This document shows, piece by piece, positions 1 to 64,000 of a stretch of DNA of 64,000 bases. The notes under the pieces are model-generated. The model was given only the letters and a program-made list of their open reading frames with translations, ran no database searches and was not told the DNA's origin. Source of the stretch: Armatimonadota bacterium (GTDB taxonomy: Bacteria; Armatimonadota; JAAZEB01); the NCBI GenBank assembly GCA_012512265.1, contig JAAZEM010000118.1, positions 1 to 64,000 of the forward strand. Reading direction: 5' to 3'. Positions within the stretch are counted from its first letter, which is position 1. Every line of letters begins with the position of its first letter. A program made the position numbers and the translations under genes.

Positions 1-534
1 CACCTCCAGGTGCCGGCGACCCAGGTCGCTGACGCGGCCGGCAGCGACCAGTTAATGCCGGTATGGGACTTGATGTCGCTCTTCGACGTGATCTACCTCA
101 CCCGCGTGCAGCGAGAGCGCTTCCGCACGCACGCCGAGTATGAAGCGGCTGCCGGCAGCTACTCCATCAAGAGGGCGATGCTCGACAAAGCGAAAAAGGA
201 CGCCCTCATCATGCACCCGCTCCCCCGGGTGGATGAGCTGGATTACCGCATCGACCGCGACCGCCGGGCGGCCTATTTCCGCCAGGCAGGCAACGGCGTG
301 CCGATCCGCATGGCGCTCTCCGCGCTACTCCTTGGCGCCGAGGATCCTGGTCCCGGCACGCATCCCCCGGAGACGCACGCCACTCCGGTGAACACTCCGC
401 CGGGCCTGGTCTGCCCCAACGAACGCTGCGTCACCCGGAACGAGCCCTACCTCACCCCGCGGTTTGTCAGCGTTGCCGGGCACGAGGGGGCGCTCCAATG
501 CGCCTACTGCGATCGCGAGGTGCAGCAGCCGTAG
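1..534 (+). CDS. pyrB: Aspartate carbamoyltransferase, C-terminal part fused to a PyrI-type zinc ribbon (5' end outside window)
   Basis: The frame is open from the first base, so the N-terminal (carbamoyl-phosphate) half lies upstream of the window. The visible 177 residues hold the aspartate-binding half, including the VIYLTRVQRERF and MHPLPRVDEL signatures of ATCase, which condenses carbamoyl phosphate and aspartate in pyrimidine synthesis. After the usual catalytic-chain end (GVPIRMALSALL) comes a Pro/Thr-rich linker and then a zinc ribbon with cysteine codons at 412, 427, 499 and 508 (CPNERC and CAYC). This matches the C-terminal zinc domain of the regulatory chain PyrI. The PyrI nucleotide-binding domain is absent, so allosteric control by CTP/ATP through that domain is not expected. 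The family call is very secure; the role of the ribbon (trimer-trimer contact) is inferred. Confidence 0.93.
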   Translation, partial: HLQVPATQVADAAGSDQLMPVWDLMSLFDVIYLTRVQRERFRTHAEYEAAAGSYSIKRAMLDKAKKDALIMHPLPRVDELDYRIDRDRRAAYFRQAGNGVPIRMALSALLLGAEDPGPGTHPPETHATPVNTPPGLVCPNERCVTRNEPYLTPRFVSVAGHEGALQCAYCDREVQQP

Positions 535-576
535 TGCCGGCGGCAACGGATAGGACGATCCCCCTCCGCTCGGCTC

Positions 577-1275
577 CTACCGCGCGGTGTGGAGCAGGTA
601 GAGCCCGCCCAGCAGCACGAGGAAGCCACAGCTCTTCTTGAGGAGCGCCGTTCCGCGGGATTCGCGGCTCCAATGGAGGTAGCGCTGCACGACTTCGGTG
701 GACGCGCCGGCGGCCACGATGACGGCGCAGTGGCCGGCCCCATAGGCGATGAGCAGGCTGGCCCCGTAGAGCGGCTGCGTGGCGCTCGCCTTGAACGTCA
801 CCGCGAGCACGGGCGCCATGTAGGCGAAGGTGCAAGGCCCCAGGGCAATCCCAAAAACCAGCCCGAGGAGCAGGGCGGCCAGAATTCCCCGGTGGCGTAT
901 CTTACCGGGGCCAACGGCTGGGATGGAGAGGGGGATCACATCCATCAGGTGCAGGCCCACCACGAAGAAAAGCGCGGCCACCACGTAGTTGCCGGCGGCG
1001 CCCACGTCGCCGGCCATGCGTCCCAGTGAGGCGGTGATCGCGCCAATTCCGGCGATGGTGATCAGGATTCCCCCCGCGAAGGCCAGGGAGAGTGCGAATG
1101 CGCGCCGCGCGCTCATCGTCGCCTGGTTCCCGATGAAGCCCACGATCAGCGGGATGCCGGCCAGATGGCACGGGCTGAGTAGAACGCTCAACACCCCCCA
1201 GAGGGCAGCGGCACCGAGCGCGATGCCCGGCGATCCCTCCACGGCGCGGGTCATCGAACTGAGGAGCTGTTCCAT
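577..1275 (-). CDS. ccdA: CcdA/DsbD-type transmembrane thiol-disulfide carrier
   Basis: A 232-residue membrane protein with about six hydrophobic segments and the two half-repeat motifs of the CcdA/DsbD core, LSPCHLAG near residue 33 and LGPCTFAY near residue 145. Each carries one redox cysteine. The family moves electrons from cytoplasmic thioredoxin across the membrane to exported thiol proteins, for example in cytochrome c maturation. The length fits stand-alone CcdA proteins. The start has GGAGGG about 10 bases upstream. Directly upstream on the same strand is the decayed end of a thioredoxin-like gene, its likely former partner. The exported substrate is not identifiable here. Confidence 0.85.
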   Translation of the reverse strand: MEQLLSSMTRAVEGSPGIALGAAALWGVLSVLLSPCHLAGIPLIVGFIGNQATMSARRAFALSLAFAGGILITIAGIGAITASLGRMAGDVGAAGNYVVAALFFVVGLHLMDVIPLSIPAVGPGKIRHRGILAALLLGLVFGIALGPCTFAYMAPVLAVTFKASATQPLYGASLLIAYGAGHCAVIVAAGASTEVVQRYLHWSRESRGTALLKKSCGFLVLLGGLYLLHTAR

Positions 1276-1340
1276 GCTTCAGAAGCCCTCCACCCATCTC
1301 ATCGCGGAGCACACCGGGCGCTCCGCGACGCCCTACTCCT

Positions 1341-1479
1341 TTAGACCCCGCTGAAGGCAATTGCGCGCCCAGAAGTTTCTTGATCTCCGCAGGGAAGAGC
1401 ACGCGCCCGGATGACTTCGCTTTGCCATCCACTGCCAGGGCCAGTGTCGCCATCCCCCCCGAGCTTCACCATATCATAG
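1341..1479 (-). pseudogene. 3' remnant of a small redox-active (thioredoxin_3-like) protein, frameshifted
   Basis: Read on the minus strand, the bases give YDMVKLGG and then, one frame over, MATLALAVDGKAKSSGR followed by EIKKLLG. Together these resemble the last half of small thioredoxin-fold redox proteins (typically ...GVMATPALAVDGK...GRV...EIKKLL). The join needs one base less in a run of seven G (C on the plus strand, bases 1454-1460). The family's cis-proline (TPAL) is leucine here. The N-terminal half with the CxxC site is missing: homology stops near 1479, exactly where a plus-strand remnant begins. The position upstream of the CcdA-like gene fits an old redox operon. The family match is from memory and short, so it is moderately certain. 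Confidence 0.55.
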
Positions 1480-1725
1480 CATACGGATAGAGCTGCCTGG
1501 GCGCTGTGGCGGCACTCTGACATCTTCGCCCGGGCGTATGCCCAGTATGTGACCGTGAAGAGCGGCGACCCCGTGCTCCTGGAGCAGCTGGAGGAGTGCC
1601 GGCAGAGGCGTTTTGACAGAAACGGCCGGAAGATGTATTATCCCGAACAATGGGGTGATGCCGACTTCGAGCCGCTGCTGAAGTAGTTCGATGACGAGTT
1701 TGCCCGGAGGGAGGGGATCCTGTGA
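1480..1725 (+). pseudogene. 3' remnant of a possible phage-type gene, with an in-frame TAG
   Basis: The frame is open from 1480 with no start codon and reads ALWRHSDIFARAYAQYV near its beginning, through YYPEQWGDADFEPLLK, to a TAG at 1684-1686. The same frame then continues with [12 protein letters not shown] to a TGA at 1723-1725, which overlaps the GTG of the next gene in a GTGA. The composition across the TAG is continuous, so this was one gene with its 5' part lost and one amber lesion. The FARAYAQY/YPEQW style recalls C-terminal parts of phage-associated or zincin-like toxin proteins, but I cannot name the family. It shares its breakpoint with the thioredoxin remnant on the other strand. 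Confidence 0.55.
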
Positions 1726-1961
1726 CAAGCGACGAGCTGCTGATGCAGGAGGACGTGAAGAACCTGATGGAGCAGTATGGGTTCTCGCGCGAGCAGGCAG
1801 AGCGCGCCGTGCAGACGAACCTGCGTGCCGGGAGCGACGTGGGCATCAAGGTGGACGGGAAGTTCATCCCGGTGTACTCGCCGATCACAGCGGTGCGCGA
1901 TGAAGTGCTGAAGGAAGCGGTGAGGCTGCAGCGCGAGCAATATGGTGTGGCAGCAATATAG
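1722..1961 (+). CDS. Small hypothetical protein
   Basis: A 79-residue acidic protein starting at GTG, with GGAGGGAGGGG just upstream, overlapping the last codon of the preceding remnant by GTGA. The sequence has a helical first half ([18 protein letters not shown]) and a middle [13 protein letters not shown] strand-like stretch. No family is recognised. The overlap shows it was translationally coupled to the now-broken upstream gene, so it may be an orphaned partner. No membrane segment or signal peptide is visible. Confidence 0.6.
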
Positions 1962-1996
1962 AGCATCCTGCTCTGGCAGGATGAACATAGAGGGCA

Positions 1997-2018
1997 GGGC
2001 GAACAAGGGGGTTCGCCC
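1997..2018. repeat. Small palindromic repeat (GGGCGAAC hairpin)
   Basis: GGGCGAAC and GTTCGCCC form a perfect 8-bp stem around a 6-base loop. Related hairpins with the same GCGAAC core occur at 28252-28310, so this looks like a dispersed REP-like unit. The rest of the 337-base gap 1962-2298 shows no gene or clear signal. Confidence 0.5.
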
Positions 2019-2298
2019 CTACAGGCGGGGCAGTGCATGGGGCCTGGCGGTGGAAGCCGCTGGGCCTTGTTTGTTGGGGGCTGGTCCAATCGGGCCGGCC
2101 CCTTATCGTTTGGGGCGGCTTTCGGGCTGCCGCGGGAGCCGGCGGCAGGATCTCACCTGTCCGCCATCATCGCGTGGGTGAGACGCTGCGGCGTAGTAGC
2201 TCGTAGGACGGCATCAGCGCCGGCGGAACGTCGGATTGATGAAGTCCGGTCGCGCGCAAAACGCACGCGACCGGAGAAAAGCGGCAATCAGGAGAGGG

Positions 2299-2754
2299 CT
2301 ACGCCTCACCCATCTCCTCTTCATCCTCCTCGCCAAGGGCACCCGCCAGACCACCTTTGTGCCCATACTCCGGGCACTCGGTGTGCGGCGAGATCTCATG
2401 GAGCTCGCGACGCTGTTCAGGGGTGAGCACTGCGAGGGCATCCAGCTTGGCGTTTGCCATCAGCAGGCCCATCTCCGTCTTCTTTTGCCCGATATTGCGA
2501 ACCGCCTGCTCCACGAGCATGCGATCCGGCGCATCCTCCATCAGCATCTGCTTTAGCTCGAGTTTGGCCACGCGAACCTCCGCCCACCGGCGGATCATCT
2601 CCTTCTTCGTGTTGAATAGGATCTGACGGAGCTGCTCTTTCTGGGCATCGCTCAGGTCCAGATGCTCCCAGCGGTGGAGCCAGGCCATCTTGTGCATCAT
2701 GCCCGCGTGCCCCCTCCATGGATGCATGTGTCCGCACATTCGGCCACCCATCAT
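2299..2754 (-). CDS. Met/His-rich protein with Spy/CpxP-like LTxxQ pattern
   Basis: A 151-residue protein. The chosen ATG at 2754 (or the next one at 2751) sits 3-6 bases after a perfect AGGAGG; an in-frame ATG at 2790 has no such site. The N-terminus is rich in Met, His and Trp (MMGGRMCGHMHPWRGH). Next comes LSDAQKEQLRQIL near residue 37 and, about 70 residues later, LTPEQRREL, the paired motif of the Spy/CpxP/heavy-metal-resistance fold, with a long helix between. That family comprises periplasmic chaperones or metal sensors. No signal peptide is seen here, so export is uncertain. The acidic tail EEDEEEMGEA is unusual. Confidence 0.65.
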   Translation of the reverse strand: MMGGRMCGHMHPWRGHAGMMHKMAWLHRWEHLDLSDAQKEQLRQILFNTKKEMIRRWAEVRVAKLELKQMLMEDAPDRMLVEQAVRNIGQKKTEMGLLMANAKLDALAVLTPEQRRELHEISPHTECPEYGHKGGLAGALGEEDEEEMGEA

Positions 2755-3078
2755 CGCCCTCCTTGCCACCTTTCCGAACCCTACGCGCATGCGAATGGAG
2801 GCGTCCGCAGATCCCAGTATGGAGCCGTTGATGTGTGCCCTCTTCCTGATGCGTCACGCGGATGGTTCCGCCGCCACAGCATACGCTCTTTGCCAGGTGG
2901 GTCCCGGATCGGGCTTACCCGGGCGGTTCCTATGCCAAACCTGAGCGTCTTCCAGGCGATCCCCAGGGAGGGTCCCGCCGTGCTTTTTCCGCCCGGGCGC
3001 CCAACCGCGATAGCCTGAGCCCGGCGCGCGCGCCGTGATCCCGGTCCCGGGGCAGGAAAGCTAAGAGGAACGCTCGTC
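2755..3078. other. Non-coding gap
   Basis: 324 bases between two minus-strand genes. Apart from the AGGAGG of the downstream gene at 2758-2763, I see no convincing frame, hairpin or repeat. Confidence 0.5.
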
Positions 3079-4158
3079 TCAGCGGCCCGATTCCCCCTTT
3101 TTTGGCAGCCGCGCGATCATCTTGCACAGCTTCTTGGCCTGCTGCTTGCGCTCTCGCTCCGCCTTCCGGTCGCGCGTCGACTCCTGGTATGCCAGCTCCC
3201 GACGCATTCGCCGGTAGTTCTCAAACCGCGCCGGATCCAGCGTGCCATCACTCAGTGCCGCTCGGACCCGGCATCCTGGCTCGCGCTCGTGCTGGCAATC
3301 GGCATAGCGACACCCGAACGCCAACTCCTCAATCTCTGGGAACGCCTCCGCGACCCCCTCCCATGCGTCCCCGATCTGCAGCTCCCGTATACCTGGAGTA
3401 TCCACCACGAGCGCGCCCGAAGGGAGGAGAAAGATCTGGCGGGAGGTCGTCGTATGCCGGCCCTTGCTATCGCCGGCACGCACCGGCTGCGTTGACTGTA
3501 CCTCCTCTCCCAAGAGGTGGTTGATCAGCGTCGATTTCCCCACGCCAGATGACCCAAGCAGCGCCAAGGTGCGCCGCGGGACGAGGTATTGGGCAAGCGC
3601 ATCCAGGCCCTCGCCCGTGAGCGCGCTCACCGCGTGGATCGGGGCGATCCCAGCCACCGCCCGTGCCTCGGCAAGCCGCTCCTCGAGCTGCGAACAGAGA
3701 TCCGCCTTCGTGAGCAGCACCACTGGATCGGCGCCGCTCTGCCAGGCGACCGCCAGGTAGCGCTCGATGCGGCGCAGGCGGTAGTTGTCATCCAGGCCAA
3801 CGGCCAGGAAAAGCGTGTCGATATTCGCGGCCACCGGCTGCTCGCCAGGCTTGGTCCCAGCCTCCTTCCGCGACAGCCAGCTCCGACGCGGCAGAATGCC
3901 GTGTACCAGCGCCTTTGGCGGCTCTTCAGGAAGTATCTAAAGGATGACCCAGTCGCCCACGACCGGCAGCTCGTCTCGCCGCGTGGCGGCATGCAGCACC
4001 TTGCCGGGCAGGATAGCCGCCATCTCCCCGGCCTCCGTTTGCACCCGGTACTGGCCCTTATGCTCGGCGATCACTCGTCCGGGCACATGATCCTCGCCCG
4101 CCTGCGCCGCGAAATGCCCGGCGTAGAACCCGCTCCATCCTAGCGCATCCAACCGCAT
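3079..4158 (-). pseudogene. rsgA: Ribosome small-subunit GTPase RsgA, intact except for one in-frame TAG at codon 74
   Basis: The full frame of 360 codons reads as RsgA (YjeQ): an N-terminal OB-fold to GDWVIL, the circularly permuted GTPase with LLTKADL (G4), SALTGEG (G5), GSSGVGKST (P-loop) and DTPGI (G3), and the C-terminal zinc motif with CRYADCQHEREPGC. RsgA helps mature the 30S subunit. A single TAG at 3937-3939 follows GDWVIL; the same frame resumes at once with ILPEEPPKALVHGILPRR, which is what an RsgA linker looks like. Nothing else is damaged. From the last in-frame ATG at 3834 a 251-residue GTPase without the OB-fold could still be made. It is either a young pseudogene, a sequence error or a suppressed codon. 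Confidence 0.88.
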
Positions 4159-4265
4159 CTCTCTTCCCCCCTCTCTCCCCTGAAATCACCGCGCGGTGGC
4201 ACCGTCGTGCCAACCGCCCGCCGAAGCGTCCTCTCGATGACAACATACTCCATGCCCGCCCCTCT

Positions 4266-4817
4266 CTATCGTCTCTTAGGCTGCGAAATGCACGGAGCGT
4301 CCGGGCCGGCCTCTCCCAGCCATTCCTCATAGCACCGGCGGATCTGGCGCACGTGATAGGCGATGTTCGCTGATGTGCATCCCAGGGTGCCGCCCGCCTC
4401 GCGCCAGGTGAAACCATCCACCAACAGGCTGAGCACCTGCCGTTGGACCGGCTTCAATCGCCGGGCGAACTCCGCCACGCAGGCATAGCCGGCCGGCGAC
4501 TCCTCACGGGCTTCGATCTCAAGGGCGGAATCGTCTAGCGAGGCGAAGCGGCGCGTGCTCGCGCGTCGGACAGCATCGAGCAGGCGCCAGCGAGCATGAT
4601 GGATCAGGTACTGCTCCGGGCTGCCGATGCGCACATCCAGGCCGGGCAGCGCCTCCAGCAAGCCGAGCCACGCCTCCTGCAAGAGGTCATCGGCCTCTTC
4701 GCCGGTTCGACGGGCGTAGTAGGCAGCCATCTTCGCGAGTCGCGGGCGCAGAGAATCGACCACCATGCGGGTGGCGTGCGCGTCCCCCGCGCTCGCGCGC
4801 TCAAACAGGGAATTCAT
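4266..4817 (-). CDS. Sigma-70 family RNA polymerase sigma factor (ECF-like)
   Basis: 183 residues with a region-2-like ADDLLQEAWLGLLEALP around residue 42 and a region-4 helix-turn-helix RLKPVQRQVLSLLVDGFTW followed by LGCTSANIAYHVRQIRRCY. The C-terminus PDAPCISQPKRR is unusual. The start has GGAGAG seven bases ahead. No anti-sigma gene lies beside it, so control may act through expression or an unlinked partner. The SANIAYHVRQ recognition helix resembles sigma factors of small extrachromosomal or phage-like units, but its target promoters are unknown. Confidence 0.8.
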   Translation of the reverse strand: MNSLFERASAGDAHATRMVVDSLRPRLAKMAAYYARRTGEEADDLLQEAWLGLLEALPGLDVRIGSPEQYLIHHARWRLLDAVRRASTRRFASLDDSALEIEAREESPAGYACVAEFARRLKPVQRQVLSLLVDGFTWREAGGTLGCTSANIAYHVRQIRRCYEEWLGEAGPDAPCISQPKRR

Positions 4818-4938
4818 TGTTGGTCTCTCCTCGAAAGCGGTATCAGAATGCAGGCGCGCGCGCCCGCCTACCGGTAGCGCTCCGGAAGAGACCCTTGCCC
4901 AGGGAGGGCGAAAGGGGAGCCCATGCCTTCAGCAGGGG

Positions 4939-5016
4939 CTAGGCCGGAAGGCTACCGGATCGGGAGGCGCTTCGCGCGCGGCGCACGATTTGATTGGGTT
5001 TGATGGTCACCCTCAT
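4939..5016 (-). CDS. Possible 25-residue basic peptide upstream of the sigma-factor gene
   Basis: An ATG at 5016 preceded by AAGGAGAG and a 6-base spacer opens a 26-codon frame, MRVTIKPNQIVRRARSAS..., ending in TAG. It is basic and short, and would be transcribed ahead of the sigma factor, about 120 bases upstream. It may be a leader peptide or chance; the ribosome-binding site is its main support. Nothing else is evident in 4818-5118. Confidence 0.3.
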   Translation of the reverse strand: MRVTIKPNQIVRRARSASRSGSLPA

Positions 5017-5118
5017 TAGTACCTCTCCTTTCCGGTTATGTCGGGAGCACCAGCGTGCCGCTATCGGCACGGCCCCGAACCACTCCCATATTCCTTATCG
5101 CCGCAACGGCTCCTCTTG

Positions 5119-6162
5119 CTAAAGAGTCTGAAATCCATTTTGAACGGCGAACTCGGCCAGCAGGCGCCGCAGGCGGGCCTTCCCTCCCTCGGGCAGGAAG
5201 CTCATCTGCACCGCCTGCGCCATGATGTGGAGGATCTCGCCGTCGCTGAAGCCGTGGGCGGCCTGCAGCCGCGCCAGCTCACGCGTGATGTCGGTGCCAA
5301 ACAGCGTCGGATCGTCGGAGTTGATCGAGAGCCTCACGCCGCGCTCGAACCACCGGCGCACCGGGTGGGCCTCCAGCGACTCGACCGCGCCGGTGAGCAC
5401 GTTGCTCCAGGGGCAACACTCGATGGCGATGCCGTGCTCGACGACGTACTCGGCCAGCCGGGGGTCGTCCTCCATGCGCACGCCATGCCCGATGCGCTCG
5501 ACTCCCAGAAGCCGGATGCAATCCCACACACTCTCCGGCCCCGCAGCCTCGCCCGCGTGCGCCGTCACACGCAGGCCCTGGTCGCGCGCCCACTGATAGA
5601 TCTCCGCGTAGGGCGCGGCGGGGAAGTCACGCTCGTTGCCGCCCAGGGTGATGCCGATCACGCCTCGATCCTGCGCGCCGGCGGCAAACCGCGCCATCCG
5701 CCAGCCATACTCCAACCCCATGTTTCGGGTCAGGTCCAGGAGGAGCGCCATCTCAATCGCGTGCTCGCTCCGGGCGCGCGCATAGCCGCGCTGGATCGCA
5801 TCCAGAACCCGATCCGGGTCCAGACCGTGAAAGTGGAGCAGCGTGCCGGGAGAGAAGATCACTTCGGCATAGCGGACGTTCTGCCGCGCCAGGTTGGAGA
5901 GGACGTCGTAGGTAATCGGCTCCAGGTCATCGGCATCGCGCAGCCACTCCAGGATCGTGCGGAAGTGCGCCAGGAAGTCGTAGAAGTCGCGGTGCTGGTA
6001 GAGGCGCAACACGTCCTCCAGGCAGGCCATCTCGGTATTGCCATGCCGGCGGAACACGCCAAGGAGCGTTTCGGGCGGAATGGCGCCCTCCAGATGGAGG
6101 TGCAGCTCCACCTTGGGCAGCTGCTGGAGGAAGGGACTCACGCTCTGGGCAACACGATTCAT
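5119..6162 (-). CDS. add: Adenosine deaminase family protein
   Basis: 347 residues with the metal-binding HLHLEGAI (His21, His23), the HAGEA motif near residue 200 and SINSDDP near residue 280, all diagnostic of adenosine/adenine deaminases, which hydrolyse the 6-amino group of purines. Its ATG at 6162 overlaps the stop of the upstream aldolase as ATGA, so the two are coupled; a longer open frame to 6597 lies inside the aldolase gene and is not used. The pairing with a class II aldolase suggests a 5'-deoxyadenosine or methylthioadenosine salvage role rather than plain adenosine breakdown; that is inference. Confidence 0.9.
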   Translation of the reverse strand: MNRVAQSVSPFLQQLPKVELHLHLEGAIPPETLLGVFRRHGNTEMACLEDVLRLYQHRDFYDFLAHFRTILEWLRDADDLEPITYDVLSNLARQNVRYAEVIFSPGTLLHFHGLDPDRVLDAIQRGYARARSEHAIEMALLLDLTRNMGLEYGWRMARFAAGAQDRGVIGITLGGNERDFPAAPYAEIYQWARDQGLRVTAHAGEAAGPESVWDCIRLLGVERIGHGVRMEDDPRLAEYVVEHGIAIECCPWSNVLTGAVESLEAHPVRRWFERGVRLSINSDDPTLFGTDITRELARLQAAHGFSDGEILHIMAQAVQMSFLPEGGKARLRRLLAEFAVQNGFQTL

Positions 6163-6827
6163 GGAAGCTCGTCCGTCTTCGCCGGGCGGACGTCGCGCCC
6201 CATGAAACGGTCCAACTCGGCGCGCTGCTCTGGCGAGAGCCCACGGACCCCCTCGAGCTGGCGGGTGATCAGCGTCACCCGGGCCGCCTCTTCCAGTACC
6301 TCCAGCCGGCTGAACGCCTGCATCAGATTCGCCCCCGTGGTGACCACCGCGTGGTTGCGCAGGAGGATCGCGGACGAGCGCCCGGCGCACTCCGCGACGA
6401 TCTCCGCCAACTCCTCGGTACCCATCAGGGCGTAGGGAGCGACCACCGGCGGATCGAGAAGGGCGTACGTCTCCGAGAGGAGCCCGATATCGATCGGGGT
6501 CTCGGCGCAGGAGAAGGCGCTGAGGGTAACGGGGTGGGCGTGGACGATGGCGCCAACCGACGGGTAACGCTGGTAAATCCGCAGGTGCATCAGCCACTCG
6601 CAGCTGGGCTTCAGCTCGGGGGTGAGGTTCCGGCCTTCGAGGTCGATGAGCCCCACTTCACGCGCCCGGATGCGCGCCTTATCGATGCCGCTGGGAGTGA
6701 TAGCAAACCGGTCCGCGCCCGCGCGACACGAGATATTTCCGCCCGTCGCGCTGGTCAGCCGCAAGCGGTAAACGCGCCGCATGCAACGGGCGACCGCTCG
6801 CCGCTCCTCATGAAACTCCTCTTTCAT
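6159..6827 (-). CDS. Class II aldolase/adducin family protein
   Basis: 222 residues matching the fuculose-phosphate aldolase fold: TGGNISCR near the N-terminus, the zinc-binding VHAHPVTLSAFSC and the later LLRNHAVVTTG histidine. Members cleave sugar phosphates (fuculose-1-P, 5-deoxyribulose-1-P) or dehydrate methylthioribulose-1-P. It is first in a two-gene unit with the deaminase gene (4-base overlap). That company favours a nucleoside-derived sugar as substrate, but the sequence alone does not settle it. Confidence 0.85.
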   Translation of the reverse strand: MKEEFHEERRAVARCMRRVYRLRLTSATGGNISCRAGADRFAITPSGIDKARIRAREVGLIDLEGRNLTPELKPSCEWLMHLRIYQRYPSVGAIVHAHPVTLSAFSCAETPIDIGLLSETYALLDPPVVAPYALMGTEELAEIVAECAGRSSAILLRNHAVVTTGANLMQAFSRLEVLEEAARVTLITRQLEGVRGLSPEQRAELDRFMGRDVRPAKTDELP

Positions 6828-7101
6828 CTGATTGCCTCTCGCTGCCGTAGCTAGGCGAATGCTCGCCCGACTCTACTCTCTCTTTGGCGTTTTCGCCCCA
6901 TCTTCCCTTGCGGCGCCGATTCCCATAGGCGCGCGCGGATCAGGCCCTTTGGAGCGAGGTACCCTGTGGGAGAGGATTCGACGCCTCTGGGGAAGGTTCC
7001 GACGGCGACTCGCACCCCGGCTCAGGATGGAGTGGCACCTTTTCTGCGCCGGGCCCGGCAGGAGCCGAGGGCTCCGCCATGCAGTGCGGGAGGGAGACTG
7101 G

Positions 7102-8613
7102 ATGGAGAGGCCGGATGTGCGGATCGAGCGAGATACGCTGGGCGAGAAAGAGGTGCCCGCGGATGCCTATTACGGGGTGCAGACAGCGCGCGCGATGGAG
7201 AATTTCCCCGTCAGCGGCCACCGCGCTCACCCGGCGCTCATCGCCGCCCTCGGCACGATCAAGCGTGCCGCGGCTGAAGTAAACGCCGATCTTGGATTGC
7301 TGGATCGCGAGCTGGCCGAAGCGATCAGTGAGGCGGCACAGGAGGTCGCCGATCACGTCTGGGACGATCAGTTTGTCGTAGACGTGTTCCAAGCCGGGGC
7401 CGGCACCTCGACGCACATGAACGCCAACGAGGTGATCGCCAACCGCGCCAACGAGCTTCTGGGCAGTACCAAGGGGAGCTACCGGCCCGTCCACCCCAAC
7501 GACCACGTGAACATGGGGCAGTCGACCAACGACGTGATCCCGACGGCGATCCGGCTGGCGGCGCTCGGGGTGCTTCCGGATCTCCTCCGCGCCCTCGAAT
7601 CGCTGGAGGGGGCGCTGCGCATGAAGGCCGAAGAGTTCGACGGCGTGCTCAAGGCCGGGCGCACTCACCTGCAAGATGCCGTTCCCGTCCGCCTCGGCCA
7701 GGAGTTCGGCGCCTATGCCACCGCCATCGCCCACGATCGCGAGCGCCTCGTCACGGCGGGAGAGAGCCTCCGCCGCATCGGGATTGGGGGCACCGCCACA
7801 GGAACTGGCCTCAACACCCATCCGGAGTACCACTCGCGCATGGTGGCCCGGCTCTCACAACTGACGGGCGAGTCGCTGCGCTCCTTTGGCGATCTTTTCG
7901 CGGCGATGCAGAGCATGGCGGATCCGCTGGAGGCCTCGGCGGCGACACGCACGCTGGCGGTCACGCTGACGCGCATCGCCAATGACATCCGCCTGATGAC
8001 TTCAGGGCCGACGACGGGGCTGGATGAGATCCGGCTGCCAGCGCTGCAGCCCGGTTCCTCGATCATGCCGGGCAAGGTCAACCCTGTCATGGCAGAGATG
8101 TTGAACATGGTGGCGTTCCACGTGATCGGCAGCGACCTGGCGGTAGCACTCGCGGCCCAGGCAGGCCAGCTAGAGCTGAATGTGATGATGCCGCTCATCG
8201 CTTACGAGCTGCTCTACTCGCAAAGCTACCTGGCGCGAGCGGTGCAGCTTTTTGCCGACCGGGCCGTGCGCGGGATCGCCGCCAACGAGGCAAAGTGCCG
8301 GAGCTGGATGGAGGGAAGTCTCGGGCTGGCGACGGCGCTGAACCCCTACATTGGGTACCACGCGGCCGCGGAGGTCGCCAAAGAGGCTCTGCTCACCGGC
8401 AAGAGCGTTCCAGAGATCGTACGCGAGCGCCACCTGCTCCCACCCGAGGAGCTGGAGAAGGTGCTCTCGCCAGCAGCGATGACCGAGCCCAATCTCCCTG
8501 GGGGTGGAACCAGCCACGACACGGCATGGTTCATGCACGCTTGTCTGGCACACCCACGGCGTTCCCCGCTCGCGGAACAGGGATGCGCCGAAAAAAGGGG
8601 GAAAGAACAATGA
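7102..8613 (+). CDS. aspA: Aspartate ammonia-lyase (fumarase/aspartase superfamily)
   Basis: 503 residues from an ATG at 7102 with GGGAGGGAG just ahead. The opening IERDTLGEKEVPADAYYGVQT is typical of aspartase, and the superfamily signature GSSIMPGKVNPV is intact. The enzyme interconverts aspartate with fumarate and ammonia. The stretch VHPNDHVNMGQSTNDVIPTA mixes aspartase and class II fumarase features, so fumarase activity is the main alternative. The C-terminus carries an extra 20-residue tail (RSPLAEQGCAEKRGKEQ). A leader of about 270 bases precedes it with no identified motif. Its stop overlaps the next ATG. Confidence 0.87.
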   Translation: MERPDVRIERDTLGEKEVPADAYYGVQTARAMENFPVSGHRAHPALIAALGTIKRAAAEVNADLGLLDRELAEAISEAAQEVADHVWDDQFVVDVFQAGAGTSTHMNANEVIANRANELLGSTKGSYRPVHPNDHVNMGQSTNDVIPTAIRLAALGVLPDLLRALESLEGALRMKAEEFDGVLKAGRTHLQDAVPVRLGQEFGAYATAIAHDRERLVTAGESLRRIGIGGTATGTGLNTHPEYHSRMVARLSQLTGESLRSFGDLFAAMQSMADPLEASAATRTLAVTLTRIANDIRLMTSGPTTGLDEIRLPALQPGSSIMPGKVNPVMAEMLNMVAFHVIGSDLAVALAAQAGQLELNVMMPLIAYELLYSQSYLARAVQLFADRAVRGIAANEAKCRSWMEGSLGLATALNPYIGYHAAAEVAKEALLTGKSVPEIVRERHLLPPEELEKVLSPAAMTEPNLPGGGTSHDTAWFMHACLAHPRRSPLAEQGCAEKRGKEQ

Positions 8614-9545
8614 AGCTAACGCATATCGTGTGGGCCTGCCTGGTGCTGGCCCTCGCGGGATGTGGGGGAGGGGGCTCGGACGCCGGCACTTCACCGCCGA
8701 CGCACGCCCCCGAGGTAGTGCAACCGGTCGAGGTGCCGCAGACCGCGCCACCACCGCCGGCCCTGGTCGAAGCAGACGAAAGCAATTTCCAGGAGGACCA
8801 ATTCGAACGGGAGATTGAGGAGCCGGCAGACCCGGTGATCGAGGAGCGACCGAGCACCGACGTCGATACGATGGCGCCGGACTTCTTCGCCGCCTTCAAC
8901 GGCGGGGGCGAGATTCCGGGCGCTGCCCGCGGCGCCCTCACGGGTGGCTCAATCTTCGAGAGTCCAGCAGCCGATTCGTTCGCCGGGAGAGCACTCTTCG
9001 GCCTCTTCGGAATCGAGTTCCTGGGACCGCGGGAAATCCGCGGGAACGTGCAGTTCTCGGACTCGAACGCTCACACGGTCGCTGTGCCAGTGAGTTTCGC
9101 CGATACGGGACTCAGCTATCCGAATCGGTTGGTCTATGAGTCAGGCGGCAACCTCTCCCTGGAGAGCCGCGTCATCACCTACTATCGTTCCGGCTATCGG
9201 AACGACCCATTCCACGAGCGCTCTTGGTGGGCTGTCATCAGCGGGGAAGCCGTCGTGAACGGTGTCGAAGGGCACACCTTCGCTATCTTCATCGAAGACC
9301 GAAGCAATCCCGACGATCCAAACGATACGCGAACGGGACAAGACTACTTCTCGATCACGATCTACTCGCCCGCGGTGCCGTATGGCGGCACGTTTGAGCG
9401 CGACGGGATGGTGATCTGGGGTCTGCAGGGCGTGGTATACCATAACCAATACCCACTGCGCGAGGGGAATATCAAGGCGGTGAACACGCCTCCCGAGCCG
9501 GCAGGAGGAACAGGGCCTACCGACGGCATCATCGGGGCGCCATAG
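8610..9545 (+). CDS. Exported lipoprotein of unknown function
   Basis: 311 residues. The N-terminus MKLTHIVWACLVLALAGC is a type II signal peptide with a lipobox and Cys18. A Gly run and a Pro/acidic low-complexity linker follow (to about residue 100), then a beta-rich domain with FAIFIEDRSNPDD and YFSITIYSP. That late part resembles Ig-like or post-COAP domains, weakly. It overlaps aspA by ATGA, a curious pairing of a cytoplasmic enzyme with a surface lipoprotein. A strong terminator follows. Confidence 0.8.
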   Translation: MKLTHIVWACLVLALAGCGGGGSDAGTSPPTHAPEVVQPVEVPQTAPPPPALVEADESNFQEDQFEREIEEPADPVIEERPSTDVDTMAPDFFAAFNGGGEIPGAARGALTGGSIFESPAADSFAGRALFGLFGIEFLGPREIRGNVQFSDSNAHTVAVPVSFADTGLSYPNRLVYESGGNLSLESRVITYYRSGYRNDPFHERSWWAVISGEAVVNGVEGHTFAIFIEDRSNPDDPNDTRTGQDYFSITIYSPAVPYGGTFERDGMVIWGLQGVVYHNQYPLREGNIKAVNTPPEPAGGTGPTDGIIGAP

Positions 9546-9576
9546 ACGCGAGCGGCCCGGCCGCGGCTGATCGGGA

Positions 9577-9601
9577 GGGGGGGCAGGATGGCCCCCCCTT
9601 T
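9577..9601 (+). terminator. Rho-independent terminator
   Basis: GGGGGGGC and GCCCCCCC pair perfectly around a 6-base loop, followed by TTT, 32 bases after the lipoprotein stop. Confidence 0.8.
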
Positions 9602-9625
9602 GAAACGCTCATCCCGAGTTCCGGC

Positions 9626-9860
9626 TGGGATTCCGGCATAAGGAATCCGAAGCCTGGGAGGCAGCGCGCAACCCGGCGCGCGGCGATAAATCACCGCGCT
9701 GCTTGCGAGCGAAGCCCTGCCGGGCTGGGTTGGGGATACTCCCAGATGTCTCAAAACGGCAGTAGCTGAGAGGAGAAGCACCGAAGGGGCTTTGCCGGAA
9801 AGCAGCGCGGAGCTTCGAGCTCCGCGCGCGCGGGCGCCCTCTCCTTATGCCGGAATCCCA
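9626..9860. mobile_element. 235-bp MITE-like element with perfect 19-bp terminal inverted repeats
   Basis: TGGGATTCCGGCATAAGGA at 9626-9644 is the exact reverse complement of 9842-9860. No gene lies between. Inside are two inverted copies of CCGCGCTGCTT...AAGCCC (9693-9717 and 9787-9811); a third relative lies at 25570-25594. No transposase is in the window and no clear target duplication is seen, so mobilisation in trans or a large structured intergenic repeat are both possible. It separates the lipoprotein terminator from the response-regulator gene. Confidence 0.65.
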
Positions 9861-9931
9861 AGAGTGCCGGGCAGCGATTTGCATCCCCACCGCCGGCATG
9901 ATACAATAGGCACGGAGAGAGGCATTGACTC

Positions 9932-10621
9932 ATGTCCCGCGCCCGTGTTCTGATCATCGAAGATGAGGCTCACATCGTCGATGTGCTCACCTGGTACTTC
10001 CAGCGTGAGGGCTGGGAGGTGCTGTCTGCGCATGATGGCATCACCGGGCTGGAACTGGCGCGCCAGCAAGCGCCCGATCTGATCATCCTCGATCTGATGC
10101 TGCCTGGTCTGGATGGGATGGAAGTCTGCCGCCGGCTCCGCCAGGAATCGCGCACGCCCATCTTGATGCTCACCGCCCGCGATGCGGAAATGGACAAAAT
10201 CACGGGCCTGGAGATCGGCGCGGATGATTACGTCACCAAGCCGTTCAGCTCGCGCGAGGTGGTCGCCCGAGTGAAAGCCCTCCTGCGCCGCGCCAGCTAC
10301 TCGGAGCCGTCTCGCGACGAGCCGCTCGTCTTTCCCGGGCTCGTCATCGACCGCGCCGGCAAGGAGGTCTCTGTCAACGGTCGCCCGGTGCGCCTGACGC
10401 CGACGGAATTCCAGGTACTGCTCCTCTTGGCTAGCCACCCGGGCTGCGCCTTCAGCCGCGATGAGATCATCCAGCACGTCACCGGGGTCGAGTATATCGA
10501 TACGCGCACCGTGGACGTGCACATCCGCCACCTGCGCGCCAAGCTGGGAGACGACCCCTCGCGGCCGCGCTACTTGCACACCGTCTGGGGAACGGGCTAC
10601 AAGTTCGAGGCCCTCACGTAG
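9932..10621 (+). CDS. OmpR/PhoB-family response regulator
   Basis: 229 residues: an N-terminal receiver with the acidic pair Glu10-Asp11, phospho-acceptor Asp54 in LIILDLMLP and LTAR/KPF switch residues, then a C-terminal winged helix (LTPTEFQVLLLLASHP ... TVDVHIRHLRAKLGDD). It binds DNA when phosphorylated by the histidine kinase encoded 28 bases downstream. A TACAAT at 9902-9907 may be the -10 element. The signal and regulon are not evident; the MITE-like element lies just upstream. Confidence 0.95.
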   Translation: MSRARVLIIEDEAHIVDVLTWYFQREGWEVLSAHDGITGLELARQQAPDLIILDLMLPGLDGMEVCRRLRQESRTPILMLTARDAEMDKITGLEIGADDYVTKPFSSREVVARVKALLRRASYSEPSRDEPLVFPGLVIDRAGKEVSVNGRPVRLTPTEFQVLLLLASHPGCAFSRDEIIQHVTGVEYIDTRTVDVHIRHLRAKLGDDPSRPRYLHTVWGTGYKFEALT

Positions 10622-10649
10622 TGGCGTTGGACTGCAAAGAGAGGCACCC

Positions 10650-12164
10650 ATGTTCAGAAGCTTTCGGGCGCAGTTGGTGGTTAGCTTTTTCCTCGTCATC
10701 CTGGTGACGCCGCTCCTCTTCATCAGCCTCTTCTATGGGCCGTTCGGGCGGTATCTGCGCTCGGGGAACCACGGATCCTCGCTGCCCTACCATGCGCGGG
10801 TGGTTGGCAACGTGGTGCAGGATGCGCTCGCAAAGGGTGCTTCGGTGGACGAGCTCGACCATCTACTGCGCGTGGCTGCCGAAGGAACGCCCTATCAGTT
10901 CGTGTTGATCGACCGCGACAGGCAGGTGATGGTGGATACCGGCGTGGCGCCGGGCAGCGCGCTTCCCGCGAACCCGGCGCGCGCGACCAACTATGGCCGG
11001 CCGCTCGCCCCCGATGGCCGGCTCGCCGTGCAGCGGGAGGGCCGGCTCCTTCGCGCCGCCGCGCCAATCAATCTGGAGGGGGAGCCCTTCGGGGTGCTTC
11101 TCGTCAGCCGGTTCAGCCAGAGGCCGAGCTATTTTAGCCCCTCAACCTTCATCCCGCGGATCATCCTGGGGCTCGTGATCGCGGGGATTCTTGGTCTGGC
11201 TCTCTCCCGCCGCCTGCTTCGCCCTGTCGATGCCCTCACCCGCGCCGCCGAAGCGATGGCCGGCGGGGACCTGAGCCAGCGCGTCGCCATACCGCCTCAC
11301 ACCGAGTTGGGGCGGCTCTCGGAGCGGTTCAACCACATGGCGGATCGGATTGAGGAGCTGGTCTCGCGGCTCTCAGGCGAGCACGAGCGCCTCCAGATCG
11401 CACACGCGTGCCTCGCCGAGTCCGAGCGCCGGCAGCGCGAGCTGATCGCCGACGTCTCGCATGAGTTGAGGACGCCTCTCGCCGTCATCCGCTCCTCTGT
11501 CGATGCCCTGGTGGATGGCGTGGCAGATAACGGGGAGAGGCAGCAGCGCTGCCTGCGCGCCATCGAGGAGGAGACGACCGCCCTTTCCCGTCTGGTGGAG
11601 GACCTGCTCACGCTCTCCCGAATCGACAGCGGTCAACTCCCGCTGCGCCGCGAGCCGGTGAGCGTCGCCGCCCTCTTCGAGCGGAGCATCCGCCGGTTTC
11701 TCCCAGAGGCCGAGGCACACGGAATCGTTCTCGAGAGCTCCCTGGCCGAGGAGCTCTTCTTCATGGGCGATGAGGAACGCATGGCGCAGGTTCTGGGCAA
11801 CTTGCTGGATAACGCGATCCGGCACACCCCGGCTGGGGGCCGCGTCCAGCTGGAGGCCGCCCGAGCGGGAGAGCAGATCCGGATCCGGGTATCCGATACG
11901 GGATGCGGGATCGCTCCCGAGCATCTGCCCCGGCTTTTCGACCGCCTCTACCGCGCGGAGCGGTCGCGCTGCAAGGACTCGGGAGGCTCGGGATTAGGAC
12001 TGTCAATTGTCCGCGAGATCGTCGACGCGCACGGCGGGACGGTGAAAGCAGAGAGCGAGCCCGACAAAGGGATGCGCGTGACGATCTACCTGGCGGCCGG
12101 GGCTACTTTGGAGTTCCGAGATAAGGACATGGATGGAGCGGGCCGCCCACACGCGCAGGGCTGA
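10650..12164 (+). CDS. Membrane sensor histidine kinase
   Basis: 504 residues from the ATG at 10650. There is one membrane segment near residues 9-29, an extracytoplasmic sensor region to about residue 165, a second segment (IILGLVIAGILGLAL), a HAMP domain, a HisKA box with His271 in DVSHELRTP, and an HATPase domain with NLLDNAIRHTP, DTGCGI and GSGLGLSIV. It is the cognate kinase of the preceding OmpR-type regulator. The sensor domain is short with no recognised ligand fold. Confidence 0.94.
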   Translation: MFRSFRAQLVVSFFLVILVTPLLFISLFYGPFGRYLRSGNHGSSLPYHARVVGNVVQDALAKGASVDELDHLLRVAAEGTPYQFVLIDRDRQVMVDTGVAPGSALPANPARATNYGRPLAPDGRLAVQREGRLLRAAAPINLEGEPFGVLLVSRFSQRPSYFSPSTFIPRIILGLVIAGILGLALSRRLLRPVDALTRAAEAMAGGDLSQRVAIPPHTELGRLSERFNHMADRIEELVSRLSGEHERLQIAHACLAESERRQRELIADVSHELRTPLAVIRSSVDALVDGVADNGERQQRCLRAIEEETTALSRLVEDLLTLSRIDSGQLPLRREPVSVAALFERSIRRFLPEAEAHGIVLESSLAEELFFMGDEERMAQVLGNLLDNAIRHTPAGGRVQLEAARAGEQIRIRVSDTGCGIAPEHLPRLFDRLYRAERSRCKDSGGSGLGLSIVREIVDAHGGTVKAESEPDKGMRVTIYLAAGATLEFRDKDMDGAGRPHAQG

Positions 12165-12236
12165 AGCTCCGCGCGCCGGGTTGCGCGTCACCTTCGAGAA
12201 TCCTGATTCCCCATCTCAGGGGGCTCCTCCTAGCCC

Positions 12237-12265
12237 TTGACGGACGCCCGTCTTTCTGTTATCTA
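12237..12265 (+). promoter_or_regulatory. Sigma-70-type promoter
   Basis: TTGACG, a 17-base spacer and TATCTA, about 100 bases before the GTG of the downstream isomerase-like gene. Confidence 0.55.
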
Positions 12266-12363
12266 TTAGTAGCGGTTTCGCGGGCAATGCCCGGGCCGCT
12301 GGCTGGCTGCCGTCCGCTTGACGCTGTACCCTGTCAGATCACTTCACGAAGGAGGGGACCAAC

Positions 12364-13359
12364 GTGCCACGACCGGTTACACTCTTCACGGGACAGTGGG
12401 CCGACCTTCCGCTGGAGACGCTGGCGGAGAAAGCCCATGAATGGGGCTATGATGGTTTGGAGCTCGCCTGCTCAGGCGACCACTTTGATGTGGAGAAGGC
12501 GCTCTCGGATCCCGGGTATTGCCAGAGCCGTCACGATATCCTGGCCAAGTATGACCTGAAGGTGTGGGCAATCAGTAACCACCTGGTAGGCCAGGCGGTG
12601 CTGGATATCCCCAGCGAGCGGATCAAAGCGATCGTGCCGGAGCGCGTGTGGGGCGACGGCAAGCCGGAGGGAGTGCGCGAGCGCGCAGCCGAGGAGATGA
12701 AGAATACGGCGCGTGCCGCCAAGGCGCTCGGTGTCAACGTCGTCAACGGTTTCACCGGCTCGTCCATTTGGCACCTCCTCTACTCGTTCCCGCCGGTCCC
12801 GCCGGAGGCGATCGAGGATGGCTTCAAAGAGCTGGCCGCGCGCTGGAACCCCATCCTCGACGTCTTCCGAGAGTGCGGCGTCAAGTTCGCCCTGGAGGTG
12901 CATCCCACGGAGATCGCCTACGATATCTACACTGCCCAACGCGCACTGCAGGCGCTGGATAACCGGCCTGAGTTCGGCTTCAACTTCGACCCGAGCCACC
13001 TCCACTGGCAGTTCGTGGATCCGGTGGAGTTCATCCGCGCCTTCCCCGACCGCATCTACCATGTCCACGTGAAGGATGCCGCGCGCACCCTCGACGGCCG
13101 CACCAGCATCCTCGCCTCGCATCTCAATTTTGGCGATCCGCGCCGCGGCTGGGACTTCCGCTCGCCAGGGCATGGCGGCATCGATTTCGAGGAGATCATC
13201 CGAGCCCTCAATCAGGTGGGCTACCGGGGCCCCCTCTCGGTAGAGTGGGAAGACTGTGGCATGGACCGCGAGCATGGCGCTCGCGAGGCAGCGGCCTTTG
13301 TGAGGGATATCGACTTCACGCCCTCACAGATCCAGTTCGACGCGGCCTTCACGAAGTAG
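12364..13359 (+). CDS. Sugar phosphate isomerase/epimerase-like TIM barrel
   Basis: 331 residues of the xylose-isomerase-like TIM-barrel family (AP endonuclease 2 fold). It has [15 protein letters not shown] at the N-terminus, metal-ligand segments [23 protein letters not shown] and HVKDA, and a final EWEDCGMDR. Members isomerise sugars or inositol derivatives. It starts at GTG 12364 with GAAGGAGGGG ahead. It has its own promoter and a terminator behind it, so it is monocistronic. The substrate is unknown. Confidence 0.88.
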
Positions 13360-13375
13360 AGGCACGCCCTTCGTG

Positions 13376-13406
13376 GGAAAGGCGCGCCCGATGGGCGCGC
13401 CTTTCC
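13376..13406. terminator. Bidirectional terminator between convergent genes
   Basis: A perfect 14-bp stem (GGAAAGGCGCGCCC / GGGCGCGCCTTTCC) with a 3-base loop, flanked by A-run and T-run, so it can work in both directions. Confidence 0.85.
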
Positions 13407-13445
13407 TCGCTCTGGGCACTCTGCATGTATCGATCGGTGCGGCAG

Positions 13446-14114
13446 TTACCCGCCTCTGGCGCGGTACGCGAGCACCTTATTCACGTACTTCTGAGTCTCC
13501 GCGTAGGGAGGCACGCCGCCGTGGCGCTTCACGGCGCCGGGGCCCGCGTTGTAGGCGGCGACGGCAAGCCGGGTGCTCCCAAACTCATCGAGCAGCCAGC
13601 GCAGGAAGCGCGTGCCCGCCATGATGTTCTGGGTCGGGTCCCAGGGATTGGTAACCCCCAGGTTGCGTGCCGTCTCCGGCATCAACTGCATCAGGCCCAT
13701 TGCTCCCGCGTGCGAGAGAGTTCGGTTGTCAAAGCGCGACTCGGCACGCACGATGGCACGGATCAACGCGGGATCCACCTTGTAACGGCGTGAAGCCTGG
13801 AGGATGATCCGGTTGATCGTCGTCATGCTGACGGTGCCGCGCGATACAAGCCGGTCGCGCTTGCTCTTCGTAGCCGCTGCGGCAGGCGATCCGATCGCCG
13901 ATGAAATCGCTCCTGCAATCGGACTGCTGCCGGTGGTCTCACTGGGACCGAGTGCTCCGGCTCCCAGCAAGCCGATGCTGAGCGCCAAAGGCGCCACAAC
14001 CCGCTTGAGCCGGTGCGAATGGATGGATAGGAAACTGCAGATCCTATCAGTGGTCCGAAGCCGCTGGTGTTCGCTTGCGATAGACTCGCTGTCGCGAGTC
14101 TTCATGGGTGTCAA
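13446..14114 (-). CDS. Lytic transglycosylase (SLT family)
   Basis: 222 residues. A cytoplasmic stretch and a hydrophobic segment (VVAPLALSIGLLGAGALG, about residues 39-56) act as signal or anchor, followed by a Ser/Ala linker. The C-terminal SLT domain has the catalytic Glu in IVRAESRF, then GAMGLMQLMPETA and VAAYNAGPGAV. The enzyme cleaves peptidoglycan with 1,6-anhydro formation at the cell envelope. Start ATG at 14114 or 14105. Confidence 0.92.
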   Translation of the reverse strand: MTPMKTRDSESIASEHQRLRTTDRICSFLSIHSHRLKRVVAPLALSIGLLGAGALGPSETTGSSPIAGAISSAIGSPAAAATKSKRDRLVSRGTVSMTTINRIILQASRRYKVDPALIRAIVRAESRFDNRTLSHAGAMGLMQLMPETARNLGVTNPWDPTQNIMAGTRFLRWLLDEFGSTRLAVAAYNAGPGAVKRHGGVPPYAETQKYVNKVLAYRARGG

Positions 14115-14192
14115 CAGACGGTTCCCCCTTCTGGTAGGTTATCAATGCCCGCGCCGAGCCCGCGCAAGCGGCGCCCGGTGCGCAACAAATGG

Positions 14193-14208
14193 ATTGGGGC
14201 GCCCCAAT
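14193..14208. promoter_or_regulatory. 16-bp perfect palindrome in a divergent intergenic region
   Basis: ATTGGGGCGCCCCAAT is self-complementary throughout. It lies in the 317-base gap 14115-14431 between the divergent transglycosylase and isomerase genes and could be an operator for either. No other signal in the gap is clear. Confidence 0.35.
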
Positions 14209-14431
14209 TGCGCCCCGTGAAAAAAAGGACCCCCTCAAACCAGAGCGGTTCCACGCATTTGTTTGTATTTTTCTCTCAGTGGGTAGACTCGTCTGTTGCC
14301 CAGGGCATCGCGGTGTTGCGTGGCGGGGCAGGGAGAGCGGCGTTCCGGGCGAAACAGAGCACCAGATGGCCGGGATGCCGGCCCGCGGGCGCACCAGCGT
14401 GCTCCGCGCGATGCACTCGGAGGAGAGCAGC

Positions 14432-15289
14432 ATGTTCATGAATCTTTCGCCCGGCGCCATCAGTATCCGCGCATCCTTGCCGGAGGCAATCCGGTTGGCG
14501 AGCGCGCACGGCTTCGGTGGCGTTGACATCTCCATCGCTGAAGCCGCCCAAATCGCATCGCAGAGTTCGGTCGATGCCGTCCGCGAGCTCTTCGCCACGG
14601 CGGGGGTGCGCCCTGGCGGGTGGGGATTGCCCGTGAATTGGCGCGGCAATGAGACGGAGTACCAGCAGGGCCTCTCGAACCTGGGGCGGCTCGCGGCCCT
14701 CGGACAGGCGATCGGCGCGACCCGGGTGACGCAGTGGATCCCGTCCGCCTCCGATGAACGCGCTTTCTACGAGAACTTCCACTTCCATGTCGCGCGCTTT
14801 CAGCCCATCGCGCGCATCCTCGCGGATCACGGTTGCCGCCTCGCTCTGGAGTTCATTGGCCCCCAAACGCAGCGCAACGGCAAGAAGTATGGCTTCATCC
14901 ACACCATGGATGGGATGCTCGCCCTCTGCGCCGCCATTGGCCCGAACGTGGGGCTGCTCCTCGATTCCTGGCACTGGTACACTTCACACAGCACGCTGGC
15001 CGAACTCGACCACGTGACGAACGACCAGATCGTCTACGTCCACGTAAACGACGCTCCCGCCGGAGTGGCGATCGATGACCAGATCGACAACGTGCGCTGC
15101 CTGCCGGGCGAGACAGGCGTGATCGATCTGCCCGGCTTCCTGCGCAAGCTGGAGGCCGCCGGCTATGACGGGCCGGTGACGCCAGAGCCGTTCAGCCAGC
15201 GGGTGCGCGAGATGCCCGCCGAGGACGCCGCCCGCACGACTGCCACAGCCTTGAGAGGTGCCTGGCGCGCCGCCGGGCTGCGAGAGTGA
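14432..15289 (+). CDS. Hydroxypyruvate-isomerase-like TIM barrel protein
   Basis: 285 residues from the ATG at 14432 (GGAGGAG upstream). TIM-barrel metal ligands are visible as LALEFIGPQT, LLLDSWHWYTS, YVHVNDAP and a final TPEPF, which matches the xylose-isomerase-like/hydroxypyruvate isomerase group. Its stop overlaps the next gene's start (TGATG), so it works in one unit with a nucleoside hydrolase. That suggests handling of the sugar released from nucleosides, but the substrate is not proven. Confidence 0.85.
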   Translation: MFMNLSPGAISIRASLPEAIRLASAHGFGGVDISIAEAAQIASQSSVDAVRELFATAGVRPGGWGLPVNWRGNETEYQQGLSNLGRLAALGQAIGATRVTQWIPSASDERAFYENFHFHVARFQPIARILADHGCRLALEFIGPQTQRNGKKYGFIHTMDGMLALCAAIGPNVGLLLDSWHWYTSHSTLAELDHVTNDQIVYVHVNDAPAGVAIDDQIDNVRCLPGETGVIDLPGFLRKLEAAGYDGPVTPEPFSQRVREMPAEDAARTTATALRGAWRAAGLRE

Positions 15290-16254
15290 TGCGAATGAAG
15301 CGGATCCTTCTCGATTGCGATACCGGAGTCGATGACAGCCTCGCGATCCTGCTGGCGATGCGCTCACCCGAGCTGCGGGTCGAGGCGATCACCACGGTGG
15401 GCGGCAACACCCAGGTCGATCACGCTGCGCGGAACACTCTGCTCACGCTGGAGCAGTTGGAGCAAGACGTGCTCCCGCCCGTTGCCAAGGGCGAAGCGAA
15501 TCCCATCGAGCGCCCGCTCCTGACGGCCCTGGAGGTGCACGGGGGCGATGGCCTGGGCGGGGTCACCCGTATCCTCGAGCCGGATGGATCACGCCGCTAC
15601 CCGGAGCCGCGCCTGGGCCTCGATCCCCGCCACGGTGTGGATCTGCTCCTCGATACCATCGGCCGCTTCCCGGATGAACTGACTCTCATCGCCACCGGGC
15701 CGTTGACCAACGTCGCCCGAGCGATCATCCGCAACCCGGCCCGGATGCGCCGGCTGCGCGAGATTCTGATCATGGGGGGCGCCTTTCGCGTCTATGGCAA
15801 CACCACCCCCGTCGCAGAATTCAACGTCTTCGTGGACCCTCACGCCGCGCAGATAGTGCTCGATTGCGGCGTGCCGGTCACCCTGGTGCCCCTCGACGTG
15901 ACTCACCAGGTCTGCCTGATGCAAAGTGAGGTGAATGCCATCGAGGTGGAGGGCCGGCTGGCGCGCTTCGTGCGCGACGTCACCCGCGAGTACACCGAGT
16001 ATCACATCGAGCAGGATGGATTCGCAGGATGCTACCTGCACGACCCGATTACGGTTGCGCTCGCCATCGATCCAACGCTTCTGGAGAGCGTGGAGGCCTA
16101 TGTCCAGGTGGAGACAGCCGGCGATCTCACCCTGGGGCAGACGGTGGCCGACTTGCGGCCCGGGAAGAGCACGCGCACCAATGCCCGTGTCTGCACCGGC
16201 ATTGATGCCGAACGCTTCCTCGCACTCTTCCGTAACCGCGTCCTGTCTGGATAG
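15289..16254 (+). CDS. Nucleoside hydrolase (inosine-uridine type)
   Basis: 321 residues with the family's N-terminal calcium-binding LDCDTGVDDSLA, the internal TGPLTNVA and the EFNVFVDP motif, then YLHDPITVALAI near the C-terminus carrying the last acidic ligand. It cleaves the N-glycosidic bond of nucleosides to give ribose and a base. The likely start is ATG 15289, overlapping the upstream stop; a GTG at 15286 is also possible. Specificity (purine or pyrimidine) cannot be read. Confidence 0.92.
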   Translation: MRMKRILLDCDTGVDDSLAILLAMRSPELRVEAITTVGGNTQVDHAARNTLLTLEQLEQDVLPPVAKGEANPIERPLLTALEVHGGDGLGGVTRILEPDGSRRYPEPRLGLDPRHGVDLLLDTIGRFPDELTLIATGPLTNVARAIIRNPARMRRLREILIMGGAFRVYGNTTPVAEFNVFVDPHAAQIVLDCGVPVTLVPLDVTHQVCLMQSEVNAIEVEGRLARFVRDVTREYTEYHIEQDGFAGCYLHDPITVALAIDPTLLESVEAYVQVETAGDLTLGQTVADLRPGKSTRTNARVCTGIDAERFLALFRNRVLSG

Positions 16255-16298
16255 GGGAGGGGAGATCACGGTCCCGCCCCGATAGGGGTGCATTTCGC

Positions 16299-17045
16299 CT
16301 AGCGCCGGCGGATAACGATGCCGGGCGCGGTGAACGGGATGGTGTGGGGGCCGAGAGGACCCTGGATGGAAGTGGTGCCTTCCGCCGGAAGCGCCAGCTC
16401 GAAGCCTCCGCCCGGCAGCAGCCGGAAGCCCTCCGGGAGGGCAATCGCGAGCGGGCCGAGGCGCAGCGTCTGCGAGCCGCCCTGCTCCGGCGCAGGTTGA
16501 GTGGGGCGCGGGTTCGCGGGCAGGGAAGGCAGGGCCCAGGAGCCGTTCAGATAGGTACCGGGAAGCATCCCCGTGACGGGACGCGGGGCGAACCCGGCCA
16601 ATGCGGGCGCATGTGCGAAGCGCACGCGCGGGCGGGGCTCTCGACGCGGGGGACGTTGGATCGACTCGATGATGCGCCGGCGTTCCAACGCGCGATCCTC
16701 CTCCTCCAGCTGCTCGGCGACACTCCGGTAGCCCTCGCGCCTGGCAATCCGGTAGAGCCGGCCCTCGCGCGTGAAGGTGAAGCCACGCGGTTCCAGCACC
16801 ACGCGCAGCGCCGTCTCCAGGGGCACGTTCTCCAGGTCGGCAGAGAACGTCTCGGGCGCGTCCCGGGGAGCTTCGTAGGAGAAGCCGGTTCCCTGGAAAA
16901 GGCGGTAGAGGGTTTCGAGGAGGTCCGCTCCTGAAAAGGAGAGAGTGACGCGCGGTTCGTCGAAGGCGGCGGAGTTGGCCGCGCCGTCTCCGCGCGCGGG
17001 AGAGGCAAAGATCAAGCAGATCGCAATCAGGAGTACCGCACGCAT
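16299..17045 (-). CDS. Exported protein with secretin/TonB N-terminal (STN-like) domain
   Basis: 248 residues with a signal peptide (MRAVLLIAICLIFASPARG). The stretch VTLSFSGADLLETLYRLFQ ... FSADLENVPLETALRVVLEPRGFTF follows the short STN/secretin N0 pattern. A charged helix and an Arg/Pro-rich, beta-type C-terminus follow. No secretin barrel is present, so it may be an accessory to a type IV pilus or secretion channel encoded elsewhere. The assignment rests on the one domain. Confidence 0.7.
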   Translation of the reverse strand: MRAVLLIAICLIFASPARGDGAANSAAFDEPRVTLSFSGADLLETLYRLFQGTGFSYEAPRDAPETFSADLENVPLETALRVVLEPRGFTFTREGRLYRIARREGYRSVAEQLEEEDRALERRRIIESIQRPPRREPRPRVRFAHAPALAGFAPRPVTGMLPGTYLNGSWALPSLPANPRPTQPAPEQGGSQTLRLGPLAIALPEGFRLLPGGGFELALPAEGTTSIQGPLGPHTIPFTAPGIVIRRR

Positions 17046-17073
17046 CGCCGCACCCCCGATCTCAAACGGAAGC

Positions 17074-17110
17074 AGGGGCCCGAGCGCAGCGCCTGGGCAT
17101 TCGGGCCCCT
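17074..17110. terminator. Hairpin between dapA and the STN gene
   Basis: AGGGGCCCGA and TCGGGCCCCT pair perfectly over 10 bp around a 17-base loop. It lies just after the dapA stop on the minus strand; the T-tract is weak. Confidence 0.55.
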
Positions 17111-17121
17111 CATCTTTGTGG

Positions 17122-18000
17122 CTAGATTAGTCCCAATCCCTGCAGGGCCGCGTCCACCACGGCTCGCTCTTTCTCGTTGGCTTCGACCAGCGGGAGGCGC
17201 ACACCACCGACGGGAACCCCGATGCGGTTGAGGCCATACTTCACCGGCACGGGGTTGGTCGTCACGAAGATCGCCTTGAAGAGGGGCAGCAGCTTCAGGT
17301 GAAGCTCCAAAGCCCCGGCGGTGTCGCCAGCGGCGAACTTATCCACCATCTCGCGGATCAGCTTGCCCGCCAGGTGGCCTGCCACGCTGATGATGCCATG
17401 CCCGCCAACGGCCATGATCGGGAGCGTCACGCCATCGTCCCCGCTGTAGATCAGGAACGATGGCGGTGTGTTCGCCCGGATCTCCGCCACAGCCTCGAGG
17501 TTCTTGCTCGCCTCCTTGACCGACACGATATTCGGTATCTCCGAGAGGCGAATGATCGTCTGCGGCTCGATGTTGGTCACCGTCCGCGTGGGCACATTGT
17601 AGAGGATGACCGGAATGGAGATGCTCTGCGCGACCGCTTTGAAATGCTGGTAAAGGCCCTCCTGAGAAGGCTTGTTGTAGTAGGGCGCCACGAGCATCAC
17701 CGCGTCAACGCCGATCTTCTCGGCCTGGCGAGAGAGCTCGATGCTCTCGGCGGTGCAATAGTTGCCGGTGCCAGCAATGACGGCAGCTTTGCCCGCGGCC
17801 ACACCTTTGACGACCTTGAAAAGCTCCAACTTCTCAGCCGTTGTCAGCGTCGGCGACTCCCCCGTGGTCCCACTGACCACGATTCCCTGCGTTCCCGTGT
17901 CGATGAGGTGTTGTGCCAGGCGCTCGGCGGCTTTATAGTCCACGTTGAGATCTGAGTCAAAGGGCGTGACCATCGCCGTGAGCAATCTGCCGAGTTCCAT
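17122..18000 (-). CDS. dapA: 4-hydroxy-tetrahydrodipicolinate synthase
   Basis: 292 residues with the hallmarks of DapA: GTTGESPTLT, the catalytic tyrosine in YNVPTRT, the Schiff-base lysine in VSVKEAS and YSGDDGVTLP. It condenses pyruvate with aspartate semialdehyde in the lysine/diaminopimelate pathway. AGGAAGGGA precedes the ATG by 8 bases. No other dap gene is near. N-acetylneuraminate lyase and related aldolases are the only realistic alternatives and fit less well. Confidence 0.95.
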   Translation of the reverse strand: MELGRLLTAMVTPFDSDLNVDYKAAERLAQHLIDTGTQGIVVSGTTGESPTLTTAEKLELFKVVKGVAAGKAAVIAGTGNYCTAESIELSRQAEKIGVDAVMLVAPYYNKPSQEGLYQHFKAVAQSISIPVILYNVPTRTVTNIEPQTIIRLSEIPNIVSVKEASKNLEAVAEIRANTPPSFLIYSGDDGVTLPIMAVGGHGIISVAGHLAGKLIREMVDKFAAGDTAGALELHLKLLPLFKAIFVTTNPVPVKYGLNRIGVPVGGVRLPLVEANEKERAVVDAALQGLGLI

Positions 18001-18096
18001 GCAAGTATCCCTTCCTGTAGCGGGGCTTGTTCCCCCTCTCGTAGTATAGCGAAAAGCCGGAAGGGTGTCAACGAAAAGCCCTGCGCCCTCTCCGCT

Positions 18097-18612
18097 TTAG
18101 AGCCGGCGCTCGCGGGCAAGCGCCTTGCAGAGTGTGAGATACGCCTCATCGAGACGCGCTTCCTCCTGGCGCGCCCGCGCCTGCTGGATGGGATCGTCCG
18201 GGAACTGCTCCGGATTGCACCGCTCCTTGAGCCTGCGGTAAGCCCGCCCCACCTGCTCCAGATTGGCGGTCGGCGGCAACCCGAGCGCCGCGTAGTGCGA
18301 AGCCAATGCGGCCAGGCCGGGAGGAGGGCTCTTTGCCTGCGCTCCCAGATCCAGCGTGGGGGTGCCCTCTGGACTACGCCCGTCCACGGTGGGCGTCTCT
18401 GGCAGTCTCAGCTCCCGAGGTGTTGCCACCGGAGGCGGCGTGCCGCCGTTCAAGGCCCTGGCTTCGATCTCCGCCCGGGCTTCCATCTCCGCGCAGGCTT
18501 GCTCCACCTCTTCGCGCGCATCCCGGTGTGCGCGGTCTGGCCGGCGCAGGGAAGCCCCCACCGAGCGGCTCATGCCGCGCATCACCCGCCATAACCTTCT
18601 GTTCAGCGCCAT
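18097..18612 (-). CDS. J-domain-like protein lacking the HPD motif
   Basis: 171 residues from the ATG at 18612 with GGAGAGGGG upstream. A basic N-terminus and an acidic helix lead to a Pro/Thr linker. The last 60 residues (HYAALGLPPTANLEQVGRAY ... RRLKERCNPEQFPDDP) have the helix-loop-helix layout of a J domain. HPD, needed to stimulate Hsp70 ATPase, is replaced by CNP. It would not act as a normal co-chaperone and may be a structural or protein-binding module. Confidence 0.6.
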   Translation of the reverse strand: MALNRRLWRVMRGMSRSVGASLRRPDRAHRDAREEVEQACAEMEARAEIEARALNGGTPPPVATPRELRLPETPTVDGRSPEGTPTLDLGAQAKSPPPGLAALASHYAALGLPPTANLEQVGRAYRRLKERCNPEQFPDDPIQQARARQEEARLDEAYLTLCKALARERRL

Positions 18613-18755
18613 GTCGCCCCTCTCCTTAGTGGAACGCGCCCCCTCTGCCCATCGCCCGAAACGCCTCCAAGCGTTTGTCCCTAGCGGCTGGCGCCCGCAC
18701 GACGCGCCCATTTGTTAGAAGCGCGTATTCCACCGAGAGTGCCCACCGGCGGGGG

Positions 18756-18983
18756 CTACTTCTTGCTGTCCCACTCCCGGAGCAACTCTCTGAACTCCTC
18801 ACGGGCGTCTGCTGTGCCTCCCGGGGCCGGCGACACGGCGTCACCACCCGCGGCCTGCCGGATACGCGCGAGCTTCAGCTCCTGAACCCACTCCTGCAGA
18901 ATATCGAGTCCCTCGCTATCGAGCTGCTCGATCAGGGGCCGGATCGACTCCAGGAGGTCATGTCGCTTGATGAGATCGCTCAT
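18756..18983 (-). CDS. Small acidic hypothetical protein
   Basis: 75 residues, helical, beginning MSDLIKRHDLLESIRPLIEQ and ending in EEFRELLREWDSKK. Its ATG overlaps the stop of the upstream gene (ATGA), so the two are translated together. No family is recognised. Confidence 0.65.
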   Translation of the reverse strand: MSDLIKRHDLLESIRPLIEQLDSEGLDILQEWVQELKLARIRQAAGGDAVSPAPGGTADAREEFRELLREWDSKK

Positions 18984-19342
18984 TCTAGTTCCCTCCGGCC
19001 AGTCACGATCACGGGACCGTATACCCTGCTGCGTTGCACCCAGCCACGAGCGGTGATCCGTCTTCCCGGAGGCGGCACGCTCTTATCGGTGACCACGAGA
19101 ATCTTCCCGGTGCGGTCTTGAACGCGGAAGATACCCCGGCCTCGAGGAGGCACCTGAAAGCAGTGAGCCACCACCCCTCGCACGGTCACCCGCCTCCCCG
19201 CAAACCGCTCCATATCGATCACGACCTCGCGGATCGGGACCGGCCAATGCGCGCGAACGAGAATCCCCAGTACCATCGCGACCGATACCGCCGCGAGAGC
19301 TATGCCAGTTCGTACTTTCAAACGCTCTCTTGCTCCATGCAA
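18980..19342 (-). CDS. Single-pass membrane protein with an OB-fold-like exterior domain
   Basis: 120 residues. One N-terminal membrane segment (IALAAVSVAMVLGILV) is followed by a short beta-rich domain, RRVTVRGVVAHCFQVPPRG ... GKILVVTDKSVPPPGRRITARGWVQRS, whose spacing resembles OB-folds of the nucleic-acid-binding/CcmE type. Only TTG starts are available in frame (19342 or 19321). It is coupled to the next small gene by a 4-base overlap and sits 55 bases after the phosphodiester glycosidase. The function is unknown. Confidence 0.6.
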   Translation of the reverse strand: MHGARERLKVRTGIALAAVSVAMVLGILVRAHWPVPIREVVIDMERFAGRRVTVRGVVAHCFQVPPRGRGIFRVQDRTGKILVVTDKSVPPPGRRITARGWVQRSRVYGPVIVTGRRELE

Positions 19343-19397
19343 CCGAGCGCGGGTGAGCCGGCGTAGTCACGGCCCCGCGCCTGGCCCCGATCCACAC

Positions 19398-21305
19398 TCA
19401 TCGCCCCTTGTCAGGGGTTACAGCCGGCTCCGCGGCCTCTCCGGCACCGCCCGCTGGCGCTGGCTTTGTGCCGGTCGGAGCCAATGCAGCCGCTGGCACC
19501 TCCACCGGAACAGCCGGGGCTGTCCCGGCAACCACCGTCACCGGCACGTCGGGAAGCAACGGCGCCAGTGGGAGAGCCCATCGCGCCTCGCCCTGCGCGT
19601 CCGTCTCCAGCGCCACGGCCTGAGCGCCATCCGCCGTCGCGTAGCCGAGTGTCACCTTGATCCCCGTCACAGGGTTGCCATAGGCATCACGCACGCGGGC
19701 CCATACGGTGGCCGGCTCTCCCAAGGCAGGCGGCGCCTCAAAGCGAGTGGTGACCGCGGCAGGTGGTCCCGCCACCGTCTTCACACGCGCCCGCGCGATC
19801 CGCTGGCCGGTGGAGAACGCCACCGTGCCCGAGCCAACGCGCATCGGCAGGAACGCTCCATCCTGCGTCAGCAACCCCACCTGGCCCTCGAGCGACCAGG
19901 TGACGGCATCCTCCGGAAGATCCTGCCAGGTGCCATCCGGGAGACGTTTTGCCGCGCGGAAGCGCACCCGGGTGCCCGCGGGCATCACGAGCGCGTCTCC
20001 GACCGGTTCCATCCCCTCGGGCGCGAGCAAAGCGAGCTCCCCCTCTTCGGCCGCCGGCTGCGGATCGAGGGCGATCACCACGGCGTTCGCGATAGGACGC
20101 TGGGGCCCCTGGGAAGGCTGGTTGACCACGAGTTGGCGCAGGGCGAGCGTGGTCGAGCCGCCGCCATCCAGGTTGATCGCATCCACGGCGCCTTCCTCAC
20201 GCAACCACTCGGCAAGCTCGAGGAGGGTCATGCCGGCACTCACCATCTGCCGGCCATCGACGGCGGCGAGAAGCAGCTTTCCATCACGCGTCATGGCGAT
20301 GGCGCTGCGCGGGGCACGGCCCTGAAGGACATCGCTCCGGAAGCCCTCGGCGCCAGGCTTGAGGCAGATGGCACCGTTCTTGAGGAGACGCGGGCCGGCC
20401 CCGATCGCCTGCCACGCCCTGTCCCAGCTCTCGCCTGCCTCGCCGGTCAGATGGATCTGCACGCAGACAGCATCGCCGGTATTCGCGGCTTTGAGGAAGG
20501 TCGCGGCAGCACCGTGTCCCGAGACGACCAGGCCCTCTCCGGGAATCGGAGTGTTTCCTTGGGCAAAGCGCGTCTCCGAGATGGTCCCCTCCACCTTGAC
20601 GCCGGCGCGCAGCGGGCCACTCAGCCATTCGACCACCACCTCGGCGCCGAAGGGATTGGTACCGGTGCGCTCCGCGAAGCGGGGCGTGAAGAGGATCAGC
20701 TCGTTCGCGCCGCGAGGCCGGTTCACCCCGTGGATCGGAAAGGAGCGGCCGCCGATGGTGATCGTGGCCGCGAAGCGGACGGGTCCCCACAGGGCACGCC
20801 CATCGCGGGTGATCCCGAAGGCGCTCCGCCCCGGGTAAGGCTCGCTGATCAGCTCGCCATCGCTGATTTGGAGGCCGAGGGGATCCCCCGTGCCGGCGAA
20901 GAAGCCGCCATTGATCGCGGCGAGTGCGCCCGTGCGCGCGGCGACTCTGCCTACCACATCACGCCCGCGCATGGGATCCGCAGTGATGATTCTCTCTTTG
21001 GCCGACCGGACCTCCAATCGCCACCCGGGCTGCTTGGGATCGGCACGGAGGAGGTGGGCAGCGAGCGGTTGCTCCTGGCTCTCGCGCACGACCTGCACAT
21101 GTTGGATCCCAGGCGCGATCTGACGGGTGATCCGCGAGGGAACGGGTATCTGTGCGGCGGGCGGCTGCTGTACCGACGGAGCCGGCTGCTGGCCGGCGGC
21201 CTGACCCGGAGTCGCCATCAGGAGGAGGAAACCGGCAAGGAGAGCAGCACGAATCGATGAAAGGCGCGCATGAGAGTTGGGGACGATAGACCTGGCTGCG
21301 AGCAC
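19398..21305 (-). CDS. Exported phosphodiester glycosidase (NAGPA/DUF2233) with Ig-like domains
   Basis: 635 residues with a signal peptide (AALLAGFLLLMATPGQA). The central NAGPA domain (about residues 80-410) shows LAAINGGFF, SGHGAA and the closing INLDGGGSTTLAL. The C-terminal 200 residues hold Ig-like/Big-type repeats (RVRDAYGNPVTGIKVTLG) and a low-complexity tail. The family removes phosphodiester-linked sugars, including from wall or exopolysaccharide polymers. It starts at GTG 21305. Upstream of two small genes on the same strand. Confidence 0.87.
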   Translation of the reverse strand: MLAARSIVPNSHARLSSIRAALLAGFLLLMATPGQAAGQQPAPSVQQPPAAQIPVPSRITRQIAPGIQHVQVVRESQEQPLAAHLLRADPKQPGWRLEVRSAKERIITADPMRGRDVVGRVAARTGALAAINGGFFAGTGDPLGLQISDGELISEPYPGRSAFGITRDGRALWGPVRFAATITIGGRSFPIHGVNRPRGANELILFTPRFAERTGTNPFGAEVVVEWLSGPLRAGVKVEGTISETRFAQGNTPIPGEGLVVSGHGAAATFLKAANTGDAVCVQIHLTGEAGESWDRAWQAIGAGPRLLKNGAICLKPGAEGFRSDVLQGRAPRSAIAMTRDGKLLLAAVDGRQMVSAGMTLLELAEWLREEGAVDAINLDGGGSTTLALRQLVVNQPSQGPQRPIANAVVIALDPQPAAEEGELALLAPEGMEPVGDALVMPAGTRVRFRAAKRLPDGTWQDLPEDAVTWSLEGQVGLLTQDGAFLPMRVGSGTVAFSTGQRIARARVKTVAGPPAAVTTRFEAPPALGEPATVWARVRDAYGNPVTGIKVTLGYATADGAQAVALETDAQGEARWALPLAPLLPDVPVTVVAGTAPAVPVEVPAAALAPTGTKPAPAGGAGEAAEPAVTPDKGR

Positions 21306-22438
21306 GACGGACGGAATCTCCTCTCCGGGCGAGCACCCCTGCCGATCTCACCCGGCGCTCGGACCAAGACCATCTCTGGCAAGCCCCTCATGGGGAGGGA
21401 GAGAAGAGCGAGGCATGGCTCCGGTCTTCTCGGCGCTTGTCGGGTGAGCAACCTTTTGAACAGGCCACGAAGGGTATCTCCGGGAGAATCATATCAGATA
21501 GGCGGAGAGGAAGTCAATGCGAAGGAGGCAGGCGGAGATGCGGCGGGGCACAGGGTGCCCGTCACCTCGGGCACCCTGTGCAAACCTTGTTGACTTCCTG
21601 CGCGCCGTTGCGCGGCGGAACCTGCTGGCGACGGATCACTTCATGCGCCGCGTTGATGGAGAGACCTACCACATCCCCTGCCACGACCCTCCGGAAGCCA
21701 ACCTACCATTCACCCTGCCACCTGCTTCCGGAGAAAAAACGTCATTCTCTCCTACCACTCGCTCTCGCGACTCCATCCGCGACGCGGCTCCTCCCGCGCA
21801 TGCCACCCACGGATCCGCCGCTGTCCCGCACAGAACAGCACGCATCTGAGAAGCAACAAGGGCCCGCTGCCGGATGGCCGAGTTTCCGGTAGCGGACCCT
21901 CTTAAAAAGGGCTCTCTGCTCGCGAGTTCTTCGGCAACCCGGCTGTCATATCGGCGCTGCGAACGCAGCTACCGACGTAGACCCGTTGTTTTGCGCCCCC
22001 TCGTTTCCTCGGGTTTGCCTTTTCGGACCGCCCGACGCACATCCACGCGAAGCGTGCAGCAGCCTCTTGCCAGGCCCCGCCCGCCTCCGACGGCTTTCGG
22101 CGTTCGGGCTCTCCTGACGAGCCTTCCGTTTCTTGAGACGAACCGTACCACTACTTTGTTCCACCTCTCTCCCCCGTTGTGCGGGGAGGGGTGGTCGGGG
22201 CGTGACCGCACATTGGCATCATATCTGCTTGTCCCGTGATGCCTTGTTTGACGCGGTCGCGCCAGGGAACGATGCCGTCAGTGTTCCGCCAGGGGAATCC
22301 ATCCTGGCGCCGGGGGAAAGGGGGAGCTTGGTGATCAATACGCGGTCCGCTGTTGGCACAGCGCCAGATGCGCAGCCCGAGGTCGGAGGGGAGCGTCCGA
22401 GTGGCGTCCGCCGCCCATTCGTGCTGTGCGCCAAGCAC
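21306..22438. other. 1.1-kb gap with two strong hairpins and no convincing gene
   Basis: A perfect 14-bp hairpin (GCACAGGGTGCCCG / CGGGCACCCTGTGC, 6-base loop) lies at 21548-21581, and an imperfect 15-bp hairpin (GGGCCCGCTGCCGGA / TCCGGTAGCGGACCC) at 21860-21899. The second looks like a terminator for a plus-strand transcript or for the methyltransferase transcript coming leftwards. A plus frame 21517-21849 ends 10 bases before it, but its composition is not protein-like except for a short part (DHFMRRVDGETYHIP). Possibly decayed genes. Confidence 0.4.
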
Positions 22439-22648
22439 ATGGAGCAACGGCGAGAGTGGATCAACCTGCAAGAGAGCGACGAGAAACGCGAGATGCACCG
22501 CCGTCTCTTCCGATCCGTCGCACAGTGTCCCGACTGCCAGGAGCTCTCTTGGAGTGGGCAGGCCCCGCCACCACAGCCCGAGCCGCAGCCACAGGCGCAG
22601 CAGCCGGATACCTATTCCTGGTGGCGCGACGTGATGGGCCAGCCATAG
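22439..22648 (+). CDS. Possible small zinc-site protein
   Basis: 69 residues from ATG 22439, MEQRREWINLQESDEKREMH... with CPDC and a Pro/Gln-rich run (PPPQPEPQPQAQQPD), ending DTYSWWRDVMGQP. In the same frame just upstream is VLCAKH, so a CAKH...CPDC zinc site is possible if a non-ATG start is used. It is antisense to nothing known and ends 70 bases before the convergent methyltransferase. Weakly supported. Confidence 0.35.
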   Translation: MEQRREWINLQESDEKREMHRRLFRSVAQCPDCQELSWSGQAPPPQPEPQPQAQQPDTYSWWRDVMGQP

Positions 22649-22718
22649 AAACGCGAGGTGAGATCGCGGAGGAGGAGGGATGGGCGATTGTCCCTCTGCG
22701 CTTCTTGGCAGGGGCAGG

Positions 22719-23858
22719 TCAGGCGCTGCCACCCCCGGGCTGCTTCCGGCGGCGATAGGCCTCGCGCACGGCATCAATGGGCGACATTTTGCCCGTAGCC
22801 GGATCGCGCAGGTACCAGTGCTCCCATCCGTTGCACGCGGGAAGCTGGCCGGCGCGCCTTCCCATCGCATGGATCGACCCGGCCTCGTCGCCCAGACGCA
22901 CCCGGCCGTCGGGGAGAACGAGCGCGGTGATATCCGACCGGCGGTTGAAGTGCAGGGTTGTCCCAGGCGGAATGAGGCCCTCAGATACGAGCGTGGAGAA
23001 GGGGATGCGCGGCAGGCGGCGGCGTTCTACCACGTGGCTATCGGGAAGCCCCTCGGGCTGCACCGCCTCGATGCGTGCGCGCGCCGCTTCGATGTAGGTC
23101 TCGTCGCGCTCGATGCCGATCCAGTGCCGACCCAGGCGCTTCGCCACCGCGCCCGTGGTGCCGGTGCCAAAGAAGGGATCCAGAACCACATCGCCCGGGT
23201 TGGAGGAGGAGAGGATCACCCGGCGCAGCAGCTCCTCCGGCTTCTGTGTGGAGTGTAGCTTTCGGCCATCGGCTTGCAGGCGCTCTTCCCCCCGGCAGAC
23301 CGGGATCAGCCAGTCACTGCGCATCTGCGTGCCACCGTTCAGCTCCTTCATCAGCTGATAGTTGAAGGTGTAGCGCTTCTGCCGTTCCGACTTTTTGGCC
23401 CAAAGCAGCGTCTCATGGGCATTCGTGAAGCGCACCCCGCGGAAATTCGGCATCGGGTTCCGCTTGATCCAGACGATCTCGTTCAGAATCCAATAGCCAG
23501 TATCCTGAAGGAGGGCACCCACGCGATGGATGTTGTGGTAAGTGCCGATCACCCAGAGCGTCGCGGTCTCCTTCATCACCCTGCGGCAAGCGCGCAGCCA
23601 CTCCGCGGTGAAGGCGTCGTACTCCGCGAAGCTCCCGAACGAGTCCCAGGCATCATCCACGCCATCCACTCGAGTCAGGTTCGGGCGCAGCAGCGTCTCC
23701 TCCCCCAGCTGCAAGTAGTAAGGCGGATCGGCGAAGACCAGGTCCACGCACTCCTCGGGGAGTTCCTGGAGCACCTGCCGGCAATCGCCCTGGAGGATCA
23801 CATCTAGCGGGAGGGGCACTTGCGAGGTGCGGCTCGGCAAAGGCGCTACTCCTTCCAC
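22719..23858 (-). CDS. ccrM: CcrM-type adenine DNA methyltransferase
   Basis: 379 residues. The beta-class N6-adenine methyltransferase order is visible: catalytic DPPYYLQL at 44-51, then WVIGTYHNIHRVG, NPMPNFRGVRFTNAHETL, MRSDW, HSTQKPE and the SAM motif DPFFGTGTTGAVAKRLG. The last 80 residues (FSTLVSEGLIPPGTTL ... GSIHAMGRR ... CNGWEHWYL) match the C-terminal domain special to CcrM. The family methylates GANTC; no restriction partner is beside it, so it is an orphan. GTG at 23858 overlaps a GGAAGGAG site; TTG at 23840 with that site 8 bases ahead is likelier as the start. Confidence 0.88.
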   Translation of the reverse strand: MEGVAPLPSRTSQVPLPLDVILQGDCRQVLQELPEECVDLVFADPPYYLQLGEETLLRPNLTRVDGVDDAWDSFGSFAEYDAFTAEWLRACRRVMKETATLWVIGTYHNIHRVGALLQDTGYWILNEIVWIKRNPMPNFRGVRFTNAHETLLWAKKSERQKRYTFNYQLMKELNGGTQMRSDWLIPVCRGEERLQADGRKLHSTQKPEELLRRVILSSSNPGDVVLDPFFGTGTTGAVAKRLGRHWIGIERDETYIEAARARIEAVQPEGLPDSHVVERRRLPRIPFSTLVSEGLIPPGTTLHFNRRSDITALVLPDGRVRLGDEAGSIHAMGRRAGQLPACNGWEHWYLRDPATGKMSPIDAVREAYRRRKQPGGGSA

Positions 23859-23912
23859 TCGCCGGGGTTTGGCCCCCTCTCATCGTGCATCCGTGGCGTG
23901 CCCGTCTCGTGA

Positions 23913-25220
23913 TCACAAGGAGCGACCAATCGCCCTCGCGCAATCGGTGCCAATCTTGACCAGGATGTCGGGGCCGCTGGGCTCCGGCTTTTCGTCATCG
24001 GTGGGCGGATCCACACGGGCGTTCGGGAGGAGACGGGCGATCTCCTGAGCGGCCTCTGTCTTGCCAGTGAGGTCGACAACGCGGGTGAGGGGCTGCCGCT
24101 CCCCGCGCTCCGACCGGCCGATGATCGCGTGGTAGCCCTGGTCGGCCAGGATATCGCGCAATGTCGAAGCCACCCCGTTGATGCCGGACGCGTTGTGGAC
24201 GCGCACCGTGATCAGCCCATTCCGATACCACTCCTCACCGCGAAGGAGCCACCCTACGAGCGCCTCCTTCTTGCTCTCGCTGGGGTCAAGGTACCAGATG
24301 CCGTTGCTGCCACGGTAATCGTATCCGGCGATGGTCCCGGTGTAGATCTTCTCCGGGGGCACATTGTAGAAGAGATGCGCCAGCGCGAGGATCTGGGAGC
24401 GGCTGAGGTCCGTGATGGTATTCTCCATCGCGATATCCACCAGCTTATCCAGGTTGAGCAGCGTGGAGGGCGTCATCAACTGCCGGGCAACGGCCTTGAC
24501 AAGCTGTTGCTGGCGGCGCATACGCCCGAAATCCGACTCCGCATCGTGGCGAAAACGCACGTAGCCAACCGCCTGCTCCCCATTCAGGCGCTGTCGGCCC
24601 TTCTTCAGGTGGATATGGAGGTTGCCCCAGTTGTCGTCATAATCCATATCCTTCTCGACATCGATCACCACGCCACCCATGGCATCGATCATGTTTCTGG
24701 TGCCATACATCTTGATGACGACGTAATGGTCGATTTCGATGCCGAGAAACTGCTCCACGGTCGCCTTGGCAAGGGGAACGCCGCCGATGGCGTGCGCCGC
24801 GTTGATCTTATCGGTGCCCCGACCATAGGCAAACTCGACGCGCGTATCACGCGGCACCGAGAGCATACCCACGCGCTTCGCATCCAGATCCAGGCTAACC
24901 ACGAAGATGGTGTCGGAACGGGCATTCTTGGTGTGCATGATGCCCTTCGACGTGTGGTTGGCATCGATCCCGAGGCATAGGATGTAGAGCCGGCTCTTGT
25001 TGGGGAAGGCATCACGCGGGTTTGTGGCTGCGATCCGGATCTCGCGAACTTGCTCGCTCAGGCCCGCTCCGGGCGTGACGAAGGGCCGGCTCAGGTGGTA
25101 AATGGCTCCCGCCGCAATACCCATCCCGACAAACAGGAGGGCGAGGAGGGCGCGCACGAGCCGGCTTTTCCGCCGCCGGCGTGGATGCAACATACGCGGT
25201 GGTATCGGTCTCTCCATCAT
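23913..25220 (-). CDS. LytR-CpsA-Psr (LCP) family glycopolymer ligase
   Basis: 435 residues: a basic cytoplasmic start, one membrane helix (LVRALLALLFVGMGIAAGAI, about residues 20-40), the LCP domain (YILCLGIDAN ... SDTIFVVSLDLD ... VPRDTRVEFA ... RFRHDAESDFGRMRRQQQ) with its conserved Asp/Arg residues, and a LytR C-terminal domain (VRVHNASGINGVASTLRD). The family attaches wall glycopolymers to peptidoglycan outside the membrane. A promoter 270 bases upstream implies a long leader. Confidence 0.92.
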   Translation of the reverse strand: MMERPIPPRMLHPRRRRKSRLVRALLALLFVGMGIAAGAIYHLSRPFVTPGAGLSEQVREIRIAATNPRDAFPNKSRLYILCLGIDANHTSKGIMHTKNARSDTIFVVSLDLDAKRVGMLSVPRDTRVEFAYGRGTDKINAAHAIGGVPLAKATVEQFLGIEIDHYVVIKMYGTRNMIDAMGGVVIDVEKDMDYDDNWGNLHIHLKKGRQRLNGEQAVGYVRFRHDAESDFGRMRRQQQLVKAVARQLMTPSTLLNLDKLVDIAMENTITDLSRSQILALAHLFYNVPPEKIYTGTIAGYDYRGSNGIWYLDPSESKKEALVGWLLRGEEWYRNGLITVRVHNASGINGVASTLRDILADQGYHAIIGRSERGERQPLTRVVDLTGKTEAAQEIARLLPNARVDPPTDDEKPEPSGPDILVKIGTDCARAIGRSL

Positions 25221-25238
25221 TTTGCTATGGACATACCC

Positions 25239-25254
25239 CGCTCAGGCCTGAGCG
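25239..25254. promoter_or_regulatory. 16-bp perfect palindrome in the LCP leader
   Basis: CGCTCAGGCCTGAGCG is fully self-complementary and lies 19 bases before the LCP start, inside the predicted leader. It may be an operator or RNA hairpin. Confidence 0.35.
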
Positions 25255-25498
25255 CGGCGTCGAGAAGGCTCTTGCCAGCCCACGTTTCCGAGGTACCCCT
25301 CACGTAGGTGCCCATCGGTAAAGCCGGGGCGTTGATTCATATGCCCCGCCGCGGGGGTCCTTTCGCTCGCGATGTTCAGCCACCCCGCGCCTCAGAAACG
25401 CCCGAGGTGCGACCGGGTGAGCGAAGGGCCCGTGCCCGTGCCGACGCTCCCATCGGAAGACATGCGTCAGAGTGGCCAGTGCCGATCCGCCGGCCCCT

Positions 25499-25527
25499 AT
25501 TATATCACCGTGGCAGCAAGGCGTCAA
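25499..25527 (-). promoter_or_regulatory. Sigma-70 promoter for the LCP gene
   Basis: On the minus strand TTGACG, a 17-base spacer and TATAAT. It faces the LCP gene; the expected leader is about 270 bases with no recognised riboswitch. Confidence 0.75.
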
Positions 25528-25569
25528 AATAGGGCCATGCGATGCTTGCCCAAGCGCCGACCTGAAACC

Positions 25570-25762
25570 CCGCGCTGCTTTCCCGCAAAGGCCCTGCGGG
25601 CCTCCGCGAGCCTGCCCCCGCCCGCCTGGCATCGCGAGATGGAACCGGATCTCCCTCATGGGCGCGAGGATCGCCGGTAGGATCGCGCCAGGAGAATGCG
25701 CACCTTTGTCGAACGAACCTGTCGGAAGTAGTCCCCGTGAATACTTCGAAGAACTCACTTGC
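25570..25762. repeat. Fragments of two dispersed repeat families
   Basis: Bases 25570-25594 (CCGCGCTGCTTTCCCGCAAA...) resemble two segments inside the 235-bp element at 9626-9860. Bases 25725-25762 (GAAGTA..., GAATACTTC, CTTGCC) resemble the left end of the element at 44222-44379. The rest of 25221-25905 holds the promoter and palindrome listed separately. Confidence 0.4.
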
Positions 25763-25905
25763 CACCCGGCCGGTTGAGCCGGGCCGACACGGGCGGCACG
25801 GCTTCTCCGCGCTGTCCCGATGAGGAGCGCGGGTGAGTGACGGGCGTTGCGCCTCCCGACACACGCCCTGGCTGTCACGCTTTATCGGGAGTGGGAGAGT
25901 GTCTG

Positions 25906-28176
25906 ATGCGTGAATTGGACGTAATGCCGCGTTGTGAACCGGAGACACTTCGGTTTGGAGAGATACCCAAGTGCCGCTATTCAGGGACGCTGCGCGCTGA
26001 GATTGAGGCGGGGCGGATCACCCCGCAAGCAGCCCGCGAGATGCTGGAGACGATGTTCCTGGTGCGCGCCTTCGAGGCGCTCATCGTGGACATGAAGAAC
26101 AACAAGTTCTCGCCGGCGCCCGGGTTCAAGTTTATCGGCGCCAGCCACCTCTCCATCGGTCAGGAGGCAGTGGCCGTCGGCGTGATGGCCGCGACCCGCG
26201 GCGATGATTACATCACCAGCACCCACCGCGGGCACGGCCACTCCATCGCGAAAGGCGTCTACGCGCTGCGTGCCATGGATGCCGAGCAGCTCAAAAACTG
26301 GCTTGGTGACCCGAATGCTCAGGGCACCCGGGAGGAGCTGCTACAGCGCGCCCTGAAGACCCACCTCTATAAGACCGTGGCGGAGCTGTTCGGCAAGGAA
26401 GACGGCTACTGTCGCGGTCGCGGCGGCGGCATGCACATCGCCGATTTCCACCTTGGTCACCTGGGCGCGAACGCCATCGTGGGTGGCAGCAGCGCCATTG
26501 CCGCCGGCGCGGCGCTCGCCGCACAGCGCCTGGGCGAGGGGAAGATCTGCGTCGGCATCGTCGGTGATGGCGCCACGAACAACGGCATCTTCCACGAAGC
26601 GTGCAACTTCGCCGCCCAGGATCAGTTCAAGAAGGGAATCCCCCTCCTCTTCGTCATCGAGAACAACCAGTACGGCATGACCGGCCAGCAGGCGGGCGAA
26701 GTGACCGGCGTCGACTATCTTGCCCGGCGCGGCGCCGCCTACAACAAGGAAATGATGCACGCCGAGGTCGTGGATGGCATGAACGTCCTCGCGGTTTGGG
26801 ATGCTGTCTTGCGCGGGGCCGCTCTTTGCCGGAGTGACCAGGGTCCCGTGCTCCTCGAGGCGCTCTGCTATCGCTACTACGGGCACTCGCTCAGCGATAA
26901 CCGCACCACCTACCGCACGCCCGAGGAGGAGGAGGCCTGGCGCAACAACGATCCCATCGCCCGATTCTCCCGGGAGGTGGTGGCTGCCGGCGTGATGACC
27001 CAGGCCGAGGTGGCCGCCATGGAGCAGGCGTGCACCGACGCGATGCGCCAGGCCGCCATCGACGCCGCCGCGAGTGCCGACCCAGACCCGGCGCAGATCG
27101 AGGAGGGGCTTTTCTCCAACACGATGTGCGACGAGGTGCCGGCCCGCTTCAAGCACACCAAGCTCGTGGGTGAGCTGCGTCGCGCACGCCGCGACGGTCA
27201 GGGTCGTATCCTCTATCGCCACGCCATCGCCGAGGCGCTCGCCGAAGAGATGCTCCGCGATGAGCGCGTCATCTTCTATGGCGAGGATGTCGCCGATTAC
27301 GGCGGCGCGTTCCAGGCGACGGTTGGCCTTCTCGCCGCTTTCGGCCGCGACCGCGTCTTCAACGCGCCTATCTCCGAGGCGTGCATCGTCGGCACGGCCG
27401 TTGGCGCCGCGATGGTCGGCTTGCGGCCCGTCTGCGAGATCATGTACATCGACTTCATGGGCCTCACCATGGACCAGACGGGTAACCAGGCGGCCAAAGT
27501 GCGCTACATGTTTGGCGGCAAGGCGCTGGTGCCGATGGTCGTGCGCACCACCGTGGGTGGCGGCAAGGGGTATGCTGGCCAGCACTCGCAGAGCCTCGAG
27601 GCGATGTGCACCATGTTCCCCGGCCTGAAGGTGGTCATGCCCTCGACAGCCTATGACGCCAAGGGCCTGCTCAAGACCGCCATTCGCGATAACGACCCGG
27701 TGATCTTCATCGAGCACCAGCTTCTCTACACCGAGAGGGGAGTCGTGCCGGAGGAAGAGTACCTGGTGCCGTTCGGGCAGGCGGCGATCCGCCGCGAGGG
27801 GAAAGACCTCACGATTGTCGCCTACAGCCGCATGGTCGATGTGGCCCTCGAAGCCGCCGAGATGCTCGCCGCCGAGGGGATCCAGGCCGAGGTGATCGAC
27901 CCGCGCACGCTCATCCCCTTCGACTACGACGCGGTGACGGCATCGGTCGAGAAGACGGGCCGGGCGCTGCTCCTCTGCCAGGCGCCAGAGACGGGCTGCT
28001 TCGCGGAGCATATCGCCTACCAGACGCAGAAGCGCGCATGGAAGAGCCTCAAGGCCCCCGTGCGCATCGTCGCCGCCTACAACGTGCCGCCGCCAATGTC
28101 CGCCGTTCTCGAGATGGAGAACCTGCCGGACGCGGCCAAGGTGGTGCGCAACGCGCGCGAGCTTCTCGCCGAGTAA
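25906..28176 (+). CDS. Fused E1 alpha-beta subunit of a 2-oxoacid dehydrogenase
   Basis: 756 residues. The first half is E1-alpha: YITSTHRGHGHSIAKG, GRGGGMHIAD and the thiamine-pyrophosphate motif GDGATNNGIFHEA...NN. From about residue 420 it is E1-beta: FYGEDVADYGGAFQ, NAPISEACIVG, FMGLTMDQ. These enzymes decarboxylate pyruvate, acetoin or branched 2-oxoacids and pass the acyl group to an E2. No E2 or E3 gene is in the window. The ATG at 25906 is preferred over upstream frames inside non-coding DNA. It is the only plus-strand gene between 17 and 32 kb. The exact substrate is open. Confidence 0.92.
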   Translation: MRELDVMPRCEPETLRFGEIPKCRYSGTLRAEIEAGRITPQAAREMLETMFLVRAFEALIVDMKNNKFSPAPGFKFIGASHLSIGQEAVAVGVMAATRGDDYITSTHRGHGHSIAKGVYALRAMDAEQLKNWLGDPNAQGTREELLQRALKTHLYKTVAELFGKEDGYCRGRGGGMHIADFHLGHLGANAIVGGSSAIAAGAALAAQRLGEGKICVGIVGDGATNNGIFHEACNFAAQDQFKKGIPLLFVIENNQYGMTGQQAGEVTGVDYLARRGAAYNKEMMHAEVVDGMNVLAVWDAVLRGAALCRSDQGPVLLEALCYRYYGHSLSDNRTTYRTPEEEEAWRNNDPIARFSREVVAAGVMTQAEVAAMEQACTDAMRQAAIDAAASADPDPAQIEEGLFSNTMCDEVPARFKHTKLVGELRRARRDGQGRILYRHAIAEALAEEMLRDERVIFYGEDVADYGGAFQATVGLLAAFGRDRVFNAPISEACIVGTAVGAAMVGLRPVCEIMYIDFMGLTMDQTGNQAAKVRYMFGGKALVPMVVRTTVGGGKGYAGQHSQSLEAMCTMFPGLKVVMPSTAYDAKGLLKTAIRDNDPVIFIEHQLLYTERGVVPEEEYLVPFGQAAIRREGKDLTIVAYSRMVDVALEAAEMLAAEGIQAEVIDPRTLIPFDYDAVTASVEKTGRALLLCQAPETGCFAEHIAYQTQKRAWKSLKAPVRIVAAYNVPPPMSAVLEMENLPDAAKVVRNARELLAE

Positions 28177-28195
28177 CCCACCCGGTAAACTGAGG

Positions 28196-28226
28196 CCGCC
28201 GGGGCGTCTAACGCACGCCCCGGCGG
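28196..28226 (+). terminator. Terminator after the E1 gene
   Basis: CCGCCGGGGCGT and ACGCCCCGGCGG form a perfect 12-bp stem with a 7-base loop, 20 bases after the stop. Confidence 0.75.
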
Positions 28227-28251
28227 TTCCCCTTCACAATACGGGCGAGCA

Positions 28252-28310
28252 GCGAACATTCACTGTTCGCCCTGCCTCACTGGAAACAAGGCGAACACTA
28301 AAGGTTTGCC
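28252..28310. repeat. Tandem GCGAAC palindromes (REP-like)
   Basis: GCGAACA/TGTTCGC at 28252-28270 and GGCGAAC/GTTTGCC at 28290-28310 are two small hairpins sharing their core with 1997-2018. The remaining bases of the 315-base gap hold the two terminators only. Confidence 0.45.
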
Positions 28311-28432
28311 CCCGCACATATTCGCATCCAGCCAACCGCGCACGCCCAAGAAAGGTCCTTCGGGCCACGCGACCCAGCCTTGCAGGGCATCGCCCCATCC
28401 GGAGCTCTCCTCATCCCCCCCGCGGCAGCCCC

Positions 28433-28472
28433 CCTTCCCTGGGGCCGGCGTGCAGCCGGAGGACAGGGAAGG
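28433..28472 (-). terminator. Hairpin after rny
   Basis: CCTTCCCT pairs with AGGGAAGG, enclosing an inner CCGGC/GCCGG stem, 20 bases after the rny stop on the minus strand. The T-tract is poor. Confidence 0.5.
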
Positions 28473-28491
28473 AGCCGGGGATTAGGCCGGG

Positions 28492-30015
28492 CTACTTCGC
28501 GTACTCGACCATGCGCGTCTCACGGATGACGGTCACCTTGATCTGACCCGGGTATTCCAGCTCGGATTCGATGCGCTTCACGATGTCTCGCGCGAGTTTG
28601 GCGGCGCCCTCATCAGTCACCCGGTCCGGCTTCACCATCACCCGAATCTCCCGGCCGGCCTGCACGGCGAAGGTCTTCTCCACCCCATCGAACGAATCGC
28701 CCAGCTGCTCCAGAGTTTCCAGACGCTTGACGTAGGTCTCCAGGCCCTCGCGACGGGCTCCGGGACGCGCGGCGGAGATGGCATCGGCGGCCTGGACCAG
28801 AACGGCGTAGGCGCTGTCCTGGTCCACATCGGCGTGGTGCGCGGCAATCGCCTGGACCACCTCGCGCGGCTCGCCATGCTTGCGTGCGAGGTCGGCACCG
28901 ATCGTCGCATGCGGGCCATCCGTCTCGAAATCGACCGCCTTGCCCAGGTCGTGAAACAGGCCGGCCCGCTTGGCGAGGAGAGGATCCAGGCCCAGTTCAG
29001 AGGCCATGGCGGCCGCCAGATAGGCGACCTCCATCGAGTGCTTCAAGACGTTTTGCCCGTAGCTGGTGCGGTAGCGCAGCCGGCCGAGGATCTTGATCAG
29101 CTCCGGATCCACGCCAGAGAGTCCCGTATCCAGGATGGCGCGCTCGCCGGCCATCTTGATCTCCTGCTCTACCTGGGCGCGCGCCTTCTGCACCATCTCC
29201 TCAATGCGCGCGGGATGGATCCGGCCGTCAAGCACCAGGTTTTCGAGGGCAATGCGCGCGATCTCCCGCCGGACCACATCGAAGGCTGAGATGACGACCG
29301 CCTCGGGGGTGTCGTCGATGATCAGGTCGACACCGGTGAGCGTTTCAAAGGCGCGGATGTTGCGGCCCTCGCGGCCGATGATGCGCCCCTTCATGTCGTC
29401 GTTGGGGAGCGTGACGACTGAGACCGTGGTCTCCGCGGTCTGGTCCACGGCGCACTTCTGGATCGCCAGGGTGATCACCTTGCGCGCGCGCTGCTCGGCC
29501 TCTTCAATCGCCTCGGCCTCAATCGCTTTCACCAGGCGGGCCGCGTCGAGCTGGCACTCCTCTTCCACGCGGCGAAGGATGATTTGACGGGCTTCCTCGG
29601 CAGGAAGCTGAGCCACGCGCTCCAACTCCTGGCGCTGAGCCTCTACCAGGCGGCTTGCCTCCTCGTGCAGGCGGTTTGCTTCTTGCTCTTTCTGTTGGGT
29701 CTGGCGCTCGCGGCGCTCCAACGCGGCCTGGCGGCGTTCAATATTCTCCTCACGCTGGCTAATCCGCCGTTCCGAGCGCTGCAGATCGGCGCGGCGCTCG
29801 CGGATTTCGCGTTCCGCCTCAGTGCGTAGGCGCTGAATCTCCTCGCGTGCCTCGAGGATCGCCTCCCGCTTTTTCGCTTCTTTCTGCTCTTCCGCTTCCT
29901 CTAGGATCCGATCCGCCTCTCGCTCCTTTAGGCGAAGGTTCATCAACGCTCGAAAATAGACCAGAAAGAGGAAGAAGATAATGAGAGATACCTGGACCAG
30001 TTCCCACTTGCCCAT
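28492..30015 (-). CDS. rny: Ribonuclease Y
   Basis: 507 residues with the four-part RNase Y layout: an N-terminal membrane anchor ([15 protein letters not shown]), a long charged coiled coil to about residue 190, a KH domain ([17 protein letters not shown]) and an HD domain with [10 protein letters not shown]. It is a membrane-bound endoribonuclease that starts mRNA decay. Directly downstream of recX and thpR on the same strand, the usual neighbourhood, though recA is missing from it. Very secure. Confidence 0.97.
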
Positions 30016-30214
30016 TGCTATACTCTCCTAACCTTCCGTCCCGGCCCAGGCAGGCAGCGCTCTGGAGAGCGAGCAAGGGCTATGGCAAAGTGTGCAGTCG
30101 GCCGCTCTGGATGCCTACCCGCAGGGCGCATCCAGGATGCGTCCCGCGCGTACACCCTGCTTGCACAACCATCTATCGGCTCAATGCGTGCCCGGCTTCC
30201 ACGTCCGGCGCCAC

Positions 30215-30844
30215 TCACTCGGGAGGAAGGACCATACTCAGTACTCTTGAGATCGTTTCGTATGCAAAGCCCCGCCTTTGCAGGAACAGGGCAATCTTCC
30301 GGCGCTGCACCTCCGGCGCCTCATCGCGGAGCCGTTCGTAGCGGCGCTGCGCCACTTGGAGGGCGAGGGGATACTCCGACTCCTCGCCAATCTCTGCCAG
30401 GCTCTCTTCCACCACCTGAGGCTCTATGCCCCGCGAGCGAAGCTCCCACTCGAGACGGCGCCGGCCCGACCGGCCTGAAGAGATCCGGCTACGTACAAAG
30501 GTCTCGGCAAACTGCCGGTCATCCACCAGGCCAGAACCACGCAGGTCAGCCAGAGCGCGCTCGATGACCTCATCCGTAAACTGCTTCGCGCGCAATCTGC
30601 TTCTCAGCTCCGCTTCGCTGTAAGCCCGGTAGGAAAGAAGCCGAAAGAGCGATTCCTTGGCGCGCCGCAACTCCGTGGCGGCGATCACGGCCTCCAGACG
30701 CTCTGGAGAGAGCTCCTGGCCCACCGCAAGGCGGTATGCGACCACCTCATCGAGGCTGACGCCAAACGCGTACTCGCCATCGATGAAGACCGACCGACGC
30801 CGCTTATTGCGCGCCTGCTCCTTGATATCGGTTATGACGGGCAC
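30215..30844 (-). CDS. recX: RecA regulator RecX
   Basis: 209 residues with the three tandem helical repeats of RecX: RLLSYRAYSEAELRSRLRAK, then ALADLRGSGLVDDRQFAETF, then ALFLQRRGFAYETISRVL. RecX caps or disassembles RecA filaments. GTG start at 30844. It normally follows recA, but here the upstream neighbour 54 bases away is thpR. Confidence 0.92.
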   Translation of the reverse strand: MPVITDIKEQARNKRRRSVFIDGEYAFGVSLDEVVAYRLAVGQELSPERLEAVIAATELRRAKESLFRLLSYRAYSEAELRSRLRAKQFTDEVIERALADLRGSGLVDDRQFAETFVRSRISSGRSGRRRLEWELRSRGIEPQVVEESLAEIGEESEYPLALQVAQRRYERLRDEAPEVQRRKIALFLQRRGFAYETISRVLSMVLPPE

Positions 30845-30898
30845 GAAAGCCCCCTGGATCGCGAAAGGGAGTATTGGGCAGCAGCTCCTGATGCCACC

Positions 30899-31498
30899 CT
30901 ACTCCCTGGCAAGTGGAAAGCACTCTATCGGCGTATAGATGGGGCCGGAGCGGCGCAGCTCGCTTTGCATCAGGACCACGTTCTCCACTGTGATCGTGGC
31001 AATCTCCGCCCCTTCGGCCTCTGCCATGATCGCCGCGCTCAGCCCAGATGGGGCGGGTGACGCCTTCACACGCCCGATGGTCAAGTGTGCGCGGAATGGC
31101 CGCTCCTCTGGCGCGAAGCCGCTTGCAACGGCGCTTTCCTCGGTAATGCGCGCCAGCTCTTCCAGACGGCTCTTCCCCTCGCTCACGCCCACCCAGATCG
31201 CCTGGGGCCGACGCGCGCTCGGGAACGCGCCCACACCAGCCAGCGTCAGCGAGAACGCCTTTTGATCAGAGAGGGTTCGAAGGAGGGTCTGAGCAAGACG
31301 CTGCACAAGCTCGGGAGGGCTGTTGCCGAGGAAACGCAGCGTGACGTGGAAATTCTCTGGTTCGACCCACTTCACTCCTGCAAAGCCGCGCAGTCGGCGC
31401 TGGACCCCTTCCACGCACGACCGCGCATCCTCGGGAAGAGGCACCGCCACGAACGCACGGATCGCCCCTTCGCCGCTCCAACGCTGATTTATGCCCAC
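30899..31498 (-). CDS. thpR: RNA 2',3'-cyclic phosphodiesterase
   Basis: 199 residues of the 2H phosphoesterase family, with the two catalytic motifs HVTL (near residue 51) and HLTI (near residue 135) and RAFVAVPLPE at the N-terminus. It opens 2',3'-cyclic phosphates to 2'-phosphates. GTG start. In many genomes it sits with cinA, recA and recX. The 253 bases upstream (31499-31751) show no gene. Confidence 0.92.
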   Translation of the reverse strand: MGINQRWSGEGAIRAFVAVPLPEDARSCVEGVQRRLRGFAGVKWVEPENFHVTLRFLGNSPPELVQRLAQTLLRTLSDQKAFSLTLAGVGAFPSARRPQAIWVGVSEGKSRLEELARITEESAVASGFAPEERPFRAHLTIGRVKASPAPSGLSAAIMAEAEGAEIATITVENVVLMQSELRRSGPIYTPIECFPLARE

Positions 31499-31751
31499 TG
31501 CCAGTCACTTCCCGTGATACGCCGGCCAGGTCATGCCCTGGCGTGCGCCCCGCTCCCCACCAGGCTGGTGTCATCCACCGAAGCACTCTCCGGCATCTCC
31601 AGCAGCCTCAGGCAGGATCGCGCGGCGCCTCCGCACTCGGAGCGTGCAGCAGCGCGCGCTTTGGAGAACGCGCCGGCACACGCACGAGATCAATCCGATG
31701 GCGTGAGCGGATCTCTCCGGATCCTGACGGAGGATCAACCGTCTCGTGGTG

Positions 31752-32222
31752 TCACGGGTTGAAAGGCACCGATGGCAGACCCGAAGCGTCTGGAGCCGCG
31801 ACGCGGATCTCGCGCTCGACCCGGTCGGATTGGACGCCCGCGACATCTGTTGCGAAGACGGAGAGCCTGTAGTGAACCGGCTGTCCATCGGGGCGCGTGT
31901 TGGCTGGCACATCGACCGATGTCTGATACACATTCGCCCCGCCAGTGACAGGCACGAGAGGATAGAGCTTCGTCTCCGGTTTCTGCGTGTTCAGAAGAGA
32001 TCTTTCCGCGGTGACGGCATGGATAGCCCGCTCGCTGTCAACCGTCACGCGAAGGGTTATCTTCCCTCCATCAAAGCTGAAACGAAGATCCTCAGGGGTA
32101 ATCTCAACACTCCGGAGCACCGGCGCCTGCTGGGTCATGCGAACAGTGGCGCTCGACCCTCCACATCCGGGAAAAAGCAGGATTGATGTGACGAACGCTG
32201 CGGCGAGCGGCAGCCATTTCAT
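31752..32222 (-). CDS. Small lipoprotein of unknown function
   Basis: 156 residues from ATG 32222, 8 bases after AAAGGAG. The signal peptide ends in a lipobox (ILLFPGC). The mature part is beta-rich, with ITLRVTVDSERAIHAV and VHYRLSVFATDVAGVQS, like a single Ig/fibronectin-type domain. Its promoter is a full-consensus site 320 bases upstream beside the iteron array. Confidence 0.72.
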   Translation of the reverse strand: MKWLPLAAAFVTSILLFPGCGGSSATVRMTQQAPVLRSVEITPEDLRFSFDGGKITLRVTVDSERAIHAVTAERSLLNTQKPETKLYPLVPVTGGANVYQTSVDVPANTRPDGQPVHYRLSVFATDVAGVQSDRVEREIRVAAPDASGLPSVPFNP

Positions 32223-32541
32223 GCAGTACACTCCTTTCCGACGCCGTAGCGAGTGTAACCCTCATCTGGCCTGTGCGCCAGGATCACGATCACCGGCTGG
32301 CAGCCAGGCGCCGGATTCGCCGAACCCTCGGTGCCGACAGCAAGACCACCCTATCCGGGAAGATACACCGGGTAATCCGTGGAGAGTGCGGCACGGCCAT
32401 CCGGAAAACCCTGGCCAAAGCCGGTCCAGCCCGCCCTCACGCCGGATCCCCCCCTGGCCATCTCGATGCCAGGGCAGGGCCTCTTTAGCAGCGACCACTC
32501 CAGAAGGAGAATACCTGCCGGAGTGCCAATCGCCTGCGCGT

Positions 32542-32570
32542 ATTATAGCGTTCACTACCACGGCTGTCAA
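32542..32570 (-). promoter_or_regulatory. Full-consensus sigma-70 promoter pointing left
   Basis: On the minus strand TTGACA, a 17-base spacer and TATAAT, a perfect match. It would transcribe leftwards through about 310 untranslated bases to the lipoprotein gene; no known riboswitch is recognised in that leader. It lies 56 bases from the first iteron. Confidence 0.8.
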
Positions 32571-32625
32571 TGCCAAGCGCTCGCGAATTGCGTGCCCGCA
32601 CGCCTCCACCGCGCACCCAACCGCT

Positions 32626-33285
32626 AATCATGTGTTTTCGAACAAGCCGCTGTGCAGCCACAACCCGCGCATGGATCGACCGGTCGTGCAGCCGCATTTT
32701 GACAAGAGAGTGACAGGAATAGTGTGCTATGAGACAACTGAGGAGGGGGCGTCACTGGGCAATGCTGTGTTTCGGGACAAGAGCGCGCCTCGTGGCGCCT
32801 TTTCGCCAGGCTGGCTCGCTAGATGAGGGAACTCAATAGTGTGTTTTCGGACAACTCGAACGGGCCCGGCGGGTCGATCCCGCGCACGCTTCCGGCGAGA
32901 CCGGAGTCCGCCGACGCCAGATCAGCCTGCCAGCACCCGTCCAGCGACGATCCCGCCCGCCGGGGTGCCGGAGAAACGCCGGAATCTTGCTCCAAAAGCC
33001 GGCGAACAGCCCCAAAATAGTGTGTTTTGGAGCAGTACGCCACCATTTGCCCCCGATTCGGCCCCGAAACCGCCCCCGTCTACCGCCCGGGTACGGTAGA
33101 ATAGTGTGTCACCGAGCAAGCGCCGGTCGAAGGCACACTTCTGTTCCCTGTGCCTTCGGGCAAGGAATACCGTGTTTCGGGGCAAGGGAATACCGTGCTA
33201 CCGAGCAGGGAGTGCTGTGCTATGGGACAATTCGGCCGGCGAATATAGTGTGCTTTCAGACAACGAAAGCTGTGTTTTCAAGCAA
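32626..33285 (+). repeat. Array of about 12 direct 20-bp iterons, candidate replication origin
   Basis: Copies of a motif close to AATAGTGTGTTTTCGGACAA, all in the same direction, begin at 32626, 32718, 32761, 32835, 33016, 33100, 33144 (weak), 33166, 33189, 33211, 33244 and 33266. The core GTG(T/C)T and the ending RRCAA are constant. The last six are spaced 22, 23, 22, 33 and 22 bases, about two or three helical turns. They lie directly upstream of a RepA-type initiator gene. This is the layout of iteron origins, where initiator binds repeats to open DNA and to repress its own gene. Classical DnaA boxes were not seen. Confidence 0.85.
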
Positions 33286-33465
33286 ACGAGGTTTTCACGA
33301 ACCCAATAACGACGCGGCTTCCAGCCATCTTCGCCGCCGTCTGAATTTGCAGACAGAGGCCTTGATCAACACTATCTGATCAGGGCTGGTGGTGATGCTC
33401 CTCAATTAGGAAGAGGGAAGCTGTCACCCTTGTGATTCCGAGTAGTTCGTACGGGAGAGCGAGCC

Positions 33466-34878
33466 ATGACGAAGAAGGAGCCCGAGACCGTGCTACAACC
33501 TGTTGGCAAAGACGAGATGAATCTGGCGGAGTATCCCTTCACGCTCCTGACACGGCGCGTCTCCGAAAACCAGAAGACCATCGAGGTGCAGCAACAGGTG
33601 CGCACAGAGACCGGCGAGGTGATTACCCAGAGTTGGGTGGTTACCGGAAGCGACCGCTATGGGCTGCCTCTCGCCATCGATGAGGATATCTACATCGCCC
33701 TGATGAAGATCCTGAAAGACGGGGGTTTCCGCGACCGAACCATCCCCTTCACGCGGTATCAGATCCTGCGGATCCTCGGCAAGGATATCTCGAAGCGGGA
33801 GTACGATCGCATCCAGCAGTCGCTGGACCGCCTCGTCGGCACCACGATCACTTCGAAAAACGCCTTTTGGGACAACCGCACCCGCTCCTACGTGAGTAAG
33901 GCGTTCCATATCTTCGAATCGTACGAACTGTATCGCGAGCAGCCGGGCCGAAAGAGCGCGCGTTCGCCAGAGCTGCCGATGAGCTACGTGGTCCTCAGCT
34001 CCTTCCTCTTCGAGAGCGTCAAGTCAGGCTACGTCAAGAACCTGGATATCGAGTTTTACCTCAGCCTGCGCACGCCACTTGCCAAACGCCTCTTCCGTTT
34101 TCTGGATAAGAAGGCGTACAACAACCGGACCTTCGAGATCGGAGTGATGCGCCTGGCAGAGAAACTCCCAGTTCACGACGCGTTCCCCTCGCAGGTGAAG
34201 CGACGCCTCGAAGAGCCCCACAAGGAGCTGATCGAGAAGGGCTTCCTGGCCGAGGTGAACTACGCCCGCCGTCGCGACGGCGAGGAGAAGGTCATCTACA
34301 CCTTCAAGCGCCCGCGGATGAATGCCGAGGAAACGCTCACTCCCCTGGGCGATCCCACCGTCGAGATGCTGGTCGCGCGCGGAATCTCGCGCTCGGCCGC
34401 CGAAGAACTGGCAGCGCGGTTCAGCGAGGAGCATATCCAGAAGCACGTCGATGCCTTCGACCAGCTCTGCGCCGAGGAGAGCCCGCGCATCCGCCGTAAC
34501 CCGGCCGGCTACCTGCGCCGGGCAATCGAGGAGGACTACGCGATTCCCGAGCCACGCCGGCCGAAGCCGACCGCGCGCGCTACCTCTGCCAAGAGCGCCG
34601 ATGAAAAGCCGGCCGGGACGCGCGTCCGCAAGCGACCGGCGGGCGAGAGTGGGGCGGCAGTTCGCGACGTCGAGGAAGCCCCGCTGGCTCCGCGATCGCG
34701 CGAGGGGATCGATCCCGAGCGTCTGGAGACTCTGCGCGAGCGGGCCCGACAAATGGTGCTGGAGCGGTATCCCGTGCTGGCCCAGCGCTCCACCAGTCCC
34801 GCGTTCGATGTGATGGTGGATGCGTGTCTCGATGAGATCCTAGCCGTCGAGGGCCCCGCGACGCTAGCCGCCGAGTAG
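33466..34878 (+). CDS. repA: Replication initiator protein (RepA/RPA family)
   Basis: 470 residues. The N-terminal two-thirds follow the replication initiator protein A family: MNLAEYPFTLLTRR near residue 18, PLAIDEDIYIALMKI, the winged-helix-like FTRYQILRILGK and SREYDRIQQSLDRL, and YVKNLDIEFYLSLRTPLAKRLFRFLDK. The C-terminal third has helical ISRSAAEELAARFSEEHI, a basic Arg/Lys/Pro linker and a final helical part. Relatives are known from plasmids and some chromosomes. Iterons 180 bases upstream are the likely binding sites. Initiation at this locus is inferred. Confidence 0.88.
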   Translation: MTKKEPETVLQPVGKDEMNLAEYPFTLLTRRVSENQKTIEVQQQVRTETGEVITQSWVVTGSDRYGLPLAIDEDIYIALMKILKDGGFRDRTIPFTRYQILRILGKDISKREYDRIQQSLDRLVGTTITSKNAFWDNRTRSYVSKAFHIFESYELYREQPGRKSARSPELPMSYVVLSSFLFESVKSGYVKNLDIEFYLSLRTPLAKRLFRFLDKKAYNNRTFEIGVMRLAEKLPVHDAFPSQVKRRLEEPHKELIEKGFLAEVNYARRRDGEEKVIYTFKRPRMNAEETLTPLGDPTVEMLVARGISRSAAEELAARFSEEHIQKHVDAFDQLCAEESPRIRRNPAGYLRRAIEEDYAIPEPRRPKPTARATSAKSADEKPAGTRVRKRPAGESGAAVRDVEEAPLAPRSREGIDPERLETLRERARQMVLERYPVLAQRSTSPAFDVMVDACLDEILAVEGPATLAAE

Positions 34879-34955
34879 GCGCCGGCCTGAGAGCGGGGGT
34901 TGGGAAGGCCGCGTCCGGCATCCTCACCCGCGGTATCAGCGTGGAAAATACGTTC

Positions 34956-34984
34956 TTGACCCAGACCCCCGCTTATGGTAAAAT
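34956..34984 (+). promoter_or_regulatory. Promoter of tRNA-Glu
   Basis: TTGACC, a 17-base spacer and TAAAAT, 20 bases before the tRNA 5' end. Confidence 0.8.
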
Positions 34985-35004
34985 AAGCTGTCCGCGCGGG
35001 GAGC

Positions 35005-35079
35005 GCCCCGTTCGTCTAGAGGTCAGGACACCAGATTTTCATTCTGGCGGCAGGGGTTCGATTCCCCTACGGGGTACCA
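35005..35079 (+). tRNA. tRNA-Glu (anticodon TTC), CCA encoded
   Basis: A 75-base cloverleaf: acceptor GCCCCGT/ACGGGGT (first pair G-U), D-arm TCGTCTAGAGGTCAGGACA, anticodon stem CCAGA/TCTGG around TTTTCAT with anticodon TTC, T-arm AGGGGTTCGATTCCCCT, then A and CCA. It lies 126 bases after repA. Confidence 0.97.
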
Positions 35080-35084
35080 TGGCG

Positions 35085-35115
35085 AGGCCGTCTTCGGTGG
35101 AAGGCGGCCTTTTTT
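35085..35115 (+). terminator. Terminator of tRNA-Glu
   Basis: AGGCCG/CGGCCT and inner CTTC/GAAG stems with a short loop, followed by TTTTTT. Confidence 0.88.
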
Positions 35116-35146
35116 GTGCGCTCGCGCCCTGAAGGAGTGGATTCCA

Positions 35147-35965
35147 GTGTCATCCCTGCCCTATGAGCTGATCGCGCTTGACCTCGATATGACTCTCCTC
35201 AACCCCCAGTTGGAGATCAGCCCGCGCAACCGGGCGGCGGTGCGCCGGTGTCGGGACTTGGGCGTGAAAGCGGTGATCAGCTCCGGGCGGATGCACGCAA
35301 GTACCCTCGCCTATCAGCGCGCGCTTGAGCTCGATACCCCTATCATCTCCTATAACGGTGCGCTCATCAAATGCGATACGACCGGCGAGGTTCTCCTGCA
35401 CCGGCGGGTGGATCTCGAGATTGCTCGCGAGATCGTGGCGTTGTGCGAGCGCGAGGGGCTGCACCTGAATTACTACCTCGACGATACGCTCTATGTGCGC
35501 GAGGCGAACCGGTGGGCGCAGCTCTACGCGGAGCGGTGCGCCGTCCCCTTCCATGCCGTGGGCGATTTGCGGAAGCTCACCGACCGTGCTCCCACCAAGC
35601 TCCTCATTTTCGCAGAGCCGGAGCGGATCGCGGAGCTCAACCGCCGCCTGGCTCCTGTCTACGGAGACCGTGCCTACATCACCCCCTCCTTCGCGGACTA
35701 CCTGGAGGTGATGCCACTGGGCGTGGATAAGGGCCAGGCACTTGCCGTGGTCGCCAGGCACTTTGGCGTCCCCCAGGAGAAGACGATTGCCTTCGGAGAT
35801 GCGCTCAACGACGTGCCCGCTCTACGCTGGGCCGGCCTGGGTGTTGCCATGGCGAACGCGAAGCCCGCGGTGAAGGATGCTGCCGACCAGATCGCGCCCC
35901 ATCACGCCGAGGATGGTGTTGCCGCGGTTCTGGAAGCCCTCTTTGATCTCCCCGCCGGGTCCTAG
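35147..35965 (+). CDS. HAD-superfamily phosphatase (Cof type)
   Basis: 272 residues from GTG 35147 with AAGGAG 10 bases ahead. Motif I is LDLDMTLLN (both aspartates present; the usual glycine is Met), motif II SSGR, then the C2-cap and VMPLGVDKGQAL, and motif IV FGDALNDVPAL. Cof-type HADs hydrolyse sugar phosphates, pyridoxal phosphate or flavin phosphates. The substrate is unknown. Confidence 0.92.
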   Translation: MSSLPYELIALDLDMTLLNPQLEISPRNRAAVRRCRDLGVKAVISSGRMHASTLAYQRALELDTPIISYNGALIKCDTTGEVLLHRRVDLEIAREIVALCEREGLHLNYYLDDTLYVREANRWAQLYAERCAVPFHAVGDLRKLTDRAPTKLLIFAEPERIAELNRRLAPVYGDRAYITPSFADYLEVMPLGVDKGQALAVVARHFGVPQEKTIAFGDALNDVPALRWAGLGVAMANAKPAVKDAADQIAPHHAEDGVAAVLEALFDLPAGS

Positions 35966-36138
35966 ACCCCAAGTGTTCGCACGCGCAGTAGTGGCTGCTG
36001 CGAATCCCAACGCTTCCTCACGATACATCTGCTCCGCGCGCCTGCGACGGCCATTTCGCCGCGGGACGCCCTGGCACGGCATTCAGATGGCCTGCGCTGT
36101 GCCGGCAGGGTGCTCTTCCCAAGGCTGGCGTCCTGGAG

Positions 36139-36499
36139 TATAATAAGGTGTGGAGCACGACAGAGAATGGGGGCAGGGCTGTACTGCGGCAGACACCCCC
36201 TGGGAGCAAGAGCCATCGCCAGCTGGTCTGGAGGTGGCGATGGGACGAAGTGTAACGTCCCCTCCGGATCGGCGGAGAAGTGCCTCTGGAGCCGTGGCTG
36301 CTTGGCTCCGGCACGTGCGCCTGCACGGCCCGCGCTCCTATGAGACCGCCACGCCCGGGACCCGTTGGGGGGTGCTGAAGCCACGGGGAAGTGGGCGCCC
36401 GAGAAGCTGGATCTGCCTGACCCAGGTTCGCATCATAGCTCGGAATGCACGCGGCGATGTGCCGGAGTGCCGGTCGCTATTCGTAAGGATCGAAGAACA
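36139..36499 (+). ncRNA. Possible structured leader or small RNA before the thiolase gene
   Basis: A TATAAT at 36139-36144 (weak -35) would start a 350-base leader rich in hairpins: CCATCGCCA/TGGCGATGG (9 bp), CTCCG/CGGAG, GGAGCC/GGCTCC, GTGC/GCAC and a GGGGG/CCCCC arm. No open frame uses it. It matches no riboswitch or housekeeping RNA I know. The bases 35966-36138 show nothing. Confidence 0.35.
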
Positions 36500-37738
36500 A
36501 TGCATCTCATCTTGAAGGAAGACGTCTTCATCTGCTCGGCAGCGCGAACGCCCATCGGGCGCTTTGATGGCAATCTGGCGGAGTTCAGTGCCGTTGATCT
36601 GGGAGCGGTTGCCCTTGCGGCGGCGCTGGAGCGCGCGGGGGTTGATCCAGCGCGCGTAGAGGCGGCCACTCTGGGCAACGTGGTGAAGAGCGGCCTGGGC
36701 ATGGCTCCCGCGAAGGCGGCCGCAGTGAAGGCTGGTCTCCCCGAGACCATCGTCGCCCGGTGCGTCGATTCTGTTTGCGGTTCCGCGCTCGAGGCGGTGA
36801 ATATGACCGTGGAGGCGATTGCCGCCGGGGTGATGCAGGTCGGCGTAGCGGGTGGCATGGAGGCGCGCAGTCAGGCGCCGTACCTTCTCGGTCCCAAGTT
36901 CACGCGCAATTCGGGCGAGTTCCAGAAGGGAAAGCGACCGCGCATGAAGCGCGCCGGCGCCTACCGCTGGGCCCTCGATGGCGCCGAGCCGGAGCAGCTC
37001 AAGGCGCTTGAGATCAAGGATTCGGTCAGCTACGACGGCCTCTTCTGGCCTACCGAGCGCAAGTTTATGCGCGAATATGCCCTTGCCTTTGCCAAGAAGC
37101 AGGGCTACACCGTGGAGCAGATCAACGCCTATGCCGAGCAGAGCCACCGCAAAGCGCGCCTGGCGATCGAGAGTGGCTGGTTCGTCGACGAGATCGCGCC
37201 GTGTGGCGACGTTGCCGTCGACCAAGTGGTCTCCGACGAGAAGCTGGCGGCGATGCGCGAGGAGTGCGCCGACGATCCGGCGGGCAGCTACAACGCCTCC
37301 GTGCCTGCGGATGGCGCCGCGGCCGTCGTCGTTGCTTCTGGCGCCGCCGTGAAGGCATTGGGACTGACGCCTATGGCCCGGGTGGTGGCGTGTGGGCGAG
37401 TGCATTGCCCGGCACCAGAGTTTCTCACCGCGCCCGTGGATGCCGCCAACGAGCTCTCGGAGGCGCTGCGCGCCGCGGGCCAGCCCGGCGATTTCCCGAT
37501 CATCGAGGCGAACGAGGCTTTTGGGATTCAGCTTCCCTTCTTCGAGGCGAGCTTCCCCGGCGCCGCGATCAACGTCCACGGCGGGGCTGTCGCCTTGGGT
37601 CACCCGCTCGGCGCCGCTGGCGCACGTCTGCTCACCACGCTCCTCTACGCGATGAAGCGCTATGATCACCCGCGCGGCCTGGTCACTCTCTGCTTCGGGG
37701 GCGGTGGCGCCGTCGCGATCGCTGTCGAACGCTGCTGA
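36500..37738 (+). CDS. Thiolase family protein (acetyl-CoA acetyltransferase)
   Basis: 412 residues from ATG 36500. The nucleophile is Cys93 in CVDSVCGSALEAV; NEAFGIQ, GGAVALGHPLGAAGAR and the final CFGGGGAVA carry the other catalytic His and Cys. It condenses or cleaves acetoacetyl-CoA-type thioesters. The next gene starts 9 bases later. Without beta-oxidation neighbours the direction of use is unclear. Confidence 0.92.
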   Translation: MHLILKEDVFICSAARTPIGRFDGNLAEFSAVDLGAVALAAALERAGVDPARVEAATLGNVVKSGLGMAPAKAAAVKAGLPETIVARCVDSVCGSALEAVNMTVEAIAAGVMQVGVAGGMEARSQAPYLLGPKFTRNSGEFQKGKRPRMKRAGAYRWALDGAEPEQLKALEIKDSVSYDGLFWPTERKFMREYALAFAKKQGYTVEQINAYAEQSHRKARLAIESGWFVDEIAPCGDVAVDQVVSDEKLAAMREECADDPAGSYNASVPADGAAAVVVASGAAVKALGLTPMARVVACGRVHCPAPEFLTAPVDAANELSEALRAAGQPGDFPIIEANEAFGIQLPFFEASFPGAAINVHGGAVALGHPLGAAGARLLTTLLYAMKRYDHPRGLVTLCFGGGGAVAIAVERC

Positions 37739-37747
37739 GGGAATACT

Positions 37748-38950
37748 ATGAAGCTTGTACAGTTCGGCGCCGGGAACATCGGCCGCTCCTTCATCGGCCA
37801 ACTCTTCTCGCGTGCCGGGTATGAAGTGGTCTTTGCCGATGTCGTGCCAGAGGTCATCCGCCTCCTCAATGAGCGCCGGCGCTACCGCGTTGAGATCAAG
37901 GACGACCCGCCGGGAACGATCTGGGTAGAGAATGTGCGCGCGGTGGACGGCCGCGACCGTGACCAGGTTGTCGCCGAGTTGACCACCGCCGATATTGCCG
38001 GCACGGCAGTAGGACCCGCTGCTCTCCCGCACCTCTTTCCGGTGATCGCCGCAGCGCTCCGCGCGCGCCGGGAGCAGGGCCGGGGCCCGCTCGATATCAT
38101 CCTCTGCGAGAACCTGCGCGGGGCGGCTGCCACGGTGCGCGAGGGCGTGGCCGCCCTCTTGCCGGGTGATTTCCCCCTGGACGAAAGCCTGGGCCTGGTG
38201 GAGACGAGCATCGGCAAGATGGTGCCGATCATGACCGCGGCGCAGCGCGCCGCCGATCCCCTCGCCGTCCATGCCGAGGCCTACAACACGCTCATCTGCG
38301 ACGCGCGCGGCTTCCGCGGCCCCATTCCGAACGTGCCGGGGCTCGATCCCAAGCAGAACATGCGTGCCTACGTGGACCGCAAGTCGTTCATCCACAACCT
38401 GGGACACGCAATCACCGCCTACGTCGGCTATGTGTGCGACCCGCGCATGGTCTATCTGTGGGAAGCGGTGGAGCGTCCGGATGTGCGCGAGGTAGCCGAG
38501 GGGGCGATGTGGGAGTCGGCGCGGGCGCTTATCCGCGAGTATCCCGAGGAGTTCACGGAGGCAAACCAGCGCGAGCATATCGAGGACCTTCTGAGGCGCT
38601 TTGCCAACCGTGCCCTGGGCGATACGATCTTCCGCGTGGGCCGGGACCTGCCGCGCAAGCTCTCCCCCGAGGATCGTCTGGTCGGAGCGTTGCGCCTCGG
38701 CCTGCGCCACGGCCTTTCCGCGCCAAACACGCTGCTTGGCATTGCTGCGGCTCTCCATTTCCGCGCGGTCGATGAGGAGGGCCGGCTCCATCCCGCCGAC
38801 GCGCAGTTCGTCGAGGAGTGGATTCCACAGGGCCCCGAGAAGATCTTGACCGGAGTGTGTGCCCTGAATCCGGATGTGCCCGCCGAAGCCGCGTGCATCC
38901 ACGAGGTGACGGCCGCCTACCACCGCCTCGGATCCGGCGCCGGGCTGTAG
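37748..38950 (+). CDS. mtlD: Mannitol-1-phosphate 5-dehydrogenase-like protein
   Basis: 400 residues with the N-terminal NAD-binding VQFGAGNIGRSFIG, then ILCENLRGAA, SIGKMVPIM and YVDRKSFIHNLGHA, which carries the catalytic Lys of the polyol-specific long-chain dehydrogenases. It oxidises mannitol-1-phosphate to fructose-6-phosphate. No mannitol phosphotransferase genes are near, so the polyol phosphate may differ. Directly follows the thiolase gene by 9 bases. Confidence 0.87.
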   Translation: MKLVQFGAGNIGRSFIGQLFSRAGYEVVFADVVPEVIRLLNERRRYRVEIKDDPPGTIWVENVRAVDGRDRDQVVAELTTADIAGTAVGPAALPHLFPVIAAALRARREQGRGPLDIILCENLRGAAATVREGVAALLPGDFPLDESLGLVETSIGKMVPIMTAAQRAADPLAVHAEAYNTLICDARGFRGPIPNVPGLDPKQNMRAYVDRKSFIHNLGHAITAYVGYVCDPRMVYLWEAVERPDVREVAEGAMWESARALIREYPEEFTEANQREHIEDLLRRFANRALGDTIFRVGRDLPRKLSPEDRLVGALRLGLRHGLSAPNTLLGIAAALHFRAVDEEGRLHPADAQFVEEWIPQGPEKILTGVCALNPDVPAEAACIHEVTAAYHRLGSGAGL

Positions 38951-39076
38951 CAGCGCGCCCCGAAACCATCGTGGCTTCCGGCAGGTGAACGCGCGGGAGC
39001 ATGATAAAGTAGTTCAGTGATCCCGTTCGTCCGGGGCCACTCCCGGCGATCGCTGTGGGATGAGGAGATAAGACTG

Positions 39077-40114
39077 ATGGATATCATTGGGCAGATCAAG
39101 GCGCGCGCGAAAAGCGCCGGCCTGACCATCGCGCTTCCCGAGGGGGAGGAGGAGCGGAACGTCATTGCTGCCGGGCAGGTGATGCGCGAGGGTATTGCAA
39201 AGATCATCCTCCTGGGCCGTGAGAAAGAGGTGCGCGCAACCGCCGCGCGCGTGGGTACCGATCTCAGCGACATTCCGATTGTGGATCCCTCCACCGACCC
39301 TCGGTTTGAGGAGTTCTCTAACCGCTTCTATGAGATGCGCAAGGCCAAGGGGATGACCCCGGACCAGGCGCGCGATGCCATGCGCGATCCGATCCACTTT
39401 GCGGCGATGATGGTGAAGCTGGGCCAGGCCGATGGCTACGTCTCGGGCGCGATCCACGCCACCGCCGACGTGCTCCGCCCGGCGCTTACGATCATCCGTC
39501 CGGCGCGCGGGATCAAGACGGTTTCCGCCTGGTTCCTGATGGTCCTCCCGGATCCCACCTACGGCGCGAACGGGGTCCTTGCCTACGGCGATAGCGGTAT
39601 GGTGATCGACCCGGACGCCGAGCAGCTGGCCGAGATCGCGATCGAAACCGCGGAGTCGTTCCACGCGCTCACCGGTGCCGAGCCGCGCGTTGCCATGCTC
39701 TCCTTCTCCACCAAGGGGAGCGCGAAGCACCCGCTGGTCGACAAGGTGGTGCAGGCAACCGAGCTGGTGCGAAAGCGCGCCCCGGATCTGCTCGTGGATG
39801 GCGAGCTCCAGGCCGATGCGGCGCTCGTTCCCTCCGTGGCCAAGACGAAGGTCAAGGGCGAGAGCCCCGTGGCCGGACGTGCCAACGTGCTGATCTTCCC
39901 CAACCTCGATTGCGGGAACATCGCCTACAAGCTCACCGAGCGCCTGGCGCACGCGGGGGCCTACGGACCGCTTATTCAGGGCCTGGCCCGGCCGGTCAAC
40001 GATCTCTCGCGTGGGTGTTCCGCGGAGGATATCGTCAACATCGTCGCGATCACCGCGCTTCAGGCCGTCTCCGCGCGCGAGCATGAGAAGAACGCCGTGG
40101 GTACCGACGGATGA
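39077..40114 (+). CDS. pta: Phosphate acetyltransferase
   Basis: 345 residues from ATG 39077 (GAGGAG upstream). It is the short form of Pta: [66 protein letters not shown]. It interconverts acetyl-CoA and acetyl phosphate. Phosphate butyryltransferase is the nearest alternative. Its stop overlaps the next gene (ATGA). Confidence 0.93.
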
Positions 40115-41205
40115 AAAAGGTCTTCATCGCCGCCACTCACCAGAACGAGGGGAAGACGACACTCTCTCTCGGGTTGCTGGCTGCTCTGCAGAACCGCGGG
40201 CTCGATGTCGGCTTCATCAAGCCGGTCGGCCAGCGCTACATGGAGGTCAACGGCCAGAAGATCGACGAGGATGCCGTGCTCGTCGCCGCCGTGATGGACC
40301 GCGAGGAGGAGCTGGCGGCGATGAGCCCCATCGCCGTGGAGTCGCGTTTCACCCGCGAGTATATCGACGCGCCCCGGCCTGATGACCTGCTGGATCGGAT
40401 CACAGCCGCCTTCCACCAGGTGTCGCAGGGCCGAGACTTCATGGTGATCGAAGGCACCGGCCATGCCGGCGTTGGCTCCGTCTTCGATCTCTCCAACGCG
40501 CGCGTAGCGCAGCACTTGGGCGCGGGGGTGATCCTGGTGACCGGGGGTGGCATCGGCCGGCCGATCGATGAGATCATGCTCAACCGCTGTCTCTTCGCCG
40601 CGCATGGCGTGCCGGTGATCGGGGTGATCATCAACCGCGCGATTCCCGAAAAGCTCGAGATGATCCGCGACTATGCCGGCCGTGGCCTGGCGCGCTTCGG
40701 CGTCGATCTCCTCGGGGTGATCCCCCTCCGGCCACGCCTCTCTAACCCGACGGTGCGTCAGGTCGTGGATGGCCTGAAAGGCCGGCTCCTCAACGGCGGC
40801 GATTCCCTCGACCACAAGATCGAGCGCTGCGTGATCGGCACCATGTCGCCTCATACGGCGCTCGATCACTTCGCTCCCGGTGTCCTGGCCATCCTTCCCG
40901 GGGATCGGGAGGACCTGCTTCTTGCCGCCATGAGCTCTTGCGTCATGGGCGAGAGGCAGTCGTATTGCGTCTCTGGCATTGTGCTCACGCGCGGTATTCT
41001 CCCGCATGCCACCGTGATGCGCCTGGTGAAGCGCACCCAGATTCCCGTGGTGCTCGTGGACGATGAGAGCTACTCGGTCGTCTCCAAGATCCACGATCTC
41101 ACCGTCAAGATGCAGCCAAACGATACCGAAACGATCCAGCTGGCGCAGCGTCTGGTCGAAAAGCACGTCGATATCGATCGCGTGCTGGCTGCTGCCACGT
41201 CATAG
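40111..41205 (+). CDS. P-loop/DRTGG-domain protein, partner of pta
   Basis: 364 residues. The N-terminus has a P-loop, [10 protein letters not shown], like dethiobiotin-synthase/CobQ-type ATPases, and FIKPVGQRY. The middle is a DRTGG-like domain ([20 protein letters not shown]) and the C-terminus [14 protein letters not shown]. The same two modules form the N-terminal half of long Pta proteins, so this is a split version encoded next to the short pta. It probably regulates or assists Pta. Confidence 0.85.
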
Positions 41206-41320
41206 CACGCCGGGAGTCGGGCGTCGTCTCGCCTCCCCGGTTTCCCCAATCATGCTCCAGGCGAAGAAGGACCCCCCAACTCCCCCGCGGAATCATCTTT
41301 CATTCTGAAAGGAGAAGCCA

Positions 41321-42385
41321 ATGACACCGAGAGCACGCGTGGAGGCTGCCCTGCGGGGCGAGATGCCGGACAAGGTGCCTTTTACCGTGTATGAGAGCAA
41401 GATCCCCCAATGCGCCGTCGAGCGGCAGCTTCGCAACGAGGGCCTCTGCATCGTCGTGCGGACGGTGCCGGTGGTAAACACGATCACGCCCAACGTCACC
41501 GTGGAGAGCCACATCTTCACCCAGGACGGGGTGCGCTATACCCGCACGATCTACCATACGCCAGTCGGCGATTTGAGCACGCTGACGCGGCCGGCGGGGT
41601 TCACGTCGTGGCATGTGGAGAAGATCTTCAAGACGCCCGAGGATTATAAGCCGCTCCTCTTCCTGATCCAGGACCGGCAGTTTCTGCCCAACTACGCCGC
41701 CTTTGAACGGGCTCAGGCCGATTTTGGCGAAGATGGCTTTTTCCGCGGCGCGGTGGGCTCCACGCCGCTGCACGAGATCATGGTCTCCATGATGGGGGTC
41801 GAGACCTTCGCCATCGAATGGGTGGAGCGCCGCGACGAGATCATGAAGCTGTATGACGCCCTCGTGGAGAAGCTGCGGAGCCTCTACCCCTTGCTTGCCG
41901 ACTCGCCGGCGCTTGCCTTCAACTACGGCGGCAACGAGACGGCGGATGTGATGGGCCGCGAGCGTTTTGAGAAGTACGTGGCGCCCCACTACGATGAGGC
42001 CGCCGAGGTCCTCCATAAGAAGGGGAAGCTCCTGGGCGCACACCTCGATGGAAACAACCGCGTGTGGGCCGATATCGTCGCCCGATCTGGGCTGGACTAT
42101 ATCGAGGCGTTTACTCCCGCGCCGGACACCGACATGAGCATGGCCGATGCGCGCGAGGTGTGGGCGGATAAAGTCCTCTGGATCAACTACCCCTCCTCCG
42201 TCCACCTCGCCTCAATCGAGACGATCGAGGAGACAACGCGCCAGATCCTACGCGATGCCGCTCCGGGCGACCGGCTTCTCGTGGGCATCACCGAGGATGT
42301 GCCCGAGAACCGGTGGCGCGAGAACTTCCTCGCGATCTCGCGGGTGCTCGACACCGATGGCCGAACGCCCGTCGCGGCGTCATGA
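41321..42385 (+). CDS. Uroporphyrinogen decarboxylase family (methyltransferase-like) protein
   Basis: 354 residues. MTPRARVEAALRGEMPDKVP is the typical URO-D superfamily beginning; a TIM barrel follows with LGAHLDGNNR and a C-terminal VGITEDVPENRW. Heme-type HemE residues are not evident, and in related genomes such proteins are corrinoid methyltransferases. AAAGGAG precedes the ATG by 6 bases. No corrinoid protein is adjacent, so the role is uncertain. Confidence 0.8.
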   Translation: MTPRARVEAALRGEMPDKVPFTVYESKIPQCAVERQLRNEGLCIVVRTVPVVNTITPNVTVESHIFTQDGVRYTRTIYHTPVGDLSTLTRPAGFTSWHVEKIFKTPEDYKPLLFLIQDRQFLPNYAAFERAQADFGEDGFFRGAVGSTPLHEIMVSMMGVETFAIEWVERRDEIMKLYDALVEKLRSLYPLLADSPALAFNYGGNETADVMGRERFEKYVAPHYDEAAEVLHKKGKLLGAHLDGNNRVWADIVARSGLDYIEAFTPAPDTDMSMADAREVWADKVLWINYPSSVHLASIETIEETTRQILRDAAPGDRLLVGITEDVPENRWRENFLAISRVLDTDGRTPVAAS

Positions 42386-42448
42386 GGCCTCGCGCGACGA
42401 TAGCCGGCGCCCGGGCCACCGAGACCTGTCCGTATTCAGCACACTGGT

Positions 42449-42483
42449 AGGCCTGGGGTGGTCTGAAACACCACCCCGGGCCT
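42449..42483. terminator. Bidirectional terminator
   Basis: AGGCCTGGGGTGGT pairs with ACCACCCCGGGCCT (14 bp, one G-T) around a 7-base loop between two convergent genes. Confidence 0.75.
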
Positions 42484-42487
42484 CCTG

Positions 42488-42694
42488 CTACTTCTCTTCT
42501 TCCTCCTCATACTCCTCGTACCAGCCCTCCGGTCCCGCGCTGGAATGGAGATGCGTGGCGAATTCGAGGAGTGCCACCGCCGCTTCGACGCGAGTTTCGC
42601 CGTCTTGGCTCTCGTCGTTGGCGACCTGGCGGAGCACCTTCACCGCGTCACCAATCGCTCCCTGGAATTCCTGTGCATCGAGCTCGACCATCAT
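42488..42694 (-). CDS. Small acidic hypothetical protein
   Basis: 68 residues from ATG 42694 with AAGGAG seven bases upstream. Two helices (FQGAIGDAVKVLRQVAND; TRVEAAVALLEFATHLH) and an acidic tail YEEYEEEEEK. It follows the copper-amine-oxidase-N gene by 34 bases and may be co-transcribed. Unrecognised. Confidence 0.7.
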   Translation of the reverse strand: MMVELDAQEFQGAIGDAVKVLRQVANDESQDGETRVEAAVALLEFATHLHSSAGPEGWYEEYEEEEEK

Positions 42695-42728
42695 CTCAAG
42701 ACTCCTTATTTCGTTTCCCTGCCGGGGA

Positions 42729-43622
42729 TCACGGCGCGGCCGTGATCCGGATCTCCCGGGTATCCTGAAGTGGCACCTCCAGCGCATGGGTCACCCTGCC
42801 GGTGACGGTGTAGCTTCCCGGCGGCACGCGAGCACCGGTATTGTCCGTCCCGTCCCATCGCACGGTGAACGCGCGCGTCTCGTCTGGCAACAACACCAAC
42901 TGCGTCACTGCCTGGGTGAATGCCCGGCCCTCTGACCAGCGCCACACCACCTCGCCATTGCGCTGGACGATGAAATCGAAGAGTTGGCCGGTGCGCATCA
43001 GCAGGCGCACCGTCTCGCTCCCCCTGTTTCGAATGCGGAGCGTCAACTCGATGGGCGCGCCCGCCGGATACTCCGCTTGCGGTGTGCTCAGGCCCACCTC
43101 CACCGACTGTTGTATTTGCGCTGCCGGCGTTGGCTGTGCCGGCTCCTCCGGGCTGGGCGGCGCGGCAGGCTGATCCACTGTGCGAATGTAGATCGTGCGT
43201 GCCTGCGGATCCCAACGCACGTCGGCGCCGAACGTCTCGGCCACGACGCGCAATGGGACCATCGTGCGCCCCTGGATCACCTGCACCGGCACGCGCGTTC
43301 GGATGCTGCGGTTGCCAGCAACGAGCGTCTCCGCGCCCGCCTGCACGACAACGCGCTGCCCCTCGTAATCGATCACCGCCTCGCGCCCGGCGGGCTGCCA
43401 GGTGAGGTTCGCGCCTAGCGCCTGCGCGATAAACCGGATGGGGACGAGCGTAGTCCCTTGGATGATGCGCGGGGCGATATCCGTCTGCACCATCCGCCCG
43501 TTGACCACCAGGCGGGGAGGGTTCTGCGACGCTGGCGCGCGCGCTTGCGATGGTGTTTCCGCGGCAGCCGATGCAATCCAAGTAGCCGCCGCGAGGATCA
43601 GAACCCAACTGGCTGCTCTCAT
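42729..43622 (-). CDS. Exported protein with copper-amine-oxidase-N-like and BsuPI domains
   Basis: 297 residues with a signal peptide (SWVLILAAATWIASAAA). Two copies of the stalk-like Cu_amine_oxidN1 repeat follow (VPIRFIAQALGANLTW and VPLRVVAETFGADVRW), then a Pro-rich linker and a BsuPI proteinase-inhibitor-type domain (LLMRTGQLFDFIVQRNG ... YTVTGRV). The first domain binds the cell surface or polymers in many exported proteins. The start is ATG 43622; GTG 43628 with GGAGGGGG 6 bases ahead is an alternative. Confidence 0.85.
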   Translation of the reverse strand: MRAASWVLILAAATWIASAAAETPSQARAPASQNPPRLVVNGRMVQTDIAPRIIQGTTLVPIRFIAQALGANLTWQPAGREAVIDYEGQRVVVQAGAETLVAGNRSIRTRVPVQVIQGRTMVPLRVVAETFGADVRWDPQARTIYIRTVDQPAAPPSPEEPAQPTPAAQIQQSVEVGLSTPQAEYPAGAPIELTLRIRNRGSETVRLLMRTGQLFDFIVQRNGEVVWRWSEGRAFTQAVTQLVLLPDETRAFTVRWDGTDNTGARVPPGSYTVTGRVTHALEVPLQDTREIRITAAP

Positions 43623-43791
43623 GACCACAACGTTCCCCCTCCTAACCACGCGCCAAACGGCGCGCGCCTTCAACGCGGCATCCCGGTGTAATGCCAGGAC
43701 GCGACAGCTCGCGGGCGCGTTTCCGGCGAGAGAGAGACGCCCATTGTTGCAGGGAAGGAAAGGGGAGGGTGACTGCGAAGATCGCACCTAT

Positions 43792-44115
43792 TTACGCATC
43801 GCCGAGCGCCCGGCGCCCGGCCTCGCGGAGATAGGGGATGAGCGCCTCGAACTCCTCCCGGCGCTCCTCGCTGAAGATGATCACGTAGATGCTGAGGCAA
43901 TCCTCGTTAAAGCAGAGGAAAATGGCGGCATCGAGCGGGGGCAGCTCGTGCGGGCTGGCGCCCTCCAGACCCGCGGCTGAGGCGCCGCCGGCGGGGAAGG
44001 GGATGAGGAAGGTCGTCCCGGAGCAGCGCGGGCATGCCGCCAGCTCCTCGAGCGTCAGCTCCCATACCTCACGCGAGTAGGGCGCGCGTATCGCCTTGAA
44101 CGCTGTCCATTCCAT
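43792..44115 (-). CDS. Hypothetical protein with a four-cysteine zinc-ribbon pattern
   Basis: 107 residues from ATG 44115. MEWTAFKAIRAPYSREVWEL is followed by CPRC and, 40 residues later, CFNEDC; these four cysteines look like a zinc ribbon split by a Gly/Pro loop. The end is helical (FEALIPYLREAGRRAL). No family name is known to me. The 158-bp element separates it from the membrane-protein gene. Confidence 0.6.
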   Translation of the reverse strand: MEWTAFKAIRAPYSREVWELTLEELAACPRCSGTTFLIPFPAGGASAAGLEGASPHELPPLDAAIFLCFNEDCLSIYVIIFSEERREEFEALIPYLREAGRRALGDA

Positions 44116-44221
44116 CGAGACCCCCCTGGCGTGATGCACCGGCACGCGCCGGCGGCATCTGCCCCCCTCGCGCGATTCCACGGGGTCGGCGCCGCTCCCC
44201 GCGTGCGTGGCGCGCTAGCTC

Positions 44222-44379
44222 GAAGTATTCACCAGAATACTTCAAGAGAAGTCTCTTGCCTGGTGGCACTCCGTTGCCGCCACAAGCGCCCGGCGGCAGA
44301 GTGTTTTCGAGGGCAGTGCCCACAAACCTGGGCCACGCCTGATAGAGAGACTTCTTTTCATTATTCTGATGAATAATGC
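44222..44379. mobile_element. 158-bp MITE-like element with hairpin ends
   Basis: The two ends are imperfect inverted repeats of about 43 bases (roughly 80% identical by eye), and each end is itself a hairpin: GAAGTATTC/GAATACTTC at 44222-44243 and CATTATTC/GAATAATG at 44359-44378; AGAAGTCTCT is shared near both. It ends 3 bases from the stop of the membrane-protein gene. A degraded copy of its end lies at 25725-25762. No transposase is seen. Confidence 0.5.
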
Positions 44380-44382
44380 GCG

Positions 44383-46305
44383 CTAGGCGCCCCAGAACGA
44401 GTACGTCTCCACCCCGAGAGCGATCCCGATCAGGCTCCAGAGGCAGCCCATCATGATATCGCCCAGGATGAGGCCCAGGAAGAAGGGGAGGAGCGTTCGG
44501 TAGAGCCGCAGCCCGCCCCACTTCAGGATGCTCCCCTTGAGGACCCACGCGATCAGCATCGGCATCCAGACCAGGTTCATCGACCACGACCCGGAGATCG
44601 TGTAGCCGATCGGATGGAACGGCCACCAGAGGTAGCGCACCCGCATCGCCGAGAGCCCGGTGCAGCAGACCAGGCCGAACAGCATCGCCCAGCGCTCCAT
44701 CATCTGCGGCGGCACCGGCGCGGTGATCTGGCTTTGCAGCCGCCCGAAGATCTGGGTTCCATAGCTGTAGCCCGACCAGAACTTGCCCGCCGTGCCCAGC
44801 GAATACCCCAGGTGCAGGAATGCCCAGATCGACGCCACCATCCCCACGATCCCGGCCAGGACGAGCGCCTTCACCATTCCCCGGCTGTCGAGACTGGTCA
44901 TCTGCGCCATCTTCAGCCCTTCCATCTGCACCGGCATCGGGTGCGAGCGGTAGGCGCGGTTGAACCAGTAGAGGAGCGAGATCATGGAGAGGTCTTGAGG
45001 GCGCGCGCCCACGGTCCCCAGCGCCGAGGGGATCATCAGGTCAGGGCTGACGCCGTGGAAATCATGCACCGGCGGGCCGAGCTCGGCGCGGATCCGCGTG
45101 ACGACGAAAGAGATCAGCAGGTAGAGGAGCATGAAGCCGATGGCGATCCCCCACGACATCCCGGCGAGCCGGCAGAAGAGCACCAGGAGCACAACGCCGA
45201 TTCCGATGCTCGTGATCGCCGCCCGATAGGAGACGGCCTCCTGCAAGTTGCTCAACTCCGAGGGCTTTCCTCGGGCGGCCAGCCACACCTGGCGCAGGTA
45301 GCCGCGCGAGGTCCAGATCAGAGCGATTGCCAGGCCGATCAGCGCGCCGAAGACCTGCTGATCAATGAAGGGGAAGCGCGGCGTCGCGTCCCATGCCATG
45401 GCGTTGGAGAGGACCTTCTGCGCCTTCCAGTAGAAGTAGAAGAACCAGCACGAAAAGAGCAGATCGACGGGCAGCAGGAAGCAGAGCCCGATGCAGAAGG
45501 GATAGAAGGTGACCGGCGTCCAGCCCACGGCATACCACGGCTTCGACTGGAGTATGCGCTGCAGGAAGTCATACTGGCCCACGTTGAGGTGGGGCAGTGA
45601 AGGATAGAAGAGCGCCAGGCCGTTCAGGAGGCTGATCACGAACGCGGGCACGAACCCGGCCCACATGAGGCGGTTGCGGAAGAGTGGCAACCCAGGGGTG
45701 ACCAGCTCCAGAGGGAGCACCACGATCGGGAAGGTGAGCCGCTCGCGCGCCATCCACTGCTGCCGGAACACCACGTTCATGCAGAGCATGATCCACAGGA
45801 GCACCGCGGCGAAGCCGGTCCACGCCAGCGCCGGCACCATCCAGGCGCGCAGGTTCGACCACTGGTAAAGCGACGAGTAGCCGGAGTAGTAGCCCTTCAG
45901 CGCCTCTGTATCTTGCACGGTGAGCCACTTCGGCAGGTGCGGGAGGATAAGGTCAGCCCAGGCGTTCTCAGGACGCGCGAAGAAGGCGGCGTACCCGATG
46001 ATCTGCATCAGCACCTGGACGAAATCCATGCCGCATAGCCCGGACGCGAGCGCGACCATGGAGTAGGTGACCAGCAGCTCCGCGGGGCTCAGTGCTCGCT
46101 TCGGGTACCGGCGGGCGATGGCGGCGTTGACGAGCGCCAGGAGCACCAGCACGAAGAGCGCGTTGGCGAAGAGGGAGATGCTGGTGACGTAGGGGCCCTT
46201 GCGCACCCGCTCCATCTGGACGATCCAGTAGCAGTTGGGCGGGATGAGTAGCAGCCCAAGCAGGATCGAACGCCAGGTGAGCCGGGCCTTGGGGGGCGCG
46301 CTCAT
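44383..46305 (-). CDS. Large polytopic membrane protein (DUF6785/DUF6784-like)
   Basis: 640 residues with about 13-15 membrane segments. Family-like landmarks are MERVRKGPYVTSISLFANAL, LSPAELLVTYSMVALASGLCG and, late, FHPIGYTISGSWSMN. The layout resembles oligopeptide-transporter-like proteins that are frequent beside glycan-active genes in Armatimonadota and Planctomycetota. Substrate unknown; peptide or sugar transport is a guess. It starts by ATGA overlap with the upstream small gene. Confidence 0.75.
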   Translation of the reverse strand: MSAPPKARLTWRSILLGLLLIPPNCYWIVQMERVRKGPYVTSISLFANALFVLVLLALVNAAIARRYPKRALSPAELLVTYSMVALASGLCGMDFVQVLMQIIGYAAFFARPENAWADLILPHLPKWLTVQDTEALKGYYSGYSSLYQWSNLRAWMVPALAWTGFAAVLLWIMLCMNVVFRQQWMARERLTFPIVVLPLELVTPGLPLFRNRLMWAGFVPAFVISLLNGLALFYPSLPHLNVGQYDFLQRILQSKPWYAVGWTPVTFYPFCIGLCFLLPVDLLFSCWFFYFYWKAQKVLSNAMAWDATPRFPFIDQQVFGALIGLAIALIWTSRGYLRQVWLAARGKPSELSNLQEAVSYRAAITSIGIGVVLLVLFCRLAGMSWGIAIGFMLLYLLISFVVTRIRAELGPPVHDFHGVSPDLMIPSALGTVGARPQDLSMISLLYWFNRAYRSHPMPVQMEGLKMAQMTSLDSRGMVKALVLAGIVGMVASIWAFLHLGYSLGTAGKFWSGYSYGTQIFGRLQSQITAPVPPQMMERWAMLFGLVCCTGLSAMRVRYLWWPFHPIGYTISGSWSMNLVWMPMLIAWVLKGSILKWGGLRLYRTLLPFFLGLILGDIMMGCLWSLIGIALGVETYSFWGA

Positions 46306-46607
46306 GCCTCCCCCTCGTCATCCTCTGGCTTGAGGAGCGACCAGGAAACCGTGGCGCGCACCGAGTCCTCCACGAACTCGGTGATCAGCTCCTCGCGCGC
46401 CAGCACCTCGTCCTGACGCTCCATCTCGGCGATCTCCTTGCGCAGCTTCTCCTGCTCTTTCGGATCCTCCGTTTGTTTTAGCGCAGCGCGGGTCCCCTCC
46501 AGGCGCCTTGCCAGCGCGGCGCGAAGCTCCGCCAGGTAGCTCGAGCGCGGGCGCCCTTCCAGGAACTCGTCGATCTTTTCCTCTATCTCATCGCGTTCCT
46601 GCGGCAT
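46302..46607 (-). CDS. Coiled-coil hypothetical protein
   Basis: 101 residues from ATG 46607 (GGGAG five bases ahead), highly charged and helical: RDEIEEKIDEFLEGRP, LKQTEDPKEQEKLRKEIAEM, EELITEFVEDSVRA. An upstream in-frame GTG at 46700 would add 31 plausible residues. Coupled to the membrane-protein gene by ATGA, so likely a partner subunit or regulator. Confidence 0.65.
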   Translation of the reverse strand: MPQERDEIEEKIDEFLEGRPRSSYLAELRAALARRLEGTRAALKQTEDPKEQEKLRKEIAEMERQDEVLAREELITEFVEDSVRATVSWSLLKPEDDEGEA

Positions 46608-47002
46608 CTCAACTCCCACCCTCTCCCCGATCCCGGGGTTGCTTGCCGCCAGATTCTTCCAGTAGAGGGCGGTGTATTCCTGCCCGGGTCTACCTGGCAC
46701 CGGTCAGGGAATCGCAAACACGGGCGGGGGAGTTCGGAGGAAGCAGAGCGTTCTCTGCATTGAGAGGAGCCGGCGTAAGAGCTCAGGAGGGCCACGGGCG
46801 GGCGCAGAGAGAGGCGCCCTTACGGAGGGTGGATCATGCGTGCCGCACCATGCGGTGTCGGGGTTTTTCTTTACCCCGGCCCGCTTTCAGCTTACCCCGT
46901 ATGGGCCAGGTCTTAGATCGGGACAAAGCGCACGCGGGGGGCCTGCCGCGCATCGGGCCTCTGTGCGCGAATGCTCCCCTACATCCCGGCTCACACGGGG
47001 GC
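46608..47002. other. Non-coding gap
   Basis: 395 bases. The first 90 may be a 5' extension of the coiled-coil gene. A small CGGGGT/ACCCCG hairpin lies near 46859-46878. No other signal seen. Confidence 0.45.
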
Positions 47003-47209
47003 TTACCTCCGGACAACCCGCTCCAGACCCAGGATCGCCAGGTAGACTAGCATGAAAGTGATGGCGAGGGCCGCTCCAGGCCAACTGCCACCCACCGCGT
47101 GATAGAGCACCAATGCCGCCGCGCCTATCAGCACAACCCGGATCTCTACCGGCCATCTCATTGCCATTCTCCCTCGCGGGCGGTCGTCTTGTCTCGGCTC
47201 GTCGGCCAT
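47003..47209 (-). CDS. Small two-helix membrane protein
   Basis: 68 residues from ATG 47209 with GAGGAGG 5 bases ahead. A charged start MADEPRQDDRPRGR precedes two membrane segments, IRVVLIGAAALVLYHAV and ALAITFMLVYLAILGL. No family recognised. Divergent from the large exported enzyme gene. Confidence 0.65.
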   Translation of the reverse strand: MADEPRQDDRPRGRMAMRWPVEIRVVLIGAAALVLYHAVGGSWPGAALAITFMLVYLAILGLERVVRR

Positions 47210-47367
47210 GCACACCTCCTCGGCAGCGCGTGCTGCCTGGCCCAACGGGAGTTTAGCCACTGACGCCGGTGTTCAAACGCGCCGGGGCTGACCAGCGGGT
47301 GCTACCATCCCCACCGGCAGGAATGCTGCTCCACGGGTCTAACCAGACTCGGCAAGGGGGTCCAAAG

Positions 47368-50300
47368 ATGATCAAGCACTGCGCAGCGCTTCTCTTCTTC
47401 CTCTCCATCGTTGGGGCGGACGCCCAAAGCTGGCACCACCCGCTCTACCTGGGCAACGGTGAGCTATGGCGCCAGCGCATTCCGGTCACCATCTACAACG
47501 AGATGGAACGCGACGCGGCGGGCGAGCCGGTCGTCCTGCACGTGGGCAAGGGCGATGGCGAGGCGGATCTCGCCGGCGTGCCCGTCTCTCAGATCCGGCT
47601 GTGCAACGCCGCGGGACAGGAGCTCCTCTTCGCCGTCACCAGCCCCGCCGGCTCCCTGGTGACCCGGGGCTCGGTGCCCGCCGGATCGACGCTGACGCTT
47701 CCCGCGGAGTGCCCGGCGCGCGGGACGGCGCACTACTACCTCTACTTTGATAATCCGGTGGCCTGGGCCGTGCCCGATTTTCTGAACGCTGCGGCGGGCG
47801 TGCGCAACGGGAGCGTGGAGGAGGGCACCGGCGACACGCCGGCCCACTGGATCCACGACCGGCAGGATCCCGAGCACCAGCTGTTCTGGACCACCGAGAA
47901 CCCGCGCTCCGGGAAACGCTGCCTCAAGACGGTGGTTGCCGAGGGTGCCGAGCCGACCTGGATCGCCACCCGGCAGCGCGATATCCACATCATCGGCGGC
48001 GCGAAGTACGTGATGCGCGCGTGGGTGAAGGCCGAGAACGTGCGCGGCCATGCCGGCTGGTACATCCACGTCGGCAACGCGCAAAACCCGATGATGATCG
48101 CGCCGATGCTAAGCGGTGGCGAGGGGACCTACGACTGGAGGGAAGTCACCGCCGAGTTTACCGCGCCCCCGGAGGCAAACCGCGCCAGCCTCGGGACGGT
48201 GCTGCGCGGCACCGGCACCGCCTGGTTTGACGACGTGAGCCTGGAGTGCACGGAGAAGCCGCGCCTTCTGGCGCGCGCCGGCAAGCCGGAACGCCTCTCC
48301 TTGCGTCGCGCCGGCGCGGACGCGAAGTGGTTTGATGAGAATCCGCGGGACGACATCATCTGGAGCCACCGCGTGCCGATCCGCGTGCGCAACTTCTCGG
48401 ACGAGGCGCGCGACGCCCACCTTGCCTATGTGGATCTCTCCGGGCTCATGGCCCGGCTGCGCGGCAAGATCCGCCCCGAGGCGATTCGCGTCACCGATGG
48501 CGACCGCGTCGTGCCCCATTGCCTCCTCGGGCAGGGAGTGCTCATCGAAGGAGACATTCCCGCGCGGACCGAACGCACCTACTTCATCTATCTCTCCGCG
48601 GATCCGCGGATCCGGCCGGGCACCACAGCCAGCTATGAGGCGCTTCTGGATGGCCCGCGCAACCTGGCGCGCAACGCCAGTTTCGAGCAGGGGACCGCGC
48701 TCCCCGACGAATGGCCCGGCGGCGCCGAGAGCGAGAGCCCCGCCGGCACCCGGATGGGCCTGGATGAGGCCGGCCTCTTCGGGAAACGGTGCGTCCGCAT
48801 GCAGATCCCGCACGACTCGAAGCTGGCCTGGACCGGCTGGCGCCAAGATGTGCCGGTGAAACCGAGACGCACCTACCTCTACGCCGCATGGCTAAAGACG
48901 CGCGACATCCGCAACGGCTCGGTGCAGCTTCATGCCCACTACCGGAACATGGCCGGCGAGCACTGCGAGAGCCAGAAATTCGCCGCCACTGGCCCGGCGC
49001 TCACCGGGACGAACGACTGGACCTCGCTTTCCGGCCTCTTCACGATGCCGGACGATATCGCCAACTTCCAGCTCCACCTGACGATGCTGGCGAGCGGCAC
49101 GGTGTGGCACGACGGCGTCCTTCTCGCCGAAGTCACCCCGGCCGAAACGGGCGCGCTCGAGGCGCGCGAGGCCCCGATAACCACCCGCCTGGCCATCTGG
49201 CCCGTGAATCCCCTGGTGAAGGTGTTTCAAGAGGACGTGCCCCCGCGGGTGCCTGCTCAGGTGCGCGTTTCTGCCGCCCGGAACGAGAAGGAGCCGCTGC
49301 AGCTCGCTGTCCGCGGCCCGGCCGCGATCCAGGGCATCCGGATCGAGGTGACGCCGCCTGCTCATCGCACCGGCGCCCGCCTACCCGCGCCCGAGGTCGC
49401 CGTCGTCGGCTACGTGCCGGTGGATCACAAGACGAGCTACTATAGCAGCAACACGCCCGAGTGGCACCGCAAGTTCCCCACCAGCACTGGCGCCTCGGAT
49501 GGCTGGGTTGGCATGTGGCCGGACCCGCTTCTCCCGCGAGACGCCTTCGACCTGGAGCCGAACAAAACCCAGCCGTTCTGGATCACCTTCTCGGTGCCCA
49601 AGAACGCCGCTCCCGGGGACTACACCGGGGAGGTTCGGCTGGTCGCCGGCGGAAAGCGGATTGCCACGGTGCCCTACACGGTGCACGTGTGGAGCTTCAC
49701 CCTCCCGGATGAGGCGCACGTCGGGGCCATCTACGATGTGCGCCGCGGGCCCATGTGGACGACGCCCGGCAAGAGCGCGGACGAGGAGCGGCGCGAGTTC
49801 TGGAAGTTCATGGCCGAGCGCCGCCTTTGCCCGGACCGGATCCTGCCCAACCCGGTGATCCGCTACGAGAACGGCCGGGTGATCACCGACTTCACCGAGT
49901 ACGACAAGGCGGCGGACTACTACTTCAACGTCCTGAAGCTGCCCACGTCGTACATGCCGTCGCACTTCACACTGTTTGGGTGGGGGCACCCGCCCGCCGA
50001 GAAGTTCGGCGAGAAGCCGTATGAGGGCAACTACCCGTATGAAGGCGTGGACCGGCGGAAACTCCGGCCCGAGTACAAGCGTGCCTACCAGGCGTGCCTG
50101 AAAGCCTACTGGGAGCACGTGAAGGCGAAGGGATGGCACAAGAAGCTCGTCCTCTACATCTCGGATGAGCCCTATTACTCCCGCCCGGAGATCATCGCGC
50201 AGATGCAGGCGCTGTGCGAGATGATCCGCGAGGTCGACCCCGAGATCCCGATCTATTGCAGCACGTGGCACCACGTGCCCGAGTGGGACGGATACCTCTC

Positions 50301-50898
50301 GCTGTGGGGCATCGGCCACTACGGGATCGTCAAGCCGGAGAAGATCGCGGAGCTCCGGCAGGCCGGCACCCGGGTCCGCTGGACTACGGACGGCCAGATG
50401 TGCACCGACACGCCGTACCTGGCCGTGGAGCGCCTGTTGCCGCACTACTGCTTCCACTACGACGTGGAAGCCTACGAGTTCTGGGGGATCGACTGGCTCA
50501 CCTACAACCCGTACCAATTCGGCTGGCATAGCTACATCCGCCAGAGCGGCGAGCCGGGCAAGACGACCTGGGTGCGCTATCCCAACGGCGACGGCTTTCT
50601 CGCCTATCCGGGACACCTGATCGGCGTGGATGGCCCGGTGACCTCGGTCCGCCTGGAGCAGGCCCGAGAAGGCGTGGAAGATTACGAGTATCTCAATCTG
50701 CTGCGCCAGCTCGTGGCAAAAGCCGGCCCGCGCGCGAAGGGACTGGATGCCGCGAAGAAGGCCCTGGAGAAGGCACGCGCGCTCGTCTCGATCCCGAACG
50801 CCGGCGGGCGCTACTCCACGAAGATCCTTCCGGACCCGGACGCCCTCCTCGCCGCGCGCGAGGCCGTGGCCAAAGCGATCGAAGGGCTGGCGAGGTAG
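47368..50898 (+). CDS. Exported DUF4091/GH123-like glycosidase with N-terminal DUF2341-type and CBM-like domains
   Basis: 1176 residues with a signal peptide (MIKHCAALLFFLSIVGADA). The N-terminal half has two DUF2341-like segments (RIPVTIYNEM, HRVPIRVRN) and two carbohydrate-binding-like beta-sandwiches (VRNGSVEEGTGDTPAHW, NASFEQGTALPDEWPG). The C-terminal half is a GH123/DUF4091-type catalytic region with LPDEAHVGAIYDVRRG, the Asp933-Glu934 pair in YISDEPYY and the closing LEQAREGVEDYEYLNLL. GH123 enzymes remove N-acetylgalactosamine; the actual glycan here is unknown. First of a plus-strand group of secreted proteins. Confidence 0.85.
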   Translation: MIKHCAALLFFLSIVGADAQSWHHPLYLGNGELWRQRIPVTIYNEMERDAAGEPVVLHVGKGDGEADLAGVPVSQIRLCNAAGQELLFAVTSPAGSLVTRGSVPAGSTLTLPAECPARGTAHYYLYFDNPVAWAVPDFLNAAAGVRNGSVEEGTGDTPAHWIHDRQDPEHQLFWTTENPRSGKRCLKTVVAEGAEPTWIATRQRDIHIIGGAKYVMRAWVKAENVRGHAGWYIHVGNAQNPMMIAPMLSGGEGTYDWREVTAEFTAPPEANRASLGTVLRGTGTAWFDDVSLECTEKPRLLARAGKPERLSLRRAGADAKWFDENPRDDIIWSHRVPIRVRNFSDEARDAHLAYVDLSGLMARLRGKIRPEAIRVTDGDRVVPHCLLGQGVLIEGDIPARTERTYFIYLSADPRIRPGTTASYEALLDGPRNLARNASFEQGTALPDEWPGGAESESPAGTRMGLDEAGLFGKRCVRMQIPHDSKLAWTGWRQDVPVKPRRTYLYAAWLKTRDIRNGSVQLHAHYRNMAGEHCESQKFAATGPALTGTNDWTSLSGLFTMPDDIANFQLHLTMLASGTVWHDGVLLAEVTPAETGALEAREAPITTRLAIWPVNPLVKVFQEDVPPRVPAQVRVSAARNEKEPLQLAVRGPAAIQGIRIEVTPPAHRTGARLPAPEVAVVGYVPVDHKTSYYSSNTPEWHRKFPTSTGASDGWVGMWPDPLLPRDAFDLEPNKTQPFWITFSVPKNAAPGDYTGEVRLVAGGKRIATVPYTVHVWSFTLPDEAHVGAIYDVRRGPMWTTPGKSADEERREFWKFMAERRLCPDRILPNPVIRYENGRVITDFTEYDKAADYYFNVLKLPTSYMPSHFTLFGWGHPPAEKFGEKPYEGNYPYEGVDRRKLRPEYKRAYQACLKAYWEHVKAKGWHKKLVLYISDEPYYSRPEIIAQMQALCEMIREVDPEIPIYCSTWHHVPEWDGYLSLWGIGHYGIVKPEKIAELRQAGTRVRWTTDGQMCTDTPYLAVERLLPHYCFHYDVEAYEFWGIDWLTYNPYQFGWHSYIRQSGEPGKTTWVRYPNGDGFLAYPGHLIGVDGPVTSVRLEQAREGVEDYEYLNLLRQLVAKAGPRAKGLDAAKKALEKARALVSIPNAGGRYSTKILPDPDALLAAREAVAKAIEGLAR

Positions 50899-50902
50899 TA
50901 CG

Positions 50903-51619
50903 ATGGCGGTGCTCGACAACTGGTTCATCCAGGTGCATGACTTCATCTACGTGAAGGAAGAAGAGGGGAGCGACGCGGAGGCAGAGTGCATTCTCCGCTT
51001 GCTGGGGCTGCGCGCGGGCGACCGGGTCCTCGATGCCCCGAGCGCGGCGGGACGCATCGCCGTGCGTCTGGCGCGCGCCGGCTGCCATGTGACCGCGGTG
51101 GATATCAATCATGACTATCTGAAGCGTGCCCGCGCCCGCTTCCAGGCAGAGGGCCTGAAAGGTGAATTCTGCCAGGCGGATCTGCGCCGCCTCCCGCTCC
51201 GGGAAGGCTTCGACGCGGTCTGTAACTGGTGGTCCAGCTTCGGCTACTTCTCCGACGCGGAGAACCTGCGGGTGCTGCGCGGGATGGTGGCCGCGCTCCG
51301 CCCGGGTGGCCGCCTCATCATCGAGCAGCCGAACCGACACTTTGTCCTCCGCCGCCTCCGTCCGGTGATGACCGAGAGCGATTGGGTCCTACTCACCAAC
51401 TGGAACGCCCGCACTCAGCGCCTGGAATCGGTGTGGATCCACGAGGAGGATGGCCGCGAGGAGCGCTACCCGATGTCGATTCGCTGGTACACCTGGGCGC
51501 AGTTTCGCTCGCTCTTCCGGAAGGCCGGCCTTACCCTCGAGGCGGCCTATGGCGACCATGATGGGAGCGACTACACCCCCTCCTCGCGCCGGCTCATCGT
51601 CGTCGGCCGGAAAGGGTGA
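50903..51619 (+). CDS. SAM-dependent methyltransferase (class I)
   Basis: 238 residues. Motif I is VLDAPSAAGRIAVRLA, followed by VTAVDINHDYL, CNWWSSFGYF and LRPGGRLIIE. The glycine-rich loop carries SAAG instead of the usual C/G-G-x-G, still compatible with the fold. It starts 4 bases after the glycosidase stop, so it is in the same unit; the acceptor is unknown. Confidence 0.83.
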   Translation: MAVLDNWFIQVHDFIYVKEEEGSDAEAECILRLLGLRAGDRVLDAPSAAGRIAVRLARAGCHVTAVDINHDYLKRARARFQAEGLKGEFCQADLRRLPLREGFDAVCNWWSSFGYFSDAENLRVLRGMVAALRPGGRLIIEQPNRHFVLRRLRPVMTESDWVLLTNWNARTQRLESVWIHEEDGREERYPMSIRWYTWAQFRSLFRKAGLTLEAAYGDHDGSDYTPSSRRLIVVGRKG

Positions 51620-51752
51620 GCGCGCCAGGGCCCCGGATGCCGCCGGACACAGGAAACGCCGCGGGAAACGCGAAGGAACAGAGCAACGCGAAGCCCTCAC
51701 GTGGCCTGGTTGCCCGCGCCTCGCGAGAGCTTCTCGTCGGGAGGTGACGGCC

Positions 51753-54704
51753 ATGACCTTCTCGCACTCGCTCGCCATGTTTCTGCTGCTTGTCGCTCTC
51801 GCGGCGCCTGCGATTTCGGCGCCAGCCGCCCCGGTGACGCTTCAGTCTGGTGATTGGACCGCGACGCTGGGACCCACGGGCCTCGCCCTCACGCATCGCG
51901 GCGAGGTGATCTCGGGTGGCTCCTACTTTCACGTCTTCGCCCCGGAGTATCAGGGAGCGGTCTTCAGCTCCACTGATGCGTGGAACAAGGGGACGGTGGA
52001 GGTCTCTCCCGATGGCCGGACGGCGACCCTCACCGCCGATCTTCAGAACGGCCCCTTCTCCTATCGGTTGGAGCTGGATGGGAACACCGCACGGATCACG
52101 ATCCGGCTCTCGGTGAAGGATGGCGTCCCGGTAGGGCCGGTGGAGTGCTCGCTCTTGCAGTTCCCGGAACCCCTCACCAAGGACGGCGTGATCGAGGTGT
52201 GGAATGCCGCGGGCCTGGTCACGCATCGTGAGCCCATACCGGCGACGCCGGTGCGTGGCGGCCTGGCGCCGTCGGGCCAGGGGTTCACGTTAAAGACGCC
52301 GGCACGCAAGATCGTCATCGAGGCGCTCGACTTTGGCACCGTCTACCCCTTTGATGCCCGCCATGAGCGCTATGCCTCGCGGCGCGGCGTGTGGTCTTTC
52401 AGCTCGCCCCCGGCGCGCGCGGGGGGCGAGACCGTCGCGAGGTTCGTCGTCCGTGTTGAGCCGCCCGATCCCGCGCGCTCCCCGGGCCGGATCACTCTCG
52501 CCCCGCGAGCGGACGCGACCGCGATCCTTACCGGGACCAACCCGACCGCGCGCGAGACACTGGCGACCGACGAGCTGGCGAGCATTCTGGAGGAGATGAT
52601 CGGCCGGCGCCTGGAGCGCGGGGTGGCGAGCGGCAAGGGAGCCCCCGCCGGGACGATCCTGGTGGGACAGGCCGCGGTGGCCGCGGGGCTCATCTCGCAA
52701 AAGGAGCTTAACGCCGTGGCGCCCGATGGCTATGTCGTGCGCGTGCGCGGCGGGCGCGCGGGGATCTGCGGGTGGCGCGATGTCGGGACGGTTTATGGCG
52801 CGTATGCGCTGCTCCGCCACCTGGGCTGTCGCTTCTACGCGCCTAACTGCGAGACGATCCCCCGGCGAGACACGCTTGTGATCCCCGAGTGCACCCTTTC
52901 CGCGAAGCCGTTCTTCGAGTTTCGCAACCTCACCGGCAACCTGAAGCTGGGGCATACCCCGAAGGACGATATCATGGACCCGCGCGCGATTGGCGAGCCG
53001 GGGAATATCGTCCATTCGGCGGAGTACCTGCTCCCCTACGACACCTACCACAAGGAGCACCCCGAATACTTCGCGCTTCAGAAGGATGGCCGGCGCCTCA
53101 CCCGGGACCCGGACGCGCACCGGTTCGACGTTCACCTCTGCCTGGCCAATCCGGACGTGCGCCGGATCTCCGCCGAGCGCCTCCTCGCGCTCATCGAGAA
53201 GCAGCCGGATCGCACCTTCTTCGGCGTCTCGCAGGGCGATGGCCACGCTTGGTGCGAGTGCGAGGAGTGCAAGCATCTGGATGGCGCTCCGGGAGTGATG
53301 ACCGACCGCCTTCTCGACTACGTGAACCACATCGCGCGCGAGGTGGCGCGCAAGTACCCGGATAAGCGCATCCTCACGCTCGCCTACACGAACGCCACTT
53401 CACCCCCGCCCACGCGCGTGTTCCCCGAGCCGAATGTGATGGTCCAGTACTGCCCCTATCCCCCGCGCACCGGGTGCAGCAGCCACGACCTCACCTGCGA
53501 GAAGAACACGCAGAGCCAGCAGGACCTCCTCGGGTGGCTCGAAAAGTGCCCCAAGAACATGTACATCTTCGACTACCCGACCGGCTACCAGAACATCTAC
53601 GAGCCGTTCGGCAGCTTCTACGCGATGAAGCGGAAGCTGGAGCTCTATGCCACGCGCGGGGTGCGCGGCATCTTCTACTGCGGCACGCCGCGCAACTTCC
53701 AGGACCTCTTCATCTACGTCCAGAGCCACCTCCTGTGGAATCCAGATACCCCCGTGGAGCCGCTGATTGATGAATTCATGAGGGCCTATTACGGCCCGGC
53801 GGCGCCGAAGGTGCGCGCCTACTTCGATTTCATGCACCGCGAGGTGGACGAGCGCCCCATCCATCAGATGTGCGAGGGCCCCAGCACGCACTTCGTCACC
53901 CCGGAGTATGCCGAGACGGCGCTGAAGCTCCTGGGCGAGGCAGAGGAGGCCGCGCGGGACGACCGCGCCGCTCTTTACCGGGTGCGCGTCGAAAAGCTGT
54001 GCGTGCTGTTTGGTGACCTGAACGCCCGGAACCCGTTCAATGGCCGGCTGGTGGTAAGCGAGGATGCCTTTGCCCGGCGCCTGGCGGAGTTCGCGCGGAT
54101 CGCCCGTACCATGCGCCTTGGCGGGTTTGTCCGCCGCCTGCCCCCGGAGGAATGGCTGCAGCGCGTGGCCCGGATCAAGCCGGAACGAAAACCGTGGTAC
54201 CTGGACCCGGTGATCGAGCGTCTGGCCACCGATCCGGCGGGCACACTGGCGGCAGAGCAACAGCGCTACCTGCAGACGGAGATCCCCGGCGGCTGGCGGT
54301 TGGAGCTCGAGGGGTTCCGTGGCGCGCGCGGCCCCGAGGAGTATGGCTACCTGTGTCCCCCGCGGAGGGCGATCTGGATCTACGGCACCAACACCGAGCA
54401 CCCGCGGATGTGGACGGTGCTTCACCTCAAGGCTGCGCCGAAGGGCGCGGCCCAGCTGGTGCTCACCGCCCAGGATGATGATAAGCCCGGAGCCGTTCCC
54501 GTGCGCGTTTCGCTCAACGGGCTCGTGCTTTTCGAGGGGCCGAACCCGTTCCGCGAGCGCGGCTGGTCCACCGAAAGCTTGGCCATCCCCGCGGGCGTGC
54601 TGAGGCAGGGCGAGAATGAACTCCGCATAGAGACCCTCGGGGAATCCCGCGCGCGCGATGCCGGCTGGTTCATGCTCGCCGATTGCCAGGTGCTCGTGCC
54701 GTAG
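51753..54704 (+). CDS. Exported DUF4838 protein (glucuronidase-like glycosidase)
   Basis: 983 residues with a signal peptide (FLLLVALAAPAISAPAA). An N-terminal beta region leads to ATDELASILEEMIGRRL and CGWRDVGTVYGAYALLRHLGCRFYAPNCE, a layout shared with GH67/GH20-type N-domains. The DUF4838 barrel follows (EHPEYFALQKDGRR ... FGVSQGDGHAWCECEEC ... YVNHIAREV). A jelly-roll-like C-terminus ends it. Such proteins are thought to act on polysaccharides; activity is not proven. GGGAGGTGA precedes the ATG. Confidence 0.85.
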   Translation: MTFSHSLAMFLLLVALAAPAISAPAAPVTLQSGDWTATLGPTGLALTHRGEVISGGSYFHVFAPEYQGAVFSSTDAWNKGTVEVSPDGRTATLTADLQNGPFSYRLELDGNTARITIRLSVKDGVPVGPVECSLLQFPEPLTKDGVIEVWNAAGLVTHREPIPATPVRGGLAPSGQGFTLKTPARKIVIEALDFGTVYPFDARHERYASRRGVWSFSSPPARAGGETVARFVVRVEPPDPARSPGRITLAPRADATAILTGTNPTARETLATDELASILEEMIGRRLERGVASGKGAPAGTILVGQAAVAAGLISQKELNAVAPDGYVVRVRGGRAGICGWRDVGTVYGAYALLRHLGCRFYAPNCETIPRRDTLVIPECTLSAKPFFEFRNLTGNLKLGHTPKDDIMDPRAIGEPGNIVHSAEYLLPYDTYHKEHPEYFALQKDGRRLTRDPDAHRFDVHLCLANPDVRRISAERLLALIEKQPDRTFFGVSQGDGHAWCECEECKHLDGAPGVMTDRLLDYVNHIAREVARKYPDKRILTLAYTNATSPPPTRVFPEPNVMVQYCPYPPRTGCSSHDLTCEKNTQSQQDLLGWLEKCPKNMYIFDYPTGYQNIYEPFGSFYAMKRKLELYATRGVRGIFYCGTPRNFQDLFIYVQSHLLWNPDTPVEPLIDEFMRAYYGPAAPKVRAYFDFMHREVDERPIHQMCEGPSTHFVTPEYAETALKLLGEAEEAARDDRAALYRVRVEKLCVLFGDLNARNPFNGRLVVSEDAFARRLAEFARIARTMRLGGFVRRLPPEEWLQRVARIKPERKPWYLDPVIERLATDPAGTLAAEQQRYLQTEIPGGWRLELEGFRGARGPEEYGYLCPPRRAIWIYGTNTEHPRMWTVLHLKAAPKGAAQLVLTAQDDDKPGAVPVRVSLNGLVLFEGPNPFRERGWSTESLAIPAGVLRQGENELRIETLGESRARDAGWFMLADCQVLVP

Positions 54705-54954
54705 CCAGGGCGAAGCGCCCCGGAGGAGCGTCGGCGCGAATCGTCTCCAGGAGATGGAGTGCTCGTCGCTTCTCCGGGGCTGTTCCACGCCAGACCCCCT
54801 ACGCCCGAGATCCGAGTGGCAACCTCCCTGGCATGAATCCGCCAGGCGCTTGTCGAACACTGAAGCACGCCTGGCGTGCAGGCATCCCAGGGTTCGTTAT
54901 CGAACCGGGTTTGCGAAGCGCACTCTTTCATAGGCCTGAGCCACGGGAGGTCCC

Positions 54955-55857
54955 ATGAGCGAACGTATACCGGTTCTCCTCGATACCGATATTGGCAGCG
55001 ACATCGATGATGCCGTTTGCCTTTCCTACCTGCTCCGCCAGCCGCGCTGCGAGCTGGTTGGCGTGACGACGGCGACGGGGAATGTGGTCCAGCGCGCGGC
55101 GCTAGCCGCGGAGATCTGCCGTGCCGCCGGGCGCGACGACGTGCCGATTCATGCCGGCGCCCCCGGACCGCTCCTCTTCGGGCCGGGCCAGCCCAACGTG
55201 CCGCAGTACGAGGCGGTCGCCTCGCGCCCGCACCGCACCGACTTCCCGCCAGGCGCGGCGCTCGAGTTCATGCGCCAGACGATCCGGCAACGCCCGGGCG
55301 AGATCGTGCTTCTGGCGATCGGCCCGATGACGAACCTCGGCCTGCTTTTCGCGGCGGATCCGGAGATCCCATCGCTCCTTAAGGAGCTGGTGCTGATGTG
55401 CGGCGTCTTCACCGCGGGGAACGGGCACGGCCCCGGCGCGCGCGAGTGGAACGCCTTTTGCGACCCGGTGGCCACGGCGATCACCTACCGCGCTCGCCCG
55501 CCGCGCTTCACCTCCATTGGCCTGGAAGTGACAACCCGCTGCATACTTGGCGCTGATGAATGCCGCGCCCGCTTCCAGAAGGCCGGCGGCCCGCTCAGCA
55601 TCGTCGCGGAGATGGCGGAGGTCTGGTTCCGCGGCAGCCCGCGGATCACATTCCACGACCCACTTGCTGCCAGCGTGATCTTCGAGGAAGGGCTGTGCCG
55701 CTATCAGGAGGGCCTGGTTGAAGTGGAGACGACCAGCCAGCGACTGGGCGGCCTGACGACATGGAATCCCAACTCCGAGGAGAAACCGCACCGCATCGCG
55801 GTCAGCGTCGACTCCGAGGCGTTCTTTGCGCACTACTTCGGGGTTGTGGGGGGATAG
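54955..55857 (+). CDS. Nucleoside hydrolase family protein
   Basis: 300 residues with LLDTDIGSDIDDAVCLSYLL at the N-terminus (calcium ligands), AIGPMTNLGLL, EWNAFCDPVA and a final HDPLAASVIF acidic site. The second paralogue in the window. Its place among secreted glycan enzymes is unusual; it lacks a signal peptide. The ATG at 54955 has GGGAGG ahead. Confidence 0.9.
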   Translation: MSERIPVLLDTDIGSDIDDAVCLSYLLRQPRCELVGVTTATGNVVQRAALAAEICRAAGRDDVPIHAGAPGPLLFGPGQPNVPQYEAVASRPHRTDFPPGAALEFMRQTIRQRPGEIVLLAIGPMTNLGLLFAADPEIPSLLKELVLMCGVFTAGNGHGPGAREWNAFCDPVATAITYRARPPRFTSIGLEVTTRCILGADECRARFQKAGGPLSIVAEMAEVWFRGSPRITFHDPLAASVIFEEGLCRYQEGLVEVETTSQRLGGLTTWNPNSEEKPHRIAVSVDSEAFFAHYFGVVGG

Positions 55858-56008
55858 ACGCACGCATCGCTTCGTGAGAAGGGGCATCCTGGAGTTGGGG
55901 CCGGCGCGGGATGCTCCAGAGACCAGGTATCCACGCGCAGAGCAAGGCGTGGCCGGGCGCCCAGCGTCGCTTCTCCCTTGCGGTGTATGTCTGGAGGTAG
56001 CTGTAGTG

Positions 56009-59000
56009 ATGATACGCATTCTGATGGCGCTGCTTCTGACGACCACGGCGGTCATCGCCGCCGAGGAGGTGGTCGGCAAGCGCCCCTATGAGATGGAGTG
56101 GGCCAATCGAACAGAGGACCATCAGCCACCCCTGGTCGATTTTGAGGACATTTCGGGGTGGAAGGTGGAAGGCCACAACTCCGTGGCAAGCCTGGTCCGC
56201 ACCCGTGAGCAGCAGCTGTGGGGCAAGTACGTCGCCAAGCTCACCTACCGGGCCACGGCCAGCGGCGGCCCAGAGGTGCGGATCATGCCTCCACAGCCGA
56301 TCCCGATCACGCGCCCGTTTGATGCCGTCACCCTCTGGGTTTATGGCAACACCTGGGGCTACGCGCGTGACGTCACGACCCCTTCCGTTGGGATTACGGC
56401 GCTCTTCGAGGATGCCCAGGGGGAGGAGTTCGGTGTCTACCTCTATCATGTGGACTGGAAGGAGTGGAATCTCCTCCATAAGCGCCTGACTCCGGAGCAG
56501 ATCGCGCGCGCTGAGAAGGGCGCCCGCTTCAAGGGAATCGCGATCACCGGCGGCAGGAACAAGGAAGACCGCGTCCTCTACTTCGACAACCTGGCTGTTT
56601 ACAAAGAAGAGTTCGCGCCGTTGAAGTTCGAGCCGCGGCCCCAGCGCGGCATCCCGATGTTCCCCGGGCAGTCGGTGGGCACCAACACCGATCCCAACAA
56701 GAAGCTCCCCTTCCCGAATCGCCTGGAGACGATCCTGCCGGACAACCTGGCCAAGGAGTTCAAGACTTACTTCAGAGCGGAGAGCGCGGCCTACGTCTTC
56801 TCTTACGTGGGCTCTGATGGGAAGCTGACCTACCGCCTGGAGCCAAAGACGGGCACGTGGAGCGATATCACGGCGCAGTGGACGCCCGCGAATGGGAAGC
56901 CGGGCCCCGTGATCCGGCCGTGCATGGGCGGTGGGGTCTATCTGCAGACGCCGGATGGCCCGAAGGCCCCGGAGAAGATCGAGCTTCTGTCGGCGCGTGT
57001 CGAAAACAACGTCCCCACGCTTCGCTACCGCGTCGCCGTGGGTGGGGTTTCGGCGGAGGTGACCTACGCCTATCGGCTTTGGAACAAGTCGCTGGTGATC
57101 GATACCATCTGCCTGGGCGGGCAGGTGGGCGAGGTGCGCTACGGGCGTGCCCTTGGCCTGGAGAACCCGCGGCTCGTGACGAATCCGTACTACCGCGCCG
57201 AGGGCGGGCGGCCTGCCGTGGCGGTCTCGGGCCCCGCGAGCGCGCCCCTCTTCTTGACGGGGAACACCGACTGGTACCTCTCCAACGCCTCCTCGATGTG
57301 GGCGGCAAATGAGATCACCGCGGATGGCGTCCTCTACAACGGTGGGACGCGCTACAATCCCAAGACGGATGGCAAGCGCAACGACTGCTACGACCGCTTC
57401 TTCATCACCCTGTCGCCCTTCTACGAGGAGATGCTTCCCTCGATCCCCAATCCAGAATCGCCCTGGAAGCACATCACTGGAACGCGCCTTTGGCGGGCCC
57501 ACGGCGCCAGCAACCGTGAGCATGACGCGCGCTACTGGACGGAATGTCACCGCTGGGGGATGACTCAGGTGGTGGTGACCGACCATGAGACGGGGTGGCG
57601 CGATGGCGGCGAGAGTTTCACCTTCCGCACGAAACCCGCGCCTGGCAAGGGGGGCGATAAGGGCCAGTATGATTACGCCCGCCTGATGCAGGATACCCTG
57701 GGATTCGTCTACGGCCCCTACAACAACTTCACCGACTTCGCACCGGTGAATGAGTACTGGCACACCGATATGGTGAGCCGGACTTCCGATAACCAGCTCC
57801 AGCACGCATGGATGCGCTGCTACGCGCCCAAGCCGGCGCGTGCTGTGGAGTTTTGCGAGCGGCTGGCGCCGCAGATCCAGGAGAAGTTCCGGTTTAGCAC
57901 CGCTTACTGCGACGTGCATACCGCCGTGGCCCCCTGGACCCGCGTGGACTACGATGCTCGCGTGCCCGGGGCGGGCACCATGGCGGCCACTTTCTACGCC
58001 TTTGGCGAGATCATGCTCCTCCAGAAGAAGGCATGGAACGGCCCCGTCTATTCCGAGGGGAACCACCACTCCTTCTATAGTGGCCTCACCGATGGCAACT
58101 ACGCCCAGGACCAGAACTACCGCATCGCCGAGAACCCCTGGCTGGTGGACTTCGATCTCCGCAAGATGCACGACCTCTGCTGCAACTTTGGGATGGGAAG
58201 CCCCTCGATGTTCTATACCCAGGAGGGCTTCCGAACGATGCGGGAGGTTGATGCGGATACCTGGCTCGACCGCTTCCTGGCGGCCACGGTGGCGTTTGGC
58301 CACCCCGGCTTCCTCACCTTCGAGGGCGGCATCCAGAACGCGCTTCGCAGCTACTACATGCTCCAGCAGCTGCATAGCCGCTACTGCCTGGAGAGCGCTT
58401 CCGAGATCCGCTATGCCGACGCAAACGGCCAGCTGCTGAACACCTCTCAGGCGGTCGCCTCGGGCGCCTACAAGCGCTCCCAGGTCGTCACGCGCTACTC
58501 GAAGGGCACCGTCACCGTGGTGAACGGCAGCCCCACCGAGCGCATGGTCGTTACGGCTTATGGCCGCAAGCTGGACCTCCCGCCCAACGGCTATTGCGGG
58601 TGGACCGCCGATGGCGCGATCGAAGTGATCAGCAGCGATCCAGGCGGGCGCCGCTGTGACTACGCCGTGACCCCCGCCTACATCTACGTGGATGGCCGCG
58701 GCCATTTCGCGCGCTTCCCGAAGGCGGGCGGAAATGGCATCGGTATCTGCCGGATTCTGGGCAAGGGCCAGTATGAGGTTCTCCTCCACAAGGATGCCGA
58801 TTGCGGCTTTGCTATTCAGGCATCGAGCGCCGTGGCGCTCGACCGAGAGCGCAAGCCGATCGGGCCGGCGAAGCTGCGCACGTCGCGCGGCCTCACCTAC
58901 GTGATTCCCGTGGAGGGTGCCTTCAGCTACCTCCTCACCGCGGGCAAGGCGGCGCCCGTGGCGCTTTCGAGCGACCGGGCGGAGGTCTTCGCTGGCGAGC

Positions 59001-60361
59001 GCGTGGTGGTGCGCGGAAAGCAGCGCCACGAGGTGCTGATCCCGTCCGATGCCGTTCCGGGCCAGCGGATCTGGGTGCAGAAGGAAGGCAGCTGGATCGA
59101 CTTCACCGTCGTGCCCCTGGTTGAGGCGGACGCGACACTGGCGGGGAACACCGTGCGCGTCACCCTGACGAGCAACATGCCGCGGCCTGCGCAGTTCCTC
59201 GTGAAGATGGCGGGTAAGGAGCAGAGAGTCCGCCTGGAGCCGCGCACGCCTGGAACCGTCAGCGTCGATCTTGGGCAGCCGGCCGAAGAATCGGCGGATG
59301 TGCTGGCGATTGAGGTAAGCACTGGCGAGCTGAGCCAGCGCTTCGAGCGCGGACTATGCACGCTGCGCGCCGTGGCGCCGCTGGTGGAGCTTCCGGAGAA
59401 GTGGACTGCCGGCATGTGCCTTCGCGGCGGCAAGGAGACGACTGACTTTGGGCAGACAAGGGCCGCCGTTTCCGACCGGGATCTCACCTCTGGAGAGGTG
59501 ATCAAGAGAGCAATCTTTATGCACCCACCCTATATCGGTGGCACGGGATACTGCTTTGCCCTCTACGATCCGGTGACGCTTCCAGCCACGCCCGCGGCTG
59601 CTTTCCGCGCGGTGGTGGGCAAGGGCGACGGCAGCTATGACGGCGATGGCATCCTCTACAAGCTGGTAGTCGTCGATGAGGCCGGCCAGGAGAAGGTGGT
59701 CGCCGAGAAGCTGGTCACCAAGCACGAGTGGACGCCAATCGAGGCGGACCTGAGCCCCTGGGCGGGGAAGAAGATCCGCCTGAAGCTGATCTCGGATGTG
59801 GGCCCGGCGGATGATTCCTCCGGCGACTGGGCCGGCTGGGCCGAGATGCGCATCGAGACGCTGGCACCGAAGCTCTACCGCATCCTCGATCCGGACGCGG
59901 AGGCCTACCGCCGGCTCCCGGCGCCCTATCCCGCGACCGGCCTGACCGTGGCCGACCTGCGCCAGGCGAAGTCGGGATGGCTCCGCTACGACGGCAAGGG
60001 GCTTGCCGGAACCGGGGAGTACGCGACGGAGGCGGTGCTCAACGGCATCTCCCTCGGGCACATGGCCCCGGCGGGAGGCAGCGAGACCAACGGTATCTTC
60101 GAGGAGCGCGTGGGTGTGCGGCTCACCCCGGAAGCAATCCGCTCTCTCGGGGTGCGCAACCGGTTCGCCATCCGCAACCCGCGGCACGATTGCTTCAGCG
60201 TGCGCCGCTTCTGGATCGAGCTAGAGCTGGCCGATGGGCGGCGCGCCTCCTCTGAGATCACCGCGGCGACCTACTCTCAGCCGGTCGGGTGGCTGTACGC
60301 GGAGGGCATCAGCGTGCCGGAGAACGCCGAGATCACCGTCGATATCTGGTTCCGCTTCTAA
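56009..60361 (+). CDS. Giant exported protein, probable glycoside-hydrolase-like TIM barrel
   Basis: 1450 residues with a signal peptide (MIRILMALLLTTTAVIAA). The first 200 residues form a carbohydrate-binding-like beta-sandwich (LVDFEDISGWKVEG ... VLYFDNLAVY). A long middle region resembles a GH101/GH129-like barrel, with GMTQVVVTDHETGW, YGPYNNFTDFAP and YCDVHTAVAPWTRVDYDAR carrying candidate acidic residues. The C-terminal 400 residues are beta-sandwich repeats (LSPWAGKKIRLKLISDVG; ELELADGRRASS). No family is named with confidence. GGAGG precedes the ATG by 11 bases. Confidence 0.75.
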   Translation: MIRILMALLLTTTAVIAAEEVVGKRPYEMEWANRTEDHQPPLVDFEDISGWKVEGHNSVASLVRTREQQLWGKYVAKLTYRATASGGPEVRIMPPQPIPITRPFDAVTLWVYGNTWGYARDVTTPSVGITALFEDAQGEEFGVYLYHVDWKEWNLLHKRLTPEQIARAEKGARFKGIAITGGRNKEDRVLYFDNLAVYKEEFAPLKFEPRPQRGIPMFPGQSVGTNTDPNKKLPFPNRLETILPDNLAKEFKTYFRAESAAYVFSYVGSDGKLTYRLEPKTGTWSDITAQWTPANGKPGPVIRPCMGGGVYLQTPDGPKAPEKIELLSARVENNVPTLRYRVAVGGVSAEVTYAYRLWNKSLVIDTICLGGQVGEVRYGRALGLENPRLVTNPYYRAEGGRPAVAVSGPASAPLFLTGNTDWYLSNASSMWAANEITADGVLYNGGTRYNPKTDGKRNDCYDRFFITLSPFYEEMLPSIPNPESPWKHITGTRLWRAHGASNREHDARYWTECHRWGMTQVVVTDHETGWRDGGESFTFRTKPAPGKGGDKGQYDYARLMQDTLGFVYGPYNNFTDFAPVNEYWHTDMVSRTSDNQLQHAWMRCYAPKPARAVEFCERLAPQIQEKFRFSTAYCDVHTAVAPWTRVDYDARVPGAGTMAATFYAFGEIMLLQKKAWNGPVYSEGNHHSFYSGLTDGNYAQDQNYRIAENPWLVDFDLRKMHDLCCNFGMGSPSMFYTQEGFRTMREVDADTWLDRFLAATVAFGHPGFLTFEGGIQNALRSYYMLQQLHSRYCLESASEIRYADANGQLLNTSQAVASGAYKRSQVVTRYSKGTVTVVNGSPTERMVVTAYGRKLDLPPNGYCGWTADGAIEVISSDPGGRRCDYAVTPAYIYVDGRGHFARFPKAGGNGIGICRILGKGQYEVLLHKDADCGFAIQASSAVALDRERKPIGPAKLRTSRGLTYVIPVEGAFSYLLTAGKAAPVALSSDRAEVFAGERVVVRGKQRHEVLIPSDAVPGQRIWVQKEGSWIDFTVVPLVEADATLAGNTVRVTLTSNMPRPAQFLVKMAGKEQRVRLEPRTPGTVSVDLGQPAEESADVLAIEVSTGELSQRFERGLCTLRAVAPLVELPEKWTAGMCLRGGKETTDFGQTRAAVSDRDLTSGEVIKRAIFMHPPYIGGTGYCFALYDPVTLPATPAAAFRAVVGKGDGSYDGDGILYKLVVVDEAGQEKVVAEKLVTKHEWTPIEADLSPWAGKKIRLKLISDVGPADDSSGDWAGWAEMRIETLAPKLYRILDPDAEAYRRLPAPYPATGLTVADLRQAKSGWLRYDGKGLAGTGEYATEAVLNGISLGHMAPAGGSETNGIFEERVGVRLTPEAIRSLGVRNRFAIRNPRHDCFSVRRFWIELELADGRRASSEITAATYSQPVGWLYAEGISVPENAEITVDIWFRF

Positions 60362-60387
60362 CACGGCTTCATGTCCGTTCATCCCCT

Positions 60388-60422
60388 GCGTGTGGGCGAG
60401 CCCCCGCGGTTCGCCCGCACGC
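60388..60422 (+). terminator. Hairpin after the giant exported protein
   Basis: GCGTGTGGGCGA pairs with TCGCCCGCACGC (12 bp, one G-T) around an 11-base loop. No T-run, so it is a terminator-like hairpin. Confidence 0.5.
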
Positions 60423-60575
60423 GGCCCTGTTCAGGTGCGCCTGGGAGACCGACCCGGGATTTTGCTTCTGAGGCTTTGCGCCCACCGGGATCAAGGGGGA
60501 GCGCCTGGTAATGGAACGTGCCACGATGAGGAGGCCACCGTAGGGAACACTGGTCTGGCTTGTGGGGTAGTCTCG

Positions 60576-60956
60576 ATGTCTGTGCCATGCCGTGTGCTGT
60601 TGGTAGACGATGAAGAGGATGCTTGCGTCGTTCTGGGGGATGTCCTGGAGTGCTATGGATGCGAGGTACGCACCGTGTGCGATCCGGCGGAGGCGTTGCG
60701 TATTGGATCCTCCGAAACGTTTGACCTGGTGGTCCTCGACATTCGTATGCCGGAGATTGATGGCATCGAAGTGTTGCGCCGGATCCGTTCGCGTGGTCAC
60801 CGAGAGATTGTGATGCTTACCGGCTTCATCGATGATGATCTGGAGGCCAAGGCGCGCCACGAAGGCGCCGCCGCGGTTCTCCACAAGCCGGTGGATGTGG
60901 ATGCTCTCCTCGCGCGGATCGATGCGTTGCGCCAGGAAACGGGTAGGCAAGCCTGA
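60576..60956 (+). CDS. Stand-alone response-regulator receiver
   Basis: 126 residues, only a receiver domain: acidic pair Asp11-Asp12, phospho-acceptor Asp55 in LVVLDIRMP, LTG and the HKP lysine. No output domain and no adjacent kinase, so it should signal by protein contact (CheY/Spo0F style). ATG 60576. Confidence 0.92.
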   Translation: MSVPCRVLLVDDEEDACVVLGDVLECYGCEVRTVCDPAEALRIGSSETFDLVVLDIRMPEIDGIEVLRRIRSRGHREIVMLTGFIDDDLEAKARHEGAAAVLHKPVDVDALLARIDALRQETGRQA

Positions 60957-61064
60957 AGGTAACCGCCTCGCTGCGCGCCCGCCCGCAAAGGGGGATAAAA
61001 CCCGGGGGCTCTGGTGTGGGAGATGCGGTTTTCGCCACTCAAAACCGGGGTAAATCAGAGTGAC

Positions 61065-61298
61065 ATGGCGAATACCAGAGGGCGGAACACCCAGGAACCA
61101 GAAACGGGACCAGAGCGAATTGAACGATTGCCGGGCGAGTTGGAGTCGGCGATGTACACCGGCACCAGCGATGGCGAGCCAGCCCCGGGCCCGGCGGAGC
61201 TGGGGCCACTCCCGGACCGGGAGGAAGTGCTGGAGGTCTTCCAGGAAGCGGATAGACTGATCGCGGAGCAATCTGAGGCCGAGCCCCAGGCTGGTTGA
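61065..61298 (+). CDS. Acidic, probably disordered small protein
   Basis: 77 residues from ATG 61065, rich in Glu, Pro and Gly (TRGRNTQEPETGPERIE), with a C-terminal helix EEVLEVFQEADRLIAEQ. Its stop overlaps the next start (TGATG). No family recognised. Confidence 0.55.
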   Translation: MANTRGRNTQEPETGPERIERLPGELESAMYTGTSDGEPAPGPAELGPLPDREEVLEVFQEADRLIAEQSEAEPQAG

Positions 61299-61756
61299 TG
61301 GCCTTCAGGTCGAACGGGGGTGGCATGGTGACATCCTACCTGGAGACGCTACGGGAAGTGGCAAAGCACCCGGTGATCTCGCAGACGGTGAAGCGCTACT
61401 CGCTCGAGATGGGAGTGGTCTTCCCAGACCTGACCGATCCGAAGGGGCTGATGCAGCTGATAGAGAGCCTCTTTTCGCCCGAAAACTCCGAAACGGTGCG
61501 TTCGGAGAGCGGCCTGGAACGGGTGCTCGGTCTCTTCATCGACGAGGCGAAGGTGCGCGCCGCGGCGAACGAGCAAGCCTCGATGGCCCTTGCTCGTACC
61601 CTGGTCCTCCTGGAAGTGTACGATGGCGAGCTGGCCCGCCTGGGCCTCGATCCCGGCGAGAAGATGGATAGCCTGATCACCAAGGCGCTCCTGGTCGAGC
61701 TCATGCTCAGCGCGATCCGAAAATACGCCTTCTCCGTCAAGGCCGCGCACGATTGA
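61298..61756 (+). CDS. Hypothetical helical protein
   Basis: 152 residues from ATG 61298, overlapping the previous stop; ATG 61325 is an alternative. Mostly helical: TSYLETLREVAKHPVIS, KVRAAANEQASMALARTLV, ALLVELMLSAIRKYAF. No motif recognised. Ends 13 bases before a convergent small gene. Confidence 0.65.
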   Translation: MAFRSNGGGMVTSYLETLREVAKHPVISQTVKRYSLEMGVVFPDLTDPKGLMQLIESLFSPENSETVRSESGLERVLGLFIDEAKVRAAANEQASMALARTLVLLEVYDGELARLGLDPGEKMDSLITKALLVELMLSAIRKYAFSVKAAHD

Positions 61757-61769
61757 TGCAGCGAGCGCT

Positions 61770-62006
61770 TCACCGCCTGCTCAACAAGCGGAGCAGCCAC
61801 ATCAACGGCGATGGCCGCTCCTTCGGACTGGCGCGGATCGGTGCCTCCTGGCGCCCGCCCTGCTGGGCGCGGTCCGCAAGGGCTCTCCTAACCTCCTCCA
61901 GTAACGCTGGCTGTACGACCAGTTTCAGCCAGGCGGCATCGACCTCGTCCTTCGTTGGGTAGAGCGGGTCATCAGGATTCGATTGGTCTCCAGGTATCTG
62001 GTTCAC
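61770..62006 (-). CDS. Small hypothetical protein
   Basis: 78 residues from GTG 62006 with GGGGAAGGGG ahead. PGDQSNPDDPLYPTKDEVD leads into a helix, AWLKLVVQPALLEEVRRAL, and a basic C-terminus ending LMWLLRLLSRR that could be amphipathic. No family recognised. Confidence 0.6.
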   Translation of the reverse strand: MNQIPGDQSNPDDPLYPTKDEVDAAWLKLVVQPALLEEVRRALADRAQQGGRQEAPIRASPKERPSPLMWLLRLLSRR

Positions 62007-62091
62007 GGGTTCCCCTTCCCCCAACGCGGGGCGTCGCGAGGAGTTGCTGCCCCTTGCAGCAGCGACGCCCCTTACCAGATACGTGGCGCCA

Positions 62092-62736
62092 TTACACCTG
62101 CTGGCGTGCGCGAGCCACAACATCCGCCAGCGCCCGCGCGGCGGCACGGGGATCCGCCACCGCCATAATGGCAGAGACGACGGCGATGCCATCTGCGCCC
62201 GCGCGGACCACGGCCGCTGCGTTTTCCGCCTTGATCCCCCCGATGGCAACGAGGGGAAGGGAGACGGCGGCGCGGATGGCACGCAGGCCGTCGATCCCCG
62301 TGGCCGGAGGCGTGTCCGTCTTAGTTGGCGTGTCGAAGATCGGACTGATTCCGAGGTAGTCGGCGCCGTCTCGCGCGGCGGCCTGTGCCTCCGCCGTGGT
62401 GCTCACGGAGATGCCGATGAGGAAGTTGGGGCCGGCGATGTGCCGTGCCTCGACGCAGGGGAGATCCCCCTGGCCCAGGTGAACTCCATCGGCGCCGGCG
62501 GCCAGTGCGATATCGAGGCGATCGTTGATGATGAGCGGGATTCCCAGGGGACGGAGCCGCTCGCGCAGAGCCCTGGCGCGCTCGTAGTAAGCGCGGCTCT
62601 CCGCATGCTTCTCGCGCAGCTGGACACACGTGACCCCGCCTGCCACCGCCTCGGCCACGATCCACTCGATGCTCCGCCCGCCGGCCAGTGCATCGTCCGT
62701 GACGAGATAGAGCGAGTAGTCGGGCGAGCGGCTCAC
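62092..62736 (-). CDS. thiE: Thiamine phosphate synthase
   Basis: 214 residues with [52 protein letters not shown] and VAIGGI, all standard for ThiE, which joins the thiazole and pyrimidine halves of thiamine. Its start overlaps the thiM stop (ATGA). No thiD gene follows. Confidence 0.95.
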
Positions 62737-63554
62737 TCCGCGGCCTCCTCCACCTTGATTCGCGCGCCCTCGTGCACGTGCTCGGCCGTCACCTCATCCA
62801 GGGCGTCAAACAGGCGGATTCCGAAGGTGCCAGGGCGGGGGGCGCCCGATGCGGCGATCTCACCCGCCAGTCCGAAGACCACGAGTGCTGCCGCGGCGGC
62901 TTTCAGGGGGTCACGCTCCACGGCGCAGAAAGCGGCGGTGATCGCCGAAGCGGCGCAGCCGGTGCCGGTGACGCGGGCCATCAGAGCGTGCCCGTTGGCG
63001 ACGCGCGCCGTGCGCTGCCCATCGGTGAGGAAATCCTCCGCGCCGGTTACCGCGACGACGATGCCATGCGCTCGTGCCAGTTGGATCGCCGTCTGCCGGG
63101 CCTGGTCCACAGTGTGAGCGGCATCCACCCCGCGCGCGCCTCCCTCCCCCGCGCCCAGGGCGAGAATTTCCGAGGCGTTGCCCCGAAGCACGGAGGGATG
63201 GAGCTCTTCCAGCAGGCGCCGGCTGGTATCGGTGCGCAGGCGCGTGGCTCCGGCTCCGACGGGGTCGAGCACGATCGGGATGCCCAGATCACAGGCGCGC
63301 CGCCCCGCGCGGAACATCCCCGCGATCCAGGGGCCCGAGAGGGTGCCGATGTTGAGGACGAGCGCGCCGGAGAGCGCTACCAGCTCCTCGACCTCCTCCA
63401 CCGCATGCGCCATCACCGGCGAGGCGCCCAAGGCTAGCAGCGCGTTTGCCGTCGAGTTCATCACGACGTAGTTGGTGATGTTGTGTACCAGGGGGCGCTT
63501 CTCGCGTAGCTGATCGAGTGCCCCGGCAATCTCATCACGCCAATCCACTTGCAT
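62733..63554 (-). CDS. thiM: Hydroxyethylthiazole kinase
   Basis: 273 residues from ATG 63554 (GAGGAG seven bases ahead). The landmarks are [44 protein letters not shown] and [10 protein letters not shown] (the catalytic Cys). It salvages the thiazole moiety for thiE. The promoter leaves only about 40 leader bases, so no TPP riboswitch fits here. Confidence 0.95.
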
Positions 63555-63602
63555 CCTCCTGCTCCTCATAGAATGCCTCGCTATGGTCTCAACGGTCGAG
63601 AG

Positions 63603-63632
63603 ATCGTACCATGCGGGCGAGCGTCCTGTCAA
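63603..63632 (-). promoter_or_regulatory. Promoter of thiM-thiE
   Basis: On the minus strand TTGACA, an 18-base spacer and TACGAT. Confidence 0.65.
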
Positions 63633-63669
63633 CCGGTGCAGAGGGGGTGGGAACTGAGCGAACGGGCTG

Positions 63670-63698
63670 TTGACAGACGTTCGCAGAGGTGGTAGAGT
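63670..63698 (+). promoter_or_regulatory. Promoter of the prepilin gene
   Basis: TTGACA, a 17-base spacer and TAGAGT. The 165-base leader contains a CTGGGAAG/CTTCCCAG hairpin at 63770-63796. Confidence 0.75.
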
Positions 63699-63869
63699 GA
63701 TAGGCAGTCTAGCGGCTTTCTGTTCACGTTCCCTTCGGATTGCGTCTCCTGGCCTTGGTGAAGTGCAGCCTGGGAAGGGGAGCGCGCGCTTCCCAGCCGA
63801 AAGAGAGATCCGAGGGGGGAAGGCCAGTGTTCCACTTGGTGGCGCGCCGCGACTCAAGGAGGCAGAGCA

Positions 63870-64000
63870 ATGAAGATACGCAGACAGTTGCGTCCCGGTT
63901 TCACTCTTATCGAGCTGCTCGTGGTCATCGCCATTATCGCTATCCTGGCAGCGATCCTCTTCCCGGTCTTCGCGCGTGCCCGGGAGAATGCGCGCAAGGC
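63870..64000 (+). CDS. Type IV prepilin-like (DUF1559-type) protein, N-terminus only
   Basis: The first 43 codons read [20 protein letters not shown], then [27 protein letters not shown] is the prepilin peptidase site and the hydrophobic helix follows. [13 protein letters not shown] is typical of the large H-X9-DG/DUF1559 group of Planctomycetota and Armatimonadota. AAGGAGG lies 7 bases before the ATG. The gene runs off the window. Confidence 0.93.

Follow-up and report, generated by a model that had tools for sequence, protein, structure and literature searches.

A single in-frame TAG in an otherwise intact rsgA frame of an Armatimonadota bacterium

RsgA, also known as YjeQ or EngC, is a ribosome-assembly GTPase whose form of about 350 residues is covered by the families TIGR00157 and PF03193, and its loss is usually costly for growth. 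Bacteria in which UAG is reassigned or suppressed are known, and what they share with the locus described here is an in-frame TAG in a conserved gene. With regard to loss of the protein, a passage in one study describes an E. coli ΔrsgA strain as viable enough for genetic crosses (PMC4245954), and part of another reports EngC/RsgA to be missing from three hemoplasmas among the Mollicutes (PMC4014445). The literature that we searched contained no report on rsgA with UAG readthrough, nor on an rsgA pseudogene with a premature stop.

The interrupted rsgA frame

The window, a stretch of 64,000 nucleotides, carries on its minus strand a frame at 3079..4158 that starts with an ATG at 4158, ends with a TGA at 3081-3079 and comprises 359 codons plus this stop, with one interruption. 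It was delimited by translation, family matches and alignment with relatives. The interruption is a TAG at codon 74 (3937..3939, minus strand), which reads cta on the plus strand, confirming the lone in-frame TAG of the original prediction. Judged from its position in the family, codon 74 presumably lies in the OB-fold region, between two of its strands. The part 5′ of the TAG (3940..4158, minus strand) has 73 codons, as supported by coding signal and alignment, and would be the sole product expected from rsgA if termination is normal. The part 3′ of it (3082..3936, minus strand) has 285 codons and, by PF03193 and alignment, includes the GTPase domain in full together with the Cys/His zinc motif.

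The identity of the frame is clear from its family matches. Residues 88-262 match the Pfam family PF03193 (RsgA_GTPase) at 1.9e-49 (168 bits against a cut-off of 30), and the NCBIfam model TIGR00157 scores 148 bits against a cut-off of 100. The frame thus has the circularly permuted GTPase domain with scores over both cut-offs, and the invariant motifs are present; we take these to be TKAD, GSSGVGKST, GRHTTT, DTPG and the Cys/His zinc motif. When the TAG is masked, the frame can be aligned over its full length with the RsgA of relatives, at identities of 61% and below, so the claim that RsgA is encoded on both sides of the stop holds. The whole domain order and all motifs of the approximately 350-residue form are shared; what the window gene does not have is an uninterrupted frame for the full protein. 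The genome to which the window belongs (a draft of 5.03 Mb and 219 contigs, with 97% completeness and 6% contamination) holds no second rsgA over the Pfam cut-off, three weak matches being short and scoring about 20-23 bits.

Apart from the TAG, the frame contains no further stop or frameshift. Its GC content by codon position is 0.77/0.45/0.81 before the TAG and 0.72/0.48/0.78 after it, and its relative codon preference is -0.353 before and -0.364 after, against a genome median of -0.355. We also aligned the window gene with 89 relatives, nine taken from genomes of the phylum and 80 from a search of genome contigs. At the 74 columns conserved at 90%, the window gene differs from the commonest residue in four; across all 90 sequences the median is two, and nine of the 89 relatives exceed the window gene. 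A small alignment, in which Trp, His and Phe appeared to be replaced downstream of the stop, had suggested relaxed selection, and this suggestion fell with the larger one. It was therefore rightly noted from the start that nothing else in the gene is decayed: a single stop without further decay is what a recent nonsense pseudogene would show, a reading that needs no intact copy elsewhere. Own-phylum genomes and a single-sequence scan of genome contigs yielded no relative close enough for a dN/dS test, the nearest RsgA being 61% identical.

None of the 89 relatives has a TAG at the position of codon 74, so an in-frame TAG as a trait of the RsgA family was rejected. The column is variable and mostly polar, with R in 19 relatives, Q in 17, S and D in 12 each, T in seven, E in six, A and K in five each, N and H in two each, and V and I in one each. 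Because Q occurs in 17 of the 89 and CAG is the commonest codon in this variable column (11/89), the proposed origin of the TAG from CAG by one change is plausible on comparative grounds. The nearest relative, however, has E at this position, and GAG is likewise one change from TAG.

UAG as a stop signal in the genome

If UAG were reassigned or suppressed, one would look for a cognate tRNA, a lost release factor or a rarity of TAG as terminator. Release factor RF1 is present in the genome (509.8 bits against a cut-off of 423). Among the 45 tRNA genes found with the Rfam model, all of which ARAGORN read as having ordinary anticodons, there is none with a CUA anticodon, although one could be missed in a draft that is 97% complete. 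A pattern search of the whole genome for tRNAs with a CTA anticodon gave seven matches, against 25 for the reversed control, and none is plausible: six fall within tRNAs whose anticodons are different, and the one left, C124:11797, is absent from the Rfam matches. The search for a CUA suppressor tRNA, named as a check when the stop was first noticed, thus came back empty both among the detected genes and by pattern. As a side observation, tRNA-Ile(GAT) and tRNA-Ala(TGC) are not among the 45 detected tRNAs either; the assembly probably lost them together with the rRNA operons.

TAG is also a common terminator. It ends 326 of 890 long open reading frames in the genome and four of seven checked genes in the window, those with low ends at 577, 2299, 4266 and 5119. 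A back-up in-frame stop within 10 codons follows 44 of 323 TAG terminators compared with 102 of 558 TGA or TAA terminators, and hence TAG is not safeguarded by back-up stops. Together with RF1, these counts bear out the argument in the original prediction that TAG serves as a normal stop here, against reassignment.

The immediate surroundings of the rsgA TAG were examined as well. The RNA around it folds slightly better than shuffled versions (z -2.0, with 7 of 200 as good), which is weak, and a programmed-readthrough structure was rejected. The base that follows the TAG is A, not U; a passage in one report states that a U after the stop reduces readthrough (PMC5289835).

Other interrupted genes

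We scanned 2,236,545 of the 5,026,566 bases (44%) of the genome for stops flanked by coding signal. The first three versions of the scan were noisy and missed rsgA itself. From the last came 135 candidates, which were picked over by eye; seven, rsgA included, were scanned against families, and the rest were judged by eye to be normal neighbours or chance. Within this 44%, the scan found two near-pristine genes besides rsgA that are broken by one TAG with a family match that spans it. One is gltB, for the large subunit of glutamate synthase, with a TAG at L274:11959-11961 on the minus strand (C158:31959 in the genome), codon 828 of an otherwise open frame of 1795 codons; NF008730 matches residues 251-1777 of the read-through frame, and the gene is single-copy in the genome as judged by its central domain. 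Of 11 relatives, 10 extend to this position, where they have W, W, Q, V, Q, V, G, P, S and G, with W (Trp) in the two nearest. The other is a phage- or plasmid-like DUF932 gene, with one match in the genome, whose TAG is codon 99 (L085:16448-16450, plus strand; C84 in the genome) and which matches TIGR03299 over residues 16-253. Its stop presumably sits where the family has Gln.

The remaining family-scanned candidates are of other kinds. In a patatin-like gene (L086:18650), a TGA lies 55 codons before the gene end, beyond the matched domains as judged by eye. A dnaE-like TAG case (L202:2854) proved to be a decayed fragment and was removed from the count: L202:2101-3400 is a remnant resembling DNA polymerase III alpha, with broken frames, in which the TAG is part of general decay, and it lies beside a frame that we take to be OsmC-like. 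A prepilin-like case (L266:8133) was omitted, since its family matches flank the stop without crossing it, and the candidate at L250:5292 had no family match.

The broken genes accordingly number three with TAG and one with TGA near its end. Under the codon use of this GC-rich genome, 0.60-0.61 of random single-base nonsense changes would give TAG whatever the transition bias, so that three TAG in four is about as expected by chance (P about 0.48), although numbers this small would also be compatible with a leaky UAG; counting the prepilin-like case makes it four TAG of five (P about 0.35). Stops inside genes are uncommon in the genome, as none of its 52 matches to the ABC-ATPase domain PF00005 holds one.

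Origin of the rsgA stop and comparison with known systems

In our judgement the rsgA TAG is probably a nonsense mutation of the ordinary sort that arose recently in a dispensable gene with no second copy. This reading draws on the facts that the gene is the sole RsgA, that RF1 and ordinary tRNAs are present with TAG as an ordinary terminator, that no relative has the TAG, and that loss of the protein is tolerated. In 21 of 61 genomes of the phylum no RsgA scores over the cut-off, from which we conclude the tolerance; among the 46 genomes with at least 90% completeness and no more than 5% contamination, 14 lack it. Also consistent with a nonsense mutation are the two other lone-TAG genes, where relatives have differing residues, as scattered point mutations would give; the lost residues seem to differ, with Trp in gltB and Gln or another residue in rsgA, and such mutations account for this better than a single suppressor does. 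A single substitution, perhaps C to T in a CAG, would have created the stop at a tolerant site near the N-terminus; ribosomes would halt there with RF1 and release a 73-residue peptide with no GTPase, and the remaining frame would still be intact because there has been too little time for decay. We infer that the cells themselves carry the TAG and make no useful RsgA. Three points count against this reading. The pristine rest of the gene is also expected from a sequencing error or from a functional read-through gene, gltB is a second sole-copy gene with the same kind of stop, and loss of rsgA usually comes at a cost to growth.

The main rival, unlikely but with real weight, is that the TAG is absent from most cells, being a consensus error or the allele of a minority strain in a mixed draft assembly. 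The intactness of the rest of rsgA would follow at once, single stops in two other conserved genes would be of a piece with it, and an assembly both fragmented (219 contigs) and mixed (about 6% contamination) offers the occasion; the absence of stops from all 52 ABC-ATPase matches, on the other hand, indicates that errors are not rife. We regard it as improbable that a near-cognate tRNA, for example tRNA-Gln, reads UAG often enough to supply the RsgA needed, and likewise the products of gltB and the DUF932 gene. Such readthrough would suit the intact flanks of the three genes with one TAG each, two of which were shown to be the only copies for conserved functions, as well as a position in rsgA that accepts many residues and the A after its stop; it is opposed by RF1, by the missing CUA tRNA, by the many genes that end in TAG without back-up stops, by a TAG share among broken genes no different from chance and by the lack of a strong RNA structure around the stop. 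Improbable, too, is the proposition that all three genes are functional despite their internal TAG, with an ordinary near-cognate tRNA reading UAG beside RF1. A leaky UAG here would raise the question of how single-copy core genes can survive with a stop inside them in the presence of RF1. Hardly credible is that translation starts anew within the gene and makes the 3′ part on its own, even though its open frame contains the whole Pfam GTPase domain: the first ATG, GTG or TTG is a GTG at 3834, 35 codons past the TAG and within the conserved EQPVAANID block, so that neither the N-terminal domain nor the beginning of the GTPase domain would be part of the product, and reading the sequence by eye revealed no ribosome-binding motif at the proper distance. 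Of the three possibilities raised in the original prediction, that the lesion is recent, erroneous or read through, the results are compatible with the first two, and the third is spoken against by RF1, the tRNA complement and the TAG terminators.

The approximately 350-residue form of RsgA is patchy within the phylum of the window and scattered over distant phyla, among them Bacillales, Cyanobacteria, Acidobacteria, Phenylobacterium and others; judging from these sequences, it is distributed as if often lost or transferred.

Compared with known systems, the window gene is unlike its RsgA relatives in the one in-frame TAG, and its genome differs from those of bacteria with reassigned or suppressed UAG in keeping RF1, in having no detected CUA tRNA and in using TAG as a common terminator. 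With the ordinary bacterial pseudogene made by a single nonsense change it shares one stop, an intact remainder, the lack of a second copy and a dispensable function, and nothing tested sets it apart from that kind. Most likely, then, the rsgA TAG is an ordinary event rather than a new way of reading the code, and, if so, it represents another ribosome-assembly GTPase gene being lost in a group where a third of the examined genomes lack it.

Follow-up and report, generated by a model that had tools for sequence, protein, structure and literature searches.

Does an iteron array that lies among chromosomal genes, next to the gene of a plasmid-type initiator, work as a replication origin in an Armatimonadota bacterium, and if so, to which replicon does it belong? 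The locus is carried by a draft Armatimonadota MAG (5.03 Mb in 219 contigs, 97% complete, 6% contamination), and the window analysed here is the first 64 kb of its 72,959-bp contig C56. Three genera of one family were compared: the source genome (G000) and its relatives G203 and G204. A weight matrix was trained solely on the iterons of G203 and G204 and then run on the 64-kb window. At 10 bits or more, it found 12 sites in the array, starting at positions 32626, 32718, 32761, 32835, 33016, 33100, 33144, 33166, 33189, 33211, 33244, and 33266, of which the one at 33144 is weak (13 bits). At 14 bits or more, the array has 11 sites and the rest of the 64 kb has 0 on both strands. Thus, the original prediction of about twelve same-direction repeats 5′ of the initiator gene was correct: twelve 21-bp repeats (consensus AATACTGTGTTTTGGGGCAAG) lie at 32626-33286, on the + strand only, 5′ of repA. 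The predicted start of the array (32626) stands, while the predicted end (33285) does not, since the array reaches about 33286. A find-repeats analysis gave one family of 10 copies in 32626-33284 and further, overlapping families, and a comparable repeat has 9 copies in the array versus no more than 3-4 copies in shuffled 1-kb sequences. The iteron array is real and far beyond chance.

The array consists of two parts. The proximal core (33144..33286, + strand) holds the last six iterons at distances of 22, 23, 22, 33, and 22 bp, as expected from the predicted 22-33 base spacing. Read from the sequence, these distances are whole turns of DNA, which would put the six sites roughly on one face of the helix. 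Regular spacing is limited to this part; the six distal iterons (32626..33120, + strand) are irregularly spaced. A same-direction array that adjoins an initiator gene and is phased by whole turns has the features of an iteron origin. By analogy with iteron plasmids and Vibrio ori2, the proximal six are the probable replicative core, and the distal six are probably a copy-control or titration part. Between the iterons and repA, the three-genus alignment revealed a conserved element at 33340..33400, CTGAATTTGCAGACA followed by CAACACT and the palindrome CTGATCAG, which is a possible repA promoter or operator. No obvious AT-rich unwinding element was found beside the iterons, where the GC content falls slightly, to 42% in a single 50-bp bin (33251-33300). 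No DnaA box was found within one mismatch between 17.3 and 34.1 kb of the window, in agreement with the earlier reading of the locus. The gene at 22719-23858, 9 kb from the origin, encodes an adenine methyltransferase that resembles CcrM, has a RAMA domain and scores below the cut-off of the NCBIfam equivalog. Methylation control of the CcrM type was rejected, since the array has no conserved GANTC sites.

What kind of protein is the initiator? The repA gene (33466..34878, + strand) is intact and present as a single copy in the genome, and encodes a 470-aa replication initiator protein A. As predicted, it is an RPA protein, matching PF10134 with E=2.6e-20 and 73.4 bits against a curated cut-off of 27. 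Its named database relatives, at 73-74% identity, are from Armatimonadetes MAGs, and its closest relatives outside the phylum include plasmid initiators of Planctomycetes, Rubrobacter, Deinococcus, and Thermus. A phage origin of RepA was considered and rejected, because neither viral contigs, searched with one peptide pattern only, nor phage records contain a relative. At the sequence level, RepA matches none of the solved structures, RctB included. An AlphaFold2 model was obtained with a mean pLDDT of 75 and a C-terminal linker of low confidence. The best fold match of this model is to domains 2-3 of RctB, with E=2e-9, a TM-score of 0.65 normalised by target length, and 14% sequence identity. 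The fourth, weaker match is 9yzm, a RepE-type co-crystal entry, presumably of RepE54.

The surroundings look chromosomal. As originally described, 12 of 13 genes over 16.3-32.2 kb run leftward and all genes up to 42.4 kb run rightward, and rny, recX, dapA, pta, and tRNA-Glu had all been named correctly as neighbours. On the left side, a lipoprotein-like gene (31752..32231) lies directly beside the array, followed by a LigT-like 2′,5′ RNA ligase gene (30899..31498), recX (30215..30844), and rny encoding RNase Y (28492..30015). These four genes are on the - strand and are conserved neighbours in G203, with 82% identity for rny. The gene for tRNA-Glu(TTC) at 35005..35079 (+ strand) is the sole copy found in the genome. 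What defines a chromid is a plasmid-type origin combined with core genes (PMC6090056). Both are present here, the RepA/iteron system being of plasmid type and rny, recX, dapA, rsgA, and tRNA-Glu being core genes on the repA contig. The G+C content of this contig (about 65%) also agrees with a chromid, since the contigs with recF and dnaA have mostly 64-70%, and trivially so if all are one molecule. The rsgA gene is apparently split in the window (3079-4158) into two ORFs, one for the GTPase part (3079-3834) and, upstream of it, a short one (3937-4158) resembling the RsgA N-terminus, which looks like a frameshift, a sequencing error or a pseudogene. A dispersed intergenic repeat with the small palindromes CGGCGATAAATCACCG, GCTTTGCCGGAAAGC, and GGAGCTTCGAGCTCC occurs on several contigs, with copies at 9681-9823 of the window, at 7509-7651 of C99 (L131), at L128:16704-16846, and at about 8993-9291 of L061.

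Is the locus conserved in the family? An intact repA gene was found in all three members examined, one copy in each, at 75-77% identity. In a comparison of proteins from the same genomes, RepA (73-76%) is better conserved than DnaA (57-64%), and it is also better conserved than RecF (69%). All three genera have iterons directly 5′ of repA, 12-14 per array. The array region itself has diverged between the genera to about 70% mean column identity, and the proximal spacing of 22-23-22-33-22 bp is identical in G000, G203, and G204. G203 and G204 have distal repeats as well, in roughly the same number but with a spacing that is irregular and not kept. Outside the family, most matches of the G203/G204 matrix are at repA loci in families f40 and f42, and the few others are scattered single sites; thus the initiator and its repeat appear to have co-evolved. 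On the other source-genome contigs scanned, the matrix has 0 matches. The conservation points to strong selection for a functioning origin that, by the same analogy, would have a core part and a control part. Since the spacing is kept, RepA is conserved and its modelled fold resembles RctB, the locus has been selected and is most likely a working iteron origin. I infer from these sequences, as close to certain, that it is a conserved iteron/RepA origin, and the array geometry kept across three genera supports the original prediction of such an origin in chromosome-like surroundings.

Does the main chromosome start from this origin, as was also suggested? A whole-genome scan for TTNTCCACA gave 63 scattered sites and one cluster. 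This sole cluster of DnaA boxes, three within 58 bp (C86:32269-32326), is 5′ of recF and of dciA, which encodes the helicase loader, and G203 has similar boxes upstream of recF. Thus, the check for a second oriC with DnaA boxes gave a candidate on another contig. Most other families of the phylum have DnaA-box clusters at dnaA, and dnaA and recF are close together in several genomes of families f40-f45. In the family studied here, dnaA is apart from both the DnaA boxes and recF (L061:9359-10732 on C114; also L100 and L101). On sequence grounds, the recF-dciA cluster is a candidate for oriC at the expected position, from which dnaA may have moved away. GC skew was computed on selected contigs of the source genome as the original prediction had proposed. 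It does show a weak inflection at 33 kb (-0.025 on the left of repA and +0.003 on the right), but the minimum of the contig is at 53.9 kb. After correction for gene strand, the effect of the repA side has a t of about 1.4-2.0. The skew at the recF oriC is equally weak, but there the DnaA boxes are no more than 1 kb from the cumulative minimum of the contig. GC skew is weak on all source-genome contigs examined, too weak to decide between the readings, and marks no clear origin at repA.

The partition genes bear on the number of replicons. Two ParABS systems with different parS sites were found in the family. In the source genome, canonical parS (at most two mismatches) occurs only on C32 beside ParAB1, with 0 control matches. 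ParAB2 is encoded on C99 (operon at L130:9770-12867) and has orthologues in G203 and G204 (L133 and L134). It has its own 16-bp palindrome, GTGAACCCGGGTTCAC, whose exact and one-mismatch copies occur only on the parAB2 contigs in three of three genomes; at two mismatches a control pattern matches too, and only exact and one-mismatch copies were counted. One copy lies inside parB2. ParA1 is nearer than ParA2 to the solved Soj proteins. A parS1-like site is conserved beside parAB2 and could place ParAB2 on the primary chromosome. In families f40-f45, a ParA gene lies within about 10 kb of repA in 13 of 15 loci, an arrangement that gives repA the look of a self-maintaining replicon. Distant-family repA genes (about 9100-9400 of L078, on C91 of G001; L077, on C28 of G003) have strong but different upstream repeat arrays, with ParA/ParB nearby. 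In the three genomes compared, no contig joins repA to ParAB2, and the family's own second ParABS is off the repA contig. The pairing of repA with ParAB2 is a guess. The ParA tree with all rows gave no resolution; after long branches were dropped, the support was 94/94 and the rival topologies were not rejected (p-AU 0.14), so the pruned tree is suggestive. Linking repA to ParAB2 by gene neighbourhood was also tried and discarded, since the sole shared gene type, an E1 dehydrogenase (38-53%), is likely paralogous.

Taken together, it is fairly probable that replication of a secondary chromosome (chromid) starts at the locus, a reading absent from the original prediction, and that this replicon carries core genes, among them the sole tRNA-Glu gene. 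Two replicons are favoured because the two ParABS systems differ in their parS sites and because parA lies near repA in other families. I infer the following scheme. RepA, as a winged-helix initiator, would bind the six phased proximal iterons 5′ of its own gene and open the DNA, allowing the helicase to be loaded, and the six distal iterons would bind RepA and thereby limit re-initiation. The iteron origin would drive an independent second chromosome in this Armatimonadota family, with the repA contig belonging to this separate replicon, and replication of the primary chromosome would be started by DnaA from a different oriC, the one 5′ of recF-dciA.

The core-gene-rich repA contig also fits a primary chromosome. 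One main chromosome may then have both the DnaA-type oriC and the iteron origin, the latter as a second active origin or as the trace of an old chromid that was fused. The sole tRNA-Glu among core genes, the divergence of gene orientation around the array, and the order rny-recX-LigT-lipoprotein-iterons-repA common to two genera (the source genome and G203) agree with such a molecule. Against it, the two ParABS systems, both conserved and each with its own type of parS site, point to two replicons, and in other parts of the phylum repA and parA are linked. To my knowledge, naturally fused two-origin chromosomes are rare. I regard this arrangement as possible but unlikely, and hold the same doubt about its more specific form, in which the recF-dciA oriC and an active iteron/RepA origin have been kept on one chromosome across at least three genera. 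Could RepA instead be the principal initiator of the main chromosome, with DnaA in a minor or regulatory role? At dnaA, none of the three family members has a DnaA box when up to one mismatch is allowed, and perfect TTATCCACA sites number 13 in 5.03 Mb, close to the 8 of a reversed-pattern control. However, DnaA retains its ATPase and DNA-binding domains, and Fimbriimonas, another member of Armatimonadota, is likewise reported to have few DnaA boxes and separated dnaA, dnaN, and recF genes (PMC4072686). A main chromosome starting only at repA is unlikely because of the conserved DnaA-box cluster upstream of recF-dciA, near which the skew of that contig also has its minimum. This part of the original prediction is weakened by that cluster, and a principal role of RepA is very unlikely.

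The other possibility raised at the outset was that an iteron plasmid had integrated beside tRNA-Glu, which would make the locus a degenerate leftover. RPA proteins are typical of plasmids, and repA adjoins the tRNA gene in the source genome. However, tRNA-Glu and a HAD hydrolase gene are close together in all three genera and adjoin repA in the source genome only. In G203 and G204, tRNA-Glu is on other contigs, unlinked to repA; an HD-domain gene lies 3′ of repA in G203 and the same gene does so in G204, whose left flank is different. Thus, the junction with tRNA-Glu arose after the origin unit did. In addition, no 12-mer of tRNA-Glu recurs in the contig as an att-like repeat, and no integrase or transfer gene was found among the neighbours scanned. 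Since the origin unit predates the junction and tRNA-derived repeats are lacking, integration at tRNA-Glu is not supported, and with an intact repA and an exact array geometry in three genera, a degenerate leftover is highly improbable. The plasmid initiators among the closest relatives outside the phylum might also suggest an ordinary dispensable megaplasmid. I give this the least credence, since the contig carries the sole tRNA-Glu and core genes and the locus has been conserved vertically in three genera with shared flanking genes.

Four kinds of known system come closest to the locus. In ori2/RctB of Vibrio cholerae chromosome 2, an iteron array likewise adjoins the initiator gene, replicative and control repeats are combined as is supposed here, the initiator shares the modelled RepA fold in its domains 2-3, and the replicon carries core genes and has a separate ParABS for the second chromosome, as may be the case here. 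In contrast, RepA and RctB do not match at the sequence level, no site of the 39-mer or crtS type was recognised at the Armatimonadota locus, the repeat sequence differs, and the phylum is another one. The RPA (PF10134) megaplasmids of Thermus and Deinococcus, such as T. thermophilus pTT27, have a similar initiator that is annotated as replication initiator protein A. In pTT27, repA is followed by parAB, and parA is likewise near most other Armatimonadota repA loci. Unlike pTT27, the present family has no parAB near repA and the locus has core-gene surroundings, and the identity over the matched part is only 27%. In cisII/cisMP, about eleven 18-bp iterons form the origin of a secondary replicon, and DnaA boxes serve the separate chromosome I (PMC7671480). 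An iteron array is proposed here in the same role, but the cisII/cisMP array is upstream of parAB and bound by DnaA and ParB, whereas the Armatimonadota array is upstream of repA and without DnaA boxes. RepE (mini-F) and other iteron plasmids also combine a winged-helix initiator with phased direct repeats; the present locus differs from them in its larger array, chromosomal neighbours and vertical inheritance across genera.

Thus, the kind of system is known, and what would be new is the lineage and the presence of an RPA initiator on what may be a second chromosome in Armatimonadota. A 2018 review placed iteron chromids in beta- and gammaproteobacteria and noted that chromids can carry core genes (PMC6090056), and a census of complete genomes found chromids in eight phyla, Armatimonadota not among them (PMC12456017). 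If the origin is in the main chromosome, the family would have a rare natural two-origin chromosome. If the second chromosome is confirmed, it would add one more phylum and one more initiator family to the chromids, and would mean that an uncultured lineage has maintained a second chromosome vertically for a long time. It would also offer an independent system for the timing of two origins, one driven by DnaA and the other by an RctB-like initiator.
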